A stretch of DNA of 64,000 nucleotides, taken from Corynebacterium marinum DSM 44953. GTDB taxonomy: Bacteria; Actinomycetota; Actinomycetes; Mycobacteriales; Mycobacteriaceae. The position numbers were made by a program, and so were the translations under genes. How positions within the stretch are numbered: the stretch's first letter is position 1; the number at the start of each line of letters is the position of its first letter. The DNA is taken from positions 62,001-126,000 of the forward strand of contig NZ_CP007790.1 of assembly GCF_000835165.1 (NCBI RefSeq), read 5' to 3'. Shown piece by piece: positions 1 through 64,000 of this stretch. The notes beneath the pieces are model-generated. The model was not told the origin of the DNA and did no database searches. It saw only the letters and a list, made by a program, of their open reading frames with translations.

Positions 1-77
1 GTCACCCGGCACGGAGCCTGCTGTTAAGCACAGATAAACGCCGACGCTTCCGGGGGTGGCGGGCGTAGCCTTGTCCC

Positions 78-590
78 ATGGATATCAAGGACGCATACCT
101 CAACCTCATCGACCGCGCGACCGCCAACCTGGAGCGCGTACCCGTGCTCTCCCCGGCGCAGCTGAACACGCACCCGGGCGGCCACCCGAACTCCGCCGCG
201 TGGAACCTGTGGCACGCGGGCCGGGTCCTGGACGTGATGGGAGTCTCCGCCCTCGCGGGCCAGCCCCAGGTGTGGGAGGAGCAGGACTACCGCTCCAGCT
301 TCAATATCGGACCGGCCGGCGAGGAGACCGGTTTCGGCCACTCCGACGGGGAGGCCGCCGCCGTCATCGTCGAGGACCGGGACCTGCTGGTCGACTACAT
401 CGCCGCGTCCCTGGCTGCCCTGCGCGAGTACGTCTCCACCCTGGAGGCCGAGGACTTCGACAAGGTCATCGGCGAGTTCAAGGGCGCCCCGGAAACCGTC
501 CAGGGCCGCCTGAGCCTCATCCTCATCGACGCGCTCCAGCACGTGGGCATGGTCCAGTACATCGGCGGTGTCCCGGAGCTGGGCAGGTAG
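78..590 (+). CDS. DinB-like (DUF664) four-helix protein
   Basis: The 170-residue product looks like the DinB/DUF664 superfamily, which includes mycothiol-dependent enzymes and other metal-binding four-helix bundles of actinobacteria. Family-like signatures are WNLWHAGRVLD (His46, Asp52) near the first third and ALQHVGMVQYIGG (His155) near the end, where metal-ligand histidines are expected. No signal peptide or membrane segment is visible, so it is probably cytoplasmic. The ATG at 78 has no clear Shine-Dalgarno. The stop lies 2 nt before the convergent ABC ATPase stop. The substrate cannot be inferred; a thiol transferase or isomerase role is only a family-level guess. Confidence 0.75.
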   Translation: MDIKDAYLNLIDRATANLERVPVLSPAQLNTHPGGHPNSAAWNLWHAGRVLDVMGVSALAGQPQVWEEQDYRSSFNIGPAGEETGFGHSDGEAAAVIVEDRDLLVDYIAASLAALREYVSTLEAEDFDKVIGEFKGAPETVQGRLSLILIDALQHVGMVQYIGGVPELGR

Positions 591-592
591 TT

Positions 593-1624
593 TCAGGCGG
601 GGTAGGCCAGGGGCCGGCGGATGCGTATCGACGCCGCGTCGCCCACCCGCGGCCGCGCCCCGCGCACCGTGGCGCGGAACACCGCCCCCGCCGCGTCGAG
701 GGTGACGGACCAGTCGCGGGAGTCGTAGAGCACTGACCGGATCTGGGCGGGCAGCGCGTCCGGTGTATCCGCGGGCAGGACCTCCACGGCCGACGGCAGG
801 ACCGCCAGGGTCAGCGCCGGGGAGGGTTCGTCGACGAAGTCCACCTCCTCGGGGGACCAGGTCAGGGGGCCGGAGGTGACGGCGCTGTCGAAGGTGGCGT
901 CGAGAAGCGCCGCGTCCGCGATGAACGCGGCGACCCCGGCGGTGGCGGGGCGGGCCACCAGGTCCTGCGGGGCGGCGATCTGCCGGACGCGGCCCCGGTC
1001 GAGCACGACGACGCGGTCCGCGATCGACAGCGCCTCCGAGCGGTCGTGAGTGACGTGCACGGTGGTCAACCCCTCCCGGCGGGTGAGGGTGACCAGTTCG
1101 CGGCGCAGGTTGTCGCGCAGGGGTTCGTCGAGGGCGGAGAGGGCTTCGTCGAGAAGCAGCGCGGTGGGGTCGGCGATGATGGCGCGCGCCAGGGCCACGC
1201 GTTGCCGCTGGCCGCCGGAGAGCGAATCGGGGCGGCGGGCCGCGAACCCGTCGAGGCCGACCAGCTCGAGGGCGCGGGCGACGCGGTCGCTGCGCCCACG
1301 CTTATCGACGCCGCGCATCTTCAGCGGGTACGCCACATTCGCCGCCACCGTCATGTGCGGCCACACCGCGTGCTGCTGGAACACCATGCCGATGTTGCGC
1401 TTGTCGGGGGGAACCCGGGTGACGTCCTCGCCGCCGAGGGCGACGTGGCCCGCGCTCGCCGGGACGAAGCCGGCGATGGTGCGCAGCAGGGTGGTCTTGC
1501 CGGAGCCGGAGGGGCCGATGAGCACCACGAACTCCTCGGGCCGGACGCTGAGGTTCACGTCCGCGAGGCCGGTGGTGCCGTCCGGGAAGGTGACGGACAG
1601 GTCGTGGATGTCGATGGCGGACAC
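593..1624 (-). CDS. ABC transporter ATP-binding protein, ferric-iron/phosphonate type
   Basis: A 343-residue ATPase that energises the importer encoded just upstream. Walker A is GPSGSGKTT at residues 37-45, followed by the Q-loop (FQQHAVWPHM), the signature LSGGQRQR, Walker B with DEALSALD and the switch HVTHD. About 130 residues after the nucleotide-binding domain fit the TOBE-type regulatory extension of FbpC/PotA/PhnT-like ATPases. The start is a GTG at 1624 with AGGAG 6 nt before it, 2 nt after the permease stop, so translation is coupled. The open frame continues far upstream inside the permease gene but is a shadow there. Substrate class is inferred from the operon only. Confidence 0.88.
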   Translation of the reverse strand: MSAIDIHDLSVTFPDGTTGLADVNLSVRPEEFVVLIGPSGSGKTTLLRTIAGFVPASAGHVALGGEDVTRVPPDKRNIGMVFQQHAVWPHMTVAANVAYPLKMRGVDKRGRSDRVARALELVGLDGFAARRPDSLSGGQRQRVALARAIIADPTALLLDEALSALDEPLRDNLRRELVTLTRREGLTTVHVTHDRSEALSIADRVVVLDRGRVRQIAAPQDLVARPATAGVAAFIADAALLDATFDSAVTSGPLTWSPEEVDFVDEPSPALTLAVLPSAVEVLPADTPDALPAQIRSVLYDSRDWSVTLDAAGAVFRATVRGARPRVGDAASIRIRRPLAYPA

Positions 1625-1626
1625 GT

Positions 1627-3225
1627 TCAACTCCTGACTTTCGGGGAGCGCACGGTCAGCGCCAGAGCGAGGATACCGACGAGCGCGAACATCAGCGACA
1701 ACGCCGACGCCTGGTTGTAGTTTCCGGCCTGCTGCAGGTTGAACACCTGCACGCCGAGGGTGGTGGTCCCGGGCGCGATGAGCAGGATCGACACCGTCAG
1801 CTCGCGCACGGCGGTGACCGCGACGAGCATTGCGCCGGAGAACGCCGCCGGAATCGCCATCGCGCCGGTGGTGCCCAGCAGCGCGCGCAGCCGCCCCGCG
1901 CCGCTGATGCGCGCGGCCTCCTCCACGGCCAGTGGTGTGTTCTGCAGGGGCGCCCGGACGGCCTGGAGCACCATGGCGGTGAAGGCGCAGACGTACGCGC
2001 CGAGGATGACCCACATGGTGTTGTAGATGCCGGTGTAGCGGCCGAGGATGAGCCAGCCGACGCCGATGATCAGGCCGGGCAGCGCCGTCGGCAGCAGCAC
2101 CGTCAGGGTCAGGGCGGTGTTCCCGAAAAACCGGGTGCGGGTGACCAGGAGCCCGATCAGCCAGCCGAGGAATCCGGCGATCACCGCCGTCGCCAGCGCC
2201 AGGGTGACGGAGTTGCTGAAGCCCTCGGCCACGCGCGGGTTGGCCAGGGAGCGGCGGAAGTTCTCCAGCGTGACGGTGTCCATGGTGAAGGGGATGCCGG
2301 GGGCGGGCAGCAGCGCACGGTAGGCCAGGCCCAGGATGGGGCCGAGGGTGACGGCCAGGCCCGCCACCCAGGCCACGAGGGTGACCGGCCAGCGGGCGGC
2401 GCCGAGATCGAAACGCAGCGCCTGGCCGGTGTCCTGCAGCTTGGCGGCGGCGCGGTTGGCCACGAGATGGTCGGCCAGGACGGCGCCGACGCCCAGCACG
2501 AGCAGCACCACGCCGATCGTGGAGACGATCTGCAGGGGGTTGCCCACGGTCCCGGACTCCATGAAGCGGTAGATCATGGTGGCCAGGGTCTCGAAGCGTG
2601 CCGGGGAACCCAGCAAAGCCGGGATGCCGAAGTCCGCGAGGTTGGCCACCGCGGTGAGCGTGAAGGCCGAGAGCAGCGCCGGCCGCAGCAGCGGGAGGGT
2701 CACGGTCCGCAGCACCGCCGCCGTCCCGGCGCCGCTGACGCGCGCCGCCTGCTCCAGGTCCGAGGGGATGGACCGCAGGCCCGCGGAGACGATGACGTAG
2801 ACGATCGGGTACGAGTGCAGGATGAGCAGGAACGTCACGCCGTCCGCGCCGTAGATGTTCCACACCTCGGCGCCGAAGAAGCGGTTGAGCCCCTGGTTCG
2901 GGCCGAAGAGCTGGAGCCACGCGATCGCGCCGATGAAGGGCGGGATGAGCAGGGGGGAGAGCAGGAACAGCCGCAGGACGGCGGTGCCCGCGGCGTTCGT
3001 GCGGTCCAGCACGAGCGCGATCGACGTCCCGGCGACGACCGCGCCGAGGGCGGAGAGCAGCGTGGTGTAGGTGGAGTTCCACACCGCGGAGCCCAGCCCC
3101 TGGTCGAACAGAGTGGGTATCTGGTTCCCGCCGGCGGCGAGAGCGAGGACGAGCGACAGGGGTGCGACGAACAGTCCGAGGACTATCAGCCACACCCCGA
3201 CGCGCATCAGGGACAGAGCTTTCAT
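1627..3225 (-). CDS. ABC transporter permease with two fused membrane domains (FbpB-like)
   Basis: A 532-residue integral membrane protein with about twelve hydrophobic segments in two homologous halves. Both halves carry an EAA-type loop for the ATPase (EQAARVSGAGTAAVLR in the first, EEAARISGAGRLRALLG in the second). Double-length permeases are characteristic of Fe3+ (FbpB/SfuB) and 2-aminoethylphosphonate importers. The ATG at 3225 lies 6 nt after the binding-protein stop, so binding protein, permease and ATPase form one operon. Metal versus organophosphonate substrate is not resolved from the sequence. Confidence 0.87.
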   Translation of the reverse strand: MKALSLMRVGVWLIVLGLFVAPLSLVLALAAGGNQIPTLFDQGLGSAVWNSTYTTLLSALGAVVAGTSIALVLDRTNAAGTAVLRLFLLSPLLIPPFIGAIAWLQLFGPNQGLNRFFGAEVWNIYGADGVTFLLILHSYPIVYVIVSAGLRSIPSDLEQAARVSGAGTAAVLRTVTLPLLRPALLSAFTLTAVANLADFGIPALLGSPARFETLATMIYRFMESGTVGNPLQIVSTIGVVLLVLGVGAVLADHLVANRAAAKLQDTGQALRFDLGAARWPVTLVAWVAGLAVTLGPILGLAYRALLPAPGIPFTMDTVTLENFRRSLANPRVAEGFSNSVTLALATAVIAGFLGWLIGLLVTRTRFFGNTALTLTVLLPTALPGLIIGVGWLILGRYTGIYNTMWVILGAYVCAFTAMVLQAVRAPLQNTPLAVEEAARISGAGRLRALLGTTGAMAIPAAFSGAMLVAVTAVRELTVSILLIAPGTTTLGVQVFNLQQAGNYNQASALSLMFALVGILALALTVRSPKVRS

Positions 3226-3231
3226 GCCGGG

Positions 3232-4293
3232 TTACTGCATGGCGTTCTGGAACAGCTCGACGGCCGCGTCCTTGTCATCGGTGACGACCTGCAGGTCCGG
3301 GGTCATCAGCACGATGTCGGCGAGTTCCGGGGTGTTCTCAGGGGTGCCCACGTCCTCGCGCACCGGCAGGTAGGCCTGCTCCACGGCGATCTTCTGGCCC
3401 TCCTCGGAGAGCAGGAAGTTGAGGTAGCGCTCGGCGGCCTCCTTGTTGTCCGAGGCCTCGAAGACGCCGGCCGGCTCGGTGATGTACGGGGCACCCTCGG
3501 TCGGGTAGACGGCGGCGATCGGGGAGCCGGCGTCGGCGAGGTCACGCACAAGGTAATCCACGACCACGCCCACCGAGTGGCCGCCGCCGGCGATCTCCTG
3601 CGAGGTCGGGCCGTTGGACTGGGCGATCATGGGCTGGTTCTCGCCGAGGGCGTTGATCCACTCCTCGCCGAGATCCTCGTTGTTCTTCCACACGGAGGCG
3701 TTGAAGGCGGCGGCGCCGGAGACGGCCGGGTCGGGCATGACCAGCTGGCCGGCGTACTTCGGGTCGACCAGGTCGGCCCAGGACTGCGGGGCGTCGGCCT
3801 CGTCGATGACGTCGGTGTTGTAGGCGATGACGGTCGGGATGATGCGGGTGCCCACGTAGAAACCCTCGGCGTCGACGGCCTCCTCGATGAGGTCGGCGGT
3901 GTCCACGTCCTGCAGCTCAGCCAGATCGCCGGCCGCCTTGTACGTCTCGAAGGTGGGGGCGTCCGCGGCCCAGAGGACATCGGCCTCGATCTCGCCGGAC
4001 TCCTTCTCGCCGGCGATGCGGGCGTTGAGGTCGCCGGTTCCGGCGCGATACACCTCGACCTCGATGTCCGGGTTCGCCGCCATGAAGGCTGCGTTGATCT
4101 CGTCGACCTTCTCCTCCGGTTCGGAGGTGTACACCGTGAGGGTGGTGACCTGGGAGGCGGCGGCTTCGGTGGTGGCGGCTGCGTCGGAGTCCCCGGAGGG
4201 TTCGGCGCAGGAGACCAGGAGCGCGGCGGTGGCGCCGGCTGCGGTGGCCGCGAAGAGGGGGCGGCGGAACTTCAGGCGGGGGAAGGAGACCAT
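3232..4293 (-). CDS. Extracellular substrate-binding lipoprotein of Fe3+/phosphonate ABC importer
   Basis: A 353-residue binding protein. The basic N-terminus, hydrophobic stretch and lipobox LVSC (Cys29) mark a lipoprotein anchored outside the membrane. The mature start, LTVYTSEPEEKVDEINAAF, resembles iron(III)/thiamine/aminoethylphosphonate-binding proteins (SBP_bac family 6/8). The ATG at 4293 is preferred over upstream in-frame starts because it begins the signal peptide directly and has AAAAGG upstream. It is the first gene of the three-gene importer operon. No DtxR box is obvious before it, which weakens a simple iron assignment. Confidence 0.87.
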   Translation of the reverse strand: MVSFPRLKFRRPLFAATAAGATAALLVSCAEPSGDSDAAATTEAAASQVTTLTVYTSEPEEKVDEINAAFMAANPDIEVEVYRAGTGDLNARIAGEKESGEIEADVLWAADAPTFETYKAAGDLAELQDVDTADLIEEAVDAEGFYVGTRIIPTVIAYNTDVIDEADAPQSWADLVDPKYAGQLVMPDPAVSGAAAFNASVWKNNEDLGEEWINALGENQPMIAQSNGPTSQEIAGGGHSVGVVVDYLVRDLADAGSPIAAVYPTEGAPYITEPAGVFEASDNKEAAERYLNFLLSEEGQKIAVEQAYLPVREDVGTPENTPELADIVLMTPDLQVVTDDKDAAVELFQNAMQ

Positions 4294-4422
4294 GTCGGGG
4301 AGACCTTTTCTATTGGTGGGACTATTGGACAGCCGGGTGGCAGGCACCCATAATCCCACGGGGGGAACGGGTGCGCAGCGCGAGCGGAACGCCGGCATTG
4401 CCGGGCGCCGCCGCCACCGCTG

Positions 4423-5208
4423 TCACCGCCGGAGTCTGCGCAGCGCCGGGGCCAGGAGGACGACGGCGGCGGCGATGCCGGCCGCCCAGACCAGCACCGG
4501 GGACTCGAACTGTCCCTCCGTGCGGCCGACCGCGATCCAGGCCAGGCCCCAGGCCGTGGCCAGCGCGGGCGCCACCCGGCCGCCGTCCAGCAGGGCGGCG
4601 GCCGCCGCCACGACTGTGGCGACCACGATGCCGGCGACGCCGGCGGGGATCTCCTGCACGGCGTCGACGCCCAGGTCGGCCAGCCACGCCCAGGTGTTGG
4701 CGAACGTGGCCACCAGTACCCAGCCGAAGTACAGGCCGAAGGCGCCGTCCGTGAGCACCTGCTCGACCACCCCTCCCGTCCGCGGGGCCCCCAGGATGTA
4801 CATGATCCGGATGAGCACGGCGAGCAGGGCGAGGATGACCACCACCGAGCCGATGAGCGAGCCGAGCTGCACGGTCCAGATCCAGGCCGCGTTGAGCAGC
4901 AGGGACAGCAGCGCCCAGGGGCGCAGGGAACGCTGCCGGGGCGAGGTGCGGGCTGTGCGCGTCAGCTGCCAGAGGGCGTAGGCGGCCAGGCCGAGGTAGA
5001 TCACGCTCCAGATGCTGAACGCCGGCCCGGCTGGGGCCAGGGGAGTGGCGTCGGCGGACAGGGCTCCGCCGGCCGCCTGGTTGATGGGCGTTCCGCCGAG
5101 GGCGCCGCTGCCGAGGAAGGCGGCGGCGATCGCGAAGACGGCGCCGATGAGGGTGATCACCGGCAGGAGCCAGGTGTTGCCGAGGGTGCGGGTGGGGGTC
5201 TGGGACAT
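4423..5208 (-). CDS. TspO/MBR-like tryptophan-rich membrane protein
   Basis: A 261-residue membrane protein with about seven hydrophobic helices. Segments such as PAFSIWSVIYLGLAAYALWQL, LLLNAAWIW and VLVATFANTWAWL resemble the tryptophan-rich TspO/translocator-family fold, although the protein is longer than classical TspO (about 160 residues). The ATG at 5208 is chosen because AAGGAGG lies 8 nt upstream; the in-frame GTG 9 nt earlier overlaps that ribosome site. It is divergent from the photolyase gene. TspO relatives bind tetrapyrroles or respond to light and oxygen, so pairing with a photolyase may be meaningful, but no function is shown. Confidence 0.7.
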   Translation of the reverse strand: MSQTPTRTLGNTWLLPVITLIGAVFAIAAAFLGSGALGGTPINQAAGGALSADATPLAPAGPAFSIWSVIYLGLAAYALWQLTRTARTSPRQRSLRPWALLSLLLNAAWIWTVQLGSLIGSVVVILALLAVLIRIMYILGAPRTGGVVEQVLTDGAFGLYFGWVLVATFANTWAWLADLGVDAVQEIPAGVAGIVVATVVAAAAALLDGGRVAPALATAWGLAWIAVGRTEGQFESPVLVWAAGIAAAVVLLAPALRRLRR

Positions 5209-5262
5209 AGTGGGCACCTCCTTCCTGCCATGTTAAGGAAATCGGAGCACTAGGTTGGTGGT

Positions 5263-6762
5263 GTGACTCAAGCGAACGGGAAAGCGCCCGCCCTCTTCTG
5301 GTTCCGCGACGACCTGAGGGTCCGCCACAACGAGGCGCTCGCCGCGGCCGCCGACCGCGGGCCGGTCACCGCGGTCTACATCGCCGAGGACCCGGTCGCG
5401 ACCGGGGTCCGGCCCCTGGGCGGGGCGGCCCGGTGGTGGTTGCACCGCAGCCTGGAACGACTCATCGAGGACCTGGCGGGAGGTGGGGTGCCCCTGCTGA
5501 TCCGCAGCGGCGACCCCCGCCGCCTCATCCCGGAACTGGCCGCACGGAACGGGGCGTCCTACGTGTCGTGGAGCCGGCGCTACCACCGCCCGCAGCGCGA
5601 CATCGACGCGGAGGTGAAGGAGAGTCTGCGTTCCGGTGGGGTCGACGCCCACAGCTTCCCGGGCCACCTGCTGGCGGAACCCTGGACAGTGGCTACGGGG
5701 CAGGGTACCCCCTACAAGGTGTACACGCCGTTCTCCCGGGCGCTGCGTTCCGTCGTCGAGGAGGGTCCCGGCCCTGGCCGGCTGCACCTGGAGCAGGCGC
5801 CGGAGGGACTGGCCGGGCCCGGCGCGGACCCGGAGGGGAGCAGGGAGGACCTGGCCGAGCTCGCCCTGCTGCCCTCGCACCCCTCCCGCCGGGAACCGGA
5901 CTGGACCGGCGGCCTGGAGCAGATGTGGACGCCGGGGGAGGAGGGCGCGTGGCGCCGGCTCGGGGGGTTCCTGGCCGCGCTGGAGGGGGGCGTCGGAAAG
6001 CAGGGTTACGCCGAGGGGCGGGATTATCCGGCCCTCGACGTGACCAGCCGGCTCTCCCCGCACCTGCGCTTCGGGGAGATCAGCCCGCTCGCGGTGTGGT
6101 CGGCGGCCGCCGCGCTGGAGGCGGACGGGCGCGACGTCACGGTCTTCCAGAACGAATTGATGTGGCGGGACTTCGCCTGGCACCGCCTCCACCACCGCCC
6201 CGACCTGGCGACGGCTAACGTCCGTGCGGATTTCGACGCCTTCCCCTGGGCCTGGGACCCCGGTGAGCTGGCGGCGGGCACCGCCGGCGGGCGCGACGGA
6301 CGGCGCAGCAACCGCGCCGCTGCCCCCGGGGACTTCCACGCCGACCTCGGCGCCTGGCGCAGCGGCGTCACCGGCATCCCGCTGGTCGACGCCGGCATGC
6401 ACGAGCTGTGGGCCACCGGGCACATGCACAACCGGGTGCGGATGGTCGTCGGTTCGCTGCTGACCAAGAACCTGGGCATCCACTGGCGCCACGGCGAGGA
6501 GTGGTTCTGGGACACGCTCGTCGACGCCGATCCGGCCAGCAACGCCTTCAACTGGCAGTGGGTGGCCGGGTGCGGCGACGACGCCGCGCCCTATTTCCGG
6601 ATCTTCAACCCGGAGACCCAGGCCAAGCGGTTTGATCCGGAGCGCACCTACATCTCGGCCTGGGTGCCGGAATTCGGCGGCCCGGACTACCCGGCCCCCG
6701 TGGTCGACCTCCGGGAATCCCGGGCCATGGCGCTGGCCGCCTACGAGGGGATCCGCCGGTAA
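5263..6762 (+). CDS. phr: Deoxyribodipyrimidine photolyase
   Basis: A 499-residue class I-type cyclobutane pyrimidine dimer photolyase. The N-terminal Rossmann-like antenna domain starts with ALFWFRDDLRVRHNEAL. The C-terminal FAD domain contains FQNELMWRDFAWHRL, VDAGMHELWATGHMHNRVRM and the strongly conserved NWQWVAGCGDDAAPYFRIFNP, whose tryptophans match the electron-transfer and lesion-binding region. Compared with E. coli PhrB, there is an extra Gly/Arg/Ala-rich stretch of about 20 residues near residues 330-355, before the conserved LGAWRSGVTGIPLVDAGM. The start is GTG at 5263. A cryptochrome role is unlikely given the full photolyase motifs. Confidence 0.92.
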   Translation: MTQANGKAPALFWFRDDLRVRHNEALAAAADRGPVTAVYIAEDPVATGVRPLGGAARWWLHRSLERLIEDLAGGGVPLLIRSGDPRRLIPELAARNGASYVSWSRRYHRPQRDIDAEVKESLRSGGVDAHSFPGHLLAEPWTVATGQGTPYKVYTPFSRALRSVVEEGPGPGRLHLEQAPEGLAGPGADPEGSREDLAELALLPSHPSRREPDWTGGLEQMWTPGEEGAWRRLGGFLAALEGGVGKQGYAEGRDYPALDVTSRLSPHLRFGEISPLAVWSAAAALEADGRDVTVFQNELMWRDFAWHRLHHRPDLATANVRADFDAFPWAWDPGELAAGTAGGRDGRRSNRAAAPGDFHADLGAWRSGVTGIPLVDAGMHELWATGHMHNRVRMVVGSLLTKNLGIHWRHGEEWFWDTLVDADPASNAFNWQWVAGCGDDAAPYFRIFNPETQAKRFDPERTYISAWVPEFGGPDYPAPVVDLRESRAMALAAYEGIRR

Positions 6763-6844
6763 TTTCCTCGGCCCGCCGTCACGGTTCGGCCATGAAATCC
6801 CCGGAGGCCGGACGGGGCCGCCCGCACGTATCTATCCTGGACCC

Positions 6845-8392
6845 ATGTCTACCTCACTCCCCGCCACCCTCGACTACACCGCCCGACACGGGAGCCGGAC
6901 TGTGCTGGTCACCGGGGCTTCCGGTTACGTCGGCGGCCGCCTGGTCACTGAGCTGCTGGCCGCCGGGTTCCAGGTCCGCGCCTCCTCCCGCCGGGTGGAG
7001 AGCCTGCGCCGGTTCGACTGGAGCGACAGGGCGGAACTGGTGGAGGCGGACCTCACCGACGCCGACGACATCGCCCGGATCATGGCGGGTGTCGACGTCG
7101 TGTTCTACCTGGTCCATTCCATGGGCGGCCAGGACGAGGACTTCGAGGAGGTGGAGAAGCGGACCGCCACCCTGGTGGCCGACGCCGCGGGGGAGGCGGG
7201 TGTGTCGCAGATCGTCTACCTCTCGGGCCTGCATCCCCGGGGACGGCAGCTGGAGGACCTGTCCAAGCACATGCGCTCCCGGGAGCGGGTGGCCAAGATC
7301 CTCCTCGAGGGCAAGACCCCCACGCTCGTGTACCGGGCGGCCACGCTCATCGGCTCCGGTTCCGCCTCTTTCGAAATGATCCGGCACCTCACCGAACGGC
7401 TGCCGGTGATGGTGGCGCCGCGGTGGATCAAGAACCGCATCGAACCCCTGGCAATCCGGGACGCGCTCTACTACCTCGTCCGGGCGGCGGACCTCGAGGA
7501 ACCCGTCAACCGGGAGTTCGACATCGGCTGCGGGCAGGACTACGAGTTCGCGGACCTGATCAGGATCTACGGCCGGCAGAAGGGGCTGCGCCGGCGCGTT
7601 TTCACCGTCCCGCTGCCGCTGCCCATGGACACCCTCTCCGGCGGCTGGATCGGGCTGGTCACGCCCGTGCCGGCCGGGCTGGCGGTACCCCTGGCGCAGT
7701 CCATGGCGGAGGACGCCGTCACCGAGGAGCACGACATCGCCGAGATCATCCCCGACCCGCCCGGCGGGCTGATCGACTACCCGACGGCGGTGACCCTGGC
7801 GGTCAAGGCGGAACGCGGCCGTGGGGTGCCCACCTCCTGGGACCGGAGCTGGACCAGCGTCGGTGACGCCGCGGACAGTCTGCCCACGGATCCGGAGTGG
7901 ACCGGGGAGTCCGTCTACGAGGACGTCCGCTCCGGGGAGTCGGAACTTCCGGCCGAGAAGGTCTGGGAGGTCGTGGAGGGAATCGGCGGGCCGAACGGCT
8001 GGTACTCCGCCCCTTCGCTGTGGCGGGTGCGCGGCATCATCGACCGCCTCATCGGCGGGCCGGGGCTCGGCGGACGGCGCGATCCGCGCCACCTGGCCGT
8101 GGGCGACAAGGTGGACTGGTGGCGGGTGGTTGAACTCGACCGGCCCCACCGGCTGGTGCTGGCGGCCGAGATGAAGATCGACGGCCGGGCCTGGCTGGTC
8201 ATGGAGGTCAAGGACCGCGGCGAAGGATCCACCTACGTCCAGCGCGCCCTCTACGCCCCGACGGGACTGCTGGGGCGGCTCTACTGGTGGTCCCTGCTGC
8301 CCTTCCACGCCCTCATCTTCCCGGTCATGCTGCGCACCATCCTCAGGACGGCGGAAGAGGAGAACCGGGCGGGCGGGGACGGGCGCGCGTAG
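6845..8392 (+). CDS. SDR-type NAD(P)-binding protein with C-terminal DUF2867 domain
   Basis: A 515-residue protein. The N-terminal half is an atypical short-chain dehydrogenase/NmrA-like domain with nucleotide motif TGASGYVGGRL near residue 23 and VFYLVHSMGG, followed by YLSGLHPRG. The C-terminal 160 residues (VWEVVEGIGGPNGWYS onwards) match the DUF2867 domain commonly fused to such SDRs in actinobacteria. The ATG at 6845 precedes the Rossmann motif and is preferred; the frame is open further upstream without good starts. Substrate unknown. It ends at a bidirectional terminator shared with the convergent lipocalin gene. Confidence 0.85.
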   Translation: MSTSLPATLDYTARHGSRTVLVTGASGYVGGRLVTELLAAGFQVRASSRRVESLRRFDWSDRAELVEADLTDADDIARIMAGVDVVFYLVHSMGGQDEDFEEVEKRTATLVADAAGEAGVSQIVYLSGLHPRGRQLEDLSKHMRSRERVAKILLEGKTPTLVYRAATLIGSGSASFEMIRHLTERLPVMVAPRWIKNRIEPLAIRDALYYLVRAADLEEPVNREFDIGCGQDYEFADLIRIYGRQKGLRRRVFTVPLPLPMDTLSGGWIGLVTPVPAGLAVPLAQSMAEDAVTEEHDIAEIIPDPPGGLIDYPTAVTLAVKAERGRGVPTSWDRSWTSVGDAADSLPTDPEWTGESVYEDVRSGESELPAEKVWEVVEGIGGPNGWYSAPSLWRVRGIIDRLIGGPGLGGRRDPRHLAVGDKVDWWRVVELDRPHRLVLAAEMKIDGRAWLVMEVKDRGEGSTYVQRALYAPTGLLGRLYWWSLLPFHALIFPVMLRTILRTAEEENRAGGDGRA

Positions 8393-8408
8393 AAGGCCCT
8401 GCCGTCGA

Positions 8409-8439
8409 GGGGCCCCGGCGGAATGTCCGCCGGAGCCCC
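8409..8439. terminator. Bidirectional hairpin terminator
   Basis: Arms 8409-8422 and 8426-8439 pair over 13 bp with one mismatch around the 3-nt loop ATG. The hairpin sits between the convergent SDR/DUF2867 and lipocalin genes. There is no strong U-tract, as is usual in high-GC actinobacteria. Confidence 0.7.
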
Positions 8440-8466
8440 GGGGGCTACACGCGGTTTAGCAGCGGA

Positions 8467-9147
8467 TTAGAGCAGGCAGAGCGGGGTGGCGTCCTTGCGG
8501 CCCTCCGCCATCGGGACGGTCAGGAAGGAGCAGTCCCACCAGCCGCGGTCGGCGACGGTGGTCTTGACCAGATTCCACTGTTCGGCGGTCAGGTTCGGGG
8601 TGCGGCTGAGCACGAAACCGGAGCGGCGCTGGGGGTCGCCGACGATGGCCAGGGTGTAGTCCCCGGTGGGGTTGTCCTCGGCCAGGTAGGTGATGCGGTA
8701 GTTGACGGGTCCGTTCTCGTCCTGGAAGGGGATGCCGGGGAAATTCACCCGCAGCGAGGCGTTGGTTTCGGTGTTGCGGATGGTGGCGGTGCCGTCGATG
8801 ACGGAGTCCGAGCTGATCCGGGAGCCGCAGGAGTTGCGCACCGACAGGGCGGTGCCGTCCTCGTTGAGTTCGTAGTCGGCGGTGGTGTCGTTGGTGCACT
8901 GCAGGGTGTACGGCTGGGGGACTGCGGCCACCTGGTACCACCTGCCGTCGTACCTCTCCGGGTCGACGACGAATCCCACTTCCCGCAGTTCCGGGCCGGT
9001 GCTGGAACCGGCGGGCAGGATGTCCGCGGAGATGCTGGAGTTGCGTCCGCCGTTGGTCAGGTCCTGTGCTCCGGCTGCGGCGACGGAGAGCGGGGAGATC
9101 AGTGCGGCGAGCAGGAGGGCGGCGCCGAATTTCTTGGAGGTGCTCAT
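8467..9147 (-). CDS. Secreted bacterial lipocalin
   Basis: A 226-residue exported protein. The N-terminus (KKFGAALLLAALISPLSVAAAGAQD) is a Sec signal peptide with a likely AxA cleavage site before Gln-Asp. The mature part carries the lipocalin GxW motif as DGRWYQVAAVPQPY and ends with the conserved TPNLTAEQWNLVKTTVADRGWW typical of Blc/apolipoprotein D-like lipocalins. Several cysteines (QCTND, NSCGS, DCSF, LCLL) could form disulfides. Lipocalins carry small hydrophobic ligands in a beta-barrel. No lipobox is present, so it is probably secreted or loosely cell-wall associated. It is divergent from the carotenoid operon, and its upstream region has a 27-bp palindrome. Confidence 0.88.
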   Translation of the reverse strand: MSTSKKFGAALLLAALISPLSVAAAGAQDLTNGGRNSSISADILPAGSSTGPELREVGFVVDPERYDGRWYQVAAVPQPYTLQCTNDTTADYELNEDGTALSVRNSCGSRISSDSVIDGTATIRNTETNASLRVNFPGIPFQDENGPVNYRITYLAEDNPTGDYTLAIVGDPQRRSGFVLSRTPNLTAEQWNLVKTTVADRGWWDCSFLTVPMAEGRKDATPLCLL

Positions 9148-9204
9148 GAGCAGAGCCTTTCGCGGAAGTGTACGGGTGCGGTGAGGGGGCCTGGCCCCGT
9201 GGAA

Positions 9205-9231
9205 AAACTAGTTAGCCAGGCTAACTAGTTT
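9205..9231. promoter_or_regulatory. 27-bp perfect palindrome upstream of lipocalin (operator 1)
   Basis: A perfect inverted repeat centred on A9218, with core TTAGCCAGGCTAA flanked by the complementary arms AAACTAG and CTAGTTT. It lies 58-84 nt upstream of the lipocalin ATG, where a repressor of the MarR or TetR type would act. The same core recurs at 9358-9370 on the carotenoid side of the spacer. No regulator gene for it is present in the window. Confidence 0.7.
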
Positions 9232-9528
9232 GCACTCTAGCGGGCAGGGCGCGAGTGGGTGACTGTCTTCGGGAAAATTACCCCCGGGGCAGGGCCCTGG
9301 GGCAGGGCCTCGGCACCCCCGTCGGCGTGGTGGATGGGGCGGCCGGGGCCTGATTAGTTAGCCTGGCTAATTAAATGCCAATATGGTGTATGGCGGCTGT
9401 CCAGATGCCAGTTGAAGGCACAATGGAACCAGCCTTCCCACTTCACCTCCCTCGGGGGGGGGCGGGGATTGATTATTGTGACATCACAGAAAGTGCCACG
9501 CCCATTTTATCCAGTAGGACTTACCTCC
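9232..9528. other. Intergenic region between lipocalin and carotenoid operon
   Basis: No convincing gene is present. The stretch holds the second palindrome (9354-9374), a G9 run near 9454-9462 and a TGTGA-CA-TCACA motif at 9478-9489. That motif has only 2 nt between half-sites and so is not a normal GlxR/CRP box. The operon promoter probably lies downstream of the palindrome, but I cannot place -35/-10 elements with confidence; ATTTTAT at 9504-9510 is a possible -10. Confidence 0.5.
9354..9374. promoter_or_regulatory. Second palindrome, carotenoid-operon side (operator 2)
   Basis: Core TTAGCCTGGCTAA (9358-9370, centre T9364) with further complementary flanking bases and one mismatch pair at 9357/9371. 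It differs from operator 1 only at the central base of the core. The centres are 146 bp apart, so one dimeric regulator could bind both sites and control the lipocalin and the carotenoid operon together. Confidence 0.6.
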
Positions 9529-9564
9529 ATGTCGACGCTTTCCTGCGCGGTCACCGATGAGTGA
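9529..9564 (+). other. Possible 11-residue leader peptide upstream of the carotenoid operon
   Basis: ATG at 9529 opens a short frame MSTLSCAVTDE that stops at 9562-9564, overlapping the first codons of the glycosyltransferase (ATG 9557) in another frame. AGGA about 9 nt upstream could serve this start, whereas the glycosyltransferase ATG has no visible ribosome site. Translational coupling is therefore plausible but unproven. Confidence 0.3.
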
Positions 9565-10351
9565 CGCACCCGTATCAGCTGGCCGCCCGGCGCTCAGCGT
9601 GATCATCCCCTGCCTGAACGACGCGCGCCTGCTCGACCGCTGCCTGCGCAGCCTCGGTGCGCAGTCGGTCGCCCCCGCCGAGGTCATCGTGGTCGACAAC
9701 GGGTCCACCGACGATTCCGCTGATGTCGCGCGCCGTCACGGGGCACGGGTCGTCGACGAGCCGCGCCGCGGCATCACGTGGGCGACGAAGGCCGGATTCG
9801 ACGCCGCGGGAGGCGACGTCCTCATGCGTATCGACGCCGACGTCGAGCTTGACCCCGACTACCTGGAGCGCGTGCGCGACATCTGGCGGAGAGCCGAGGC
9901 ATCACCCGGCCGCCGTGTGGTCGGGGTGACCGGTTCCGCCCGTTTCGAGATCCCGGGCCCAGCAGGCGACATCGCCAGCTCCCTCTACCTGGGCGCCTAT
10001 TTCCGCAGCGTCGGTTCCACGCTGGGGCACTATCCCCTGTTCGGCACCAACTACTCGATCCGCGCCGACTGGTGGGCGGAGGTCCGCGACTCGGTCGACC
10101 TGAGCGACACCTACGTCCATGAAGACATGCAGCTCTCCTTTGCCGTGCGTGCCGACGAGACCGTCTGGTTCCAGAAGGACCTCGTAGTGAGCATGGACGA
10201 CCGTGCCCTGCACGGGATCCGGCAGGTGGCGGTGCGCTTCCACCGGGGTTTCTACACCGTCCTGCGCAACTGGCGGAAGCACCCTCCCCACCGCCGGCTG
10301 GCGCAGCGGGGCCTGCTGGGAACACGGCTGCGGGAGGTGCTGGCACCGTGA
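9557..10351 (+). CDS. Glycosyltransferase family 2, possibly carotenoid glycosyltransferase
   Basis: A 264-residue GT-A fold enzyme. It begins LSVIIPCLNDARLLDRCLRS, has the nucleotide-sugar region VVDNGSTDDSADVARRHGA and the metal-binding DADVELDPDYLE, then HEDMQLSF as the acceptor/catalytic-base region. It is probably cytosolic or membrane-peripheral. Its stop overlaps the crtE GTG by 4 nt (GTGA), so it is the first gene of the carotenoid operon. C. glutamicum glucosylates decaprenoxanthin with a CrtX-type glycosyltransferase. Position suggests the same role here, but family 2 enzymes also build wall glycans, so no gene symbol is given. Confidence 0.75.
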   Translation: MSDAPVSAGRPALSVIIPCLNDARLLDRCLRSLGAQSVAPAEVIVVDNGSTDDSADVARRHGARVVDEPRRGITWATKAGFDAAGGDVLMRIDADVELDPDYLERVRDIWRRAEASPGRRVVGVTGSARFEIPGPAGDIASSLYLGAYFRSVGSTLGHYPLFGTNYSIRADWWAEVRDSVDLSDTYVHEDMQLSFAVRADETVWFQKDLVVSMDDRALHGIRQVAVRFHRGFYTVLRNWRKHPPHRRLAQRGLLGTRLREVLAP

Positions 10352-11313
10352 CCCCGGACCTCGATTCCCGGATCGGCGCTTCGCTGACGCTGCTGGAGGA
10401 CTTCCTCGCGCGCGGCCGCGCCCAGATCCCGCACGACGCCCGGCTGCTGGCGATGGCCTACGACGGTGTGGCCGAATTCTCCCTGGGCGGCAAACACCTG
10501 CGTTCCCGGCTCGTCCATATCTCCGCCGGCGACGTCGCCGGCGAAGGCCTCCAGGCCGCCACGGTGTTCGGGGCGTGCGTGGACCTGCTCCACGGGGCCT
10601 TCCTCATCCACGACGACATCATCGACCGCGACGACCTGCGCCGTGGCCGCCCGACCATCCACGCGGCGGTGCGGGACGAGTACGGGGACGCTCACCTGGG
10701 CACCTCGCTGGCCATCGTCGCCGGAGACCTGGGAATCAACGGCGCCCTCCAGCTGCTGCTCACCTCGGACCTGGCGGACGACGTCGTCCGCCGCGGCATG
10801 CGGTTGCTCTCCTCCGCGGCGCACGAGACGATCACCGGCGAGATCCTCGACATCGCCCACCTGGTGGAGCCGGACCCCGACCTGGAGCAGGTGCGGCTGA
10901 GCAACCACCTCAAGACCAGTGAATACAGCTTCGGCACCCCGCTCAAGCTCGGCGCCCTGGCGGCCGGGCGGGACCCGGCGTCGATGAAGCCGATCGCCCA
11001 CGCGCTGGGCAACGCCTACCAGGCGGCCGACGACATCGCCGGCGCGGTGGGCGACAGCGAGGTCACCGGCAAGCAGACCGCGGGTGACGTGGTCAACCGG
11101 CGTGCGACGTTGGTGACCATGAGGATGGACCCCGAACAGCCGACGGACCCGCAGGCCCTGGCCGGGATCATCCGCGACGTCATCGCGGAGGGTGACTCCC
11201 ACCTGGCGGATGCCCGCCGGCTCATCGACGAGACCGACCTGGCGCCCGGCATCCGGGAGAATCTGCACCACATCACGAACCGAATCGAAGGGATGCTGCG
11301 CACCCATGCCTGA
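10348..11313 (+). CDS. crtE: Geranylgeranyl diphosphate synthase
   Basis: A 321-residue trans-prenyltransferase that extends farnesyl diphosphate to GGPP, the C20 precursor of phytoene. The first aspartate-rich motif is DDIIDRDDLRRGRPTIH (Asp89, Asp90, Asp93); the second is DDIAGAVGD in the C-terminal half; GGKHLRSRL near residue 47 binds isopentenyl diphosphate. The GTG start at 10348 overlaps the glycosyltransferase stop, and the 3' end overlaps crtB by 8 nt. In C. glutamicum an MmpL-type gene sits between crtE and crtB; it is absent here. Confidence 0.93.
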   Translation: MTPDLDSRIGASLTLLEDFLARGRAQIPHDARLLAMAYDGVAEFSLGGKHLRSRLVHISAGDVAGEGLQAATVFGACVDLLHGAFLIHDDIIDRDDLRRGRPTIHAAVRDEYGDAHLGTSLAIVAGDLGINGALQLLLTSDLADDVVRRGMRLLSSAAHETITGEILDIAHLVEPDPDLEQVRLSNHLKTSEYSFGTPLKLGALAAGRDPASMKPIAHALGNAYQAADDIAGAVGDSEVTGKQTAGDVVNRRATLVTMRMDPEQPTDPQALAGIIRDVIAEGDSHLADARRLIDETDLAPGIRENLHHITNRIEGMLRTHA

Positions 11314-12217
11314 GCAGACGCCACCGGACCGGAAGCAGCTGGGGGAGTTCCTGGACCGCTACGACCGCGCGGCGGTCAAGGCCTCCCACGAGGTCATCCT
11401 GTCCTACTCCACGAGTTTCTCCCTGGCCACCCGCCTGCTGGGCAAGCAGGTGCGCACGGACATCCGCAACCTCTACGCCATGGTGCGCATCGCCGACGAA
11501 ATCGTCGACGGGACGGCACGGGCGGCGGGTCTGAGCCCCGAGGAGACCGCCGCGGCACTGGACGACTACGAGAGCGCGATCCTGGCCGCCCCCGCCCGGC
11601 GTTTCCACGTCGACCCGGTCCTGCACGCCTACGCGCTCAGCGCCCGCCGTTGCGGTTTCAACCCCGAGCATGTGACGGCTTTCTTCTCCTCCATGCGTCG
11701 GGACCTGAACCAGACGACCTACGACGAGCAGAGCTTCGAGGACTACGTCTACGGCTCCGCCGAGGTCATCGGCCTGCTGTGCCTGTCGGCCTTCCTGGTG
11801 GACCATCCGGTCACGGAGGAGCAGCGCGGCCGGATGGAGGAGGGCGCGCGTTCCCTGGGCGCCGCCTTCCAGAAGATCAACTTCCTGCGCGACCTGGCGG
11901 AGGATTCCGGGACCCTGGGCCGCGCCTACTTCCCCGGCCTGGACGACCACGAGCTCACCGAGGAGCACAAGGCGCAGTTGATCACCGACATCCGCGGCGA
12001 TCTCGCGCACGCCCGCACCGTCATCCCCCTGCTGCCGTTGTCCGCCCGCACCGGTGTGCTGGCGGCGGCGGAGCTCTTCGGCACGCTGACCGACCAGTTG
12101 GACGAGCTTCCCGCGGCGGAGCTCACGCGCCGACGCGTCAGCGTGCCGCGCCGGACGAAACTCGCGATACTGGCGCGGGCGGTCGCCACCGCCCGGTGCA
12201 TGAACCCCGCGACCTGA
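11306..12217 (+). CDS. crtB: Phytoene synthase
   Basis: A 303-residue squalene/phytoene synthase that condenses two GGPP to phytoene. Motifs are SYSTSFSLATRLL, the first aspartate-rich site DEIVD (in RIADEIVDGTAR) and the second, NFLRDLAEDSGTLGRAYFP, both needed for Mg-diphosphate binding. The ATG at 11306 overlaps the end of crtE by 8 nt, indicating coupling. A 38-nt gap to crtI is the only noticeable spacer inside the operon. Confidence 0.94.
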   Translation: MPEQTPPDRKQLGEFLDRYDRAAVKASHEVILSYSTSFSLATRLLGKQVRTDIRNLYAMVRIADEIVDGTARAAGLSPEETAAALDDYESAILAAPARRFHVDPVLHAYALSARRCGFNPEHVTAFFSSMRRDLNQTTYDEQSFEDYVYGSAEVIGLLCLSAFLVDHPVTEEQRGRMEEGARSLGAAFQKINFLRDLAEDSGTLGRAYFPGLDDHELTEEHKAQLITDIRGDLAHARTVIPLLPLSARTGVLAAAELFGTLTDQLDELPAAELTRRRVSVPRRTKLAILARAVATARCMNPAT

Positions 12218-12255
12218 ACCTGAGAACCCGAACCCTAGAAACGAGAATCAGACAC

Positions 12256-13860
12256 ATGGCAGACAACACCCCCCGCTCCGCCGTCGTGATCGGAGCCGGC
12301 GTCGCCGGATTGGCCACCGCCGCGCTCCTGGCCAAGCAGGGTATGAAGGTCACGGTCGTGGAGCGCACGGACAACGTCGGCGGCCGCGCCGGCGATTTGA
12401 CGCTGGACGGGCACCCCGGTTTCCGCTGGGACACGGGCCCGTCCTGGTACCTCATGCCCGACGCCTTCGACCACTTCTTCCGGCTGCTGGGCACCACCAC
12501 GGAGGAGGAGATCGACCTGGTCGACCTCGCTCCGGCCTACCGGGTGTTCCCCGAGGGGGAGGCCCCGGTGGACGTGCCCAGCGGCGTGGAGGCGGCCGTC
12601 GAATTGTTCGAGTCGATCGAACCCGGCGCGGGGCAGAAGCTGCGCGATTACCTCGACAGCGCCGGCGACACCTACCGGATCGCCATCGAGCGTTTCCTCT
12701 ACACCACCTTCTCCGCGCCGGGCCCGCTGCTGCACCGCGACGTGCGCCAGCGCCTGGGCAAGCTGGCCAAGCTGCTGACCCAGCCCCTGGATTCCTTCGT
12801 CAACGCCCGTTTCCGCGACCACCGGCTGCGCCAGGTGCTCACCTACCCGGCGGTGTTCCTGTCCTCGCGGCCGGAGACCACGCCCTCCATGTACCACCTG
12901 ATGAGCCACACCGACCTGGTGCAGGGCGTGCGATACCCGATCGGCGGCTTCACCTCCGTCATCCAGGCGATCCACCGCCAGGCGGTCAAGCACGGCGCGG
13001 TCGTCGAGCTGGACACCGAGGTCACCGCAATCACCACGCGGAAAGAAGGCCGCAAGGATGTGGCGACCGGCGTGCGCGTCCGCCGCGCCGACGGCCGGGT
13101 CGAGGAGATCGGCGCCGACATCGTCGTCTCCGGCGCGGATCTCCACCACACCGAGACCCGTCTCCTGCCGCCGAAGTTGCGCACCTACCCGGAGAAGTAC
13201 TTCGCCTCCCGCGATCCGGGGCTGGGCACCGTGCTGGTCATGGCGGGTGTGAAGGGCCGGCTCCCGCAGCTGACCCACCACAACCTGCTGTTCAGCCGCG
13301 ACTGGACGGAGGACTTCGAGGCCGTTTTCGACGGGCCGGTCCCCAACCGCCCGCTGGACGCGTCCCGTTCCATCTACGTCTCCATGCCCTCGGCGTCCGA
13401 CCCGGACGTGGCGCCCGAGGACCACGAGAACCTCTTCATCCTCGTGCCCGTCCCCGCGGCCGAGGAGATCGGGCACGGCGACGCCTACCGCGGGCAGGCC
13501 TCCGATCGGGTGGAGGCCATCGCCGACGCCGCCGTCGACCAGATCGCCGAGTGGGCGGGCATCCCGGACCTGGCCGAACGCATCGTCGTGCGCCGGACCC
13601 TGGGCCCGGTCGACTTCGCCGAGCGCTTCCACGCCTGGCGGGGCGGTTCCATCGGCCCCGGCCACTCGCTGCGCCAGTCGGCGTTCCTGCGCGGCCGCAA
13701 CGTCTCCGGGAAGGTCGACGGCCTGTACTACGCGGGCGCCACCACCGTGCCCGGTGTGGGCGTGCCCATGTGCCTGATCTCCGCCGAGAACGTGGTCAAG
13801 CGCCTGCACGGCGACACCAGCCCGGGCCCGCTCCCGGAGTCGGGGGGCGCCCGTGCCTGA
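12256..13860 (+). CDS. crtI: Phytoene desaturase
   Basis: A 534-residue FAD-dependent CrtI-type desaturase converting phytoene to lycopene. The N-terminal dinucleotide fold is VVIGAGVAGLATAALLAKQG followed by VVERTDNVGGRAG. The C-terminal FAD signature is GLYYAGATTVPGVGVPMCLISAENV. GGSIGPGHSLRQSAFLRGRN matches the carotenoid-desaturase C-terminal region. The protein is probably membrane-associated. The start ATG at 12256 is the first before the FAD motif; crtYe begins 8 nt before its stop. Confidence 0.95.
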   Translation: MADNTPRSAVVIGAGVAGLATAALLAKQGMKVTVVERTDNVGGRAGDLTLDGHPGFRWDTGPSWYLMPDAFDHFFRLLGTTTEEEIDLVDLAPAYRVFPEGEAPVDVPSGVEAAVELFESIEPGAGQKLRDYLDSAGDTYRIAIERFLYTTFSAPGPLLHRDVRQRLGKLAKLLTQPLDSFVNARFRDHRLRQVLTYPAVFLSSRPETTPSMYHLMSHTDLVQGVRYPIGGFTSVIQAIHRQAVKHGAVVELDTEVTAITTRKEGRKDVATGVRVRRADGRVEEIGADIVVSGADLHHTETRLLPPKLRTYPEKYFASRDPGLGTVLVMAGVKGRLPQLTHHNLLFSRDWTEDFEAVFDGPVPNRPLDASRSIYVSMPSASDPDVAPEDHENLFILVPVPAAEEIGHGDAYRGQASDRVEAIADAAVDQIAEWAGIPDLAERIVVRRTLGPVDFAERFHAWRGGSIGPGHSLRQSAFLRGRNVSGKVDGLYYAGATTVPGVGVPMCLISAENVVKRLHGDTSPGPLPESGGARA

Positions 13861-14197
13861 GTTCTTTGAGCCCTTCACCTATCTGACGATCCTCCTGGTC
13901 GTCCTGGTCTGCATGGCGTTGTGCGACTGGCGCTGGAAACTGGCCTTCTTCCTCGACGCCCGCCGCGCCGCCGTGCTCAGCGCGGCCGTCGTCGCGGCGT
14001 TCCTCGTCTGGGACGCCCTCGGCATCGCCACCGGATCCTTCTTCCGCGGCGGTTCCTCCTACATGACCGGGGTGGTCCTCGCCCCGGAGATGCCGGTGGA
14101 GGAGCCGATCTTCCTGTTCTTCCTCACCTACCTGACCATCAACCTCACGGCCGGGGCGCGTCTGCTTCTCGACGCCCGCGGAAGGCGGTCCGCATGA
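13853..14197 (+). CDS. crtYe: C50 carotenoid epsilon-cyclase subunit
   Basis: A 114-residue membrane protein with three hydrophobic segments and the lycopene-cyclase-domain motif PEMPVEEPIFLFFLTYLTIN. In corynebacteria CrtYe and CrtYf form a heterodimer that cyclises flavuxanthin to decaprenoxanthin. The GTG start at 13853 overlaps crtI by 8 nt, and the stop overlaps the crtYf ATG by 4 nt. Assignment as Ye follows from gene order and from its being the longer of the two subunits. Confidence 0.9.
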   Translation: MPEFFEPFTYLTILLVVLVCMALCDWRWKLAFFLDARRAAVLSAAVVAAFLVWDALGIATGSFFRGGSSYMTGVVLAPEMPVEEPIFLFFLTYLTINLTAGARLLLDARGRRSA

Positions 14198-14490
14198 CCT
14201 ACCTGCTCATCAGCCTGCCGTTCCTCATCCTCGCCGCGGTGCTGTGGGTCATCCGGCGCGGTTCCGCGCCCCGCCAGGTGGCGGTGACCGCGATCGTCGC
14301 CGCCGTGCTCCTGGTGCTCACCGCCGTCTTCGATAACCTCATGATCTGGGCGGAACTCGTCGGCTACGGCGACGCGCAGCGCCTCGGACTGCAGGTCGGC
14401 CTCGTGCCCGTCGAGGACTTCTTCTACCCGCTGTTCGTCGCACTGATCGTCCCCGCCTTCTGGCCGGGGAGAAAGAAGCAGCATCCATGA
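14194..14490 (+). CDS. crtYf: C50 carotenoid epsilon-cyclase subunit
   Basis: A 98-residue membrane protein with three hydrophobic helices and the second half of the cyclase site, GLVPVEDFFYPLFVALIVPAFW. It partners with CrtYe. Start ATG and stop overlap the flanking genes in ATGA arrangements, a signature of strict translational coupling that would keep the two subunits stoichiometric. Confidence 0.9.
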   Translation: MTYLLISLPFLILAAVLWVIRRGSAPRQVAVTAIVAAVLLVLTAVFDNLMIWAELVGYGDAQRLGLQVGLVPVEDFFYPLFVALIVPAFWPGRKKQHP

Positions 14491-15350
14491 CAACCATCCT
14501 CGGGGTGCTCTCCGCTTCCCGGCCCATCAGCTGGGTCAACACCGCCTTCCCCTTCGGCCTGGCCTACCTGCTGGCCGGTGGGGGACTGGACTGGCTGTTC
14601 TGGGTTGGCGTGCTCTTCTTCCTCATCCCCTACAACATCGCCATGTACGGGATCAACGACGTCTTCGACTACGAATCCGACATCCGCAACCCCCGCAAGG
14701 GCGGCGTCGAGGGTGCCGTCCTGCCGAAGTCGATGCACGCACCCCTGCTGTGGGCCTCGGCGCTGACGACCGTCCCCTTCCTGATCGCGCTGTACGCGGC
14801 CGGGACCTGGACCTCGGCGCTGTGGCTGACCGTCGCCATGGCGGCGGTGATCGCCTACTCCGCGCCTCCCATGCGGTTCAAGGAACGCCCCGTCCTGGAT
14901 TCGGTGACCTCGTCGGCGCACTTCGTCACCCCGGCGATCGTCGGCGCCACCATCACCGGCGGCGAGGCGGGCACCCACTTCTGGTTCGCGGCCGGCGCCT
15001 TCTTCCTGTGGGGGATGGCCAGCCACGCGCTCGGCGCCGTGCAGGACGTGAAGGCGGACCGCGAGGGCGGGCTGAGTTCCATCGCCACCGCCTTCGGCGC
15101 CCGGCTGACCACCCGCCTGGCCGCCGGCGCCTACCTGCTGGCGGCGCTGCTGGTCTTCGCCCTGCCCGCCCCGGGGTGGATCGTGGGTATCGCGGGCCTG
15201 GGCTACGTGGCCAACACGCTGCGCTTCTGGAACATCACCGACGCCACCTGCGAGGACGTCAACCGCGCCTGGCGGGTGTTCCTCTGGCTGAACTACCTCG
15301 TCGGCGCGATCGTCACGATCACGCTGGCGGCGGTGTTCATCGGGATCTAG
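14487..15350 (+). CDS. crtEb: Lycopene elongase (UbiA-type prenyltransferase)
   Basis: A 287-residue UbiA-family membrane prenyltransferase that adds two C5 units to lycopene, giving the C50 product flavuxanthin. The catalytic Asp-rich motif is NDVFDYESD (residues about 57-65) and a second site is DVKADREGG. Around eight hydrophobic helices are present. Last gene of the operon: its TAG shares the CTAG at 15347-15350 with the convergent peptidase stop, so there is no room for a separate terminator. Confidence 0.93.
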   Translation: MTTILGVLSASRPISWVNTAFPFGLAYLLAGGGLDWLFWVGVLFFLIPYNIAMYGINDVFDYESDIRNPRKGGVEGAVLPKSMHAPLLWASALTTVPFLIALYAAGTWTSALWLTVAMAAVIAYSAPPMRFKERPVLDSVTSSAHFVTPAIVGATITGGEAGTHFWFAAGAFFLWGMASHALGAVQDVKADREGGLSSIATAFGARLTTRLAAGAYLLAALLVFALPAPGWIVGIAGLGYVANTLRFWNITDATCEDVNRAWRVFLWLNYLVGAIVTITLAAVFIGI

Positions 15351-16678
15351 ACCCCGCAGAAGCGGCGGACCAGCGAGCGGTAGGCCTGCACCGTGAGGTC
15401 GAGGTCCGCCAGCTCCAGGTGCTCGTCGTGGGTGTGCAGCTGCGAGAATACGTCGCCCAGGGTGCGCTCCCGGGCGTGCAGGGCGAAGCCGTAGCCGTTG
15501 CCGCCGAGACGGCGGCCGAACCGCAGGTCCGAGCCGCCGGCGGCGATGGTGGGCACGACGGGGACGCCGGGGAAGAACTCGTCGAAGGTGTCCACCAGGG
15601 CGTCGTAGAGCGGGCCGGAGGTGGGGGAGACCGTGGCCGACTCGGAGATGAGACGTTCGATGCGGACCTGGTCGGCGAGGTCGCCGAGTGCTCCGGTGAG
15701 AAGCTCGTCCACATCGTCCTGGGTGGTGCCCGGCAGCGGGCGGATGTCCAGGTCGAGCGTCGCCGCCGAAGGCAGCACGTTGATGGCGGTGCCGGAACGC
15801 AGGATGGTCTGCGAGATGGTCAGCCGCGACAGGGCGTGGGCGTAGCGCTTGAGGTCCTCGCCGAAGTGCTCGAAGGCGGCCGGGTCGGTGCCCTCCAGGA
15901 GTGCGGTCTCGACCTCGGGCGAGAAGCGGAACGCGCGGACGAAGCCCTGCCAGAGGTGGTCGTCGGAGACGGGGATGTCGATCTGCGAGATACGGCGCGC
16001 AACCTCGGCGATCTTCACCACCGCCGAATCGCGGCCGTAGGGGTTGGAGCCGTGGCCCGCGTCGCCGGTGACGTGCAGGCGGCGTTGCGCGGCCCCCTTC
16101 TCGCCGACGACGAGCACCAGGGCGTCGGAACCGTCGGAGATGGGCAGGTGGGATCCGCCGGTCTCGGAGACGGTGTTGCGCCAGGAGAAGGCCTCGGGGT
16201 GGTGCTCGGAGAGCCACTTGGCCCCCAGCCCGCCGCGGGCCTCCTCGTCGGCGACGCCCACGAAGGTCAGGGTGCCGGTGGGGCGGCCGGTGAGGGCGGC
16301 GTCGCGAAGCACGGCGGCCATCGTCGCGGTGATAAACAGCATGTCCATCGCGCCGCGGCCGTAGATGCGGCCGTCGCGGATCTCCGCGCTGAAGGGGTCG
16401 ACGGTCCAGTGGTGGCGGTCGACGGGCACGACGTCGGTGTGGCCGAGGAACGTCAGCGGCTCGGCGTAGGGGTCCGTGCCGGGCAGGGTGACCACGATGC
16501 TCACCCGCCCGGGCGCGGACTCGTAGCGGTTGATCTCCAGGCCGGGGACGCCGTCGAAGAAGAGCTCGAGCGTGTCCGCGTTGTGGACCTCCTGGCCGGA
16601 GGACGGCGTGAGGTCGTTGACGCAGGCGTTGCGGATGAGCGCACGGAGGAGGGCGAGGGTGTCGTCGTAGAGCGGCAT
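15347..16678 (-). CDS. M20/M25/M40 family metallopeptidase
   Basis: A 443-residue zinc hydrolase of the ArgE/DapE/carboxypeptidase G2 fold. Metal and catalytic motifs are GHTDVVPVD, GRGAMDMLF, the general-base pair DEEARGG and the C-terminal THDEHL. The lid domain lies near residues 180-300. It cleaves an amide or peptide bond of a small substrate that cannot be specified. The ATG at 16678 begins 14 nt after the metI stop, so it is probably the fourth gene of the methionine-uptake operon. It may therefore release methionine from peptides or N-acyl-methionine, an inference from context. Confidence 0.87.
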   Translation of the reverse strand: MPLYDDTLALLRALIRNACVNDLTPSSGQEVHNADTLELFFDGVPGLEINRYESAPGRVSIVVTLPGTDPYAEPLTFLGHTDVVPVDRHHWTVDPFSAEIRDGRIYGRGAMDMLFITATMAAVLRDAALTGRPTGTLTFVGVADEEARGGLGAKWLSEHHPEAFSWRNTVSETGGSHLPISDGSDALVLVVGEKGAAQRRLHVTGDAGHGSNPYGRDSAVVKIAEVARRISQIDIPVSDDHLWQGFVRAFRFSPEVETALLEGTDPAAFEHFGEDLKRYAHALSRLTISQTILRSGTAINVLPSAATLDLDIRPLPGTTQDDVDELLTGALGDLADQVRIERLISESATVSPTSGPLYDALVDTFDEFFPGVPVVPTIAAGGSDLRFGRRLGGNGYGFALHARERTLGDVFSQLHTHDEHLELADLDLTVQAYRSLVRRFCGV

Positions 16679-16692
16679 GGAGTCCAACCTAT

Positions 16693-17358
16693 CTAGTCCC
16701 GGGCACGGCGGGCGAGCCAGTTGCCCAGAGACTGGATGCCCTGCACCACGATGATGAGGATGATCACGGTCGCGATCATCGCGAAGGTGTCGAACTGCTG
16801 GTAACCGTAGGAGATCGCCAGGTCGCCCACGCCACCGCCGCCGATGGTGCCGGCCATGGCGGTCGCGCCGATCAGGCCGACGGTGGAGGTGGTAAGCGCC
16901 AGGATGATCGAGGCCCGGGCCTCCGGCAGCATGAACCACCGGATGGTCTGCCACATCGTCGCCCCCATCGACTCGGCGGCCTCGAGGATGCCGGGGCCGA
17001 CCTCCAGGAGCGAGGCCTCGATGAGACGGGCGATGAAGGGCGCGATATAGATCGTCAGCGGCACCAGCGCCGCGGTCGTTCCGATCGACGTCCCCGTGAT
17101 CAATCTGGTCAGCGGCACGATGGCCACCATGAGGATGATGAAGGGAACGGAACGCACGATGTTGACCACGAAGTTGGTCACCGAGTAGATCAGCCGGTTC
17201 GGGCGCAGCGCGCCGGGGCGGGTGATCACCAGCAACAACGCCAGGGGGATGCCGGCGAGCGCACCGATGAACAGCGAGATCCCCACCATGTAGAGGGTCT
17301 CCCAGCCTGCGTCGATATACTGCTGCGGAGTCACGCGGGTGTCGAATAGTTCCATCAT
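16693..17358 (-). CDS. metI: D/L-methionine ABC transporter permease
   Basis: A 221-residue permease with about five membrane helices and an EAA loop (EAAESMGATMWQTIRWFMLPEA) typical of MetI. It forms the channel with the MetN ATPase dimer. The ATG at 17358 overlaps the metN stop by 4 nt. Length and motif match MetI rather than a polar amino-acid permease. Confidence 0.92.
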   Translation of the reverse strand: MMELFDTRVTPQQYIDAGWETLYMVGISLFIGALAGIPLALLLVITRPGALRPNRLIYSVTNFVVNIVRSVPFIILMVAIVPLTRLITGTSIGTTAALVPLTIYIAPFIARLIEASLLEVGPGILEAAESMGATMWQTIRWFMLPEARASIILALTTSTVGLIGATAMAGTIGGGGVGDLAISYGYQQFDTFAMIATVIILIIVVQGIQSLGNWLARRARD

Positions 17359-18368
17359 GGGAGTACCTCCACGGTGAGTCCTGGCTGTTCAGCAAGCCAT
17401 TCCAAGGTGTGCGACACCGCCGCGCCGGGCCCGGTCAGGCCCAGCACCATCGTGCCGACGGTTGTGTGCCGCAGCGGGGCATCTGAGGCGTGCAGCAGGG
17501 CTGCCTGCACGTCGAACTGCTTCTCGACGTCGCGCAGCACCGTCCGTGCCGCCCCGCCCGTGTGGACGAGGCGGACGACCGTGCCGGCCTTGCCGTCTCG
17601 GACCTCCTCCGAGAGGGAGTCAGGTAGGCGCTGCGGTACGACGGTTTCCACGAACCGTCTGGTCAGCGGGGCCTGCGGATGGGCAAAGATTTCATCCACC
17701 GGACCGTTCTCGATCAGTTCCCCGTCCTCCAGGACGGCGACGTTGTCGGCGATCCGGGCGATCACGTCCATCTGGTGGGTGATGATGACCACCGTGATCC
17801 CCAGGTCCTCGTTGATCTGTACCAGCAGGTCGAGGATCTGGGAGGTGGTGATCGGGTCGAGTGCGCTCGTGGGCTCATCGCACAGCAGAACCTTCGGACG
17901 GGTCACCAGCGCGCGGGCGATGCCCACCCGCTGGCGCTGCCCGCCGGAGAGCTGCCGCGGCTTGTGGGTGGCGCGGTCGGCGAGACTGACACGTTCGAGA
18001 GCCTCGGCGACCCGCCCGCGGATGGTGTCCTTGGGCGTGCCGGACAGCATGAGCGGCATAGCGACATTCTCCGCCACGGTCTTCGAACCCAGCAGGTTGT
18101 AGTGCTGGAAGATCATTGACACTTCACGGCGCAGGCCGCGGAGACCGGCCTGGCTGAGCGTGGCCGGGTCCTGGTCTAGCACCGTGACGGACCCCTCGGA
18201 GGGGGTCTCCAGACCATTAACTGTGCGCAGCAGGGTGGACTTACCCGCGCCTGAGGTGCCCACGACCCCGTAGACGGAACCGGAGGCGACGTTGAAACTC
18301 ACACCAGCCAGGGCGGTGATGTCACCGTAGCGCCTGCTGACGTTGTCGAAGGAGACAGCTGTGCTCAT
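17355..18368 (-). CDS. metN: Methionine ABC transporter ATP-binding protein
   Basis: A 337-residue ATPase. Walker A is GTSGAGKST, the signature LSGGQRQRVG, Walker B LLCDEPTSALDP and the switch ITHQMD. The C-terminal 90 residues (around TVVRLVHTGGAARTVLRDVEKQF) form the NIL/ACT-like domain that binds methionine and shuts the transporter when cytosolic methionine is high. It starts 6 nt after metQ. Confidence 0.94.
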   Translation of the reverse strand: MSTAVSFDNVSRRYGDITALAGVSFNVASGSVYGVVGTSGAGKSTLLRTVNGLETPSEGSVTVLDQDPATLSQAGLRGLRREVSMIFQHYNLLGSKTVAENVAMPLMLSGTPKDTIRGRVAEALERVSLADRATHKPRQLSGGQRQRVGIARALVTRPKVLLCDEPTSALDPITTSQILDLLVQINEDLGITVVIITHQMDVIARIADNVAVLEDGELIENGPVDEIFAHPQAPLTRRFVETVVPQRLPDSLSEEVRDGKAGTVVRLVHTGGAARTVLRDVEKQFDVQAALLHASDAPLRHTTVGTMVLGLTGPGAAVSHTLEWLAEQPGLTVEVLP

Positions 18369-18374
18369 CAGGGG

Positions 18375-19193
18375 TTACTTGATGGATTCCGGGACGAACC
18401 AGTAGTCGTTGACGTTCTCGTCCTCGAGGAACTCGTGGAAGGAGTCATCGCGGTAAGCCTCCGCGACTGCTTCGGCCCATTCCGTACCAACCTGGTCGGC
18501 ACGGGTGACCGCCACGAGGATGAGCTCCGGGCGGAGATCCTCCTGGAAAAGCTGCAGATTCGGATCCACGCCGGAGGCGTAGCTCATCGAACCCGGGATC
18601 ACCCCCCAGTCCAGGTCCTGCAGGGCGCGCGGGATGGTGGCGGAATCCATGACCTGGATGTCCAGGTTGTAGCGGTTCTCGTCGATGTCGTTCTCCGTGA
18701 GCAGCGCCGGGTCAGCGCCGTCCTTCAGGGTGATCCAGCCGGCATCGGCGAGGATGTTGTAGGCGCGGGCGGCGTTGGAGGCGTCCATCGGGATGCCCAC
18801 GGTCTGGCTGTCTGCGACGTCTTCCAGCGAACTATGACGCTCAGAGTACAGGCCGGCCGGGACCGTCGGGACCTCGGTGATGGAGTCCAGCTCGGCGCCG
18901 CGCTCGCGATTGAACACCTCCATGTAGGCGGTGTGCTGGTCGACGTTGAGATCGACGGCGCCTTCCTGCACGGCGGTGGTGGCCTGTTGCAGATCGGAGA
19001 AATTGGTGTATTCGATGGTCCAGCCGTCTTCGGCGAGAATCGGGTCGATGCCGTCCTGGAAGAGGACGGAGTAAGGGCCGGGGGAGACACCGACGCGGAT
19101 TGTCTTGTCATCGGTGCTGTCCGAGGCGCATGAAACGAGGCCGAGGGAGAGCGCGGCGACACTGACGAGGACGAGGGAACGTTTGAAGATCAT
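18375..19193 (-). CDS. metQ: Methionine-binding lipoprotein (NlpA family)
   Basis: A 272-residue lipoprotein with lipobox LVSC (Cys22) and the NlpA/MetQ-family body (GWTIEYTNFSDLQQATTAVQ, VDLNVDQHTAYMEVFN, GIPMDASNAARAY). It captures methionine outside the membrane for MetNI. The ATG at 19193 has AAAGGA 8 nt upstream. First gene of metQNI; two McbR-type boxes precede it, so repression under good methionine supply is expected. Confidence 0.93.
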   Translation of the reverse strand: MIFKRSLVLVSVAALSLGLVSCASDSTDDKTIRVGVSPGPYSVLFQDGIDPILAEDGWTIEYTNFSDLQQATTAVQEGAVDLNVDQHTAYMEVFNRERGAELDSITEVPTVPAGLYSERHSSLEDVADSQTVGIPMDASNAARAYNILADAGWITLKDGADPALLTENDIDENRYNLDIQVMDSATIPRALQDLDWGVIPGSMSYASGVDPNLQLFQEDLRPELILVAVTRADQVGTEWAEAVAEAYRDDSFHEFLEDENVNDYWFVPESIK

Positions 19194-19232
19194 GAAGATT
19201 TCCTTTGGGTCGTGTTCTAATGATGCTCATGG

Positions 19233-19271
19233 TAGACCTATCGGTCAGTTTTTGCTAGACAAGCCTGTCTT
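19233..19271. promoter_or_regulatory. Two McbR-type operators upstream of metQ
   Basis: TAGAC-N6-GTCAG at 19233-19248 and TAGAC-N6-GTCTT at 19256-19271 both fit the C. glutamicum McbR consensus TAGAC-N6-GTCTA with one or two changes. Their centres are 23 bp apart, about two helical turns. They lie 40-78 nt before the metQ ATG. McbR represses sulfur and methionine genes and is released by S-adenosylhomocysteine. Confidence 0.75.
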
Positions 19272-19352
19272 AAATGGCGCGGTGCGACTCTTTCAGGTCA
19301 CGGATCGGACAAACTCTCTCCGGGGGAGGGGACCGCTCCGTAGGCTGGGAAC

Positions 19353-20438
19353 ATGAATACCCGGAACGCCATCACAGCCTCAGACCCCGTCCGTCATGAC
19401 GAGCTCCGTGACCTGGCCACGAAGCCCGGACCCGTGGTTTCCCTCGTGTTGCCGACCCACCGCGGCGGCGTCGAGACCCTGGCCGACTCCCAGCGGCTCC
19501 GGCCGCTGCTGGAGGAAGCCCGTAAGGAACTCGCCGAGCGCTACCCGGACGCCGATGCCGAATCCCTGCTCGCCCCGGTCCAGTCGCTCGCGGACTCCCG
19601 CCGCTTCTGGCAGGAGCAGTCCGACGGTCTGGCCGTCTACGCCTACCCGGGCGGCAGCCGGCACTTCCGCACCGACCGCGACTTCGTCCCGGCCGTCATC
19701 GTCGGCGACCACCCCAACCTGCGGCCCATCCTGCCGCTGTTCACCGAAGACCAGGAGTTCCTCCTCCTGGCCGTCGGCCGGGATAAGGTCCGCATCTTCG
19801 AGGGTGACCGCGCGACCATCACCGAACTCCCGCTCGGGGACATCCCCGCCTCGGATGAGGACGCCGAGGGCGTGAACACCCGCGAGCCGGAGATCACCCG
19901 GCAGTACTCGCAGACCTCCGCCGCCCACGGCCAGGGCCCCCGTGACTACAACGTGCTCAACGGCTTCCTCCAGCAGGTGAGCAAGGGCTTCGAGGCCCGC
20001 TTCACCAACGACCGGCGTCCGCTGATCCTGGCCACCCTCGAGGAGTACCGCGGCGCCCTCGCCGAACACATCACCACCGTGAAGGTGCTCGAGGAGATCG
20101 TCCCCGGCTCCCCGAGCGAACTCTCCCCGGCCCAGCTGCAGAAGAAGGCCTGGCCCATCGCCGCGGCCGAGGGGAAGCGTCGCCACGACGCCACCCTCGA
20201 GCGCCTCGGCGATGCCCTGGGCACCGGCCGCGCGACCAATGACACCGGGTTGATCGGCAGCGACTCCGCCACCGGCCGCGTGGACACCCTGGTCCTGGCG
20301 GAGCGCGCCCTCACCGAGGACGCGCGCGCCGACGAACTCGACGCGGCCATCGCCAACACCTTGGCCAACCGCGGCACCATCGACGTAGTGCCCGATCTGC
20401 AGGGCAACCACGCCGCCGGGGCGATCTTCCGCTACTAG
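19353..20438 (+). CDS. baeRF-type (bacterial eRF1-like) protein
   Basis: A 361-residue soluble protein resembling the bacterial archaeo-eukaryotic release-factor-like family (baeRF), with VVSLVLPTHRGG near the start, a middle domain (FLQQVSKGFEARFTNDRRPLILATLEEYRGAL) and the C-terminal VDTLVLAERAL and GTIDVVPDLQGNHAAGAIFRY. These proteins are proposed to act on ribosomes under stress, but evidence is limited. The gene is divergent from metQ with its own ATG at 19353, and ends at a long hairpin. No operon partner. Confidence 0.65.
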   Translation: MNTRNAITASDPVRHDELRDLATKPGPVVSLVLPTHRGGVETLADSQRLRPLLEEARKELAERYPDADAESLLAPVQSLADSRRFWQEQSDGLAVYAYPGGSRHFRTDRDFVPAVIVGDHPNLRPILPLFTEDQEFLLLAVGRDKVRIFEGDRATITELPLGDIPASDEDAEGVNTREPEITRQYSQTSAAHGQGPRDYNVLNGFLQQVSKGFEARFTNDRRPLILATLEEYRGALAEHITTVKVLEEIVPGSPSELSPAQLQKKAWPIAAAEGKRRHDATLERLGDALGTGRATNDTGLIGSDSATGRVDTLVLAERALTEDARADELDAAIANTLANRGTIDVVPDLQGNHAAGAIFRY

Positions 20439-20462
20439 CGCTGCAGGGGACAGGGCCGCCGA

Positions 20463-20522
20463 CCCTGGTGAATCTGGTTGGACCCTGCGCATCTGCACAG
20501 GGTCCAACCAGATCCACCGGGT
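20463..20522. terminator. Long hairpin after the baeRF gene
   Basis: Arms 20472-20487 and 20498-20513 are perfect over 16 bp around a 10-nt loop, and pairing extends outward to about 20463/20522 with one mismatch and a wobble. There is no U-tract. It probably terminates baeRF transcription and insulates the bioB promoter; the unusual stem length could also reflect a mobile hairpin element. Confidence 0.6.
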
Positions 20523-20561
20523 GAAGTGCCCTGAGCGGACTCTGCCCTGCCCACCCCTTTC

Positions 20562-20619
20562 TTGAACGTCGTTCAATAGGGTGGGCTACACTCGGCCCAG
20601 TCTCTTAAACACCGTTCAA
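20562..20619 (+). promoter_or_regulatory. bioB promoter with two BioQ-like operators
   Basis: TTGAAC-GTC-GTTCAA (20562-20576, perfect) and TTAAAC-ACC-GTTCAA (20605-20619) match the TGAAC-N3-GT(T/A) architecture of corynebacterial BioQ (TetR-type) sites. TTGAAC (20562-20567) and TACACT (20587-20592) could be -35 and -10 with a 19-bp spacer, so the first box would cover the -35 and the second the transcript start. BioQ senses biotin status. Confidence 0.75.
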
Positions 20620-20636
20620 TGACTGGAGCCTCACCC

Positions 20637-21632
20637 ATGTCCGACATCCTCGCCCGAACCCGCGCAACCGCCTTGGAGAAGGGGGAGGGTCTCAGCGAGC
20701 CGGAGCTCCTCCAGGTCCTCGAACTGGGTGACCAGCACCTTCCGGAGCTGCTGGACCTTGCCCACCAGGTCCGCCTCCGCTGGTGCGGCGAGGAGGTGGA
20801 GATCGAGGGCATCATCTCCCTGAAGACGGGCGGCTGCCCCGAGGACTGCCACTTCTGCTCCCAGTCCGGACTCTTCGAATCCCCGGTGCGCTCGGTGCAG
20901 CTCGACGTCGCCGAGCTCGTGGAGGCCGCGAAACAGACCAGGAAGTCCGGGGCCACCGAGTTCTGCATCGTCGCCGCCGTCAAAGGCCCCGACGAGCGCC
21001 TCATGCGCCAGCTCGAGGAGGCCGTCGCCGCCGTCCGGGCCGAGGTGGACATCAACATCTCCGTCTCGGTGGGCATCCTCACCCGGGAGCAGGTCGACCG
21101 CCTCAAGACCGCCGGCGTCAAGCGCTACAACCACAATCTCGAGTCAGCGCGTTCCTTCTTCCCGCGCGTGGCCACCACCCACACCTGGGACGAACGCCAC
21201 CGCACCCTCGAGATGATCCGCGACGCCGGCATCGAGGTCTGCTCCGGCGGCATCCTCGGCATGGGCGAGTCCCTCGCGCAGCGCGCCGAGTTCGCCGTCC
21301 AGCTCGCCGCGTTCGCACCTGAGGAGGTCCCGATCAACTTCCTCGACCCGCGCCCCGGCACCCCCTTCGCCAGCCGCCCGCTCATCGACGCCGCCGAGGC
21401 GCTTAAGGCCACCGCCATGCTGCGCCTCGCCATGCCGAAGGCCACCCTGCGTTTCGGCGGCGGCCGCGAGCTGACGCTGGGGGATCTCGGCGTTGAGAAG
21501 GGTCTGGCCGGCGGTGCGAACGCCCTGATCGTCGGCAACTACCTGACCACCCTCGGCCGTCCGATGGAAGACGACCTGGACATGCTCGACGGCCTGCGCA
21601 TCCCGATCAAGGCCGTCGGCCAGGTCATCTGA
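20637..21632 (+). CDS. bioB: Biotin synthase
   Basis: A 331-residue radical SAM enzyme that inserts sulfur into dethiobiotin. The cluster motif CPEDCHFC provides Cys67, Cys71 and Cys74; [10 protein letters not shown] and the [11 protein letters not shown] segment are typical BioB. The ATG at 20637 is chosen because GGAG lies upstream and the alternative ATG at 20619 falls on the second BioQ-like operator. It overlaps bsaP by one base (TGATG). Confidence 0.95.
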
Positions 21633-21871
21633 TGGGTGAACTCGCAGCGGCCGTCGCCGCGGGGGAGGCCCCTGACTTCCACCCGAACACCGGCGTGGAG
21701 ATCGGCGTCGGGACAGGGCGTCCGCTGTCCGCCGGCGCCGCGGCCGGCCTGGAGCCCCCGCGTTACTGCCAGCTCTGCGGTCGACGCATGAAGGTGCAGG
21801 TCAGGCCGAACGGCTGGGTGGCCGGATGCTCCCGCCACGGTGAACTGGATTCGGTGCTCTTCGAGCGCTGA
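21632..21871 (+). CDS. bsaP: Biotin synthase auxiliary protein
   Basis: A 79-residue protein translationally coupled to bioB. Three cysteines (Cys46, Cys49, Cys66) in CQLCGRRM and GWVAGCSRHG suggest metal or cluster binding. Proteins of this type accompany bioB in mycobacteria and corynebacteria and are reported to be needed for biotin synthase activity, plausibly by supplying or repairing the sacrificial auxiliary cluster. The N-terminal 40 residues are low-complexity and probably flexible. Confidence 0.82.
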   Translation: MGELAAAVAAGEAPDFHPNTGVEIGVGTGRPLSAGAAAGLEPPRYCQLCGRRMKVQVRPNGWVAGCSRHGELDSVLFER

Positions 21872-21975
21872 GAGGTCAAGATCGGATCACGGAGCATCCC
21901 GAACGTGGCGAACCCGCCGGGGCCGTGGGTACCGTCGGGGGCAGCACTGACCGACGAACGAAAGGACCGATAGCA

Positions 21976-22233
21976 ATGGGCATCATGGATGGCGCCAAAG
22001 ACAAGGCCCGCGAGTTCCTCAGCAGCGAAGAAAACTCCGACAAGCTCCTCGATCGGGGTGAGCAGTTCGCCACCGGCCGGCTGGGGGAGGACAAGGCGGA
22101 GCACATCGCCAAGGCGCGTCACGCCGCCGATGAGCGTATCGGTGACGGCGAACAGCCGAGCCCGGAGCAGCAGGCCGATCCGGGTGATCTGGCCGACCCG
22201 AACCAGTCGGGCCCCAGTACCGCCCCCGCCTAG
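21976..22233 (+). CDS. Small Rv0909/MT0933-type antitoxin-like protein
   Basis: An 85-residue hydrophilic, acidic protein. The N-terminus (MGIMDGAKDKAREFLSSEENSDKLLDRGEQFA) resembles the actinobacterial MT0933-like antitoxin family, and the proline/aspartate-rich C-terminus looks disordered. AAAGGA precedes the ATG at 21976. No toxin gene is adjacent, so if the family call is right it is an orphan; a general stress protein is equally possible. It is followed by a good intrinsic terminator. Confidence 0.55.
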   Translation: MGIMDGAKDKAREFLSSEENSDKLLDRGEQFATGRLGEDKAEHIAKARHAADERIGDGEQPSPEQQADPGDLADPNQSGPSTAPA

Positions 22234-22253
22234 CATCTGAGCTGCAGGGAAGG

Positions 22254-22283
22254 CGCCGACCCTCGGTGATGGGTCGGCGTTTT
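22254..22283 (+). terminator. Rho-independent terminator
   Basis: CGCCGACCC (22254-22262) pairs perfectly with GGGTCGGCG (22271-22279) across an 8-nt loop and is followed by TTTT. It ends the small antitoxin-like gene. Confidence 0.85.
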
Positions 22284-22296
22284 GTCGTGCGGGCTG

Positions 22297-22375
22297 ATGT
22301 CAGGATCGGACTGATTCTTGTCCTGGATTTTCCTGGCAGGGCGATCTCGGGGAAATTTCAGCCTGATCCTGACAT
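22297..22375. repeat. 11-bp inverted repeat with 57-nt spacer
   Basis: ATGTCAGGATC (22297-22307) is the exact reverse complement of GATCCTGACAT (22365-22375). It lies between the terminator and the next gene. It may be a weak stem in the leader of the following gene, or chance. Confidence 0.4.
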
Positions 22376-22452
22376 GCGGGCCTTAGCGTCGTACGGCGGC
22401 GGCCGGTCGACGCCCTGGGTCTCAGGGGCTGATCTTGCCGTAACCTGGGCGC

Positions 22453-22761
22453 ATGACACAGCTCCTGGTTTTCGAGTTCCCGTCCACCGGCCCCTTCGGT
22501 GCCGAAGCTGAGACCGCCTACGCCGACCTGGCGAAAGACATCGCCGGGCAGGAGGGGCTGATCTGGAAGGTGTGGACGGAGGACCCGCAGCGCGGTGTCG
22601 CCGGCGGCGTCTACCTCTTCGCCGATGAGGCCAGCGCCCAGGCCTACGTGGAGAAGCACACCGCGCGCCGGGCGGGCTTCGGGATTACCGACATCACCGC
22701 CACGTCCTACGAGGTCAACGAGGGTCTTTCCCGCATCGACCACTGCATCCTGGAGCGCTGA
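22453..22761 (+). CDS. YdhR-type putative monooxygenase
   Basis: A 102-residue ferredoxin-like protein close to the YdhR/Mhqp-type dimeric alpha-beta barrel family: IAGQEGLIWKVWTEDPQRGVAGGVYLFADEASAQAYVEKH is the characteristic core. Members are proposed cofactor-free monooxygenases acting on aromatic compounds, but most are uncharacterised. ATG at 22453. A 23-nt gap to the following GXWXG gene suggests co-transcription. Confidence 0.78.
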   Translation: MTQLLVFEFPSTGPFGAEAETAYADLAKDIAGQEGLIWKVWTEDPQRGVAGGVYLFADEASAQAYVEKHTARRAGFGITDITATSYEVNEGLSRIDHCILER

Positions 22762-22784
22762 CCCCGCCCTGTCTGGAGAGCCCC

Positions 22785-23327
22785 GTGACCGGTGACGTGA
22801 TCGTTGAACTGGAGGGCGGCGTCTCTCCGCCCCGTGCGCTGGAGATCTTCGATTCCCTCCCGGCCGTGAGCATCGAGGAGATGTACGGCCGGTGGGCCGG
22901 CTCCGAGGCGCCCACCGACAACCCCCTCGACGGGCTGCTGGGAGCTTACGGCTGGCACGGCAAACGCTTCTCCTCCGCGGACGGGGTGGCCCCGCTCGTC
23001 TTCGGCCACGACGGAGAGCTCTTTGAGGTTGAGCCGGCCGTCATCCCCGTGCGCCTGGCACTGAGGTTCCCACGACTCGTGCGCCACCCGGCGGTGGTCG
23101 CGGTCGGGCGTCTTGGCCTGCCCCTGCTGAAGGCCCGCCGGCCGAAGGCACGGCTGCGCATGGTCGTCTACCGCGGGGTGGCCACGGCGACGATGATCTA
23201 CGACTCCCAGCCCATCAACGACCATTTCCGCCGACTCGACGAGGACATCCTCCTCGGCGCGATGGACCTCCGTGGCCTGCCTGAACCCTTCTTCTTCCTG
23301 CTACGCCGCGAGATTACCGCCCGTTAA
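22785..23327 (+). CDS. GXWXG/DUF4334 domain protein
   Basis: A 180-residue protein whose N-terminus contains MYGRWAGSEAPTDNPLDGLLGAYGWHGKRF, fitting the GxWxG motif of that family, with a DUF4334-like C-terminal half ending in GLPEPFFFLLRRE. The biochemical function of the family is unknown. GTG start at 22785. Its stop shares TTAA with the convergent aldehyde dehydrogenase stop. Confidence 0.78.
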   Translation: MTGDVIVELEGGVSPPRALEIFDSLPAVSIEEMYGRWAGSEAPTDNPLDGLLGAYGWHGKRFSSADGVAPLVFGHDGELFEVEPAVIPVRLALRFPRLVRHPAVVAVGRLGLPLLKARRPKARLRMVVYRGVATATMIYDSQPINDHFRRLDEDILLGAMDLRGLPEPFFFLLRREITAR

Positions 23328-24802
23328 CGCAGCAGAACCCGCCCGTAGCGCAGGGCCTTCGACATCACCTGCGCGTACTGCTCGCGCGGCATGTCGGCCG
23401 GTCCGCGCAGCGACAGCCCCCGCTGCGCGGCGACGGTCCGCTCCTCGGTGTACTTGAGCAGGCCCACCTCGCCGTGGCGGCGGCCCACGCCGGACTGCTT
23501 CCACCCGCCCATGGGGGCGTCGAGGGATCCCCAGGCGGCGGCGAATCCGTCGTTGATGTTGACGGTGCCTGTCTGCAGGCGGGAGGCGATCTTCCGGGCG
23601 GTGGGTCCCGCGCCCCACACTGAGGCGTTGAGGCCGTAGTCCGATTCGTTGGCCCTGGCCACTGCCTCGTCGAGGCTGTCGACGACTTGGACGGTGACCA
23701 CCGGCCCGAAGGTCTCCTCGGCGAAGAGCTCGGCGTCGGAGGGCACGTCGGTCAGGATGGTGGGGGCGTAGAAGGCCGGGCCCAGCTCATCCAGCTCGCG
23801 GCCGCCGGTGAGGATGGTGGCGCCGCGGGAGACGGCGTCGTCGACAAACGAGGCGACCCTGAACTTGTGCTCCTCGGAGATGAGCGAGCCCATGTCGACC
23901 GTCCAGTCGCGGCCGCCGCCCACGCGCATGGCATCGGTCGCGGCGATGAAGCCGGTGAGGAAATCGTCGGCGACGTCCGCGTGCACGAAGATCCGCTCGA
24001 TGGAGATGCACAGCTGGCCTGAGTTGGAGAAGCATGCGTTGATGGCGCCGCGGACCGCGCGGGGGATGTCGGCGTCGGGTGCGACGATGAGCGGGTTCTT
24101 GCCGCCCAGCTCTGCGGAGTAGCCGATCAGACGCTCGCCGGCGACTGCGCCCAGCTTCCGGCCCACGGGCGTGGAACCGGTGAACATGAGGTAGTCGCAC
24201 TCCTGCGCCACGGCCTGGCCGGTCACGGCGCCTTCGCCGGTGACCACCTGCATGACGTCGCGCGGCAGGCCGGCCTCCCGCAGGAGCTCCACGGCGCGCA
24301 GGGCCGTGAACGGGGTCTTCTCGTCCGGCTTGAGCACGACGGCGTTGCCGGCGAGCAGCGCCGGGAGGGCGTCGGAAAGCGCCAGCGAGAGCGGGTAATT
24401 CCACGGCGAAATGATGCCCACCACGCCCTTCGGGGCGCGTTCCACGTGGGTCCGGGTGAGCACGGGCACCGCGCCACGGACCCGGCGGGGTTTGAGCAGG
24501 CGCGCGGCGGCGTGGGCGTAGTGGCGGGCGGTGACGGCGATGTCGAGGATCTCGTCGAAGGCGCTCGCGCGGTTTTTGCCGGTCTCGTCCTGGATGACGT
24601 CCAGGATCTCGGACTGCCGTTCGAGGATGAGGTCGTGCATCCGGAGCATGATCTTCTTCCGCTGCGCTACCGGGGTGGCGGCCCAGGCGGGTTGCGCCGT
24701 CCGGGCGCGCGCGAAGGCGTCCGAGGTGTCGGCGGCGGTGTGGGCGGGGACGTCACCGATGCGGGATCCGGTGACCGGGGAGGTGACGGTCAGCGTGGTC
24801 AT
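23324..24802 (-). CDS. gabD2: Succinate-semialdehyde dehydrogenase-type NAD(P)+ aldehyde dehydrogenase
   Basis: A 492-residue aldehyde dehydrogenase. The cofactor-binding region holds ISPWNYPLSLALSDALPALLAGNAVVLKPDEKTP, the catalytic glutamate is Glu231 in AELGGKNP and the nucleophile is Cys265 in SNSGQLCISIERI. The pattern fits the GabD2 branch of corynebacteria and mycobacteria, which oxidises succinate semialdehyde to succinate, but related aldehydes are possible. ATG at 24802. It is divergent from the truncated SDR gene by 32 nt, suggesting the two were once a functional pair. Confidence 0.85.
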   Translation of the reverse strand: MTTLTVTSPVTGSRIGDVPAHTAADTSDAFARARTAQPAWAATPVAQRKKIMLRMHDLILERQSEILDVIQDETGKNRASAFDEILDIAVTARHYAHAAARLLKPRRVRGAVPVLTRTHVERAPKGVVGIISPWNYPLSLALSDALPALLAGNAVVLKPDEKTPFTALRAVELLREAGLPRDVMQVVTGEGAVTGQAVAQECDYLMFTGSTPVGRKLGAVAGERLIGYSAELGGKNPLIVAPDADIPRAVRGAINACFSNSGQLCISIERIFVHADVADDFLTGFIAATDAMRVGGGRDWTVDMGSLISEEHKFRVASFVDDAVSRGATILTGGRELDELGPAFYAPTILTDVPSDAELFAEETFGPVVTVQVVDSLDEAVARANESDYGLNASVWGAGPTARKIASRLQTGTVNINDGFAAAWGSLDAPMGGWKQSGVGRRHGEVGLLKYTEERTVAAQRGLSLRGPADMPREQYAQVMSKALRYGRVLLR

Positions 24803-24834
24803 GCCCCCACGGTAGCGATCTATGCTCGGAGGGC

Positions 24835-25065
24835 ATGCCATCCATCTTCATCACGGGCGCAGCCGGCGGCATCGGCCGAGCCGTCGCCGAGAAATTCCTC
24901 GCCGCGGGCTGGACCGTCGGCGCCTACGACATCAATCCCGTCACCTGGTCGCCTGACGTCCACGCCGGGCTCATCGACGTCCGCGGCGCTTCATCCTGGG
25001 ACGCCGCCCTCGCCGAGTTCGCCGCCGTCACCGGCGGGCGTATCGACGTCGTGAACGACGACGTT
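24835..25065 (+). pseudogene. Truncated short-chain dehydrogenase/reductase
   Basis: The first 75-80 codons encode a clear SDR N-terminus: SIFITGAAGGIGRAVAEKFLAAGWTVGAYDIN is the Rossmann fold and GGRIDVVNDDVGVIL corresponds to the NNAG strand, already altered from the canonical NNAG. Beyond about 25065 SDR similarity stops abruptly: no YxxxK active site and no C-terminus are found before the next gene. The frame stays open by chance into the downstream ATPase. I read this as an SDR gene cut by an insertion or deletion. The exact breakpoint is uncertain. Confidence 0.75.
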
Positions 25066-25326
25066 GGTGTGATTCTCGGCGCTCGTGTCGCCCTGCCGTA
25101 CCTGCGCCCTGCCAGCGTAGCGCCCGGTGCCCACCGTCCCGCCATGGGAAGCGGCCATAGGGCGGGAGGAACAGACGGGGCACGACCCCACACCGGCCGA
25201 TGTCGATGGAGGGAACCCGCCCTTCCGGGAAGAGCGGAAGAAGAGAAACAACCATTTCACAGGGTTTTAAAAAAGAATATAAAAAATATAAAACTTTATA
25301 ATTGCCGCCCAGCTAGGATCGGTGCC
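25066..25326 (+). promoter_or_regulatory. Junction segment with AT-rich ATPase promoter
   Basis: After the SDR breakpoint the sequence encodes nothing recognisable. A GC hairpin around 25136-25173 precedes a sharply AT-rich stretch (about 25261-25302, runs of A and T) that ends in a consensus -10 TATAAT at 25297-25302, 25 nt before the ATPase ATG. Its base composition is unlike the rest of the window and supports foreign origin. Confidence 0.6.
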
Positions 25327-26517
25327 ATGAACCGAAAGAAGAACCCGTTCCGTGCCTCGCTGGGTGCCACCCCGCCTGTGCTCGTCGGACGTTCTGAAGT
25401 CATCGAGGATTTTGCTCTCGCGCTCGACGAAGGACCGGGTTTTCATGAACGGGTCACTCTTGTCACGGGGACTCGGGGGATAGGCAAGACGGTCCTGCTC
25501 AATGCGCTGGAGGACACGGCGGAAGAACGGTCCTGGTGGGTGATCAGTGAAACCGCGACACCTGGCTTCGTCAACCGCATCCGTGACACCGCTTATCGGC
25601 GCATGGTCGGCCATCTCCGGGAGACTCGACAGAAGTTGAGTTCATTCACACTGGCCGGGTATGCCCTGAACTGGGAGGATGGGGAAACCCACCATCCTGA
25701 CACGACGCTGCGTGACGTGTTGACGGAGTTTCTCTATCTCCAGCATCAGCTGGATGAACGCCTGGGACAGGCGCCTGTGGGGCTGCTCATCACCATCGAT
25801 GAACTCCACTATTCGGTCAGTGATGAGGTGATTGATTTCGGCACGGTGATCCAGCATCTGGTACGAGAAAACGCCGACATCGCGGTTGCGATGGCGGGGA
25901 TCCCTGCGGCTGTCAAGCCTCTTCTGGCCAGTAAAGAGGCCCAGAATCCGGTCACGTTTCTCCGCCGGGCGAACCGGGTGGAACTTGGAGCTGTGTCAGA
26001 TGAGGATGTAGAGACTGGCCTGGTGAAACCGGTGGAAGCGGCCGGGCGGTCGTGGGATCCGCAAGCCTGTGGCGCGGCGGTGGCCGCCTGTGGGGGCTAT
26101 CCCTTCATGATCCAGCTGGTGGGGCAATGGTCCTTCCACTACGCCCAGGGTGATGTGATTGAGGCCGACGCAGCTGAGCGCGGAATAGCCAAGGCGCAGC
26201 GCAAACTCGGTCAGCTGGTGCATGAACCGGCCCTGGCGGATCTCTCTGATGTTGATCGGACCTACCTTGCGGCCATGGCCAGAGACGACGGACCCTCACG
26301 AACCGCTGAGATCGCTGAAAGGCTCAGCGTCAGCCCCCAGTATGCCAACCAGTACCGGCGCCGACTGATGGAGGCCGAGATGATCCTTCCGGTGAAAACC
26401 GGTTACGTTGATTTCGAACTTCCCTACATGAGGGATTACCTGCGGGAACACATCGTCAACGACGCGTTCTCGCTGGTTCTGGGTGAGGACGGACAGCCCC
26501 GCCTCCCCGGCCTGTGA
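25327..26517 (+). CDS. Orphan AAA-type ATP-binding protein with C-terminal winged helix
   Basis: A 396-residue cytoplasmic ATPase. Walker A is GTRGIGKT (residues 48-55), Walker B LLITIDELH (about 152-160), and the C-terminal region contains a likely helix-turn-helix, AEIAERLSVSPQYANQYRRRL. The layout matches the ORC/Cdc6- or STAND-like orphan ATPases scattered in corynebacteria and bifidobacteria, often as accessory genes. Function unknown; a role in regulation or defence is only speculation. ATG at 25327 follows an AT-rich promoter, and codon use looks less GC-biased than that of the neighbours. No partner gene is adjacent. Confidence 0.75.
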   Translation: MNRKKNPFRASLGATPPVLVGRSEVIEDFALALDEGPGFHERVTLVTGTRGIGKTVLLNALEDTAEERSWWVISETATPGFVNRIRDTAYRRMVGHLRETRQKLSSFTLAGYALNWEDGETHHPDTTLRDVLTEFLYLQHQLDERLGQAPVGLLITIDELHYSVSDEVIDFGTVIQHLVRENADIAVAMAGIPAAVKPLLASKEAQNPVTFLRRANRVELGAVSDEDVETGLVKPVEAAGRSWDPQACGAAVAACGGYPFMIQLVGQWSFHYAQGDVIEADAAERGIAKAQRKLGQLVHEPALADLSDVDRTYLAAMARDDGPSRTAEIAERLSVSPQYANQYRRRLMEAEMILPVKTGYVDFELPYMRDYLREHIVNDAFSLVLGEDGQPRLPGL

Positions 26518-26534
26518 AGGTGGGGGAGGCGGGG
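26497..26534. terminator. Bidirectional hairpin terminator
   Basis: CCCCGCCTCCCC (26497-26508) pairs with GGGGAGGCGGGG (26523-26534), a perfect 12-bp stem. The ATPase stop codon (26515-26517) lies in the loop. It serves the convergent ATPase and alcohol dehydrogenase genes. Confidence 0.75.
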
Positions 26535-26551
26535 CGTCGATAAGCGGTCGC

Positions 26552-27598
26552 CTACTGGTGCGGCACGATGACGGCCCGGCCGGCGATCTTGCCGTCGACC
26601 AGCGCCTGGTACGCCTCGAGGGCGTCGTCCAGGGAGTAACGGGTGACCTGCGGGACGATCTGGCCGGCCTTGTACATGTCGACGACCTCGTGGAGCTCCT
26701 CGACGGTGCCCCAGTAGGTGTTGACCAGTTCGGCCTCGTACGGGGTGGTCAGGAAGGCCCACTCGTAGGGGGAGAGGTTGCCGATGCCCACGATGCTCAC
26801 GCGGCCCTGACGTGCCACGGACTGCATGGCGGTCTTGACGGTTGCGCCCACGCCGACGAAGTCGAGGACGACGTCGGCGCCCTTGCCGCCGGTGGCCTCG
26901 CGGATGCGCTCGACCTGGCCCTCGCCGCCCGGCACGGTGACGGCGCCGAGCTTCTCGGCCTCCGCCATCGCCTCCTCCTTCATGTCGGTGGCGATGATGG
27001 TGGCGCCGGTCAGCGCCTTGAGGATCTGCACGCCGATCATGCCCAGACCGCCCAGGCCGATGACCAGGACGGACTTACCGCCGCCGTTGAGCTTCGGCAG
27101 AGCGAGCTTGATGGCGTGGTAGGGGGTCAGCGCGGCGTCGGCCAGCGGGGCGGCGTCGATCGGATCGGCGTCGCCCAGCGGCACCAGGTTACGGGCGGGG
27201 ACGACGAGGTACTCGGCCATGCCGCCGTCCCGGCCCAGTCCGATGCCGGCGTAGGGCATCTCCGCGGCGTTCTCGCAGTAGGTGTCCTGGCCGCGGGTGC
27301 AGGCGCGGCAGCGGCCGCAGCCCACGGGGCCGTAGACCAGGTGGGCGGAGCCGATCTCGAAACCTTCGACACCCGGGCCGAGCTCCTCGATCCAGCCGGA
27401 GTTCTCGTGGCCGAGGACGAACTCGGGGTCCATCTGCGGGTTCAGGCCCTCGTCGAACTCGTGGAAGATGGCCACGTCGGAGTGGCAGGCGCCGGCGCCG
27501 GCGACCTTGAGCAGAACCTCACCGGGGCCGGGGGTGGGCTTGTCCACCTCCTTGAGCGAGGGGAATGTGTGGTAGCCGGTGTGGACGACAGCCTTCAT
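26552..27598 (-). CDS. Zinc-dependent alcohol dehydrogenase
   Basis: A 348-residue medium-chain dehydrogenase. Catalytic zinc ligands are Cys38 (ACHSD) and His64/Glu65 (GHENSG); structural zinc ligands are Cys94, Cys97, Cys100 and Cys108 in CGRCRACTRGQDTYC. The NAD(P)-binding motif is GLGGLG at 181-186. It oxidises an alcohol or reduces an aldehyde; substrate not inferable. ATG at 27598 is chosen because AAGGAG lies about 10 nt upstream; in-frame codons before it lack a site. A perfect inverted repeat lies upstream at 27714-27803. Confidence 0.9.
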   Translation of the reverse strand: MKAVVHTGYHTFPSLKEVDKPTPGPGEVLLKVAGAGACHSDVAIFHEFDEGLNPQMDPEFVLGHENSGWIEELGPGVEGFEIGSAHLVYGPVGCGRCRACTRGQDTYCENAAEMPYAGIGLGRDGGMAEYLVVPARNLVPLGDADPIDAAPLADAALTPYHAIKLALPKLNGGGKSVLVIGLGGLGMIGVQILKALTGATIIATDMKEEAMAEAEKLGAVTVPGGEGQVERIREATGGKGADVVLDFVGVGATVKTAMQSVARQGRVSIVGIGNLSPYEWAFLTTPYEAELVNTYWGTVEELHEVVDMYKAGQIVPQVTRYSLDDALEAYQALVDGKIAGRAVIVPHQ

Positions 27599-27713
27599 GA
27601 GGTGGTGCTCCTTCGGGTTGGTGCGGGGCACCCGGGCGGGTGCCGATACCGTCCAGCGTAGGTACGTTCCGGGAGGTTTGCCTGGTGGGAATGTTATTCA
27701 ACTAGGGAGTGCT

Positions 27714-27803
27714 AAAGGGCGCGACCTCAACGGCGCGATCTCGGTTTCATGTGTAAAGAAGAGGACATGGAAGCGGGATTGCGTAGTTGAGGTCGCGCCC
27801 TTT
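27714..27803. repeat. Perfect 18-bp inverted repeat with 54-nt loop
   Basis: Positions 27714-27731 and 27786-27803 are exact reverse complements (arm 1 begins AAAGGGCGCGACC). They lie in the 234-nt spacer between the Rib-like gene stop and the alcohol dehydrogenase start on the minus strand. Such a stem could terminate the upstream transcript, form an RNA structure in the adh leader, or be the ends of a small non-autonomous element. Confidence 0.75.
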
Positions 27804-27832
27804 GGCCCGGGTGGTGCGGGCCCGGATGCCAA

Positions 27833-28369
27833 CTACTCCAGACGGGAGGACTCATCCAGGGCCTTGGCGGCCGAGGACTGCCCGAAAGGAGAGAAATGCG
27901 GGCCCCACAGCGGCTCAGACGAGCCCAGCAGTCTGGCGCTCAACATGACCCAGCCGGGAATATCCACGTAATAGTCCACCCCGACCTTCACGGTCACGGT
28001 CTCCGTGGAGGCGTCCGGATAGGTGACTAGCAGCGGAATCTCGAAGTTGCCGTCCACGGTCACCGGCGGGGTCACGGACAGGACGTTGTCGGTGAGGGAG
28101 ATGTCCCAGCCCTCTGCGCGCAGCGACTCCACGGCGGCGCCCTCTTCGAGTGTGACGACAGTGCCGGCCGGAAGATCGGTCCCCTCCACGGGAGTGGAGG
28201 TGGCGGTCTCGCCGTGCATCACGTAGATCCCGTTGTAGGCCACCGGGTGTTTGTCTGCATCAGTCTGCTCGACCACTTGAGAGGTCGTTTCTGCCGTGGC
28301 GGGCGCAGCCAGGAGGCCGCCGCTCACGGCGACGGCAGTGAGCAGGGAAATCAGTTTTCTGGAGAGCAC
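27833..28369 (-). CDS. Secreted protein with a Rib-like domain
   Basis: A 178-residue exported protein. The N-terminus (SRKLISLLTAVAVSGGLLAAPATAE) is a Sec signal peptide with an ATA cleavage site. Residues about 90-135 (TVDGNFEIPLLVTYPDASTETVTVKVGVDYYVD) match the end of a Rib/alpha-like surface-repeat domain. No LPxTG anchor is present. The start is GTG at 28369 with GAGGGG about 12 nt upstream. Rib domains usually occur as tandem repeats in large adhesins; a single copy in a small protein suggests a soluble wall-associated protein or a relic. Confidence 0.7.
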   Translation of the reverse strand: MLSRKLISLLTAVAVSGGLLAAPATAETTSQVVEQTDADKHPVAYNGIYVMHGETATSTPVEGTDLPAGTVVTLEEGAAVESLRAEGWDISLTDNVLSVTPPVTVDGNFEIPLLVTYPDASTETVTVKVGVDYYVDIPGWVMLSARLLGSSEPLWGPHFSPFGQSSAAKALDESSRLE

Positions 28370-28523
28370 TTCTACAAACCCCTCGGAAGAAATTCAGTTG
28401 CCGCAGCGAGTTGTGCGGCCGGCAGAACCATACCCAGGCCCGGTGGCCCGGCGCCACCGCCACGAACAATCGTGCGACCGGGGGCTCTGTCCCGCCGGCG
28501 GAGTCCCACGTAAACTTGCCCGC

Positions 28524-29456
28524 GTGAGCTTCGCCGACCCCGCCGTCAACGACTCCCACCGCGCGGCCCTACGGTCGATTGCCCGGGTGGTGGAGGAGAA
28601 AGCCGCGCCCACCCCGCCGGCGGAGGCGCTGGAGCGTATCGTTGGCCAGCTCGGCCGGGGCCCCTCCCTGGTGCTCACCGGCGCGGGCGTGTCCACGGAC
28701 TCCGGGATCCCCGACTACCGGGGGCCGCGCGGGTCGCTGAGCAGGCACCGGCCGATGACGTACCAGGAGTTCAGGCACGATCCGGCGGCGTCGCAACGCT
28801 ATTGGGCCCGGTCTTTCGTGGGCTGGCGGCAGATGTACGTGGCCGAGCCGAACCGCACCCACTTCGCCCTGGTGGAACTGGAACGCGCCGGGTTGCTGCG
28901 CGGTCTGGTCACGCAGAACGTGGACGGCCTGCACCGTGCCGCCGGTTCGGGGAATCTCCTGCACCTGCACGGTGACCTGGACACGGTCATGTGCCTGGAC
29001 TGCGGCCGGCGGGAGGACCGCGCGATCTTCGACGAACGCCTCGAGGCCGCCAATCCGGGCTACCTGGCGTCCATCTCCCTGGATCCGGCGATGGTCAACC
29101 CGGACGGCGACGTGACCCTGCCGCAGGAGGCGGTGGACCGGTTCAACATGGTCGGTTGTGTCCGCTGCGGGTCGCGCCGGCTCAAGCCGGACGTGGTGTA
29201 TTTCGGTGAGCCGGTCCCGCAGCACCGCAAGCAGGATGCTGCCCGCATGCTCGACGGGGCGGCGTCGTTGCTGGTCGTGGGGTCCTCGCTCGCGGTGATG
29301 AGCGGCTACCGCTTCGTGCTCGATGCCCAGCGCCAGGGCAAGGCGGTTTCGGTGATCAACGGTGGTCCCGGCCGCGCCGACCACCGGGTGGACGTGCTGT
29401 GGCGTACCCCGGTGGCGCCGGCGTTCGACGCGCTTCTCGACGCCCTCTCGCTCTAG
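28524..29456 (+). CDS. Sirtuin-type NAD+-dependent protein deacylase
   Basis: A 310-residue SIR2-family enzyme. NAD-binding motif GAGVSTDSGIPDYRG, catalytic region TQNVDGLHRAAGSGNLLHLHGD and zinc-binding cysteine pairs CLDC and CVRC are all present, followed by VVYFGEPVP and VVGSSLAV. The zinc module carries a longer insertion than E. coli CobB. The GTG at 28524 is taken as start; the open frame extends upstream without SIR2 similarity. Convergent with the lipase gene. Confidence 0.92.
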   Translation: MSFADPAVNDSHRAALRSIARVVEEKAAPTPPAEALERIVGQLGRGPSLVLTGAGVSTDSGIPDYRGPRGSLSRHRPMTYQEFRHDPAASQRYWARSFVGWRQMYVAEPNRTHFALVELERAGLLRGLVTQNVDGLHRAAGSGNLLHLHGDLDTVMCLDCGRREDRAIFDERLEAANPGYLASISLDPAMVNPDGDVTLPQEAVDRFNMVGCVRCGSRRLKPDVVYFGEPVPQHRKQDAARMLDGAASLLVVGSSLAVMSGYRFVLDAQRQGKAVSVINGGPGRADHRVDVLWRTPVAPAFDALLDALSL

Positions 29457-29465
29457 ATTCTCGCT

Positions 29466-30341
29466 CTAGACCGCGATCGCGTCCAGCGCCTCCCGCACCA
29501 GCTGCCGGATGCGGGCGTCGCCGGGCAGCTCCGTGTGCAGGACCAGGGCCTTGGGTTCGAGGTCCTGGAGCAGGATGTTGGTGATGTCCGCGTCCGGGTC
29601 TTCGGAGTCGAGGAAGCTGGTCTCCGTGGGCTGGATGATGGTGTCGTTCCTGGTGGCGATGTTCGTGTAGCCGACACCGGGTTCGAGGGGGCCTCCGGCG
29701 TTGAGTTCGTCGAGAAGAGGATGGCCGGTGATCAGCTGGAACCCGGAGGGCCCGAACCAGGACTGGATGATGGAGGTCATCATCGATTCACCCATCTTGG
29801 TGGTGGTGATCGACGACAGCATCCCGCCCATCGTAGTGCCGTTGTGGGGGACGCCGAGGCTGACGAGGTGGCGGACTTTGGGTGCGCCGTCGAGAAGCCG
29901 CATCCAGTAGCGGGCGAGCACGCCGCCCTGGGAATGGCCCACGAGGACCACCTGCTCCGCCCCGGTGACGGTCAGGACCGCGCCGATGTAGGCGCCGACC
30001 TGTTCCGCGGACTCCTCGACCCCGGCGGTGCAGCGGTTGCCGAACTCCGGGACGAACACCGCCCACCCGTCCTCCCGCAGGTCGAGGGCCAGTTGCTGCC
30101 AGACTCCGTTGGTGTCGCCGGTGCCGTGGATGAGCACCACCGGCCACGGGCGTTGCGCGGTGGGCCGGGCCCGCCAGTCGTCCTCGATGTGGCCGCGCGG
30201 GGGCAGGCGGGCGGTGAGGGGGAGATCCGGTTTGGTGGCCTGGCGCGGCGGCTTCTCCACGTCCGCCTCCCTCGTCGGCAGCAGCCGGTGTAGTTTCCCG
30301 GAGATGTCCTGCTGGAGTTCGGCGAGGTAGTGATTGGACAT
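29466..30341 (-). CDS. Alpha/beta-hydrolase lipase
   Basis: A 291-residue hydrolase related to bacterial class 2 triacylglycerol lipases. The oxyanion region is PVVLIHGTGDTNGVW and the nucleophile is Ser137 in GHSQGG; Asp in ATRNDTIIQP and His in VLHTELPGD are candidate triad members. No signal peptide is evident, though related enzymes are often exported or act on membrane lipids. ATG at 30341. Stop lies 9 nt from the convergent sirtuin stop. Confidence 0.85.
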   Translation of the reverse strand: MSNHYLAELQQDISGKLHRLLPTREADVEKPPRQATKPDLPLTARLPPRGHIEDDWRARPTAQRPWPVVLIHGTGDTNGVWQQLALDLREDGWAVFVPEFGNRCTAGVEESAEQVGAYIGAVLTVTGAEQVVLVGHSQGGVLARYWMRLLDGAPKVRHLVSLGVPHNGTTMGGMLSSITTTKMGESMMTSIIQSWFGPSGFQLITGHPLLDELNAGGPLEPGVGYTNIATRNDTIIQPTETSFLDSEDPDADITNILLQDLEPKALVLHTELPGDARIRQLVREALDAIAV

Positions 30342-30388
30342 GGCCCCACCCTAGTGACAGGCTCCACAACCTTGCCTAGCATGGAGTG

Positions 30389-30901
30389 ATGAAGATCCCC
30401 GAGAAACTCCTGGACACCCTGAACAAGCAGGTCACTGCCGAGCATCAGGCCGCGCTGATCTACACCCAGCTCTCCTACGACCTCGACCACCTCAGCTTCA
30501 CCGGTATGAGCACGTGGATGGCCGCGCAGGCCGACGAGGAACGCGTGCACGCCGGCAAGATCGCCGACCACATCCTCGCCCGCGGCGGCCGCGTGCAGCT
30601 GGGGCAGATCGAGAACCCCGCGCTGAACGTCAACAGCCCCCTCGACGTCTTCAGCCTCGCCCTCGAGCACGAGCGGAAGGTCTCCGAGATGATCCGCAAC
30701 CTCGCCCGCGTCGCCGATGAGGTGCAGGACTTCGACAGCCGCACCCTGGTCAACTGGTTCCTCAACGAGCAGATCGAGGAGGAGGACACCGTCTCCGGTA
30801 TCATCGACCAGCTTCAACTGGTCGGGGATGACGGCGCCGGTCTGCTGCGTATCGACGCCCGCCTGGGCGCCGAGCGCTCGCCCGCCACGCCGGCCCCGTA
30901 G
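30389..30901 (+). CDS. ftn: Ferritin
   Basis: A 170-residue four-helix ferritin storing iron as a mineral inside a 24-mer. The ferroxidase ligands are visible in TAEHQAALIYTQL (Glu), ADEERVHAGKI (Glu, His) and the C-terminal NEQIEEEDTV. Length and the lack of a central heme-binding methionine support ferritin rather than bacterioferritin or Dps. GTG-ATG occurs at 30386; the ATG at 30389 is taken. No good DtxR box precedes it. Confidence 0.9.
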   Translation: MKIPEKLLDTLNKQVTAEHQAALIYTQLSYDLDHLSFTGMSTWMAAQADEERVHAGKIADHILARGGRVQLGQIENPALNVNSPLDVFSLALEHERKVSEMIRNLARVADEVQDFDSRTLVNWFLNEQIEEEDTVSGIIDQLQLVGDDGAGLLRIDARLGAERSPATPAP

Positions 30902-30908
30902 CCGCCGG

Positions 30909-32069
30909 CTACTCGTGGAGGATGTCCACCACCACCCGCTGCGGATTCTCCAGGATCTGTATCGAGTAGGGGAGCTTCTCCGTCAGGCCGATGATGAACT
31001 GACTCTGCTGGTGGTAGCTGAGGGACTCCACGACCTCGACGACGACGCCGCCGGCTCCCGGTGTGGTGCCGATCGGAGGGTAGGCCTCGCCGATCTCGGA
31101 GGGCAGGTAGACGCCGGTCAGGTTCACGTCCAGGGCAATGGCGCCCTCGTAATCCACCGGCTCGCCGAACTCGGGCATGATCGGATCGGTGGTGTAGGAG
31201 GTGTACCAGCCGACAGTGCCCTCGCCGACGGTGTCGAAGACGACGCGGTCGAAGCCGTCGTGGGCGCCGATGCGCACGTTCGTGACCGCCCGGCGGTGCG
31301 GCGGCCCGGAATCCTGCGTCTTGTCCTGGAGGTTGGGGCTTCCCAGCGCATTCACCTCCGGGGCCGCGCCGGGTTCGTGGAGGATGTCCACCACCAGCCG
31401 CTTCGGGTTGTCGATCATCTGGATCGAGTAGGGGCGCTCCCCGGTCAGGCCGATCACGAACTGGGTCTGGCCCTCGAACCAGCCTCCGGAGACGACTTCG
31501 GTCACCACGCCGCCGGCCCCGGGCACGGTGCCGATGACGTGGTATTCGCCGTCCACGGGTTCAGGCATGGCCAGGCCGGTGACCCACAGGTCGATGCTGG
31601 TGGCACCCTCGTACTCCACGGGGAAGCCGGAGCCGTCCTGCCGGGGATCGGTGTTGAAGTCCGCCCTCCAGCCCGGGGTCCCCTCGCCGGTCAGATCGAG
31701 GACCACGCGGTCGAAGTCGGGATGGCGACCTACCCGCACGTTGGTCACGTCCAGCTGCGCCATGCCTGAGGGATCCTGGCTTTTCGCGGCGTTGTCGGGC
31801 GAGCCGAGCGGCCGAGTGGCAGGCGGGGTGCTGGTCGGGGAGCTGGAGGTGGTTCCGGGGGAGTTTCCGGTCGGAGACGTCGACGGCGTGGCGGTCACGG
31901 TCCCGGTCGTGGTGGTCGCCGGCGACGTCGCTGTGGCTGTCGTGGTCGTCTGCGTCGGGGGATCGGCCCCGTTGTCAGAGTTCTCGGTGCAGGCAGAGAG
32001 GGTGAGCGCGCCCACGAAGATCAGGGCGGCGGCGGTGCGGACGTTGCGGAACTTCGTATGGTGTCTCAT
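30909..32069 (-). CDS. Lipoprotein with two AMIN-like domains
   Basis: A 386-residue lipoprotein. The signal peptide ends at the lipobox LSAC (Cys27), then a Thr/Ser/Pro-rich linker (about 35-100) that could cross the cell wall, then two homologous domains at about 107-232 and 261-386. Each runs from VTNVR(V/I)G..FDRVV to VVDILHE, which matches the actinobacterial AMIN-like (DUF4352-adjacent) fold found in wall-associated proteins. Likely role: binding peptidoglycan or another wall polymer outside the membrane. ATG at 32069 is used because the signal peptide starts there. Confidence 0.78.
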   Translation of the reverse strand: MRHHTKFRNVRTAAALIFVGALTLSACTENSDNGADPPTQTTTTATATSPATTTTGTVTATPSTSPTGNSPGTTSSSPTSTPPATRPLGSPDNAAKSQDPSGMAQLDVTNVRVGRHPDFDRVVLDLTGEGTPGWRADFNTDPRQDGSGFPVEYEGATSIDLWVTGLAMPEPVDGEYHVIGTVPGAGGVVTEVVSGGWFEGQTQFVIGLTGERPYSIQMIDNPKRLVVDILHEPGAAPEVNALGSPNLQDKTQDSGPPHRRAVTNVRIGAHDGFDRVVFDTVGEGTVGWYTSYTTDPIMPEFGEPVDYEGAIALDVNLTGVYLPSEIGEAYPPIGTTPGAGGVVVEVVESLSYHQQSQFIIGLTEKLPYSIQILENPQRVVVDILHE

Positions 32070-32228
32070 GTATCCACGGTAGGCCCGGGTTGGGGCATTG
32101 TACATGGTCCCGGAGTATTTGGTACGCAATCGTTGTTCGGGCAGGTGGTGGGTGATTTTTCGGGGCCCGGGGAAATTTCGGGGCAGGGGGTGTTCTGGAG
32201 GGCCGCGCGCGACTATGGTGTGAAAAAC

Positions 32229-32247
32229 ATAGGTAAGGGTTACCTTA
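32229..32247. promoter_or_regulatory. DtxR box upstream of hmuO
   Basis: The 19-bp site ATAGGTAAGGGTTACCTTA matches 14 of 19 positions of the DtxR consensus TTAGGTTAGSCTAACCTAA. It ends 32 nt before the heme oxygenase ATG, a position expected for iron-dependent repression. hmuO of C. diphtheriae is similarly DtxR controlled. Confidence 0.8.
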
Positions 32248-32279
32248 GGTGAAATTCAATTCGAAGGAGAGGTCCACCC

Positions 32280-32948
32280 ATGCTCGCTGCTCCGGCACGG
32301 CCACTGTCTCTTGTGCTGCGTGAATGTACCGCTGCGGCACACGGCGACGTCGAGAAGTCCCCCTTCCTGTCCCGGCTCGTTTCCGGTTCGCTCAATCGCG
32401 CGGCGGTCGCCGACTACGCCGCCCAGCTCTGGTTCGTCTACAGCGCGCTGGAGGTTGCCGTCCGCGAACATTCGGCAGATCCGCGACTCGCGGTGGTGGC
32501 CGATCCCCGGTTGGAGCGGGTGGGCGCCCTGGAGCGGGATCTGGCAGATCTTATCGGTCCGCAGTGGCGTTCATGCATCCTTCCGGGGCCGGGCGCTGCC
32601 GCCTACGTGGATCGCCTGGCGGGCCTCGCCGAGGTCGGTGACGTGACCGGCCTTATCGCGCACCACTATGTCCGCTACCTGGGCGATCTCTCAGGTGGTC
32701 AGCTCCTGGCGCGGGTCCTGCGCGAGCGCTACCGCGTCGGCGCGGCCGGACTCCACTTCTACGATTTCCGGGAGGCCGGCGACCCGGGCATCTGCCGCGC
32801 GGAGTACCGGCGCCAGCTCGATTCGCTCGCGCTGGGCGAGGTTGACGTCTCCTGGCTGGCGTCCTCCGCGAACGAGGCTTTCGCGCTCAACCGTGGGGTG
32901 TGCCGCGACCTGGCGGAGCGGCACTGCACCCTCAGCGATCGGATCTGA
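32280..32948 (+). CDS. hmuO: Heme oxygenase
   Basis: A 222-residue enzyme that opens heme to biliverdin, CO and Fe2+, allowing heme to be used as an iron source. The proximal ligand is His21 in TAAAHGDVE and the distal helix glycine motif is GDLSGGQ at 135-141. AAGGAGAGG precedes the ATG at 32280. It stands alone behind a DtxR box, so expression should rise when iron is low. Confidence 0.94.
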   Translation: MLAAPARPLSLVLRECTAAAHGDVEKSPFLSRLVSGSLNRAAVADYAAQLWFVYSALEVAVREHSADPRLAVVADPRLERVGALERDLADLIGPQWRSCILPGPGAAAYVDRLAGLAEVGDVTGLIAHHYVRYLGDLSGGQLLARVLRERYRVGAAGLHFYDFREAGDPGICRAEYRRQLDSLALGEVDVSWLASSANEAFALNRGVCRDLAERHCTLSDRI

Positions 32949-32983
32949 AGCGGGGTGGATTAATTTCGGCCAGGGTCTTGATT

Positions 32984-33002
32984 TTAGGTAAGGCTTGCCT
33001 AA
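32984..33002. promoter_or_regulatory. Orphan DtxR box
   Basis: TTAGGTAAGGCTTGCCTAA matches 16 of 19 consensus positions, better than the hmuO box. It lies 36 nt after the hmuO stop. The next convincing gene (copper storage protein) starts almost 290 nt later, beyond a hairpin terminator, so this box seems to control a short transcript. Confidence 0.8.
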
Positions 33003-33123
33003 AATATGTGGAGTGTGCGGGTCATCCACCCGCCCCATCCCCGGTCGGTCAGCCGGGCTCCGTCCCACTCCCAGGAGGTCGAACACACCACACTCCGAGA
33101 CACCTCTTCACCAGACTCACGAT
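33003..33123 (+). ncRNA. Candidate iron-regulated small RNA or micropeptide gene
   Basis: The segment runs from the strong DtxR box to a GC-rich hairpin. A 39-codon frame (ATG 33006 to TGA 33123) is present but is rich in Ser, Arg and Pro, with no ribosome site and no recognisable motif. AGGAGG at about 33077-33082 has no start codon at normal distance after it. A non-coding RNA of roughly 120-150 nt is the simplest reading. This is an inference without expression data. Confidence 0.35.
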
Positions 33124-33152
33124 GACCCGGGGCTCCACTCCAGCCCCGGGTC
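33124..33152 (+). terminator. Hairpin terminator after the orphan DtxR box
   Basis: GACCCGGGGCT (33124-33134) pairs perfectly with AGCCCCGGGTC (33142-33152) around a 7-nt loop; CTCCGCTTTG follows. It separates the DtxR-box transcript from the copper storage gene. Confidence 0.75.
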
Positions 33153-33290
33153 CTCCGCTTTGATCAACCTGTTACCCGCTAAAGGGCGGAACGGTCTTCC
33201 GCGGCGGGGGAGTGCGTCGATAGGTTGGTGCGTGAGGGTCGGTCGCCCGGCCGGCCTGTCGCTGAAGCCGAACCGAGAACGGAGTACGCC

Positions 33291-33701
33291 ATGACCCATC
33301 ACGTGAGCGCCATACTGGACACCTACCCGAAGGACCTCGGAAACATCGACCGGGACAAACTCGCCGAATGCATCGAGGCCTGCTTCGAATGCGCCCAGAC
33401 CTGCACCGCCTGCGCGGACGCCTGTCTTGCCGAGGACATGGTCGCCGAATTGACCGCATGCATCACCACCAACCTCAACTGTGCCGACGTCTGCGCGGCC
33501 ACCGGCCGGGTGCTCACCCGCCGCACGGGCACGAATGACGCACTCACCCGCTCACTCCTCGAGGCCTGCCGGGATGCCTGCCGGGCGTGCGCCGAGGAAT
33601 GCGAACGCCACGCGGAGATGCACGAGCACTGCCGCGTCTGTGCGCAGGCCTGCCGCCGCTGCGAGAAGGCGTGTAACGACGTGCTCGCCACCCTGGCCTG
33701 A
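33291..33701 (+). CDS. csp: Four-helix-bundle copper storage protein (Csp3-like)
   Basis: A 136-residue protein with 18 cysteines arranged as CxxxC and CxxC repeats on helices (Cys27, 31, 34, 38, 41, 45, 57, 64, 68, 93, 97, 100, 104, 114, 117, 121, 124, 128). Known Csp3 proteins also carry 18 cysteines and hold many Cu(I) ions inside the bundle. No signal peptide is present, consistent with the cytosolic Csp3 group. The ATG at 33291 has GGAG 7 nt upstream. It is convergent with the multicopper oxidase gene, completing a copper cluster. Confidence 0.9.
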   Translation: MTHHVSAILDTYPKDLGNIDRDKLAECIEACFECAQTCTACADACLAEDMVAELTACITTNLNCADVCAATGRVLTRRTGTNDALTRSLLEACRDACRACAEECERHAEMHEHCRVCAQACRRCEKACNDVLATLA

Positions 33702-33720
33702 GGGTCGGCCTGACACCGAT

Positions 33721-35364
33721 TCAGCGGACCTCCACAGTGCCCATCATGCCCAGGTCCTCGTGGTCGAGGATGTGGCAGTGGTACACGGTGCGGCCGGTGA
33801 AGTCCTCGAAGGGGATCCGGACGGTCACCTGACCGAAGGCGGGAACATTGACCACGTCGAGCCACAGGGGGTCGGCCAGGTCGCCGGGGCCGCCATCGAC
33901 CACCTGCATCGGCCACACGTGCAGGTGCACGGGGTGGTCCATCGGACTGGAGTTGCGCAGGGTCCATTCCTCGACGGCGCCGGCTGCGACGGGGGAGTCC
34001 GTGCGTCCGGCGTCGAATTCCCGTCCGTTGATGGTGAAGCTCATCATCCCGCCGGACATCCGCCCCATTCCTCCGCCGCCCCCCATGCCACCCATGCCGC
34101 CCATGCCGAAGTCCAGGGTGCGCCTGTTCGAGACCGGCCCATCGCGCAGGTCCCGCAGCGCCGGTCCGGCAGGAAAGGCCGCCAGCGGGGAGGCCTCGTC
34201 ACCGGTGACCTCCAGGCGCAGCAGAGCCACGGGACCCGAGCCGCGGGAAAGCTGGCCCATCATGCCCGGCATGTTTCCGCGGTCGACGGGCTCGGTGACC
34301 AGTGTGGCGGCGCCCGCCCGGGTCTCCACCAGCAGCTCCACCCGGTTGCCCGGCGCCAGGTCGACGTCGGTGATCTCCACCGGCTCGGACAGCCGCCCCA
34401 GGTCCCGGGCCAGCAGACTCAACGGCTGCCCGTCCAGGCTCAGCTTCAGGTACCGGGAGGGGCAGGCGTTGATGATCCGCCACCGCTCCCGTTCCCCGGG
34501 GGCGGCACTGAACGTCGGGCTGATCTGGCCGTTGACCAGCACCATCTCCCCCTCGCGTCCCATCATCTGCTCCATGGGGCTGACCCCGGCCACGTTGCCC
34601 CGGGCGTCCAGCGACAGATCGGAGATCACCAGCACCCGTTCGCGGGTGACCGGCAGCTCCGCCGGGTCCTCCACGATGATCGCCCCGTAGAGGCCGACAG
34701 CCAGCTGCTCCGCGACGTGGCCGTGATGGTGCGGGTGGTACCAGTAGGTGCCCGGCGGGTGATCCTCCGGAACGTGGAACTCGTAATCGAAGTCATCGCC
34801 CGGGTTGATGGTGATGAAGGGGTTGTCCCCGTTGCCCTCCGGGGAGACGTGCAGACCGTGGACGTGCAGGTTGGTCGGGTCATCCAACCCGTTGGCCATC
34901 CTGACCCGGAGGGTGTCGCCGGGTTTCACACTCAGGGTCGGGCCGGGGAGGGAGCCGTTGTAGGCCCACACCGTGGCCTGGCGGCCACCCACCCGCAGGG
35001 ACGTCGGGGCGGAGCGCAGATCCACCTCGAGCCGGCCCCGCGCGCTGGAGAGAACCTCCGGTGAGCCGGCGGCTCCGGCTCCCCTGCCAGCCCCAGGGCC
35101 GGCCGTCGGCGTCCCCGGGGTGCCCGCGTTCCGCGAGGACCACAGACCAGCCGCGCCGACGGCGGCCAGGCCTGCCCCGACAACCGTCCACCACAGCAAC
35201 CGCCTTCGGCTGAGGGTCCCGGAGGGGGTGTCCTCTCCGGCAGCTGGTTTCCGTCTCCCGCGCTGGGCCAGTATCAGCCCGGCCAGGAGGAGGGCCACGG
35301 CGACGGCCAACAGCGGCCACCATCCGACCCCTCCCATCGTCGACTGGGGGCCAGGTCCCTGCAT
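33721..35364 (-). CDS. Multicopper oxidase
   Basis: A 547-residue laccase/CueO-like oxidase. The N-terminus has two hydrophobic segments (about 10-32 and 52-75), with an Arg-rich SRRRLLWW between, so it may be Tat-exported or membrane anchored. All four copper motifs are present: LHVHGLHV, YHPHHHGH, HPVHLHVW and HCHILDHEDLGMM. A Met/Gly-rich loop (around GMGGMGGMGGGGGMGRMSGGMM) resembles the Cu(I)-binding insert of CueO, suggesting cuprous oxidase activity. AGGAGG precedes GTG-ATG; the ATG at 35364 is taken. It lies downstream of the DUF305 gene on the same strand. Confidence 0.92.
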   Translation of the reverse strand: MQGPGPQSTMGGVGWWPLLAVAVALLLAGLILAQRGRRKPAAGEDTPSGTLSRRRLLWWTVVGAGLAAVGAAGLWSSRNAGTPGTPTAGPGAGRGAGAAGSPEVLSSARGRLEVDLRSAPTSLRVGGRQATVWAYNGSLPGPTLSVKPGDTLRVRMANGLDDPTNLHVHGLHVSPEGNGDNPFITINPGDDFDYEFHVPEDHPPGTYWYHPHHHGHVAEQLAVGLYGAIIVEDPAELPVTRERVLVISDLSLDARGNVAGVSPMEQMMGREGEMVLVNGQISPTFSAAPGERERWRIINACPSRYLKLSLDGQPLSLLARDLGRLSEPVEITDVDLAPGNRVELLVETRAGAATLVTEPVDRGNMPGMMGQLSRGSGPVALLRLEVTGDEASPLAAFPAGPALRDLRDGPVSNRRTLDFGMGGMGGMGGGGGMGRMSGGMMSFTINGREFDAGRTDSPVAAGAVEEWTLRNSSPMDHPVHLHVWPMQVVDGGPGDLADPLWLDVVNVPAFGQVTVRIPFEDFTGRTVYHCHILDHEDLGMMGTVEVR

Positions 35365-35400
35365 CACGGTGTCCTCCTCGTCCCCGAGCTCGCGCTGGGG

Positions 35401-36057
35401 CTACAGGTTCTGGAGCAGCTGCTCCATCTCGGCGATCTCGGACTCCTGGGCGTCGATGATGTCCTCGGCCAGTGCAACCGCCTCCGGGTTCTGACCGTCG
35501 TTGACCTCGTCGCGGGCCATGTCGACCGCGCCCTCGTGGTGCCGGATCATCTGCTCCAGGTAGAGCCGGGAGGCCTCCGTGCCCTCGGCGGCGTCGAGTG
35601 CGGCCATGTCCTCCTCACTCATCATCCCGCGCATGTTCCCGTGGCCGGCCATCTCCCCGGCGCGGGTCACCGGGTTCTGGCCCCAGGCCTCAAGCATGGC
35701 GTTCATCCGGTCGATCTCGGGACCCTGGGCGTCGATCACCTTCCGGGCGAAGTCGGCGACCTCCGGCGTGATCCCGTCCTTGGCCAGGAGGGTCTCGCTC
35801 ATGTCGACCGCCTGCCGGTGGTGGGGGATCATCATGTCGGCGAACGTCACGTCGGCGTCGTTGTGCCCGGCTGAGACGTCCGGGTCCGCGGAGGCGCCGG
35901 TGCTGCTCGTCTCCTCGGCAGAGGTGGTCTCAACGGCGGTTTCCGTCGTGGTGGCCGTTGTCGTCCCGGTGGCTGTGTCCTCGGCGGCGTCCGTGCAGGA
36001 GGCCAGGGCCAGGGCGGAGGTCAGGGCCAGTGCGGAGAGTGCGGTGGTGCGCTTCAT
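35401..36057 (-). CDS. DUF305 lipoprotein (copper-associated)
   Basis: A 218-residue lipoprotein with lipobox LASC (Cys21), a Thr/Ala/Glu-rich linker and a DUF305 domain containing two HH motifs, MMIPHHRQAVDM and QMIRHHEGAVDMA, plus Met-rich turns (MAGHGNMRGMM). DUF305 proteins often accompany copper resistance genes and may bind copper outside the membrane. First gene of an operon with the multicopper oxidase, behind a CsoR-like palindrome. Confidence 0.87.
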   Translation of the reverse strand: MKRTTALSALALTSALALASCTDAAEDTATGTTTATTTETAVETTSAEETSSTGASADPDVSAGHNDADVTFADMMIPHHRQAVDMSETLLAKDGITPEVADFARKVIDAQGPEIDRMNAMLEAWGQNPVTRAGEMAGHGNMRGMMSEEDMAALDAAEGTEASRLYLEQMIRHHEGAVDMARDEVNDGQNPEAVALAEDIIDAQESEIAEMEQLLQNL

Positions 36058-36125
36058 GGGGAGTCCTCTCTGGGTCGAACTGCAGATTCGGTTTATACGG
36101 CTGGTGGAACCGTGCCACGAAGCCT

Positions 36126-36142
36126 ATACCTGCAGGGGGTAT
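36126..36142. promoter_or_regulatory. CsoR-like operator
   Basis: ATACC-N7-GGTAT (ATACCTGCAGGGGGTAT) resembles copper-responsive CsoR sites of actinobacteria. It lies about 70 nt upstream of the DUF305 ATG. CsoR releases DNA when it binds Cu(I), so copper induction of DUF305-MCO is predicted. Confidence 0.7.
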
Positions 36143-36230
36143 GGGCGCAGCCGTCTTTCTCCCACCAGTGGTTTTCCCCGGCACCGCGGCAGTCCAGCCA
36201 CTAACCTGGGGCCGAAGGAGGACGCTGACT

Positions 36231-37658
36231 GTGACTGACACCGATCTCACCCAGGTTTTCGACGTCGACGAGGCCGTCGACGGGCTCGTCAAGCTGTACG
36301 ACAACGCCACCGCACTCGCCCGGACGATCCTGGACAAGGGCACCTACGACGAGTACTGCGACGTCGTCTACCCGAAGCTCGTCGTGGACGTGAAGGAGTG
36401 GCGCCCCATCGACCGCTCGGAGCCCTTCGGCTACGTCGACGAGGCCGGCCGCTACTCCGCGACCCTGTCCAAGCCGCACCTCATCCGGGACTACCTGCGC
36501 GACCAGCTCCACCGGCTGGCCGGCAACTACCCCTGCGACATCTTCATCGGCCCCTCCGATGAGCGCATCCCGCCCGAGTACATCCGCGGCATCGAGGGCA
36601 TCACGGAGGCCCGCCGCGCCGGGGACAGCGCGGCGGAGGTCCCCCGCCCCACGCTGGACAACGTGCACGACGCGATCGTGGACGGGGAGTGGGAGGCGTT
36701 CCACGGCGTCGAGAAGCCGCTCTTCCACTTCGGGCCGCAACGTTTCGACATCGCCTGCGCGCGCATCGAGCACTACACCGGCATCGAGGTCGACAGTGTC
36801 CAGCGTTTCATCCTGTTCACCAACTACGACATGCACACCGCTGAGTTCGTGAAGTTCGGGCTGGAGGAGCTGGCCGCCGAGGGCTCGCGCTACACCGACG
36901 TGGTCCTGCCCAACGGGCTGCAGATCAACCGCGACCGTGCCTCGCTGATCACGGTGGCGGACCTCGACCTGGGATCGCGGTACCAGATGCCGCGCTACGA
37001 CCTGTGCACCCGCGACGGCGACGGCATCACCATGATCAACATCGGCGTCGGACCCTCCAACGCCAAGACCATCACCGACTGCCTCGCAGTCCTGCGCCCC
37101 GAGGCGTGGATCATGATCGGCCACTGCGCCGGCATGGACGGCCGCATGCGCATCGGCGACCTCATCCTGGGCAACGCCTACCAGCGCCAGGACAGCATCC
37201 TCGACCGGCACATCAGCCGCGACATCCCCATCCCCGCCGTCCCCGAGGTGCAGATCGCGCTGGAGGCCGCCGTGGAGGAGATCTACGGCGACGACAATTC
37301 CCTCATGCGCACCGGAACCGTCCTGTCCACCGCGGACCGGAACTGGGAGTGGCACACCCCGCGGGACCTGTGGAACTGGCTGCGGGGCTCGACGGCCGCG
37401 GCCGTGGACATGGAATCCTCCGCACTCGCGGCCAACGGTTACCGCTACCGCATCCCCTACGGCGCGCTGCTCTCCGTCTCCGACCTGCCGCTGCATGCCG
37501 TGCCGAAGCTGCCGGCGCAGGCGCAGGCCTTCTACTCCAACTCCAAGCAGGCCCACGTCATGTGCGCGGTCCGCGCCGTCGAATCCCTGGCCGAGGATCC
37601 CGAGCGGCTGCGCACCAGGAAGCTGCGCCGCACGATGGGTGAAGTACCGTTCCGTTAG
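36231..37658 (+). CDS. amn: AMP nucleosidase
   Basis: A 475-residue enzyme hydrolysing AMP to adenine and ribose 5-phosphate. The N-terminal Amn-specific domain occupies about 1-200; the C-terminal nucleoside-phosphorylase fold holds INIGVGPSNAKTITDCLAVLRPEAWIMIGHCAGM and VDMESSALAANGYRYRIPYGALLSVSDLP, which provides substrate-binding Glu/Asp residues. GTG start at 36231 with AAGGAGG upstream. Only 9 nt separate it from the Dld-like gene, suggesting co-transcription, although no pathway link is obvious. Confidence 0.92.
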   Translation: MTDTDLTQVFDVDEAVDGLVKLYDNATALARTILDKGTYDEYCDVVYPKLVVDVKEWRPIDRSEPFGYVDEAGRYSATLSKPHLIRDYLRDQLHRLAGNYPCDIFIGPSDERIPPEYIRGIEGITEARRAGDSAAEVPRPTLDNVHDAIVDGEWEAFHGVEKPLFHFGPQRFDIACARIEHYTGIEVDSVQRFILFTNYDMHTAEFVKFGLEELAAEGSRYTDVVLPNGLQINRDRASLITVADLDLGSRYQMPRYDLCTRDGDGITMINIGVGPSNAKTITDCLAVLRPEAWIMIGHCAGMDGRMRIGDLILGNAYQRQDSILDRHISRDIPIPAVPEVQIALEAAVEEIYGDDNSLMRTGTVLSTADRNWEWHTPRDLWNWLRGSTAAAVDMESSALAANGYRYRIPYGALLSVSDLPLHAVPKLPAQAQAFYSNSKQAHVMCAVRAVESLAEDPERLRTRKLRRTMGEVPFR

Positions 37659-37667
37659 GAGTCCGCC

Positions 37668-40397
37668 ATGAACCTGCGCACCGACATGATGACCCGTGCG
37701 GCGTATTCCTCGGATGCGTCGGTGTTCCGGCGGGTGCCCGCGGCCGTGGCGGAACCGCGCACGGTGGCGGACATCCGCACCGCTCTCGCGGCCGCCCGGG
37801 AGCGCGGCTGGCCGGTCGTCGCCCGGGGCGGCGGAACCTCCGTCGCCGGTAACGCCATCGGCGACGGCCTGATCATCGACACCTCCCGCCACTTCAACCG
37901 CATCCTGGCCATTGACCCGCAGGCGCGCACCGCCACGGTGGAACCAGGGGTGATCTGCGATGATCTTCGCGCCGCCGCGCTCTCCCACAGCCTCACCTTC
38001 GGTCCGGACCCGTCCACGCACTCGCGCGCCACCATCGGCGGCATGGTGGCCAACAACGCGTGCGGCTCCCATTCCGTCGCCTGGGGCACCACCGCGGACA
38101 ACCTCGTCGCCGTGCGGCTCATGCTTGCCGACGGCCGCGAGGTCGCCCTCGACGCGCACGGTTGCGACGACCCGGAGATCGATGCGCAGCTGCGCGCACT
38201 CGCCGAAGACCATCGCACCGTCATCGGGTGCGAACTCGGGCACTTCAGCCGGCAGTCCTCCGGGTACGGGCTGCACCATCTGCTCGACGAGCCGGTGAAA
38301 GCGGTCGCGGGTTCGGAGGGGACGCTCGGCGTCATCACACAGGTCACCGTCCGCCTGGTCGAACTCCCGCCGGTGCGGGCGCTGGTGGTGCTCGCGTTCG
38401 ACACCGTCTTCGACGCCGCGCGGGCGGGTGCGCGGCTGCGCACCCTGCCGGGCATCGCCACGGTGGAGGGCATGGGCGGAGACCTGGTCGAGGCGCTGGG
38501 CACCAACCCTGACCTGCCCGGGGACGACGCCGGAGGCTGGCTCTTCTGCGAGGTCACCGGCGCCACACCCGAGGAGGTGGGGGAACGAGCGGCGGGGGTT
38601 GACGGGGGCGTCGATAAGCGGGTGGTGGTCGACGCGGAGGAGATGCAGGTGCTGTGGCGGATCCGGGAGGCCGCGGCGGGGATCGTCACCCGGCTCCCCG
38701 ACGGCGGCGAGGCCTGGCCCAGCTGGGAGGACTCCGCCGTGCCGCCGGAGAACCTGGGCGATTACCTGCAGGATCTCTACGCCCTCATGGCGGCGCACGG
38801 TCTACGCGGCATCCCCTTCGGGCATTTCGGCGAGGGCTGCGTGCACGTGCGCATCAGCTTCGACTTCTTCAGCGGGGAGGGGCTGCGGACCTTCCGTCAT
38901 TTCATGCTCGACGCCGCCCGGCTCGTGACCAGGCACGGCGGCAGCCTCTCCGGGGAACACGGCGACGGCCGCGCGCGCTCCGGGCTGCTGCGCGAGATGT
39001 ACTCCCCGGCGATCCGCGACGCCTTCGAGCAGTTCAAGCTCATCTTCGATCCCGACCGCGTCTTCAACCCCGGCGTGCTGGTCTGGGCCGAGGACATCGC
39101 GGAGGGCCTGCGGCCCGGGGCGCCGCAGCGCAGGCTGGAGGTGACCCCGGTGCACGCCTTCAGTAGGGACCGCGGTTCGCTGTTGGGCGCCGTCAACCGC
39201 TGCGTCGGCGTCGGGTCCTGCCGGTCGATGAGCGGCGCGATGTGCCCGTCCTTCCAGATCACGCACGATGAGGTCCACTCCACCCGCGGCCGCGCACGAC
39301 TGCTCGCCGAGGCCCACCGCGGCGAGCACCTCGACGGCTTCGCCTCCCCGGAGGTCAACGAGGCCCTGGATCTCTGCCTGTCCTGTAAAGCGTGCGCCTC
39401 CGAATGCCCCGTCACCGTGGACATGGCCACCTACAAATCCGAGTTCCTCCACCACCACTACCGCTCCCGCCTGCGCCCCCGCGCCCACTACGTGATGGGC
39501 TGGTTGCCGCTGCTCACTCGCGCGATCCGCCGGGTGCCCGGGGCGACCCGGCTGGCTTCGCTCGCGCTGCGGATGCCCGGCGCCGCGCGGCTGGCGGGCC
39601 TGGATCCCGGGCGCCCGCTCATCCGGCTGGTTCAGGGCCGGCTGCGGGCCCGGGCAGGGGAGGGCGACACGGTGGTCCTGTGGCCCGATTCCTTCAGCGC
39701 CGGTCTGGATCCGCGTGCGGCGCAGGCGGCCATCGAGGTCCTGGAGATCCTCGGCTACCACGTGGAGATCCCCCGCGCGTTCGTCTGCTGCGGCCTGACC
39801 TGGCACTCCACCGGCCAGCTCGGCATGGTGCGGCGCGTGTTGGACCGCACGGCGAAAGCCATGGCCCCCTACCTCGACCGCGGACTGTCCGTCATCGCCG
39901 TCGAACCCTCCTGCACCGTGATGCTGCAGCGCGAGGTCACCGAGCTTTCCGACGCCCCCGACATCGCCCGCCTGGCCGCCGCCACCGTCTCCTGGGCGGA
40001 GTTCGTGGCGCCGCGCCTGGCCGAGTTGGACCTCCCGGCCTCCGGTTTGTCGGCGTTGACGCAGGTCCACTGCCACGAACGTTCCCTCGGCTGGCCCGAA
40101 CACTCGGCCGCGATCCTGCGTGCCCTGGGGGTTGAGGAGGAGCAGATCGCCACGGGCTGTTGCGGCCTGGCGGGAAACTGGGGCTTCGAACCCGGCCATG
40201 CGGGAATGTCCCTGGAACTGGGGGAGCGGGAGCTCTTCCCCCGCGTCCGTGCTGCCGAAGGCGAGGTCATCGCCGACGGTTTCTCCTGCCGCACCCAGAT
40301 TGAACAGGGCACCGGCCGCCCGGCGCGGCACCTGGCGGAGGTGGTGCGGGAAGTGCTGGTCGGGGCGGGTGTGAATCCGCGACAAGCACAGTCATGA
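37668..40397 (+). CDS. D-lactate dehydrogenase-like FAD/Fe-S protein
   Basis: A 909-residue three-module oxidoreductase. An FAD-binding PCMH domain comes first (VVARGGGTSVAGNAIGDGL, GGMVANNACGSHSVAWGTTADN), then the FAD-oxidase C-terminal domain ending near GEHGDGRARSG (about residue 430). Fe-S motifs follow at about 505-520 (CVGVGSCRSMSGAMCP) and 570-582 (CLSCKACASECP), then two CCG domains (CCGLTWH near 706, CCGLAG near 829) of the GlpC/heterodisulfide-reductase type. Such fusions oxidise D-lactate or another D-2-hydroxyacid and pass electrons to menaquinone. Next to the TRAP and lactate genes, a D-lactate role is likely but not proven. Confidence 0.85.
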   Translation: MNLRTDMMTRAAYSSDASVFRRVPAAVAEPRTVADIRTALAAARERGWPVVARGGGTSVAGNAIGDGLIIDTSRHFNRILAIDPQARTATVEPGVICDDLRAAALSHSLTFGPDPSTHSRATIGGMVANNACGSHSVAWGTTADNLVAVRLMLADGREVALDAHGCDDPEIDAQLRALAEDHRTVIGCELGHFSRQSSGYGLHHLLDEPVKAVAGSEGTLGVITQVTVRLVELPPVRALVVLAFDTVFDAARAGARLRTLPGIATVEGMGGDLVEALGTNPDLPGDDAGGWLFCEVTGATPEEVGERAAGVDGGVDKRVVVDAEEMQVLWRIREAAAGIVTRLPDGGEAWPSWEDSAVPPENLGDYLQDLYALMAAHGLRGIPFGHFGEGCVHVRISFDFFSGEGLRTFRHFMLDAARLVTRHGGSLSGEHGDGRARSGLLREMYSPAIRDAFEQFKLIFDPDRVFNPGVLVWAEDIAEGLRPGAPQRRLEVTPVHAFSRDRGSLLGAVNRCVGVGSCRSMSGAMCPSFQITHDEVHSTRGRARLLAEAHRGEHLDGFASPEVNEALDLCLSCKACASECPVTVDMATYKSEFLHHHYRSRLRPRAHYVMGWLPLLTRAIRRVPGATRLASLALRMPGAARLAGLDPGRPLIRLVQGRLRARAGEGDTVVLWPDSFSAGLDPRAAQAAIEVLEILGYHVEIPRAFVCCGLTWHSTGQLGMVRRVLDRTAKAMAPYLDRGLSVIAVEPSCTVMLQREVTELSDAPDIARLAAATVSWAEFVAPRLAELDLPASGLSALTQVHCHERSLGWPEHSAAILRALGVEEEQIATGCCGLAGNWGFEPGHAGMSLELGERELFPRVRAAEGEVIADGFSCRTQIEQGTGRPARHLAEVVREVLVGAGVNPRQAQS

Positions 40398-41001
40398 GTA
40401 TGGTCCCCACGCGCTCTCCTTCGCCAGGTTCCGGAAAGAATGGCCGATGATGGGGCTGCTCGTAGTGGCCACCTGACCGATTCTGAGCTCGCGAGCCTGG
40501 GCGCGCCCATCGAGGCCGGTCACCTGCCTGTCGCGCAGGGGCGGATCCGTGGCGACCTCGCGGTGGCGGCGGGAACGCCGCGCCGACCAGGCTTCAATTG
40601 GTCATATGTCGATTTTCGGGAGAAATATCGACATATTCTGGGGATATGTTTATCCGGTCAACATGTCGTTGCGGGCCTTCTCCGGTGCTACGTGGATGAA
40701 CTCATCACCGGGTGGTGAACCCCTGGCCGACACTTTCCGACGCCCCGATGGTTCCCCCGCCGCGCCCCTGTCGGGCATCCGGAGGGGGCATTGGCGGCTC
40801 GTGTCACCCCCCTCCCGGAACCCCCGCAGGGTGACGCGGCCGCTGCTGATTCCCCATGGTCCACGGTCCGCCGGCCGGGACCATATGTGTGATCCATAAC
40901 TCTTATAGGAACCTTGAGTTGCGCTCCGCACACCAAAGATAGTTTCATTGGGTTATGACGCGTATTCCCATACCCGCGGACGTCGAACAGCGGGGCAGAT
41001 G
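40398..41001. other. 600-bp intergenic region before the TRAP operon
   Basis: No reliable gene: the longest plus-strand frame (40440-40718) has no family similarity and weak codon bias. The middle (about 40595-40670) is AT-rich with a 10-bp inverted repeat (separate entry). A second inverted repeat ATGGTCC (40856-40862)/GGACCAT (40878-40884) and the AT-rich CTCTTATAGG around 40910 lie closer to dctP and could be operator and -10 region. Confidence 0.55.
40604..40636. repeat. AT-rich inverted repeat upstream of TRAP operon
   Basis: ATATGTCGAT (40604-40613) and ATCGACATAT (40627-40636) are exact reverse complements around a 13-nt spacer; a further ATATGT follows at about 40644. The local AT richness contrasts with the surroundings. 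It could be a regulator site or the remnant of a transferred element. Confidence 0.55.
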
Positions 41002-42075
41002 ATGAGAACTCCCCAGAGGCGCCCCCGTGCCAGCATTCGGCGCAGACCGCTCGTCGCCGCCGCATTGGCCCCCGTCCTCTCCCTCGGGTTGATCTCCTGC
41101 GCCGACCTGGGCGGGCTCGACCTGGCCACCGTCGGATCCCCCGACAAGACCACCTACCTCAAGCTCGCGCTCAACCAGGCGGAGAGCCACCCCAGTTACA
41201 TCGCGCTCGAAGGACTCTCGGAACGCTTCGAGGAGCGGACCGACGGCCGCTGGAACATCGAGGTCTTCCCCAACGAGCAGCTGGGCTCGCAGCAGGAGGT
41301 GTTGCAGTTCGTGAAGTCCAGCGCCATCGAGATGGCGATCGTCTCGGGCACCCAGCTGGAGAACCTGAACAAGGATTTCCAGGTGCTCAACATGCCCACC
41401 ACGTTCAGTTCGGTCGACCACCAGATGTCGGTGGTCCGCGACCAGGACCTCATGGAGCCGCTGTTCACCAGCCTGGAGGACAGCGACAACATCTCGGTCA
41501 TCGGCGGATTCACGCAGGGCACCCGCAGCATCTACACCAAGGACGCCCCGGTTACCACGCCCGCCGACCTGGCCGGCAGGAAGATCCGTGTCCAGGAGTC
41601 CGACATGCACATCCGCATGATCCAGCTCATGGGCGGTTCCGCCACCCCGCTGTCCTACGGCGAGGTCTACACCGCCATCCAGTCCGGTGTGCTCGACGGC
41701 GCCGAGAACAACGAGGTCAGCTACGTCACCCAGAACCACAACGAGGTCGCTCCTTATTGGAGCGGCACCAACCACCTCGTGGGCCTGGACTACATGGTCA
41801 TGCGCCACGACCTGCTCGAGGCGATGGACGACCAGGACCGCGCGCTCTTCCTCGAGGAGTGGGACCGGACCATGGCGGAGCACACCGACCTGTGGGCGGT
41901 GGAGACCGAGGGGGCCATCGAGGAGGCGAAAGCGGAGGGGGCGACGTTCACGGACGTCGACAAGCAGGCCTTCGATGAGGCGCTCGCCCCGATCCGCGAC
42001 GAGTTCCTCACCACCGATTTCCAGCGCGAGCTCTTCGAGCAGGTCCGCGCCGCCGACCCGGACCAGGGGGAATGA
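41002..42075 (+). CDS. dctP: TRAP transporter substrate-binding protein
   Basis: A 357-residue DctP-family binding protein with a twin basic N-terminus and lipobox LISC, so a lipoprotein is likely instead of the usual free periplasmic protein. The family core is present (GRWNIEVFPNEQLGSQQEVLQFVKSS, GRKIRVQESDMHIRMIQLMGGSATPLSYGEVYTAIQSGVLDGAENN), with the Arg of KIRVQES expected to bind the substrate carboxylate. ATG ATG occurs at 40999; the second is preferred for spacing to GGGG. TRAP systems take up organic acids with Na+. Confidence 0.87.
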   Translation: MRTPQRRPRASIRRRPLVAAALAPVLSLGLISCADLGGLDLATVGSPDKTTYLKLALNQAESHPSYIALEGLSERFEERTDGRWNIEVFPNEQLGSQQEVLQFVKSSAIEMAIVSGTQLENLNKDFQVLNMPTTFSSVDHQMSVVRDQDLMEPLFTSLEDSDNISVIGGFTQGTRSIYTKDAPVTTPADLAGRKIRVQESDMHIRMIQLMGGSATPLSYGEVYTAIQSGVLDGAENNEVSYVTQNHNEVAPYWSGTNHLVGLDYMVMRHDLLEAMDDQDRALFLEEWDRTMAEHTDLWAVETEGAIEEAKAEGATFTDVDKQAFDEALAPIRDEFLTTDFQRELFEQVRAADPDQGE

Positions 42076-42079
42076 GATC

Positions 42080-42649
42080 ATGACCGCATTCAAGGGTGTT
42101 CTCTCGAAGTTCCTGGGCATTGTCAGCATCATCCTCTTCACGGTGCTGGTCCTGGTGACCACGTGGCAGGTGGTCTCCCGGCAGGCCCTCAATGATCCCT
42201 CGACCTGGTCTGAAGAGCTGTCGAAGATCCTCTTCGTCTGGTTGTCCTTCGTCGGCTCGGCCTTCCTCTTCGGCGAGCGCGGCCACATCGCCGTCGACTA
42301 CCTCGCCCGCCGTTTCCCCGCGCCGGTGCAGAAGGTGCTGGCGTCGTTCGTGCAGCTGGTCATCCTCTTCTTCGCGCTCGTGGCGATGGTGTGGGGCGGC
42401 TACCTCGCCGCCTCGATCGCCTGGACCCAGAACCTCACCGCCCTCCCGCTGACCATCGGTTGGGTCTACGTGGTCATCCCGGTCGCCGGCGTCTTCGTCG
42501 CGGTTTTCGCGCTCATCGATCTCGTCGCCGTGCTCACCGGCCGGGAGGCTCCCTACCCGGACATCGACGAATCCGACGACCAGCCCATGCACCTGGAGGA
42601 CGCGGCCGCAGAGAGCCGGATCGTCCTCGACGAAGGGACCCGGAAATGA
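42080..42649 (+). CDS. dctQ: TRAP transporter small permease
   Basis: A 189-residue membrane protein with four hydrophobic helices and the DctQ signature WSEELSKILFVWLSFVGSAFLFGERGHIAVDYL. It forms a complex with the large permease. The acidic C-terminal tail (about 155-189) is cytoplasmic. Stop overlaps the dctM ATG by 4 nt. Confidence 0.88.
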   Translation: MTAFKGVLSKFLGIVSIILFTVLVLVTTWQVVSRQALNDPSTWSEELSKILFVWLSFVGSAFLFGERGHIAVDYLARRFPAPVQKVLASFVQLVILFFALVAMVWGGYLAASIAWTQNLTALPLTIGWVYVVIPVAGVFVAVFALIDLVAVLTGREAPYPDIDESDDQPMHLEDAAAESRIVLDEGTRK

Positions 42650-43965
42650 TCCTCGCACCCGCGACAGTCGCCGCGCTCATCCTCCTGATCGGCATCGTCG
42701 TCCTCATCGCCTTCTCGGTGCCCATCGCCGTGGCCATCGGCGTGCCCTCCATGCTCGCCGCCATGGCCGTGCTCGGCCCGGAGAACGCCGCGCAGGCCGT
42801 GGCCCAGCGCATGTTCACCGGCACCAACTCCTTCAGCCTCCTGGCCATCCCCTTCTTCGTGCTGGCTGGCGCGCTGATGAACTCAGGCGGCATCGCCGCC
42901 CGGCTCATCGACGCCGCGAAGGTCCTCGTGGGCCGCCTGCCCGCCTCCCTCGCGCAGACCAACATCGTGGCCAACGGCATGTTCGGCGCCGTCTCCGGCG
43001 CGGCCGTGGCCGCCGCCTCCGCCGTCGGCACCGTCATGACCCCACGGATGCGGGAGGACGGATACTCCCGTGCCTACTCCGCCGCCGTCAACGTGGCCTC
43101 CGCGCCCGCCGGCATGCTCATCCCGCCGTCGAACACCTTCATCGTCTACTCGCTGGTGTCCTCGACCTCCATCGCTGCGCTGTTCATGGCCGGCGTCGGA
43201 CCGGGCCTGCTGTGGGTCATCGCCTGTCTCGTCGTCGCCCTGCTCATGGCCCGGCGGGAGAACTACCGGCGTGACACCACGCACCCCACGCTCTCGCTGG
43301 CACTGCTGACGATCTGGCGGGCGGTGCCCTCCCTGCTGATGATCGTGATCGTCATCGGCGGCATCCTCGCCGGCTGGTTCACCCCGACCGAGTCGGCCGC
43401 CATCGCCGTCATCTACTGCCTGGTCCTGGGCTTCGCCTACCGCAACATCAGGGTCCGGGATCTGCCGGAGATCCTCCTGCGCGCCACCCGCACCACCTCC
43501 ATCGTGATGATGCTGGTCGCGGTCTCCTCCGCTCTGTCCTGGGTCATGGCCTTCGCCCGGATCCCGCAGATGATCTCCTCCGGGCTGCTGGCGGTGTCCG
43601 ATTCCAAGGTGGTCATCCTGCTCATCATGATGTTCATCCTGCTGATCATCGGCACCTTCATGGACCCCACCCCGGCGATCCTCATCTTCGTGCCGATCTT
43701 CCTGCCCGTGGTCACCGAACTCGGCGTCGACCCCGTCCACTTCGGCGCCATGGTGGTGATGAACCTGTCCCTCGGCGTGATCACCCCGCCGGTGGGCAAC
43801 GTCCTCTTCGTCGGCGCGCAGGTCGCGGGCCTGCGCATCGAAACCGTGACCAGAATGCTGTGGCCCTTCCTGGTTGCGATCCTCATCGCCCTGTTCGTGG
43901 TTGTCTTCGTCCCGCAGGTCTCCCTGTGGCTACCGGAGACGATGGGGCTGATGTCGGCCAACTGA
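42646..43965 (+). CDS. dctM: TRAP transporter large permease
   Basis: A 439-residue DctM-family transporter with about twelve helices. Conserved stretches are ANGMFGAVSGAAVAAASAVGTVM, APAGMLIPPSNTFIVYS and MNLSLGVITPPVGNVLFVG, which form the Na+ and substrate sites at the two hairpin tips. With dctP and dctQ it makes a complete transporter. Its neighbours (Dld-like enzyme upstream, lactate genes downstream) suggest lactate, glycolate or another 2-hydroxyacid as substrate. Confidence 0.9.
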   Translation: MILAPATVAALILLIGIVVLIAFSVPIAVAIGVPSMLAAMAVLGPENAAQAVAQRMFTGTNSFSLLAIPFFVLAGALMNSGGIAARLIDAAKVLVGRLPASLAQTNIVANGMFGAVSGAAVAAASAVGTVMTPRMREDGYSRAYSAAVNVASAPAGMLIPPSNTFIVYSLVSSTSIAALFMAGVGPGLLWVIACLVVALLMARRENYRRDTTHPTLSLALLTIWRAVPSLLMIVIVIGGILAGWFTPTESAAIAVIYCLVLGFAYRNIRVRDLPEILLRATRTTSIVMMLVAVSSALSWVMAFARIPQMISSGLLAVSDSKVVILLIMMFILLIIGTFMDPTPAILIFVPIFLPVVTELGVDPVHFGAMVVMNLSLGVITPPVGNVLFVGAQVAGLRIETVTRMLWPFLVAILIALFVVVFVPQVSLWLPETMGLMSAN

Positions 43966-43971
43966 TGCGCC

Positions 43972-44002
43972 GCCTGAGACGGGGTGCCTTCCCGCCTCAG
44001 GC
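43972..44002. terminator. Hairpin terminator after dctM
   Basis: GCCTGAG (43972-43978) pairs with CTCAGGC (43996-44002); inner CGGG/CCCG pairs extend the stem with one mismatch. It covers the stop of the convergent thioesterase remnant. Confidence 0.65.
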
Positions 44003-44580
44003 CTGCTCAACCCGGTGCAGGGTCACCAGCCCCAGGGTCGCGGCCTTCCCGTCCGGGTTGAGCACGCGGGTTTCCACTGTTGCGATGGTGCGTGACCGGT
44101 GGATGACGTCCGCCGTGACCCTGAGGTGACCTTCCACGATTCCAGGGCGGAGGTAGGACATTCGGATGGATGAGGGAAGGAACTTCTCCGGCGAAGAGCC
44201 TCCGGAGAATTCGGCGGCCCGCCGTGCGGCCAGTTCCGAGAAGGCCAGGCTGACCCCGCCGTGGAGCGTACCGAGCACGTTCCGCATGCCGGGGTCGGCA
44301 TGACGCCGCATCCACAGGCAGGCCCGCCGTCCGGTGCAGGGGCCGGTCACTGGGGAAGTACTCCACACACTGGCCGATGGTGGCGATCAGGTCCCCGTTG
44401 TCCGCGACCACCCGCCTACTGCTCGTCGTCCCGCGCCGTGAGCGCGGCGTAGGCGGTGACGTCGTCGATGAGCACACCGGTGACTCCCTGGTGGGGGAGA
44501 GGAAGGGAGGAACTCGGGACCGGTGCCGGATCCCGGGTCCGCGACGGCCTCACCTCGAGGTGGGCCACGGATGTGCGGGC
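43997..44580 (-). pseudogene. Decayed tandem hotdog (PaaI-type) thioesterase
   Basis: Three pieces of one protein lie in three different frames. N-terminal: TSVAHLEVRPSRTRD to GVTGVLIDDVTAYAALTARDDEQ, then TAG at 44416. Middle: RVVADNGDLIATIGQCVEYFPS, looking like the end of a hotdog domain. C-terminal (43997 to about 44350): NVLGTLHGGVSLAFSELAARRAAEFSGG through VTLHRVEQA, a nearly complete second hotdog domain. At least two frame breaks and a deletion in the first domain are required. The last piece could still be made from a GTG at 44368, but this is doubtful. Confidence 0.6.
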
Positions 44581-45389
44581 GGTGCGGGGGCCGGGTAGGT
44601 CCAGGGCGCCGTCTGGATCCGCGCAGCGCATTGACCCCACGGGATCAGGGAATCTGCCGCGAGACCCGACCGCTGCTTCAGCCCGCTGAGGCTGAAGAAC
44701 CACACGATATGCTCCCGGAGGGCGGCGGCTGCGTCCTCACCGCGCCGTTCCTCCACCGCCTGCAGGATCCCCCGGTGCTGCTGCTGCAGGGCGCAGCTGA
44801 CGTCACGCCAGTTGCCCAGACCCGCGACAGTCTCCTGGACATAGCTGATGGTGGCCTGGCGCAGCGAGGTCATGATCGTCTCCACCACCACATTGCCGGC
44901 CAGAGAGGCGAGCAGGATGTGGAACTGGGCGTCCCGGGTGTGGAATTCATCCGCCGGCAGGTCAGGGGCGTCCATCATGTCCACCAGCGCGGCGGCCTCC
45001 TTGAGGATCTGCACGCGTTCCGGGGAGTCCGGAGCGGCGGCGGCCTCGACCGCGGACTGGGTCTCCAGCACGAGCCGGGTCTGCACCAGGTCCCGCACCG
45101 GCAGGGAGCGGGTGGCCACGTGCATCCTCAACGCCCAGGCCAGGGCGGCTGAAGGCTCGGAGATGACCACGGCCCCGGCATTCGGCCCGGATCCCGTGGC
45201 TGAACGGACCAGCCCCATGGCGTCGAGCACCCGGATCGCCTCGCGCACCGAGGCCCGGGAGATGCTGAAGTCCTCGGCGAGCTGACGCTCGGCCGGAAGC
45301 TTGTCACCCACGGAGATGTCTCCGGAGCGCAGGCGCTCCTCCAGCCAGTCGAGGATGACGGTGTAGGCGCGGGGCTGGGGGGTGGACAT
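44550..45389 (-). CDS. lldR: GntR/FadR-family lactate regulator with extended C-terminus
   Basis: A 279-residue repressor. The winged helix is at the N-terminus (GDKLPAERQLAEDFSISRASVREAIRVLDAMGLV) and the all-helical FCD ligand domain occupies about 80-238, with metal-ligand candidates in EFHTRDAQFH and QQQHRGIL. LldR proteins are about 240 residues; the last 39 residues here (SGLAADSLIPWGQC to the end, Pro-rich) have no counterpart and overlap the decayed thioesterase, implying loss of the original stop. It is downstream of lldP on the same strand and probably binds the two TGGTCAG sites before lutA. Confidence 0.85.
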   Translation of the reverse strand: MSTPQPRAYTVILDWLEERLRSGDISVGDKLPAERQLAEDFSISRASVREAIRVLDAMGLVRSATGSGPNAGAVVISEPSAALAWALRMHVATRSLPVRDLVQTRLVLETQSAVEAAAAPDSPERVQILKEAAALVDMMDAPDLPADEFHTRDAQFHILLASLAGNVVVETIMTSLRQATISYVQETVAGLGNWRDVSCALQQQHRGILQAVEERRGEDAAAALREHIVWFFSLSGLKQRSGLAADSLIPWGQCAARIQTAPWTYPAPAPPAHPWPTSR

Positions 45390-45519
45390 GGGCAGGGCCT
45401 CCTGGCAGACAAGTTACCCGTCAATCATAAGGTCCCGGTGCCTGGGCGTCCGGATCCGGGTGCCGGCAGTCCGTGTGCCCGCCGGGAAAGCGGCGTGCCC
45501 CGGAGCCGCTGCATCTGTG

Positions 45520-47307
45520 TCAGGCCCGGACTGCGCTGGGAACGGGAGAGTCTTTACGCCACAGCCAGGTGGCGAGGACGCCGAGCCCGGCGATGAGCAG
45601 TGCCAGCATGACAGTGCCCAGGTTCAGGCCTGCCCCGTAGATGAACAGGTAGGCGACGGCACCGCCTGCCAGGCAATAGTAGGTGGTCACGAGGATGGTC
45701 TGGCGCAGCAGGTCACCCTCCCGGCCGAGGAGTCCGACGGTGGCGGACGCGGCCACGATGTTGTGGATGGAGATCGGGTTGCCGCCTGCCCCGCCGATGG
45801 CCTGGGCGGCCACGACGAGTTCCGGGCGCTCGACGCCGATGGCGACGCCGGTGGAGTACTGGAACTGGGAGAATGTCAGGTTGGAGACGGTGTTCGAGCC
45901 GGCGATGAAGGCGCCGAGCGCCCCGATCCAGGGGGCGATGACCGGCCAGGAGGTGCCGGAGATCAGCGCCGCACCTTCCGCAAGGGTGACCGGCATGCTC
46001 GACAGGCCTGAATCGTTGAGGGCGGGACCGGACTGGATGAGCACGCGCACCAGGGGCACGGCGAAGACCAGGGCGGCGGCGGTGCCGGCGAGCTGACCCG
46101 TGGAGATTCTGATGGTCTCCTTGATCTGGCCGGAGTTCATCCGGTGCAGCAGGTAGGCGAAGACGGAGGTGGCGATGAGCACGAAACCGGGCAGGTAGAA
46201 CGGCTGGACCGTGGTGGTGATCCCGGTGCCCAGGATGTCTTCGAAGGGGATGGCCAGGCCGGTCAGCCACTCCTTCAGTGGGGTGATCACGCGGCTGGCC
46301 ACCAGGAGTCCGGCCATGAGGACGTAGGGGCTCCAGGCGCGGACCAGGCTCATGTGCGCTGAGACGTCGGTGGCTTCAGCCGGTTCGATGGTGCCCATCC
46401 AGCGGGCGGGCCAACTGGCGCGGGGGCCGAACCGGAAGGTGTCCTTCGGCATGAGAAAGCCCCTGCTGGAGGTGAACATCACCAGCAGCAGGCCGATGAT
46501 GCCGCCGAACATCGAGGGGAACTCGGGTCCGAGGAAACGGGCGACCAGCAGGTAGGGGATCGTCATGGCCAGGGAGGCGTAGATGGCGAAGGGCCACACT
46601 GCCAGGCCGTCGCGGAAGCGTCGTTCGGGGCCGAAGAAACCGGTGAGGAGGGTGACGATGATCAACGGGATGAGAATGCCGACGATGGTGTGGATCGCCG
46701 CGGTGTAGAAGCCGATGGAGCTGATGAACTCGGGCATGGTCACACCCAGGACGCTGATGCGTTCGGCCACCGCAGGGTCGCCGCCGAGGCCGTTGGCCAC
46801 GCCGACGAGGATCGGGGTGCCCACCGCACCGAAGCTGACCGGAGTCGACTGCACGACCAGTCCCACCATAACGGCGGCCATGGCGGGGAAGCCCATGGCC
46901 AGCAGAAGAGGGGCGACGACGGCTGCGGTGGTGCCGAACCCGGAGACGCCTTCGATGAAGGAGCCGAAGAGCCAGCCGATGATGATCGCCTGGATCCGGC
47001 GGTCGGCGGAGATGTTGTTGAACCCCGCCCGGATGGTGGACATGGCCCCACCCACGGTGAGGGTGGACAGCAGCAGGAGGGCGCCGAAGACGATGTAGAG
47101 CATGGTGCCGGCCACGATCACGCCTTCGATGGTGGCCGCCAGTACGCCGGTGAAACTCATCTGCCAGACGAACACGGCCACCACGACCGCGGCAAGGTAA
47201 CCGACCGGCATCGCGTACTTCGCGGGCCAGCGGAAGCCGGCCAGTAGCACGCCCACCAGGAGCAGGGGTAGCAGAGCCAGGAAGCTCAGCACAGCGAGAT
47301 TGTCCAT
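45520..47307 (-). CDS. lldP: L-lactate permease
   Basis: A 595-residue LctP-family transporter with about fourteen helices. The family hallmarks [22 protein letters not shown] and [22 protein letters not shown] are intact, as is [26 protein letters not shown]. It imports lactate with protons. The ATG at 47307 is selected for AAAGGA 8 nt upstream and for starting the first helix; an upstream in-frame start adds a hydrophilic tail without support. Divergent from lutABC. Confidence 0.93.
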
Positions 47308-47500
47308 CGATAGATCCTTTCGGTTGCCTTCCTCTGCATGGCTGTGGAGTGAGGGGCCGGCAAGAGGGTGACTGAGGTGCTTCATTCGAAAACGGGCGCG
47401 GGGGTGCTTTTCCCCGGTGCGGGAGAACTGCGGGAAAACGTGGGTCGGTCTGATTGCTAACCGGGGCTGGTCCCTGCGGGGAGGGCGGACAGCGCCGCGT

Positions 47501-47515
47501 TGTGGTCAGTCCACA
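47501..47515. promoter_or_regulatory. LldR-like operator 1
   Basis: TGTGGTCAGTCCACA is a near-perfect palindrome of the FadR/LldR type. With the following GG it shares GGTCAGWCCACAGG with operator 2, 100 bp away. It lies in the lldP-lutA divergent spacer, about 190 nt before lldP. Confidence 0.65.
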
Positions 47516-47573
47516 GGACGATATGTGTCGCGGGTCACCGCGGTCAAGTGTGGACGCGATCTTTTTCCGGCAC

Positions 47574-47612
47574 TTGCGTGACCTGCCTCACTGGCTTAGT
47601 ATGGTCAGACCA
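47574..47612 (+). promoter_or_regulatory. lutABC promoter with overlapping LldR-like operator 2
   Basis: TTGCGT (47574-47579) and TAGTAT (47597-47602) are -35 and -10 elements with a 17-bp spacer. The perfect palindrome TGGTCAGACCA (47602-47612) begins on the last base of the -10, where bound repressor would block initiation. The lutA ATG is 48 nt further. The rest of the 353-bp lldP-lutA spacer holds operator 1 and no gene. Confidence 0.75.
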
Positions 47613-47660
47613 CAGGCGGACGGACCCTCTCCGAGCCGCCTCCCCGACTCTGGAGGTCTC

Positions 47661-48476
47661 ATGAGGATCGCTCTGTTCTCCACGTGCATCGTGGACGCGA
47701 TGTACCCGAAGGTCGCCTTGGCCACCGTCCGTATCCTGGAACGCCTCGGCCACGAGGTTGTCTTTCCGCCGGGGCAGGGCTGTTGCTCGCAGATGCACGT
47801 CAACAGCGGGTATCTCGCCCACGCTCTGCCGGTGGTGCGCAACCACGTCAAGGCGTTCAGTGAGGCCGACTACGACGTCGCGGTCGCCCCGTCCGGTTCC
47901 TGCGTGGCCTCTCTCGGCCACCAGCAGCCGATGGTCGCGCGTGCCGGCGGCGATGAGCGGCTGGCCGGGCAGGCCACCGAGGTCGCCGCCCGGACCTACG
48001 AGCTCTCGCAACTTCTTATCGACGTCCTCGGCGTCACCGACGCGGCTGCTCAGCTCGGATCCTTCTTCCCCCATTCCGTCACCTACCACCCTTCGTGCCA
48101 CGGCATGCGCCTGCTGCGGTTGGGGGACCGGCAGTCCGACCTCGTCCGGTCGGTCGAGGGCATCGACTTCCGGGAACTCCCGGACGCCGATGAATGCTGC
48201 GGCTTCGGCGGCACGTTCTCCATGAAGAATGCGGACGTCTCCGGAGCCATGGTGGACGAGAAGATCGGCAACATCGTCTCCACCGGCGCCGAGCTGTGCA
48301 CCGGCGGGGACGCTTCCTGTCTGCTGCACATCGGCGGGGCCGTGGCCCGCCGACAGGAGAACGTCAAGACCGTGCACTTTGCGGAGATCCTCGCCTCCAC
48401 CCGCCGCAACCCCCTGGAGATCTCAGGGCCGGTCGAACTGTCCATCCCCGCCCCCACCGAAGGAGGCCCCCGATGA
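47661..48476 (+). CDS. lutA: L-lactate oxidation complex subunit LutA
   Basis: A 271-residue protein with two CCG cysteine-rich domains (GQGCCSQMHVNSGY and DECCGFGGTFSMKN) that probably hold a noncanonical Fe-S cluster; CHGMRLLR lies before the second. With LutB and LutC it oxidises L-lactate to pyruvate. ATG at 47661 has GGAGG upstream. Its stop overlaps the lutB ATG by 4 nt. Confidence 0.93.
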   Translation: MRIALFSTCIVDAMYPKVALATVRILERLGHEVVFPPGQGCCSQMHVNSGYLAHALPVVRNHVKAFSEADYDVAVAPSGSCVASLGHQQPMVARAGGDERLAGQATEVAARTYELSQLLIDVLGVTDAAAQLGSFFPHSVTYHPSCHGMRLLRLGDRQSDLVRSVEGIDFRELPDADECCGFGGTFSMKNADVSGAMVDEKIGNIVSTGAELCTGGDASCLLHIGGAVARRQENVKTVHFAEILASTRRNPLEISGPVELSIPAPTEGGPR

Positions 48477-49993
48477 CCACCCATCTGGGAATGCCCACCG
48501 CCCGCCCGGTCCACGGCGAAGGAAACCTGCACGCCGACATCTCCTTCCCCAAAGCGGCGAAGGAGCAGATGCGCAACGAACAGATGCGCGCCAACATCCA
48601 CCACGCCACCCACACCATCCGGGGCAAGCGGGCGGCGGTGACCGCGGAGCTGCCGGACTGGGAGCTTCTGCGTGACGCAGGATCGGCGATCAAACAGCAG
48701 GTCGCCGCGAACCTGCCCGAGTTGCTCGAGGAATTCGAACGCAACTTCACCGCCCGGGGCGGCACGGTCCACTGGGCACGTGACGCGGAGGAGGCCAACC
48801 GGATCGTGACCGAACTGATCCAGGCCACCGGCTCGAAGGAGGTGATCAAGGTCAAATCGATGGCCACCCAGGAGATCGACCTGGAGGCACACCTGCACCG
48901 CCACGGCATCACCGCCACCGAAACCGACCTCGCGGAGCTCATCGTCCAGCTGGGCCATGACAAGCCCTCCCACATTCTCGTGCCCGCCATCCACCGCAAC
49001 CGCCACGAGATCCGGGACATCTTCCTCAAGGAAATGCCCGAGACCGATGAAACGCTGACGTCCGAGCCGCACGACCTCGCCGATGCGGCCCGTCGGCACC
49101 TGCGGGAGAAGTTCCTCAACACCTCCGTGGCCGTCTCCGGTGCGAACTTCGGCGTCGCGGAGACCGGCACCCTCACGGTCGTGGAGTCCGAGGGCAACGG
49201 GCGCATGTGCCTGACCCTGCCGGACACGCTGATCACGGTCATGGGCATCGAGAAGATCGTGCCCACGTTCACCGACCTTGAGGTTTTCCTCCAGCTGCTG
49301 CCGCGTTCCTCCACCGGCGAGCGGATGAATCCCTACACCTCCATGTGGACCGGGGTCACCCCGGGCGACGGTCCACAGAATGTGCACGTGGTGCTGCTGG
49401 ACAACGGCCGCACCGCGGTCCTCGACGATGAGGCCGGGCGCTCCGCCCTGCACTGCATCCGCTGTTCGGCCTGCCTCAATGTCTGCCCTGTCTACGAACA
49501 CGCCGGCGGACATTCCTACGGTTCGACCTACCCCGGCCCTATCGGAGCGATCCTCTCCCCGCAGCTGACCGGCATCACCTCGGCGGAAAACGCTTCCCTC
49601 CCGTTCGCGTCCTCTCTGTGTGGCGCCTGCTACGACGTCTGCCCGGTCAAGATCAACATCCCCGAGATTCTGGTCCACCTGCGCTCGGAGGCGGTGAAGT
49701 CGGAGGATCACAAGGTTCCCTCCCAGATGGATCTGCTCATGAAGGGGGCATCCGTGGTCATGTCCTCCGGCGTGCGGATGGCACTCATTGAACGAGGTCT
49801 GCCGGTCGGTCGCATCGCCGCGGGACGTGACCGGCGGATCAGTCGGCTGCCCGGACTCGCCGGCGGCTGGACCGACCAGCGCGACATCCCCGCACCGCCG
49901 AATCAGTCCTTCCGCAACTGGTGGAAGAAGCACGAGCACGAGACCGAACAGCGGCTGCGCCGCGACGGCCATTACGAGCAGGAGAAGAAATGA
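48473..49993 (+). CDS. lutB: L-lactate oxidation complex iron-sulfur subunit LutB
   Basis: A 506-residue protein. The N-terminal LUD domain (about 60-300, with VSGANFGVAETGTLTVVESEGN) is followed by two [4Fe-4S] motifs, CIRCSACLNVCPVY and CGACYDVCPVKINIP, and a C-terminal LutB-specific tail. It passes electrons from lactate oxidation to the respiratory chain. Start and stop both overlap neighbours in ATGA arrangements. Confidence 0.93.
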   Translation: MTTHLGMPTARPVHGEGNLHADISFPKAAKEQMRNEQMRANIHHATHTIRGKRAAVTAELPDWELLRDAGSAIKQQVAANLPELLEEFERNFTARGGTVHWARDAEEANRIVTELIQATGSKEVIKVKSMATQEIDLEAHLHRHGITATETDLAELIVQLGHDKPSHILVPAIHRNRHEIRDIFLKEMPETDETLTSEPHDLADAARRHLREKFLNTSVAVSGANFGVAETGTLTVVESEGNGRMCLTLPDTLITVMGIEKIVPTFTDLEVFLQLLPRSSTGERMNPYTSMWTGVTPGDGPQNVHVVLLDNGRTAVLDDEAGRSALHCIRCSACLNVCPVYEHAGGHSYGSTYPGPIGAILSPQLTGITSAENASLPFASSLCGACYDVCPVKINIPEILVHLRSEAVKSEDHKVPSQMDLLMKGASVVMSSGVRMALIERGLPVGRIAAGRDRRISRLPGLAGGWTDQRDIPAPPNQSFRNWWKKHEHETEQRLRRDGHYEQEKK

Positions 49994-50622
49994 GCACCGA
50001 GGCCAAGACCGAGATCCTCCGGCGCATCAGGGCCGCGATTGACGATGCCCCCGTCGCCCCGGACATCCCCCGCAGCTACCGCCGCTCCTCAGACCTGGCG
50101 CCGGCCGAGATCCTCGAGATGCTCGAGGACCGGTTGATCGACTACAAGGCCAATGTCTTCCACGAGACAGCCGAGAGCCTTCCCGCACGTCTGGCGGAGC
50201 TGTTCGGTGAATCCGCCCGGGTCATTGCCCCGCATGGCCTGGAACGGACCTGGCTACCCACCGACTCCGGTGACCGGATCCTCTTCGAGACTCCCGACGC
50301 GGTGCTCGAGGTCCATGACCTCAACGACACCATCGACGCTGTGGTCACCTCGTCCACCGTCTCCTGCGCGGAGACCGGCACCATTTTCCTCACCGGCCGC
50401 CCCGATGAGGGCCGCCGCGCGATCAGCCTCGTGCCTGACCACCACATCTGCGTCGTGCCGGTGGACACCGTGGTCGAACTCATCCCCGAGGCCATGGCCA
50501 GGGTCGATGCGATCGCCCCGATCACGATGATCTCCGGGCCCTCCGCCACCTCCGATATCGAACTCGAACGCGTCGAGGGTGTGCACGGTCCGCGTCGTCT
50601 GGATGTCATCCTCCTCGGCTGA
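49990..50622 (+). CDS. lutC: L-lactate oxidation complex subunit LutC
   Basis: A 210-residue LUD-domain protein. VVTSSTVSCAETGTIFLTG and the C-terminal SGPSATSDIELERVEGVHGPRRLDVIL are typical of LutC/YkgG. It completes the LutABC complex; the start overlaps the lutB stop by 4 nt. The 111-nt gap to pyc lacks a strong terminator, so read-through into pyc is possible. Confidence 0.92.
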   Translation: MSTEAKTEILRRIRAAIDDAPVAPDIPRSYRRSSDLAPAEILEMLEDRLIDYKANVFHETAESLPARLAELFGESARVIAPHGLERTWLPTDSGDRILFETPDAVLEVHDLNDTIDAVVTSSTVSCAETGTIFLTGRPDEGRRAISLVPDHHICVVPVDTVVELIPEAMARVDAIAPITMISGPSATSDIELERVEGVHGPRRLDVILLG

Positions 50623-50733
50623 GTGCTGTACCCCCGCCGCGCCCCGAGGATTCCCCTCGTGGCAGTGCCATAACCCTCAGACACAGCCTCCGGTGACCAG
50701 AGCCCTGACCGGGGGCGGAACGGAACAACCCTG

Positions 50734-53700
50734 ATGTTCAAGAAAATTCTCGTGGCCAACCGTGGCGAGATCGCCATCCGCGCCTTCCGCTCGGCCTACG
50801 AACTCGGCATCAAGACCGTAGCGGTATTCCCCCACGAAGACCGGTACTCCATCCACCGTCAGAAAGCCGACGAGGCGTACCAGATCGGGGAGGAGGGACA
50901 TCCGGTCCGTGCCTACCTCGACGTCGATGAGATCATCCGGGTCGCGAGGGAATCCGGGTGCGACGCCATCTACCCTGGTTACGGTTTCCTCTCCGAGAAC
51001 CCGGATCTGGCGCGGGCCGCGGAAAATGCCGGAATCACCTTCGTCGGCCCCCGGGCTGAGATCCTGGAGTTGGCCGGTAACAAGGTCGAGGCCCTGCACG
51101 CCGCGAAGCGGGCGGGGATTCCCACCCTGCGCTCCACCGACCCCTCCGATGATGTCGATGCCCTGCTGGCACAGGCGGAGGACATCGGATTCCCGATCTT
51201 CGTCAAGGCGGTCGCCGGTGGCGGTGGCCGCGGCATGCGGCGGGTGGAAAATCGCGAAGCCCTGCCGGATGCCCTGGGAGCGGCGATGCGTGAGGCCGAG
51301 ACCGCCTTCGGCGACGCCACCGTCTTCCTGGAGCAGGCGGTGTTGCGGCCCCGGCATATCGAGGTGCAGGTGCTGGCTGATCACACCGGTGAGACGGTGC
51401 ATCTGTTCGAGCGCGACTGCTCGCTGCAGCGCCGTCACCAGAAGGTCGTCGAGATCGCCCCGGCCCCCAACCTGGACGAGAACATCCGCCGGGCCCTGCA
51501 CCGGGACGCCGTGAAATTCGCCAGGGAGCTCGGTTACGTCAACGCGGGCACCGTGGAGTTTCTGGTCGATACCGTCGGCGAGCGGGCCGGGGAGCACGTC
51601 TTCATCGAGATGAACCCGCGCATCCAGGTTGAGCACACCGTCACCGAGGAAATCACCGACGTCGACCTCGTCCAGGCCCAGCTGTGCATCGCCGCCGGCC
51701 AGACCCTGGCCGACCTCGACATCGCCCAGGACCGCCTGCGGATCCGGGGGGCGGCGATGCAGTGCCGGATCACCACGGAGGATCCGGCCAACGATTTCCG
51801 TCCTGATGTCGGGCGGATCTCTGCCTACCGCTCCGTCGGCGGCGCCGGTGTCCGACTCGACGGCGGCACCATCTACGCCGGCGCCGAGATCTCCCCGCAC
51901 TTCGACTCCATGCTGGTCAAGCTCATCTGCCGCGGTCGGGACTATCCGACGGCGGTGCGCCGCACCCGGCGTGCCCTGGCGGAATTCCGCATCCGCGGCG
52001 TGGCGACCAACCTCCAGTTCCTCCAGGCTGTCGTGGCCGACCCGGAGTTTCTGGCGGGTAACGTCACCACCGATTTCATCGAGTCCCGTCCCGAGCTGCT
52101 GGAAGGTCAGGCGTCAGCCGACCGCGGCTCCAAGGCACTGACCTGGCTGGCTGAAGTGACCGTCAACAAACCCTACGGTCCAGCGGTGGAGGGCATCGAT
52201 CCCCGCACCAAGTTGCCCCACTACCCCGGGGACAAGCGGGATGAACCGTTACGCTCTCCGTTCGACGGCCCCTCCGAGCACACCCCGCCGTCCGGGTGGC
52301 GGCAGGTGCTGATCGAGGAAGGACCGGACGGTTTCGCCACCAGGCTGCGCCAACAGCAGGCGGTGGCGGTGACCTCAACGACTTTCCGCGATGCACACCA
52401 GTCGCTTCTGGCCACCCGCGTACGCACCCGCGATCTGCTCGCCGCAGCGCCGGCCTATGCCCACAACCTCCCTCAGCTGCTGTCCATCGAGGCCTGGGGC
52501 GGGGCGACCTACGACGTCGCCCTGCGCTTCCTCGGTGAGGATCCGTGGGAGCGGCTGCGCCTGCTGCGCGAGGCCATGCCCAACATCCCCATCCAGATGC
52601 TGCTGCGCGGACGCAACACCGTCGGCTACACCCCTTACCCGGTGGAGGTGACTGAGGCCTTCGTCCGGGAGGCCGCGGCCACCGGCGTGGATATCTTCCG
52701 CATCTTCGACGCCTTGAATGACGTCGAGCAGATGCGTCCGGCCATCAAGGCGGTGCGCGACACCGGCACGGCAGTCGCGGAGGTCGCCCTGTGCTACACC
52801 GGTAACCTCACCGATCCGGACGAGGACCTCTACACCCTCGACTACTACCTTGACCTGGCACAGGAATGCGTCGACGCCGGCGCCCACATCCTGGCGATCA
52901 AGGACATGGCCGGTCTGCTGCGCCCCGCTGCCGCGAAGAAGCTGGTCACCGCGCTGCGGGAGCGCTTCGACCTGCCGGTGCACCTGCACACCCACGACAC
53001 CGCCGGCGGCCAGCTGGCCACCCTGATGGCCGCCGTCGACGCCGGTGTGGACGCCGTCGACGTCGCTGACGCCTCCATGGCCGGAACCACCTCCCAGGTA
53101 TCCGCCTCCGCGCTCGTCGCCGCCCTCGAAGACTCCGAACGCGACACCGGCCTTGACCTGGATGCCGTCTCCGCAATGGAGCCGTACTGGGAGGTCATCC
53201 GCACCATGTACAGACCCTTCGAGTCCGGACTCAGCGCCCCGACCGGACGTGTCTACCGTCACGAGATCCCCGGCGGACAGCTGTCGAACCTGCGGCAGCA
53301 GGCCATCGCACTCGGATTGGGGGAGCGCTTCGAAGCCATCGAGGACATGTACACCGCCGCCAACACCATCCTCGGACGGTTGATCAAGGTCACCCCCTCC
53401 TCCAAGGTCGTCGGTGACCTCGCCCTGGCAATGGTGGGCATGGGCGTGGACCCGGCCGACCTGGCGGCTGACCCCGGGAATTTCGACATCCCCGACTCCG
53501 TGGTCAACTTCCTGGCAGGGGAGCTGGGCACACCCCCCGGTGGCTGGCCGGAGCCCTTCCGCTCCCAGGCGCTCAAGGGACGCAATGTCCCCCTCACGCC
53601 CGCCGACATCAGTCCCGAGGACTCCGCAGCGCTGACAGCGGATTCCGCCACCCGACGAGCCACCCTGAACCGTCTTCTCTTTCCCGGCCCCACCAGGGAT

Positions 53701-54198
53701 TACCTGGCCAGCCGAGCGAAATACGGCGATCTGTCCCTCCTGCACACCCGCGACTTCCTCTACGGACTCACCCAGGAACGCGAACACGTCATCTCGCTGG
53801 GCAAAGGTGTGCGTCTGCTGGTCACCCTGGAAGCCATTTCCGAGCCCGACGAGAAGGGAATGCGCACAGTGATGGTCGCCCTCAACGGCCAGCTGCGTTT
53901 GCTCGATGTCCGTGACAAGTCAGTCACCTCCGACATCCCCGAAATGACAAAAGCTGATCCTGCTGATCCCGGCCATATCGCCGCCCCGTTCGCCGGCGCT
54001 GTCACCGTCACCGTAGCTGAAGGCGATACCGTGGCACCGGGCGCCCAGGTAGCCACCATTGAGGCCATGAAGATGGAAGCCTCCATCACCACCCCGACCG
54101 GAGGCACGGTCACCCACATCCCGCTGACCAGCGTCACTCAAGTCACCGGAGGAGATCTCCTGCTGGTGGTCGATCCTGCCGCCGGGGAAGACAACTGA
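50734..54198 (+). CDS. pyc: Pyruvate carboxylase
   Basis: An 1154-residue biotin enzyme that carboxylates pyruvate to oxaloacetate. The biotin carboxylase domain (1-450) has the ATP-grasp glycine loop AVAGGGGRGMRRV and HIEVQVLADHTGETVHLFERDCSLQRRHQKVVE. The carboxyltransferase domain (about 530-1000) has FRDAHQSLLATRVRT and the metal site HLHTHDTAGGQ. The biotinyl domain carries EAMKMEA with Lys1113 as the biotin attachment site. The ATG at 50734 is the only good start. Directly after lutABC, it can feed lactate-derived pyruvate into the TCA cycle and needs the biotin made with bioB. Confidence 0.96.
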   Translation: MFKKILVANRGEIAIRAFRSAYELGIKTVAVFPHEDRYSIHRQKADEAYQIGEEGHPVRAYLDVDEIIRVARESGCDAIYPGYGFLSENPDLARAAENAGITFVGPRAEILELAGNKVEALHAAKRAGIPTLRSTDPSDDVDALLAQAEDIGFPIFVKAVAGGGGRGMRRVENREALPDALGAAMREAETAFGDATVFLEQAVLRPRHIEVQVLADHTGETVHLFERDCSLQRRHQKVVEIAPAPNLDENIRRALHRDAVKFARELGYVNAGTVEFLVDTVGERAGEHVFIEMNPRIQVEHTVTEEITDVDLVQAQLCIAAGQTLADLDIAQDRLRIRGAAMQCRITTEDPANDFRPDVGRISAYRSVGGAGVRLDGGTIYAGAEISPHFDSMLVKLICRGRDYPTAVRRTRRALAEFRIRGVATNLQFLQAVVADPEFLAGNVTTDFIESRPELLEGQASADRGSKALTWLAEVTVNKPYGPAVEGIDPRTKLPHYPGDKRDEPLRSPFDGPSEHTPPSGWRQVLIEEGPDGFATRLRQQQAVAVTSTTFRDAHQSLLATRVRTRDLLAAAPAYAHNLPQLLSIEAWGGATYDVALRFLGEDPWERLRLLREAMPNIPIQMLLRGRNTVGYTPYPVEVTEAFVREAAATGVDIFRIFDALNDVEQMRPAIKAVRDTGTAVAEVALCYTGNLTDPDEDLYTLDYYLDLAQECVDAGAHILAIKDMAGLLRPAAAKKLVTALRERFDLPVHLHTHDTAGGQLATLMAAVDAGVDAVDVADASMAGTTSQVSASALVAALEDSERDTGLDLDAVSAMEPYWEVIRTMYRPFESGLSAPTGRVYRHEIPGGQLSNLRQQAIALGLGERFEAIEDMYTAANTILGRLIKVTPSSKVVGDLALAMVGMGVDPADLAADPGNFDIPDSVVNFLAGELGTPPGGWPEPFRSQALKGRNVPLTPADISPEDSAALTADSATRRATLNRLLFPGPTRDYLASRAKYGDLSLLHTRDFLYGLTQEREHVISLGKGVRLLVTLEAISEPDEKGMRTVMVALNGQLRLLDVRDKSVTSDIPEMTKADPADPGHIAAPFAGAVTVTVAEGDTVAPGAQVATIEAMKMEASITTPTGGTVTHIPLTSVTQVTGGDLLLVVDPAAGEDN

Positions 54199-54314
54199 GA
54201 GGTGGTCGGTTGGGCGATGCCGGGACCACGTGGCTCCGGGGGGGGGAACCGTGACCCCGGTGACCACCTCGGGGGCCACCCACGGGTCCTGACGCTCCCG
54301 GGACGGGACCGCTG

Positions 54315-55370
54315 TCAGTCCTTCGTGGCCGGGTGCTCCGCCCGTGGGAACGGTGCTGCCCGCCAGGCGTCGAGAAGCTCGTGGCCGTCCGCGCCGAAGA
54401 TGGTCGGGACCTCGTGGCGCGGACTGGGCTCCGAGCCCTCGAGGGGGGCGGCGGTGCCGTGGGAGAGGACGTGCTCGCCGGGGGAGAGCTGGCGGATGGC
54501 CACGCCGGCGATGCGGTCGGGATGCTCGAACACCGCTTCGCCGTAGATGAGCGGGTCATGCTGGCCGTCGTCGCCGACGAGGATCCAGTTGATCTCCGGG
54601 TACTCGATGATGAGGTTGCGCAGCTGGACCTTCTTGTGTTCCGCTCCGGAGCGGAACATGCCGGTGGGGGTGGGGCCCCAGTCGGTGAGCAGGAGCGGGC
54701 CGGTGGGCAGGTTGTGCTGCTTCAGGAAGGTGACCAGGGTGTCGTAGGTGTTCCAGGCCCCGGTGGACAGGTAGAACACGGGGGCGTCGGGATGCTCGCG
54801 CAGCATCTCGCGGTAGAACTCGGCCATGCCGGGCACCGGCCGGCGCTTGTCGGTGTGGCGGACCCAGGAGTTCCAGGCGGCGATGAGCGCGCGGGGCAGC
54901 CAGGTAACCAGGACAGTGTCGTCGATGTCGGAGATCAGACCGACCCGGGTGGCGGGTTCGACGATGAGCACGGAGGACTGGACCGGTTCCGCGCCGTCCG
55001 CCTCGATGGTCACCTCGTGCCAGCCCGGCGCCAGGCCGTGGTCCTCCACAAGCACGTCGATGTAGCCGTTGGCGTTCGTCCGGGAGTGTGCGACCTTCTC
55101 ACCGATGCGCACCGCGACGGGCAGGTCCTTCACCTGGATGGTCAGGAACTGCCGCCAACCGCGCTCCGCCTGCTCCCGGAGGTTCTCCGGCCCCTCTTCC
55201 CGGTCCGCCGGGTCCTGCATGAGCACCCGCCCGAGCACGTGGACGCGACGCTCTGATCCGTAACCGGCGAAGCCGGTGATGGTGGGGCGCCAGCCGGCCG
55301 CAGCTTTCCGACGCGTGCCGACCCGGTTGATGGTCCGTTCCACCCTGCGTGCGATATCTGCAAGTGCCAT
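54315..55370 (-). CDS. App1-type phosphatidate phosphatase (DUF2183)
   Basis: A 351-residue protein of the App1 family. The catalytic haloacid-dehalogenase-like motif is ISDIDDTVLVT, followed by FYLSTGAWNTYDTLVTFL and ILVGDDGQHDPLIYGE. The N-terminal part (RVHVLGRVLMQDP to VTIEADG) forms the beta-rich domain normal for these proteins. Related enzymes dephosphorylate phosphatidic acid. It is convergent with pyc; the 116-nt gap carries a 9-bp inverted repeat (54199-54207/54262-54270). Confidence 0.87.
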   Translation of the reverse strand: MALADIARRVERTINRVGTRRKAAAGWRPTITGFAGYGSERRVHVLGRVLMQDPADREEGPENLREQAERGWRQFLTIQVKDLPVAVRIGEKVAHSRTNANGYIDVLVEDHGLAPGWHEVTIEADGAEPVQSSVLIVEPATRVGLISDIDDTVLVTWLPRALIAAWNSWVRHTDKRRPVPGMAEFYREMLREHPDAPVFYLSTGAWNTYDTLVTFLKQHNLPTGPLLLTDWGPTPTGMFRSGAEHKKVQLRNLIIEYPEINWILVGDDGQHDPLIYGEAVFEHPDRIAGVAIRQLSPGEHVLSHGTAAPLEGSEPSPRHEVPTIFGADGHELLDAWRAAPFPRAEHPATKD

Positions 55371-55432
55371 GGAAGCGACAGTACTGGCGCAATCCCCGCC
55401 CTGCAGGGGAACCTCCGCTTACACTCGCGCAC

Positions 55433-56080
55433 ATGAGCACAGAGTTTGACGCGATCCCCGGCGTCCCGGCCCCCGCCCGAAGGGCTCTCACCGAGGCCGG
55501 TTACCCGGACCTCGAGGCGTTGGACGGCGCCGACTTCACTGCGCTGTTGGGGCTGCACGGCGTCGGAAAGCGGGGCCTGGAGCGGATGCAGGCCGCGCTG
55601 CTCGAGCGGGGGCTCTCGCTCGCCGATGCGCCTGCCGCGGAGGACCGCACAGCGACCTTCACCCTCGGTCACACCGGGGAGAACGCCGCCGACCTCCGGA
55701 CACAGGCTACCGGGCAGTCCCCGGCGGAGTACGTCGAACAGCTGGACACCCCGCGCCGGGTGGAGCACGGGCGGCTGTTGCTGGAGATCTTCGGCCGCGC
55801 GACCGGCGCAGAGCCGGTGATGTGGGGGCCGTCCATGATCGGCTACGGGCAGATGCACTACCGCTACGCCACCGGCCGGGAGGGAGACACCTTCCGGGTG
55901 GGATTCAGCCCGCGCAAGACAAAGCTCACCCTCTACGGCCTGCCGCACGAGGAGCGGTTCCTCGACCGGCTGGGCAAGCACACCACGAGCGTGGCCTGCC
56001 TCTACGTGAACAAGCCGGAGGACATCGACCTGGCGGTGCTGGAGGAGATGATCCGCGAGGCGTGGAACTCCGGGACCTAG
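55433..56080 (+). CDS. Helix-hairpin-helix plus DUF1801 protein
   Basis: A 215-residue protein. The first 65 residues contain a helix-hairpin-helix-like module (GVPAPARRALTEAGYPDLEALDG and LLGLHGVGKRGLERMQAAL) that may bind nucleic acid. The remainder (SPAEYVEQLDTPRRVEHGRLLLEIF to MWGPSMIGYGQMHYRYATG) is a DUF1801/YdhG-like domain of unknown role. ATG at 55433 is close to the App1 start (divergent, 62 nt apart). Confidence 0.8.
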   Translation: MSTEFDAIPGVPAPARRALTEAGYPDLEALDGADFTALLGLHGVGKRGLERMQAALLERGLSLADAPAAEDRTATFTLGHTGENAADLRTQATGQSPAEYVEQLDTPRRVEHGRLLLEIFGRATGAEPVMWGPSMIGYGQMHYRYATGREGDTFRVGFSPRKTKLTLYGLPHEERFLDRLGKHTTSVACLYVNKPEDIDLAVLEEMIREAWNSGT

Positions 56081-56501
56081 GGGGAGGGTTTCTGCAGAGA
56101 TTGCAGGCCCGGAGCTCATGCCGGCGAGGATGGTGTCCACAACATTCTTCCAACACCGTGGAAAGAATGGGTCGTCTCTTAAACGTTCCCCGGTTCGACC
56201 GGAACGTACGGATCCCGGGGGTTTTCCGGCAGGGCGAAGGGAGGATTCCGGATCGCAGTAAATCGGTCGGAAGATTACTCCGAACAACTCCCATTTTCCC
56301 CTCTGAACTGGGCTTAAAGCTACTATTCGGAACATTCTCGCGGCGGAGTAATTTAGGAGTTGTTTGAAACAACTGACGTATCACACGCACGGAAAGTGTG
56401 CCGTTCCTGTCCGTGCCCGTCCGCGTGGGCCTGCTCTTCCCGGCCACGCACCGGGCCACCCGTAGGCTGGCAGGAAAAACTGACGCCCCGGAGGAGACCC
56501 C
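56081..56501. other. 420-bp structured spacer without a gene
   Basis: No supported gene on either strand. Composition drops in GC between about 56140 and 56380. The segment is full of potential stems: 56143-56167 (ATTCTT and AAAGAAT arms), 56183-56207 (ACGTT and AACGT arms around TTCG) and the three-way repeats at 56272-56374. GGAGGAG at 56490 is the ribosome site of the next gene. Confidence 0.6.
56272..56374. repeat. Interlocked inverted repeats, pseudoknot order
   Basis: ATTACTCCG (56274-56282) pairs with CGGAGTAAT (56344-56352), and the directly adjoining AACAACTCC (56283-56291) pairs with GGAGTTGTT (56356-56364). Because the order is A-B-A'-B', the two stems would form a pseudoknot and not nested hairpins. 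The B' arm also belongs to a local palindrome AGTTGTTTGAAACAACT (56358-56374), so alternative pairings compete. Confidence 0.65.
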
Positions 56502-57035
56502 ATGACAACCGAAACCTTCCTGTCGCCCGAGAGCCTCGAGGTCCTCCGGGGACTCACGGGCGCGCAGTTGCGCGCATACGGCACCGACCTGGAGCTGGAC
56601 GACGGCGTCGGCGCCTTCGGCGCCTGGCTGGACACCGACCGGGGGGCGGTCGAGCTGGAGTTCGTGGAGCAGGTCCTCGACTTCCCGGAGGGGGAGCGGG
56701 TCGAGTCCGTGCTGGAGGCCCGCCCCGGTGGGGCGGAGGGCGACTCTTATGAGCTCACCGGCACCATCACACAGATCACGCGGATCCAGGACCGGATCGC
56801 GGAGATCAACAAGCTCGCGGAGGCCGTCGCATGGGAGTGGTGGCGGGACTCGGGCCTGCGGCTGAGCCTCGACTCGGGGCAGGAACTGCTCATCCACTGC
56901 GCATCGCCGGTGGTCATCGAGGTGAAGATGCAGGCCGGCCCGGCGGGTACCCTCCGGCCCGGCGTCCCCGGGCGCGTCTACCAGGAGGGTGAGCGGCGCC
57001 GGTACGAGTACACGAACCGGGAGGTCGCCCTCTGA
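56502..57035 (+). CDS. Conserved-looking protein of unknown function
   Basis: A 177-residue acidic soluble protein with no family I recognise. It has no signal peptide or membrane helix. Predicted features are an N-terminal helical part, a central amphipathic stretch (ITRIQDRIAEINKLAEAVAWEWWRD) and a C-terminal beta-rich part with many Gly/Pro residues ending in RRYEYTNREVAL. GGAGGAG precedes the ATG at 56502. Codon use is typical of the window, which supports a real gene. Convergent with the acetyltransferase gene, 2 nt apart. Confidence 0.7.
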   Translation: MTTETFLSPESLEVLRGLTGAQLRAYGTDLELDDGVGAFGAWLDTDRGAVELEFVEQVLDFPEGERVESVLEARPGGAEGDSYELTGTITQITRIQDRIAEINKLAEAVAWEWWRDSGLRLSLDSGQELLIHCASPVVIEVKMQAGPAGTLRPGVPGRVYQEGERRRYEYTNREVAL

Positions 57036-57037
57036 AC

Positions 57038-57544
57038 TCAGGCCCGGAAGCCGAGGGGGAAGCGGACCTCGCCGGTGGGGACGGCGTCGTCGGCGAGGGG
57101 GAGAGCCATGAAGTACTGCGGGTCATACTCCGGGTAGACCAGGTCCGGCACGTTGGCCAGGCCGAAACGTCCGTAGTAGTTCGGATCGCCGAGAGCGACG
57201 GCGCCGCCGGCACCGAGTTCACGCAGCTCCGCCAGGGCGCGCTCCATGAGCAGGGACCCGACTCCCTCGCCCTGGTGCTCCGGGGCCACGCTGATGGGGC
57301 CCACGAAGTACCAGTTCGGCGTTCCGTCGCTGATCTCCACGGGGGCGGCCCCGACGTGGCCGGCCACGTCGGGGCCCTTCACCACGATGAAGGAGAGGGT
57401 GAGGGCGTCGGCGTCGCGGAGCGACTCCACAATCTGCGCCTCACGCTGCTTCGAGTAGGGCTTGCCGACGAATGCGCGGGAGGTCAGCTCGCGGATCGCG
57501 GGGATGTCGGCCTCGGCCTCGCGGCGAATTGTCAGGGAATACAT
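57038..57544 (-). CDS. GNAT-family N-acetyltransferase (YhbS-like)
   Basis: A 168-residue acetyltransferase. The acetyl-CoA signature is ISVAPEHQGEGVGSLLMERAL, preceded by the GHVGAAPVEI strand and followed by LGDPNYYGRFGL, a feature of the YhbS-type subgroup. It should transfer an acetyl group to an amine of unknown identity. ATG at 57544. Confidence 0.87.
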   Translation of the reverse strand: MYSLTIRREAEADIPAIRELTSRAFVGKPYSKQREAQIVESLRDADALTLSFIVVKGPDVAGHVGAAPVEISDGTPNWYFVGPISVAPEHQGEGVGSLLMERALAELRELGAGGAVALGDPNYYGRFGLANVPDLVYPEYDPQYFMALPLADDAVPTGEVRFPLGFRA

Positions 57545-57627
57545 GACTGCATACTACGTTGCACCACGCTTCCGCACAGGGGCAGGCGGTGGGCGGGTGC
57601 GGGCCCCACCCGCCCACGGGGTGGGGA

Positions 57628-58380
57628 TCAGACCGAGAGGAAACCGCCGTCGGCCACGATCTGGGAGCCGCTGACGAAGGAGGCCTTGTCGGAGAGCAGG
57701 AAGGCCACGACCTCGGCGATCTCCTCGGGCTGGCCGAGTCGCCCGATCGGGTGGAGCGCCTCCAGGGGTGCCAGTGCCACATCCGTCCACTGTGCGATAA
57801 GCGGGGTCATGATGTAGCCCGGGTGCACGGAGTTGATGCGGATGCCCTGCTTGCCGTACTCCCGGGCTGCGGTCTTGGTCAGACCGGCCACCGCGTGCTT
57901 GGACGCGGTGTAGTGGGACAGGTTCTCCACGGCGATGAATCCGGCGATGGAGGAGGTGTTGACGATCGCGCCGCCGCCCGAGGCCAGGATCTCGGGGATC
58001 TGGTATTTCAGGCCGTAGAAGACGCCGTTGAGGTTGATGTCGATGACCTTCTGCCAGTCGGCGATCTCCAGGTCCGCGACGTGCTTCTCCGCGCCGACGA
58101 CGCCGGCGTTGTTGAAGGCCAGGTGCAGTCCGCCGTAGGTCTCCTTGGCGAAGGCGACGGACGCCTCTGCGTCCTCGGGGTCGGCGACATTCGCCTTGAA
58201 GGGAGTGGCCGTGCCGCCGGCCTGGGTGATCTCCTCGGCGATCTGCTGCGCGGCCTCGAGGTTGATGTCGGTCAGGACGACCGAGGCGCCGCCGCCGGCC
58301 AGGATCTTGGCGGTCGCGGCGCCGATGCCGGAACCCGCTCCGGATACGAGCGCGACCTTGTCCTTGAACTCCGTTGACAT
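57628..58380 (-). CDS. Classical SDR oxidoreductase
   Basis: A 250-residue classical short-chain dehydrogenase. Cofactor motif VSGAGSGIGAATAKIL (TGxxxGIG variant) with an acidic LTDINLE suggesting NAD(H) preference, NNAGV, catalytic Ser in VNTSSIAG, YTASK with Tyr/Lys and the C-terminal GSQIVADGGFLSV. Substrate could be a secondary alcohol or sugar; not specified by sequence. It is intact, unlike the truncated SDR at 24.8 kb. Confidence 0.9.
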   Translation of the reverse strand: MSTEFKDKVALVSGAGSGIGAATAKILAGGGASVVLTDINLEAAQQIAEEITQAGGTATPFKANVADPEDAEASVAFAKETYGGLHLAFNNAGVVGAEKHVADLEIADWQKVIDINLNGVFYGLKYQIPEILASGGGAIVNTSSIAGFIAVENLSHYTASKHAVAGLTKTAAREYGKQGIRINSVHPGYIMTPLIAQWTDVALAPLEALHPIGRLGQPEEIAEVVAFLLSDKASFVSGSQIVADGGFLSV

Positions 58381-58566
58381 AATTGTTTCCTGTTCTCGTG
58401 CGGGGACGGTGGGCGCGCCGTGCGGACCGGGCCGCGGACAGGCTTTTCCGCGTGTTGTGGGTCACATCCTGGCGCTCACCTCATCCTGCCCGCACGGTGG
58501 AGACCGGAGGTGTCCCGCATCGGCACATCTCCGGCGGGCCCCACCCGCCGTCAGCCCGCCGTCCGC

Positions 58567-59121
58567 TCAGCGCCGCCGTGCCGCCGGCCCCCGCCGCGCC
58601 GACACCGTCCGGTCGCCGGGGATCCAGAAGCGCAGCGGGGCGTCCATGTTCTTCGAGATCCCCACCCGAGGTCCGCGGACGTGCTCCGGCACGATGTCGG
58701 GCAGGTCCAGGGGCACCGGCGTGCCGTTGTCCGCCAGGGACAGACCCAGGGTCTTGCCCAGGTTGCCGGGGCCGGAGGCCAGCTTCTCGAAGGGTACGTC
58801 CCCGCGCCGCTCCCTGGCCAGGTCGACGCCGGCCACCACCTCGCCGGCCCGCATGAGGCAGCCGTGGCCGGTGCCCTCCGGCGCGCAGACGATGTTGCCG
58901 GCCAGGTGGATGCCGTAGGACAGGTACACGTAGAGCCGCCCGGGCGGCCCGAACATTGCGGCGTTGCGCGGCGTCCGCCCGCGGAAGGTGTGGGCGGCCT
59001 CGTCCTCCGTGCCGAGATAGGCCTCCACCTCGGTGAGACGGACGGAGACGCCGCCCATGGTCACCACTGCGCCCAGGAGCAGGGGGGCCACGTGATCTGC
59101 GGGGGCGTTGAAGTCGATCAT
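58567..59121 (-). CDS. DNA-3-methyladenine glycosylase (AAG/Mpg type)
   Basis: A 184-residue alkyladenine glycosylase that removes methylated purines for base-excision repair. Conserved motifs are RLTEVEAYLG (catalytic Glu), AAHTFRGRTPRNAAMFGPPGRLYVYLSYGIHLAGNIV and GPGNLGKTLGL. It is near the minimum length of the family, with a basic tail ARRGPAARRR. ATG at 59121. Divergent from the HAD gene by 32 nt. Confidence 0.92.
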   Translation of the reverse strand: MIDFNAPADHVAPLLLGAVVTMGGVSVRLTEVEAYLGTEDEAAHTFRGRTPRNAAMFGPPGRLYVYLSYGIHLAGNIVCAPEGTGHGCLMRAGEVVAGVDLARERRGDVPFEKLASGPGNLGKTLGLSLADNGTPVPLDLPDIVPEHVRGPRVGISKNMDAPLRFWIPGDRTVSARRGPAARRR

Positions 59122-59153
59122 GCCGCCCCATTGTATTTACGTAGAGTGGTCGT

Positions 59154-59735
59154 ATGAGTGCTCTGTTGTTCGATCTCTACGGGGTGTTGCTGAAGGAGCG
59201 GACCGACGCCGGGCGGCGTCGCGTTGAGCTGGCGGTCGGGGGCGACGCAGGCATCTGGCCGGTGTACGAGGATCTGCGGCCCGCCTACGATTCCGGCGAC
59301 GTCGGAGACGAACGTTTCTGGCGGCAGCTGCAGGTCCGCGCGGGCGTGGCGCCCTTCGACATCGTGGAGGCGGTGGAGGCGGACTGGGCCACGTTGATGG
59401 CGGAGGATCCGGAGATGGTCGCCCTCGTGCTCTCGCTCATCGATGCCGGAGTATGCTGCGGCATCCTCTCCAACGTCCCGGCCGGCCTGGCCGGACGCGC
59501 CCGCAAGCAGCACGGGTGGTTCCAGCGCTTCGACGCGGTGACGATGTCCTGCGACATCGGCCTGATCAAACCCGACCCCCGCGCCTTCGCCGTCGCCCTG
59601 GACGCCATGGGTGCCACGGCCAAGGAGACGGTGTTCTTCGACGCCGATCCGGTGAACGTGAAAGCGGCGGAGGAGTTCGGCCTGCGGGCTGTCCTGTTCA
59701 CCGGTCCCGCATCAGTCAGAGAGGCACTGAAATGA
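59154..59735 (+). CDS. HAD-superfamily hydrolase with DLYG motif
   Basis: A 193-residue HAD protein. Motif I is LLFDLYGVLL: Asp7 is the nucleophile, but the usual second Asp is Tyr9, as in haloacid dehalogenases. Motif II is GILSNVP, motif III Lys in LIKPDPRAF and motif IV FFDADPVNV with one Asp replaced. These changes argue against an ordinary phosphatase and could mean dehalogenase-like or altered chemistry. Its stop overlaps the carbonic anhydrase ATG by 4 nt. Confidence 0.85.
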   Translation: MSALLFDLYGVLLKERTDAGRRRVELAVGGDAGIWPVYEDLRPAYDSGDVGDERFWRQLQVRAGVAPFDIVEAVEADWATLMAEDPEMVALVLSLIDAGVCCGILSNVPAGLAGRARKQHGWFQRFDAVTMSCDIGLIKPDPRAFAVALDAMGATAKETVFFDADPVNVKAAEEFGLRAVLFTGPASVREALK

Positions 59736-60247
59736 TCATCGAGTTCGAGGGCAAGAAGCCGAAGATCCATCCCACCGCCTGGGTCGCGCCCACGGCGGTC
59801 ATCATCGGCGACGTGGAGATCGGCCCCGACGCGTCCGTCTTCTACGGCTGTGTCCTCCGCGGGGACGTCAACGCCATCCGTATCGGCGCCCGCACCAACA
59901 TCCAGGACAACTCCGTGCTGCACGTCGACGGGGACGCGCCCTGCATCCTCGGCGAGGACGTCACCATCGGGCACATGGCGCTGGTCCACGGCACGACGGT
60001 GGGCGACGGCACGCTGGTGGGGATGAAGTCGACGCTGCTCTCCCGCAGCGTCATTGGCGCAGGTGCGCTCATCGCAGCCGGCGCCGTGGTGCTCGAGGGC
60101 ATGGAGATCCCGGACCGCGCCCTGGCCGCCGGCGTTCCCGCCAAGATCCGGCGGGAACTCAGCGAGGAGCAGTCCGCCGGTTTCATCCCGCACGCCGGGC
60201 GCTACGTCGAGTTGTCGAAGCGCCACAACGCTGCGCTGGGGGAGTAG
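59732..60247 (+). CDS. Gamma-class carbonic anhydrase-like protein
   Basis: A 171-residue left-handed beta-helix protein with hexapeptide repeats. The three zinc-binding histidines His64 (SVLHVDG), His81 (TIGHMAL) and His86 (LVHGTTVG) are intact, as in Cam/CaiE/PaaY-type proteins. It may hydrate CO2, which could supply bicarbonate for pyruvate carboxylase, but many relatives lack shown activity. Translationally coupled to the HAD gene. Confidence 0.88.
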   Translation: MIIEFEGKKPKIHPTAWVAPTAVIIGDVEIGPDASVFYGCVLRGDVNAIRIGARTNIQDNSVLHVDGDAPCILGEDVTIGHMALVHGTTVGDGTLVGMKSTLLSRSVIGAGALIAAGAVVLEGMEIPDRALAAGVPAKIRRELSEEQSAGFIPHAGRYVELSKRHNAALGE

Positions 60248-60300
60248 CCGGGGTTAGGCTGAAGGCACCAGGAGCGCATCCCGAAGAAGGCAGGATCGGC

Positions 60301-60984
60301 ATGTCCGGTACCCCGCAGCCATCAGCTACCCGGCGGTTCGGTTTCATCGCCGCCGTCACCACCACCGTCCTGACCGTGGTCACCTTCGCCCTCGCGTTGA
60401 CGGCCCTGCCCGACGACGAGCCCTACCCTTTCGCCAACGCGACCATCGTCGCCCAGTGGCCGGGGGACTATCTCTGGATGGTCCCGGCGATGCTGTTGAT
60501 GCTGTCGTTCGTGGCGCTGGTCGCCGCTGTGCACGAGCACGCGCCGCCGCACCGCCGAATCTTCAGCCTGGCCGGGCTGTGCGCCGCGGTCATGGCCGCC
60601 ACGGTGCAGCTGGCCAACTACTTCCTCCAGTTCAGCGTCATGCAGCTGAACCTGGAGAAGAACCAGCTCGACGGCTGGGCCCTGCTCACCCAGTACAACC
60701 CCAACGGCGTCTTCATCGCCCTGGAGGAGCTCGCCTACCTGCTGATGAGCCTCGCGCTGCTGGCCCTCGCGCCCGTGTTCGGGGGAGGCGGCAGGGTGGA
60801 GAAGGCGCTGCGCTGGTTGCTGACGCTGAGTTTCGCCGGCGTCCTGGCGGCGCTGGTGCTGGTGTCGGCTCTGCTCGGGATGGACCGGGGGGACACCTTC
60901 GAGATCGCTGTGATCACCACCGTCTGGCTGACGCTCATGGCCGCGGGCCCGCTCATGGCCGCCGTTTTTCGTCGAGAAGCATAA
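60301..60984 (+). CDS. Membrane protein of unknown function
   Basis: A 227-residue protein with about six hydrophobic helices (first at FIAAVTTTVLTVVTFALALTAL, last at ITTVWLTLMAAGPLMAAVF). I recognise no family. A short polar segment LQFSVMQLNLEKNQLDG with LANYFLQ before it may face the outside. It precedes the flavodoxin gene by 12 nt, so the two are probably one operon. Confidence 0.75.
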   Translation: MSGTPQPSATRRFGFIAAVTTTVLTVVTFALALTALPDDEPYPFANATIVAQWPGDYLWMVPAMLLMLSFVALVAAVHEHAPPHRRIFSLAGLCAAVMAATVQLANYFLQFSVMQLNLEKNQLDGWALLTQYNPNGVFIALEELAYLLMSLALLALAPVFGGGGRVEKALRWLLTLSFAGVLAALVLVSALLGMDRGDTFEIAVITTVWLTLMAAGPLMAAVFRREA

Positions 60985-60996
60985 GGAGAAGAAACC

Positions 60997-61494
60997 ATGA
61001 AGGCACTCATCGTCTACGAATCAGCCTGGGGCAACACGAAGTCCGTAGCCGAGGCAATCCACGCAGGGCTGTCGGCGCAGGTGGAGGCGGAGATCGTCGC
61101 CGTGGACACGGCGCCGCCGCTGGCGCAGGTGGAGGCGGACCTGCTCGTGGTGGGTGCGCCCACGCACGCCTTCGGCCTCAGCCGGGCGGGGACGAGGGAG
61201 GACGCCCGCCGGCGCGGCGGCGACCTGATCGAATCCGGGGTGCGCGAATGGCTGGCGGAGGGGCCGGCGGACCTGGCGGCCGCCACCTTCGACACCCATG
61301 TCCGCCACCCGGATCTGCCCGGCCACGCGGGCAAGGCGGCGGCCAAGAAACTGCGGAAGCTGGGCTGCCGCCTGGTGGCCGATCCGGAGAGCTTCTACGT
61401 CGACGGCTACGAGGGGCCGGTGCTCCCCGGCGAGCTGGAGCGTGCCCGGGAATGGGGGGCTGAGCTGGCGCGACGGCTGCAATCCGGTCTTTGA
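60997..61494 (+). CDS. Flavodoxin-like protein
   Basis: A 165-residue flavodoxin. The phosphate-binding loop of FMN is YESAWGNTKSVAEAI near the N-terminus, and GAPTHAFGLSR and FDTHVRHP fit the isoalloxazine loops. It is an electron carrier or a flavodoxin-domain reductase; no partner reductase is adjacent. AAGGAGAAG precedes the ATG at 60997. Confidence 0.85.
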   Translation: MKALIVYESAWGNTKSVAEAIHAGLSAQVEAEIVAVDTAPPLAQVEADLLVVGAPTHAFGLSRAGTREDARRRGGDLIESGVREWLAEGPADLAAATFDTHVRHPDLPGHAGKAAAKKLRKLGCRLVADPESFYVDGYEGPVLPGELERAREWGAELARRLQSGL

Positions 61495-61565
61495 TCCAGG
61501 TCAAGGACGGGTCTGCCGGGTGGTCCTAGGCTGAGGGGCATCCCCAGAGATAAGGAGCTCGTCCC

Positions 61566-61829
61566 ATGATCAACCAGAACCTCTCCCAGGCCGCCAGGCT
61601 CGCCCCGATCGTCGAGCGCGTGCACGGCGCCCACCACCCCGAGATGACCCGCGTCCGGGAGATCACGCAGGAGCTCGCGGACTCCGATGCCGCGCGCGCC
61701 GAAGGGCTCTTCCGGGAGCTGCGGGCCGTGACCGGCGGATACGCCGTCCCCGGCGACGTGTGCGAGGCCTTCGAGGCGACCTACCGGGCCCTGGAGCGCG
61801 CGGACGCGGAGATCGCGCAGGCCGCCTGA
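61566..61829 (+). CDS. Small protein of unknown function
   Basis: An 87-residue helical, acidic protein. RVHGAHHPEMTRVREITQEL contains a His-rich AHHPE motif, and a single Cys occurs in VPGDVCEAFEATY. No family is certain; a metal-binding helical domain is conceivable. TAAGGAG precedes the ATG at 61566. It sits 13 nt before the flavin monooxygenase gene and may be co-transcribed with it. Confidence 0.7.
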   Translation: MINQNLSQAARLAPIVERVHGAHHPEMTRVREITQELADSDAARAEGLFRELRAVTGGYAVPGDVCEAFEATYRALERADAEIAQAA

Positions 61830-61842
61830 CTAGGGTGGAGGC

Positions 61843-62799
61843 ATGCACGAAGTGATCATCGTCGGCGCCGGCCAGTCCGGCCTGGCCACCGCCTACTACC
61901 TCCGGCGCGTCGGCATCACGCCCCTGCTTCTCGACGCCCAGCCCACCCCCGGCGGCGCATGGCTGCATGTGTGGCCGTCGATGACGTTGTTCTCCACTTC
62001 CGAGTTCTCCAACCTGCCCGGCCGACCCATGCCGGCCTACGAGGGTTTCCCGCCGGCCAGCCACGTGGTCGACTACCTCGCCGACTACGAGAAGCGCTAC
62101 GACCTGGAGGTTATCCGGCCCGTGACGGTGGAGGAGGTCACCCACGACGGCGAGGTCTTCCATCTGCGCGCCGGCGACCGCGAGTGGCGGGCCAGGCAGG
62201 TGGTGGCGGCGACGGGCACCTGGTCCGCGCCTTTCGTCCCCGTGTACCCGGGCACCTTCGCGGGCCGCCAGTGGCATTCGGCGAATTACCCCGGGCCGGA
62301 ACCCTTCCGGGGGACGAAGGTGGCGGTGGTCGGGGCCGCGAACTCGGGCGCGCAGATCGCCGCCGAACTCACGGATGTCGCGGACGTCACCTGGTACACC
62401 CGGCATGAACCGCGCTGGATGCCCGACGACGTCGACGGCCGCGTCCTCTTCCGCCGTAACAGCCTCCGCGCCCTGGCGATCCTGCGCGGGGAGGAGGACC
62501 CGGGGGCGGATTCGGAGCTCGGCGACATCGTCGTGCTGCCGGCGGTGAAGAAGGCCCGCGACGAGGGTCGCCTCGTGGCCACCCCCCTGTTCGCCAGCCT
62601 CGACGACATCGACGCCGACCACCTCATCTGGTGCACCGGCTTCCGTCCGGCGATCCGGCCGTTCCGGAAGCTCCTGGACCGGGGGCTGCCGCTCCACCTG
62701 GTCGGTTACGGCGACTGGGTGGGCCCCGGTTCGGCGACGATCACCGGGGTCGGGCCCTACGCTAAGAAAGCGGCGGAAGCAGTCGCGCGTTATCGATGA
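61843..62799 (+). CDS. Flavin-containing monooxygenase-like oxidoreductase
   Basis: A 318-residue FAD/NADPH enzyme. FAD motif [18 protein letters not shown] at the N-terminus, the fingerprint [11 protein letters not shown] (FxGxxxHxxxY) in the middle and the second nucleotide motif [15 protein letters not shown]. It is shorter than typical flavin monooxygenases (about 450 residues), as in the YpdA/CzcO-like group. The C-terminal [12 protein letters not shown] closes the FAD domain. Its 3' end overlaps panC by 38 nt in convergent orientation. Confidence 0.85.
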
Positions 62800-63613
62800 G
62801 CCGGGTGCCGCCGACGTGGATCGCGGCCACGGCCAGGGCCCCCGCCCCGACCTCGTCGACGGGCAGCAGGGTGGCGGCGTCGACGATCTCGAGGTGGTCC
62901 AGCTCCACGCCCGGCGCCCCGCGCAGCTGCGCGCGCGCCGACTCCAGCTCCAGCGGCCGGCCTGCGGCGGCGCGTTCCCGCAGCGCCGCCAGGGTGTGCG
63001 GGAGCACCAGGGCCTGTTCACGGGCCTCCGGTGTCAGGTGCTGGTTGCGGGATGACTCTGCCAGCCCGTCCTTCCCGCGGATGATGGGCACCGGCCGGAT
63101 GGCCAGGGGGAAATTGAGGTCGGCGACCATGCGCTGGATGATGGCCAGCTGCTGAGCGTCCTTTTCCCCGAAGTAGGCGCGGTCGGGCTGGATGAGCTGG
63201 AAGAGCTTGGCCACCACGGTGGTCACTCCGTCGAAGTGGCCGGGGCGGGCCGCGCCCTCCAGGCGTTCGCCCATCTCGCCGGCGCGGACCCACACCTGGG
63301 GCACGCCGCCGGGATACATCTCTTCCTCGGAGGGGGCGAAGACGACATCCACGCCGAGACGTTCCACGCGGTCCAGGTCGGCCCGCAGATCGCGCGGGTA
63401 GTCGCGGAAGTCCGCGCAGTCGCCGAGGTCGGTGAACTGCAACGGGTTGACGAAGATGCTCACCACGACGGAGGTGTTCTCCGCGGCGGCCTTCGAGATC
63501 AGTTGGCCGTGCCCGTCGTGGAGGGCGCCCATGGTGGGCACCAGCCCGACGGATCCCTCCAGGGAGGCGACGGCGGAGCGCAGCTGCGCGATCGAGCGTG
63601 CCAGGACCGTCAT
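62762..63613 (-). CDS. panC: Pantothenate synthetase
   Basis: A 283-residue enzyme that joins pantoate and beta-alanine with ATP. The nucleotidyltransferase motifs [17 protein letters not shown] (HxGH), [45 protein letters not shown] and the KMSKS-like [10 protein letters not shown] are all present. ATG at 63613 overlaps the panB stop by 4 nt. Co-transcribed with panB for coenzyme A synthesis. Confidence 0.95.
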
Positions 63614-64000
63614 CTCTCGTCCCGGAAGGACTCGTCCTCGTTGGGGAAGTCGCCGGAGCGCACGTCGGTGAGGTAGGAACGGGCGGCGTCGAGAAGCACA
63701 TCGCCGACCTCGGCGTAGCGGCGAGCGAAACGGGGGGTGCGGCCGCGGGTGAGGCCGAAGGCGTCGGTCCACACGAGAATCTGGCCGTCGGTGCTGTTCC
63801 CGGCGCCGATGCCGACCGTCGGGATCTCGAGCTCCCGGGTGATCTCCCCGGCGATGCCGGCGGGCACCATCTCCAGGACCACGGAGAAAGCCCCGGCCTC
63901 CTGCACGGCGAGCGCGTCCGAGCGGAGCTTGGCCGCGCCTTCGCCGCGGCCCTGGACGACGTAGCCGCCGAGGGCGTGCTCGGACTGCGGGGTGTAACCG
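63610..64000 (-). CDS. panB: 3-methyl-2-oxobutanoate hydroxymethyltransferase (5' end outside window)
   Basis: The last 129 codons of PanB. Reading back from the window edge gives [19 protein letters not shown], then [49 protein letters not shown], where the conserved Glu of LEMVP is the catalytic base. The enzyme makes ketopantoate. The gene runs off the right end, so the start is not visible. It overlaps panC by 4 nt. Confidence 0.93.

Follow-up and report, generated by a model that had tools for sequence, protein, structure and literature searches.

Two palindromes between a secreted lipocalin gene and a C50 carotenoid operon of Corynebacterium marinum are candidate operators of an unlinked CrtR paralogue

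In the window, i.e., the stretch of 64,000 nucleotides of the Corynebacterium marinum genome analysed here, a gene for a secreted lipocalin (lpc) and a C50 carotenoid (crt) operon are divergently oriented, and the spacer between them holds two palindromes that share an operator core. Judged from the sequence, co-regulation of lpc and crt in this species is very probable; the likely repressor, proposed with somewhat less assurance, is CrtR2, a paralogue of the MarR-type repressor CrtR encoded elsewhere in the genome. Bare co-regulation of a lipocalin with crt genes is known in outline, and the novelty lies instead in the swap of operator and regulator, in a second candidate site in C. glutamicum and in the grouping of lipocalin, fasciclin and MmpL genes.

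Organization of the locus

The features of the locus are listed in Table 1. As the initial annotation had described, lpc, which starts at 9147 on the minus strand, is divergent from a C50 carotenoid operon that starts at 9557 on the plus strand, and one of two near-identical palindromes lies towards each. Pfam matches, open reading frames and homologue searches give the order GT2-crtE-crtB-crtI-crtYe-crtYf-crtEb, which makes up a C50 cluster; the tight same-strand spacing suggests transcription as one operon. By its position GT2 may be crtX-like. No Pfam match was obtained for crtYe, and the names crtYe and crtYf follow the usual gene order of C50 operons.

On the far side of lpc, photolyase and epimerase-like genes recur in 17 (phr) and 18 (epi) of the 19 other crt-linked lpc loci. 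A gene of the TspO/MBR family (4423-5217; weak Pfam match) adjoins the photolyase gene. Homologues of it occur in the lpc/crt neighbourhoods of genomes G031, G104, G121 and G164, and near the crt operon in G077.

Table 1. Features of the lpc-crt locus, in positions of the window.
Feature	Description	Position	Strand	Basis
phr	DNA photolyase	5263..6762	+	Pfam DNA_photolyase, FAD_binding_7
epi	NAD-binding epimerase-like + DUF2867	6848..8392 (start chosen)	+	Pfam on 6632-8392
lpc	secreted Blc/ApoD-type lipocalin, 226 aa	8467..9147	-	Pfam, alignment, model, Foldseek
operator A (lpc side)	AAACTAGTTAGCCAGGCTAACTAGTTT, perfect 27-bp palindrome	9205..9231	.	putative operator
operator B (crt side)	TTAGTTAGCCTGGCTAATTAA, core 9358-9370	9354..9374	.	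putative operator
GT2	family-2 glycosyltransferase, crt operon gene 1	9557..10351	+	Pfam Glycos_transf_2
crtE	polyprenyl (GGPP-type) synthase	10348..11313	+	Pfam polyprenyl_synt, E 1.2e-41
crtB	phytoene synthase	11306..12217	+	homologue searches and gene order; start read from sequence
crtI	phytoene desaturase	12235..13860 (start approximate)	+	Pfam Amino_oxidase
crtYe	C50 cyclase subunit	13853..14197	+	ORF, order; conserved in crt clusters
crtYf	second cyclase subunit	14194..14490 (start approximate)	+	ORF, operon order
crtEb	lycopene elongase (UbiA family)	14487..15350	+	Pfam UbiA, E 3.5e-29

The lipocalin

The lpc product matches Pfam Lipocalin_2 with an E-value of 5.3e-37 (127.5 bits, against a cut-off of 24), and the match spans profile positions 1-144 of 146, i.e., the whole domain. 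The N-terminus reads as signal-peptide-like without a lipobox cysteine, in keeping with the secreted lipocalin that had been annotated. An AlphaFold model of 225 residues, the first Met being omitted, predicts a beta-barrel fold (pLDDT 78, pTM 0.73). The best Foldseek matches of this model are temperature-induced lipocalin (TIL, 8wb2; E 7.9e-11), Blc (1qwd and 3mbt; TM-score on the target 0.85 for 3mbt) and DiB proteins; the model is nearest to plant TIL, Blc and ApoD, with crustacyanins lower in the list (1gka among the matches). A sequence search of the PDB likewise gives TIL as best hit (E 1.8e-12), followed by Blc (E 2.7e-6). The lpc product thus has its family and fold in common with E. 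coli Blc, ApoD and plant TIL, but it differs from these in being secreted without a lipobox and in forming part of a likely carotenoid regulon. Four cysteines, which are kept in 23 of 23 aligned sequences of its own family, may be a further difference.

The palindromes of the spacer

Palindrome A consists of 13-bp arms around one central base, 57 bp from the start of lpc. The arms of palindrome B, 10 bp each, have one mismatch, whereas its 13-bp core is perfect; it lies 182 bp before GT2, and its right arm contains a bare TTAA (9371-9374). That the two share an operator core is evident from the letters. For arms of 13 bases or more and a gap of 0-2, the base composition predicts 0.015 chance palindromes in 64 kb, and two are observed, one of them A. 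The second of these is a perfect 30-bp GC-rich palindrome, GGCCCCGACGTGGCCGGCCACGTCGGGGCC, at 57347-57376, which is unrelated to A. A promoter scan returned one weak match, on the minus strand and away from both palindromes.

The 13-bp core TTAGCCNGGCTAA occurs in exact form at two places in the genome of 2,729,219 bases, both in the lpc/crt spacer, while its reversed control occurs at none. If up to two mismatches are allowed, the core has 13 matches and its reversed control 30; only exact matches therefore carry weight. Over the 242 genomes of the genus the 13-mer is not enriched: 14 genomes contain 17 exact sites, and the reversed control has 21. It is thus the location of the sites, and not their number, that makes the case. 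Promoters of crt/lpc or fasciclin genes account for six of the 17 (two each in the window's genome, G000, and in G104, one each in G013 and G204). Ten of the other eleven were inspected; none is symmetric at the next flanking base, and the same holds for the exact site of the G104 fasciclin gene. The initial annotation had regarded wide occurrence of the core without crt or lipocalin genes as fatal to its proposal; such wide occurrence is not seen, the sites in question being these eleven chance-like ones in 242 genomes, below the reversed control.

Both palindromes recur, with changes, in G013 and G031, the spacer of G031 being otherwise much diverged. The nine-base motif TAGCCTRGC is exact on the crt side in G000, G013, G031, G104 and G204. 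G104 and G204 keep the 13-mer intact on the crt side and have a weak site towards lpc (TAGCCAGAC).

CrtR2 as candidate regulator

At an E-value of 1e-5 the homologue search finds no crtR beside the crt genes in the window's genome. The sole CrtR homologue is CrtR2 (match C1:856179-856697, 49% identical), the open reading frame of which (C1:856080-856730) lies 785 kb from crt and is divergent from an MmpL/RND transporter gene. Because this only homologue is unlinked, beside mmpL at C1:856 kb, the system of the window is a variant and not the standard CrtR arrangement. A figure legend also places a CrtR paralogue divergent from mmpL in Paenarthrobacter nicotinovorans (Henke 2020, PMC7432914). 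The mmpL-side CrtR2 is likewise the only CrtR homologue in G031, G104 and G204. CrtR and CrtR2 are both present in G093 and G077; G099 has CrtR2, and neither lpc nor crtEb. The canonical crtR beside lpc and the fasciclin gene in G093 and G077 (loci L048 and L052) has an in-frame TGA, whereas the match to the mmpL-side paralogue has none; these two genomes may represent an intermediate of a regulator swap.

A tree was built from 22 of the 25 matches at 49% identity or more, three with in-frame stops being omitted; in it, CrtR and CrtR2 fall on opposite sides of one branch with a support of 100/100; the long branch of G099 was flagged by the tool. Fixed or near-fixed differences between the two groups include S103T, P104S, N112D, K116R and V124P (G046 numbering), at positions that presumably belong to the recognition helix and wing of the MarR fold. 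Operator and regulator have apparently been swapped together in the window's lineage, as far as these sequences indicate.

The core of the palindromes, TAGCCTGGC, is also present in the promoter of crtR2 in G000, so that crt, lpc and crtR2 have an operator core in common. Among the 12 copies of TAGCCTRGC in this genome (reversed control 38), two lie in the lpc/crt spacer and one in the 107-bp spacer between crtR2 and mmpL. The 8 copies in G031 include crt and the crtR2 spacer; the 18 in G104 include crt, the crtR2 spacer and two before the fasciclin gene; one of the 21 in G099 is in the crtR2 spacer. G093 and G077 have 4 and 3 copies, none of them at crtR2. In all six genomes scanned the reversed motif is commoner (30 to 62 places), and therefore it is position rather than number on which the case rests. 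In G204 the motif is found within 200 bp before crtR2 as well. Altogether it is exact before crtR2 in five of the seven CrtR2 genomes and one mismatch off in G093 and G077; because one-mismatch matches to TAGCCWRGC turn up in 18% of shuffled sequences, only the exact matches count. Where crt and crtR2 carry the exact motif, lpc has TAGCCAAGC in G031 and a one-mismatch site in G104. The copy at the crtR2 promoter of G000, CTAGCCTGGCGTAG, has no full second half: like the nine other copies of that genome (0/9), it lacks the full TAGCCNGGCTA, and this half-site is no better in symmetry than those nine. All motif statistics are uncorrected for phylogeny, and the motifs were partly picked by eye.

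The main point against CrtR2 as sole regulator comes from G013. Window positions 5196-15501, which comprise photolyase, epimerase, lpc and the crt operon, are found in this genome in different surroundings, with an identity of 98.2% (L041, G013:C1:2095000-2114500, 5182-15486). The neighbours of the copy are a TrwC relaxase at one end and, at the opposite end, a cadmium-resistance transporter and an IS240-type transposase; G013 has a second lpc and crt cluster besides. Since the collinearity of G031 with the window extends beyond both ends of the photolyase-epimerase-lpc-crt unit, G013 is probably the recipient of a transfer. Both palindromes are kept in the copy, A with one core mismatch, and no CrtR homologue is found in G013 at E 1e-5; therefore the unit is either unregulated there or its sites are read by another protein. 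Such a protein, for example another MarR or a TetR protein, could also own the palindromes in the window, and TTAGC-type palindromes are common for MarR proteins. This is nevertheless unlikely, given that five of the seven CrtR2 genomes have the identical 9-bp core upstream of crtR2. In addition, no regulator was seen among the open reading frames of at least 90 aa within ~9 kb on the left and ~10 kb on the right, which were checked by inspection, with 12 proteins of the region run through Pfam. It is barely conceivable that the palindromes are chance or terminators rather than operators, for which the unenriched genus-wide 13-mer might speak, given that both exact copies of the genome fall in the lpc/crt spacer, that A and B survive with changes in the diverged spacer of G031, that A has a one-base loop with no T-run behind it, and that neither is among the two terminator-like matches of a scan.

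Comparison with the CrtR regulon of C. glutamicum

In C. glutamicum the crt operon is controlled by the MarR repressor CrtR (Henke 2017, PMC5401885). The microarray of the crtR mutant in that paper shows changes in eight genes, namely seven of the crt operon, including the RND gene cg0722, and cg0726, which rises 8-10-fold and the product of which is termed a 'putative secreted lipoprotein'; the paper suggests that CrtR perhaps has a single site. CrtR was found to be light-dependent, and an effect of GGPP could not be reproduced by the authors (Sumi 2019, PMC6739363). As Cg0726 is also listed in an MprAB transcriptome table (PMC12113857), regulators besides CrtR may act on it.

In G065, the lpc homologue directly adjoins crtR, and its first 26 residues are identical to the signal peptide of Cg0726 as printed in PMC12810402; G065 is therefore C. 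glutamicum or a very close relative. From this crtR-adjacent homologue and the identical signal peptide, Cg0726 can be assigned to the lipocalin family, as the C. glutamicum counterpart of the window's lipocalin. The 10-mer GAGTTAATAT, taken from the CrtR target, contains the essential TTAA at the published place, and in the 3.3 Mb of G065 it has exactly two copies (reversed control 0): one in the crtR/crtE spacer (639568), the other in the lpc/Cg0726 promoter (640904). The 19-mer given in PMC7432914 has AATT where G065 has TTAA. With its identical 10-mer, the Cg0726 promoter would thus hold a second, candidate site of the CrtR type.

The longer motif AGTTAATAT was found with at most one mismatch within 250 bp before lpc at 14 of 16 CrtR-linked loci (5 exact), i.e., loci with CrtR in the same fetched stretch as lpc, as compared with 1 of 49 other lpc loci, none of the 4 CrtR2 genomes and not the one transferred copy; the shuffled control gives 7%, and the counts refer to related species, not to independent events. 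At L048, L052 and L057 the site may serve a divergent fasciclin gene that shares the stretch. Before the lpc of the window no such site was found, the best match in 250 bp, which include both palindromes, having 3 mismatches. A scan for the half-sites TTARCC/GGYTAA outside the CrtR2 genomes and the G013 copy gave matches with one mismatch or none in G038 and G214 only, in both of them before lpc.

The C. glutamicum regulon and the window therefore have a crt operon with an adjacent lipocalin gene and photolyase and epimerase neighbours in common, under a MarR repressor in C. glutamicum. They differ in the operator, which is of the AGTTAATAT/TTAA type in the CrtR regulon and TTAGCCWGGCTAA in the window. 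Unlike in C. glutamicum, no crtR lies between lpc and crt in the window, where the likely regulator is the unlinked mmpL-side CrtR2, and two separate candidate operators face the two genes. A lipocalin co-regulated with a carotenoid operon had initially been put forward as new. The co-regulation is supported by the comparison and by the published crtR transcriptome; the newness holds by half. Adjacency (with lpc as a 'putative lipocalin' in a Figure 1 legend) and the derepression of Cg0726 are already in print, while the CrtR-like site of Cg0726, the differing operator and the unlinked CrtR paralogue are absent from the passages of the literature consulted.

Distribution and linkage across the genus

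The lpc gene is present in 66 of the 242 genomes, a few of the matches being fragments, and crtEb in 67 (E 1e-40). Both occur together in 48: crtEb is found in 48 of the 66 lpc genomes versus 19 of the 176 others (odds ratio 22, uncorrected for relatedness), which leaves 18 lpc genomes without crtEb at this threshold. As a marker of carotenoid producers crtB was rejected as uninformative, being present in 226 of 242 genomes; for the same reason, a strong crtB match in 16 of these 18 genomes carries no information.

A search of other genomes for lipocalin-crt adjacency, which had been proposed as a check, gave crtB, crtI or crtEb near lpc in 17 of 69 other loci, in addition to the window. The fetched stretches cover mostly ~9.5 kb on each side, some being ended by contig edges. 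At the remaining 52 loci none of the three genes is nearby, crtE being seen at two, L045 and L094, near contig ends. Most lpc loci are thus unlinked to crt and have mixed neighbours. Where lpc and crt are unlinked, no convincing shared motif was obtained in 8 pairs from 7 genomes (G217, the own copy of G013, G212, G130 twice, G003, G069 and G077); one pair scored at 1% of shuffles, with a GC-rich motif. In G121, G164 and G076 (L047, L060, L065) the lipocalin gene lies upstream of the crt genes in the same direction, not divergently. A search of genome contigs with the single lipocalin protein found no relative, and with the lipocalin alignment it found 35 loci.

Fasciclin and MmpL neighbours

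In G104, an exact copy of the 13-bp core, its flanks not symmetric, stands 175 bp before the gene for a secreted fasciclin-domain (FAS1) protein; 62 bp beyond this copy there is a second TAGCCTGGC. FAS1 genes lie within ~3 kb of lpc in 7 of the 69 fetched loci (L048, L049, L052, L057, L060, L072 and L078), with an MmpL gene between FAS1 and lpc in the genome of L072. Among 27 genomes searched, 16 have FAS1 homologues; the FAS1 promoters of G000 and G031 carry degenerate sites only, with 4 and 3 mismatches. In Dietzia, an MmpL gene directly precedes lpc on the same strand in 9 of 11 loci, the other two being cut by contig ends, and searches of the fetched flanks for crt genes were negative.

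The families of crustacyanin (lipocalin) and AstaP (fasciclin), which became carotenoproteins in animals and algae, both recur beside crt/crtR genes here. Crustacyanin and AstaP bind carotenoid; the lpc and FAS1 products are candidates at most. Because a cyanobacterial FAS1 homologue is reported not to bind carotenoid (PMC10147662), membership of these families proves nothing about pigment binding.

Proposed mechanism and role of the lipocalin

The arrangement as a whole is probably explained by both palindromes being operators of one MarR-type repressor, most likely CrtR2. From the presumed positions of the promoters, one palindrome would be placed to shut the lipocalin promoter and the other the divergent crt operon. 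CrtR is a GGPP- and light-responsive repressor. If CrtR2 behaves analogously, rising isoprenoid pyrophosphate or light would make it leave both sites, upon which the pigment enzymes and the secreted lipocalin would appear together. The lipocalin may then carry lipids beyond the cytoplasmic membrane as part of a light-protection response: it could ferry the C50 carotenoid, or a lipid related to it, to the outer mycolate layer, or it could clear away oxidised lipids. At the sequence level the proposal is supported by the sites, their uniqueness and conservation, the negative search for a CrtR homologue beside crt, the 9-bp core at crtR2 and the parallel in C. glutamicum. The rise of Cg0726 in the crtR mutant and the co-occurrence of lpc with crtEb also speak for it.

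As to the ligand, lipid scavenging under photo-oxidative stress is more likely than carotenoid binding. There is about an even chance that the lpc product scavenges or carries oxidised or membrane lipids in the manner of ApoD, TIL and Blc, without binding carotenoid, and that it is switched on together with the pigment since both protect against light and peroxides. This agrees with its closest structures, with the conserved photolyase neighbour in crt-linked loci, with the 18 of 66 lipocalin genomes that lack crtEb, and with the 52 of 69 loci that have no crtB, crtI or crtEb nearby. The strong co-occurrence of lpc with the C50 gene crtEb argues against it, and the gene order of G121 and G164, where lpc comes first and the crt genes follow in the same direction, would better fit a pigment-specific role.

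It is possible but doubtful that the lipocalin is a carotenoid carrier, receiving the C50 pigment (free or as glucoside) from the membrane or from an MmpL exporter and delivering it to the mycolate layer. Such a carrier would account for the derepression of the crt genes together with cg0722 (RND/MmpL type) and Cg0726 when crtR is mutated, and for the MmpL gene directly before lpc in Dietzia; carotenoid-binding lipocalins do exist, and crustacyanin 1gka is among the structural matches. On the other hand, the model is closest to TIL, Blc and ApoD, the lipocalin genomes without a crtEb match and the Dietzia flanks in which no crt genes were found count against a pigment carrier, and a C50 chain is longer than the typical lipocalin pocket. 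Moreover, inactivation of the RND gene left carotenoid production unchanged (unpublished data of the authors of PMC6739363). In the titles and opening lines of abstracts on crustacyanin and carotenoid-binding lipocalins no bacterial carotenoid-binding lipocalin appears, and among the Corynebacterium literature on lipocalins with carotenoid or decaprenoxanthin, judged likewise by title and abstract start, PMC5401885 alone is relevant.

More speculative still, and improbable as a whole, is a dedicated extracytoplasmic pigment-handling system, in which an MmpL exporter and a secreted lipocalin and fasciclin under CrtR or CrtR2 would be co-expressed with the C50 enzymes, both proteins would bind carotenoid and place it in the mycolate outer membrane, and the regulon would have been re-wired from CrtR to CrtR2 by matched changes in operator and recognition helix. 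If the lipocalin or the fasciclin did bind pigment, they would count as extracytoplasmic carotenoproteins of bacteria and would offer a first handle on the route of C50 carotenoids to the mycolate envelope. Apart from the ligand, Cg0726, a little-discussed gene of the crtR transcriptome, becomes a named and conserved member of the regulon with an identifiable candidate operator, and the locus offers a natural example of what seems to be a concerted change of operator and recognition helix during the replacement of one regulator by another.

The leader of the crt operon

Two further elements lie downstream of palindrome B. A near-palindrome, TGTGACATCACA, at 9477-9488 of the crt leader is common to G013 and absent from G031, and may be a site for a second regulator. 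An open reading frame of 11 codons (MSTLSCAVTDE, 9529-9564) overlaps the start of GT2 by 8 nt; it is also found in G013 and, with two residues changed, in G031, and possibly encodes a leader peptide or serves translational coupling.
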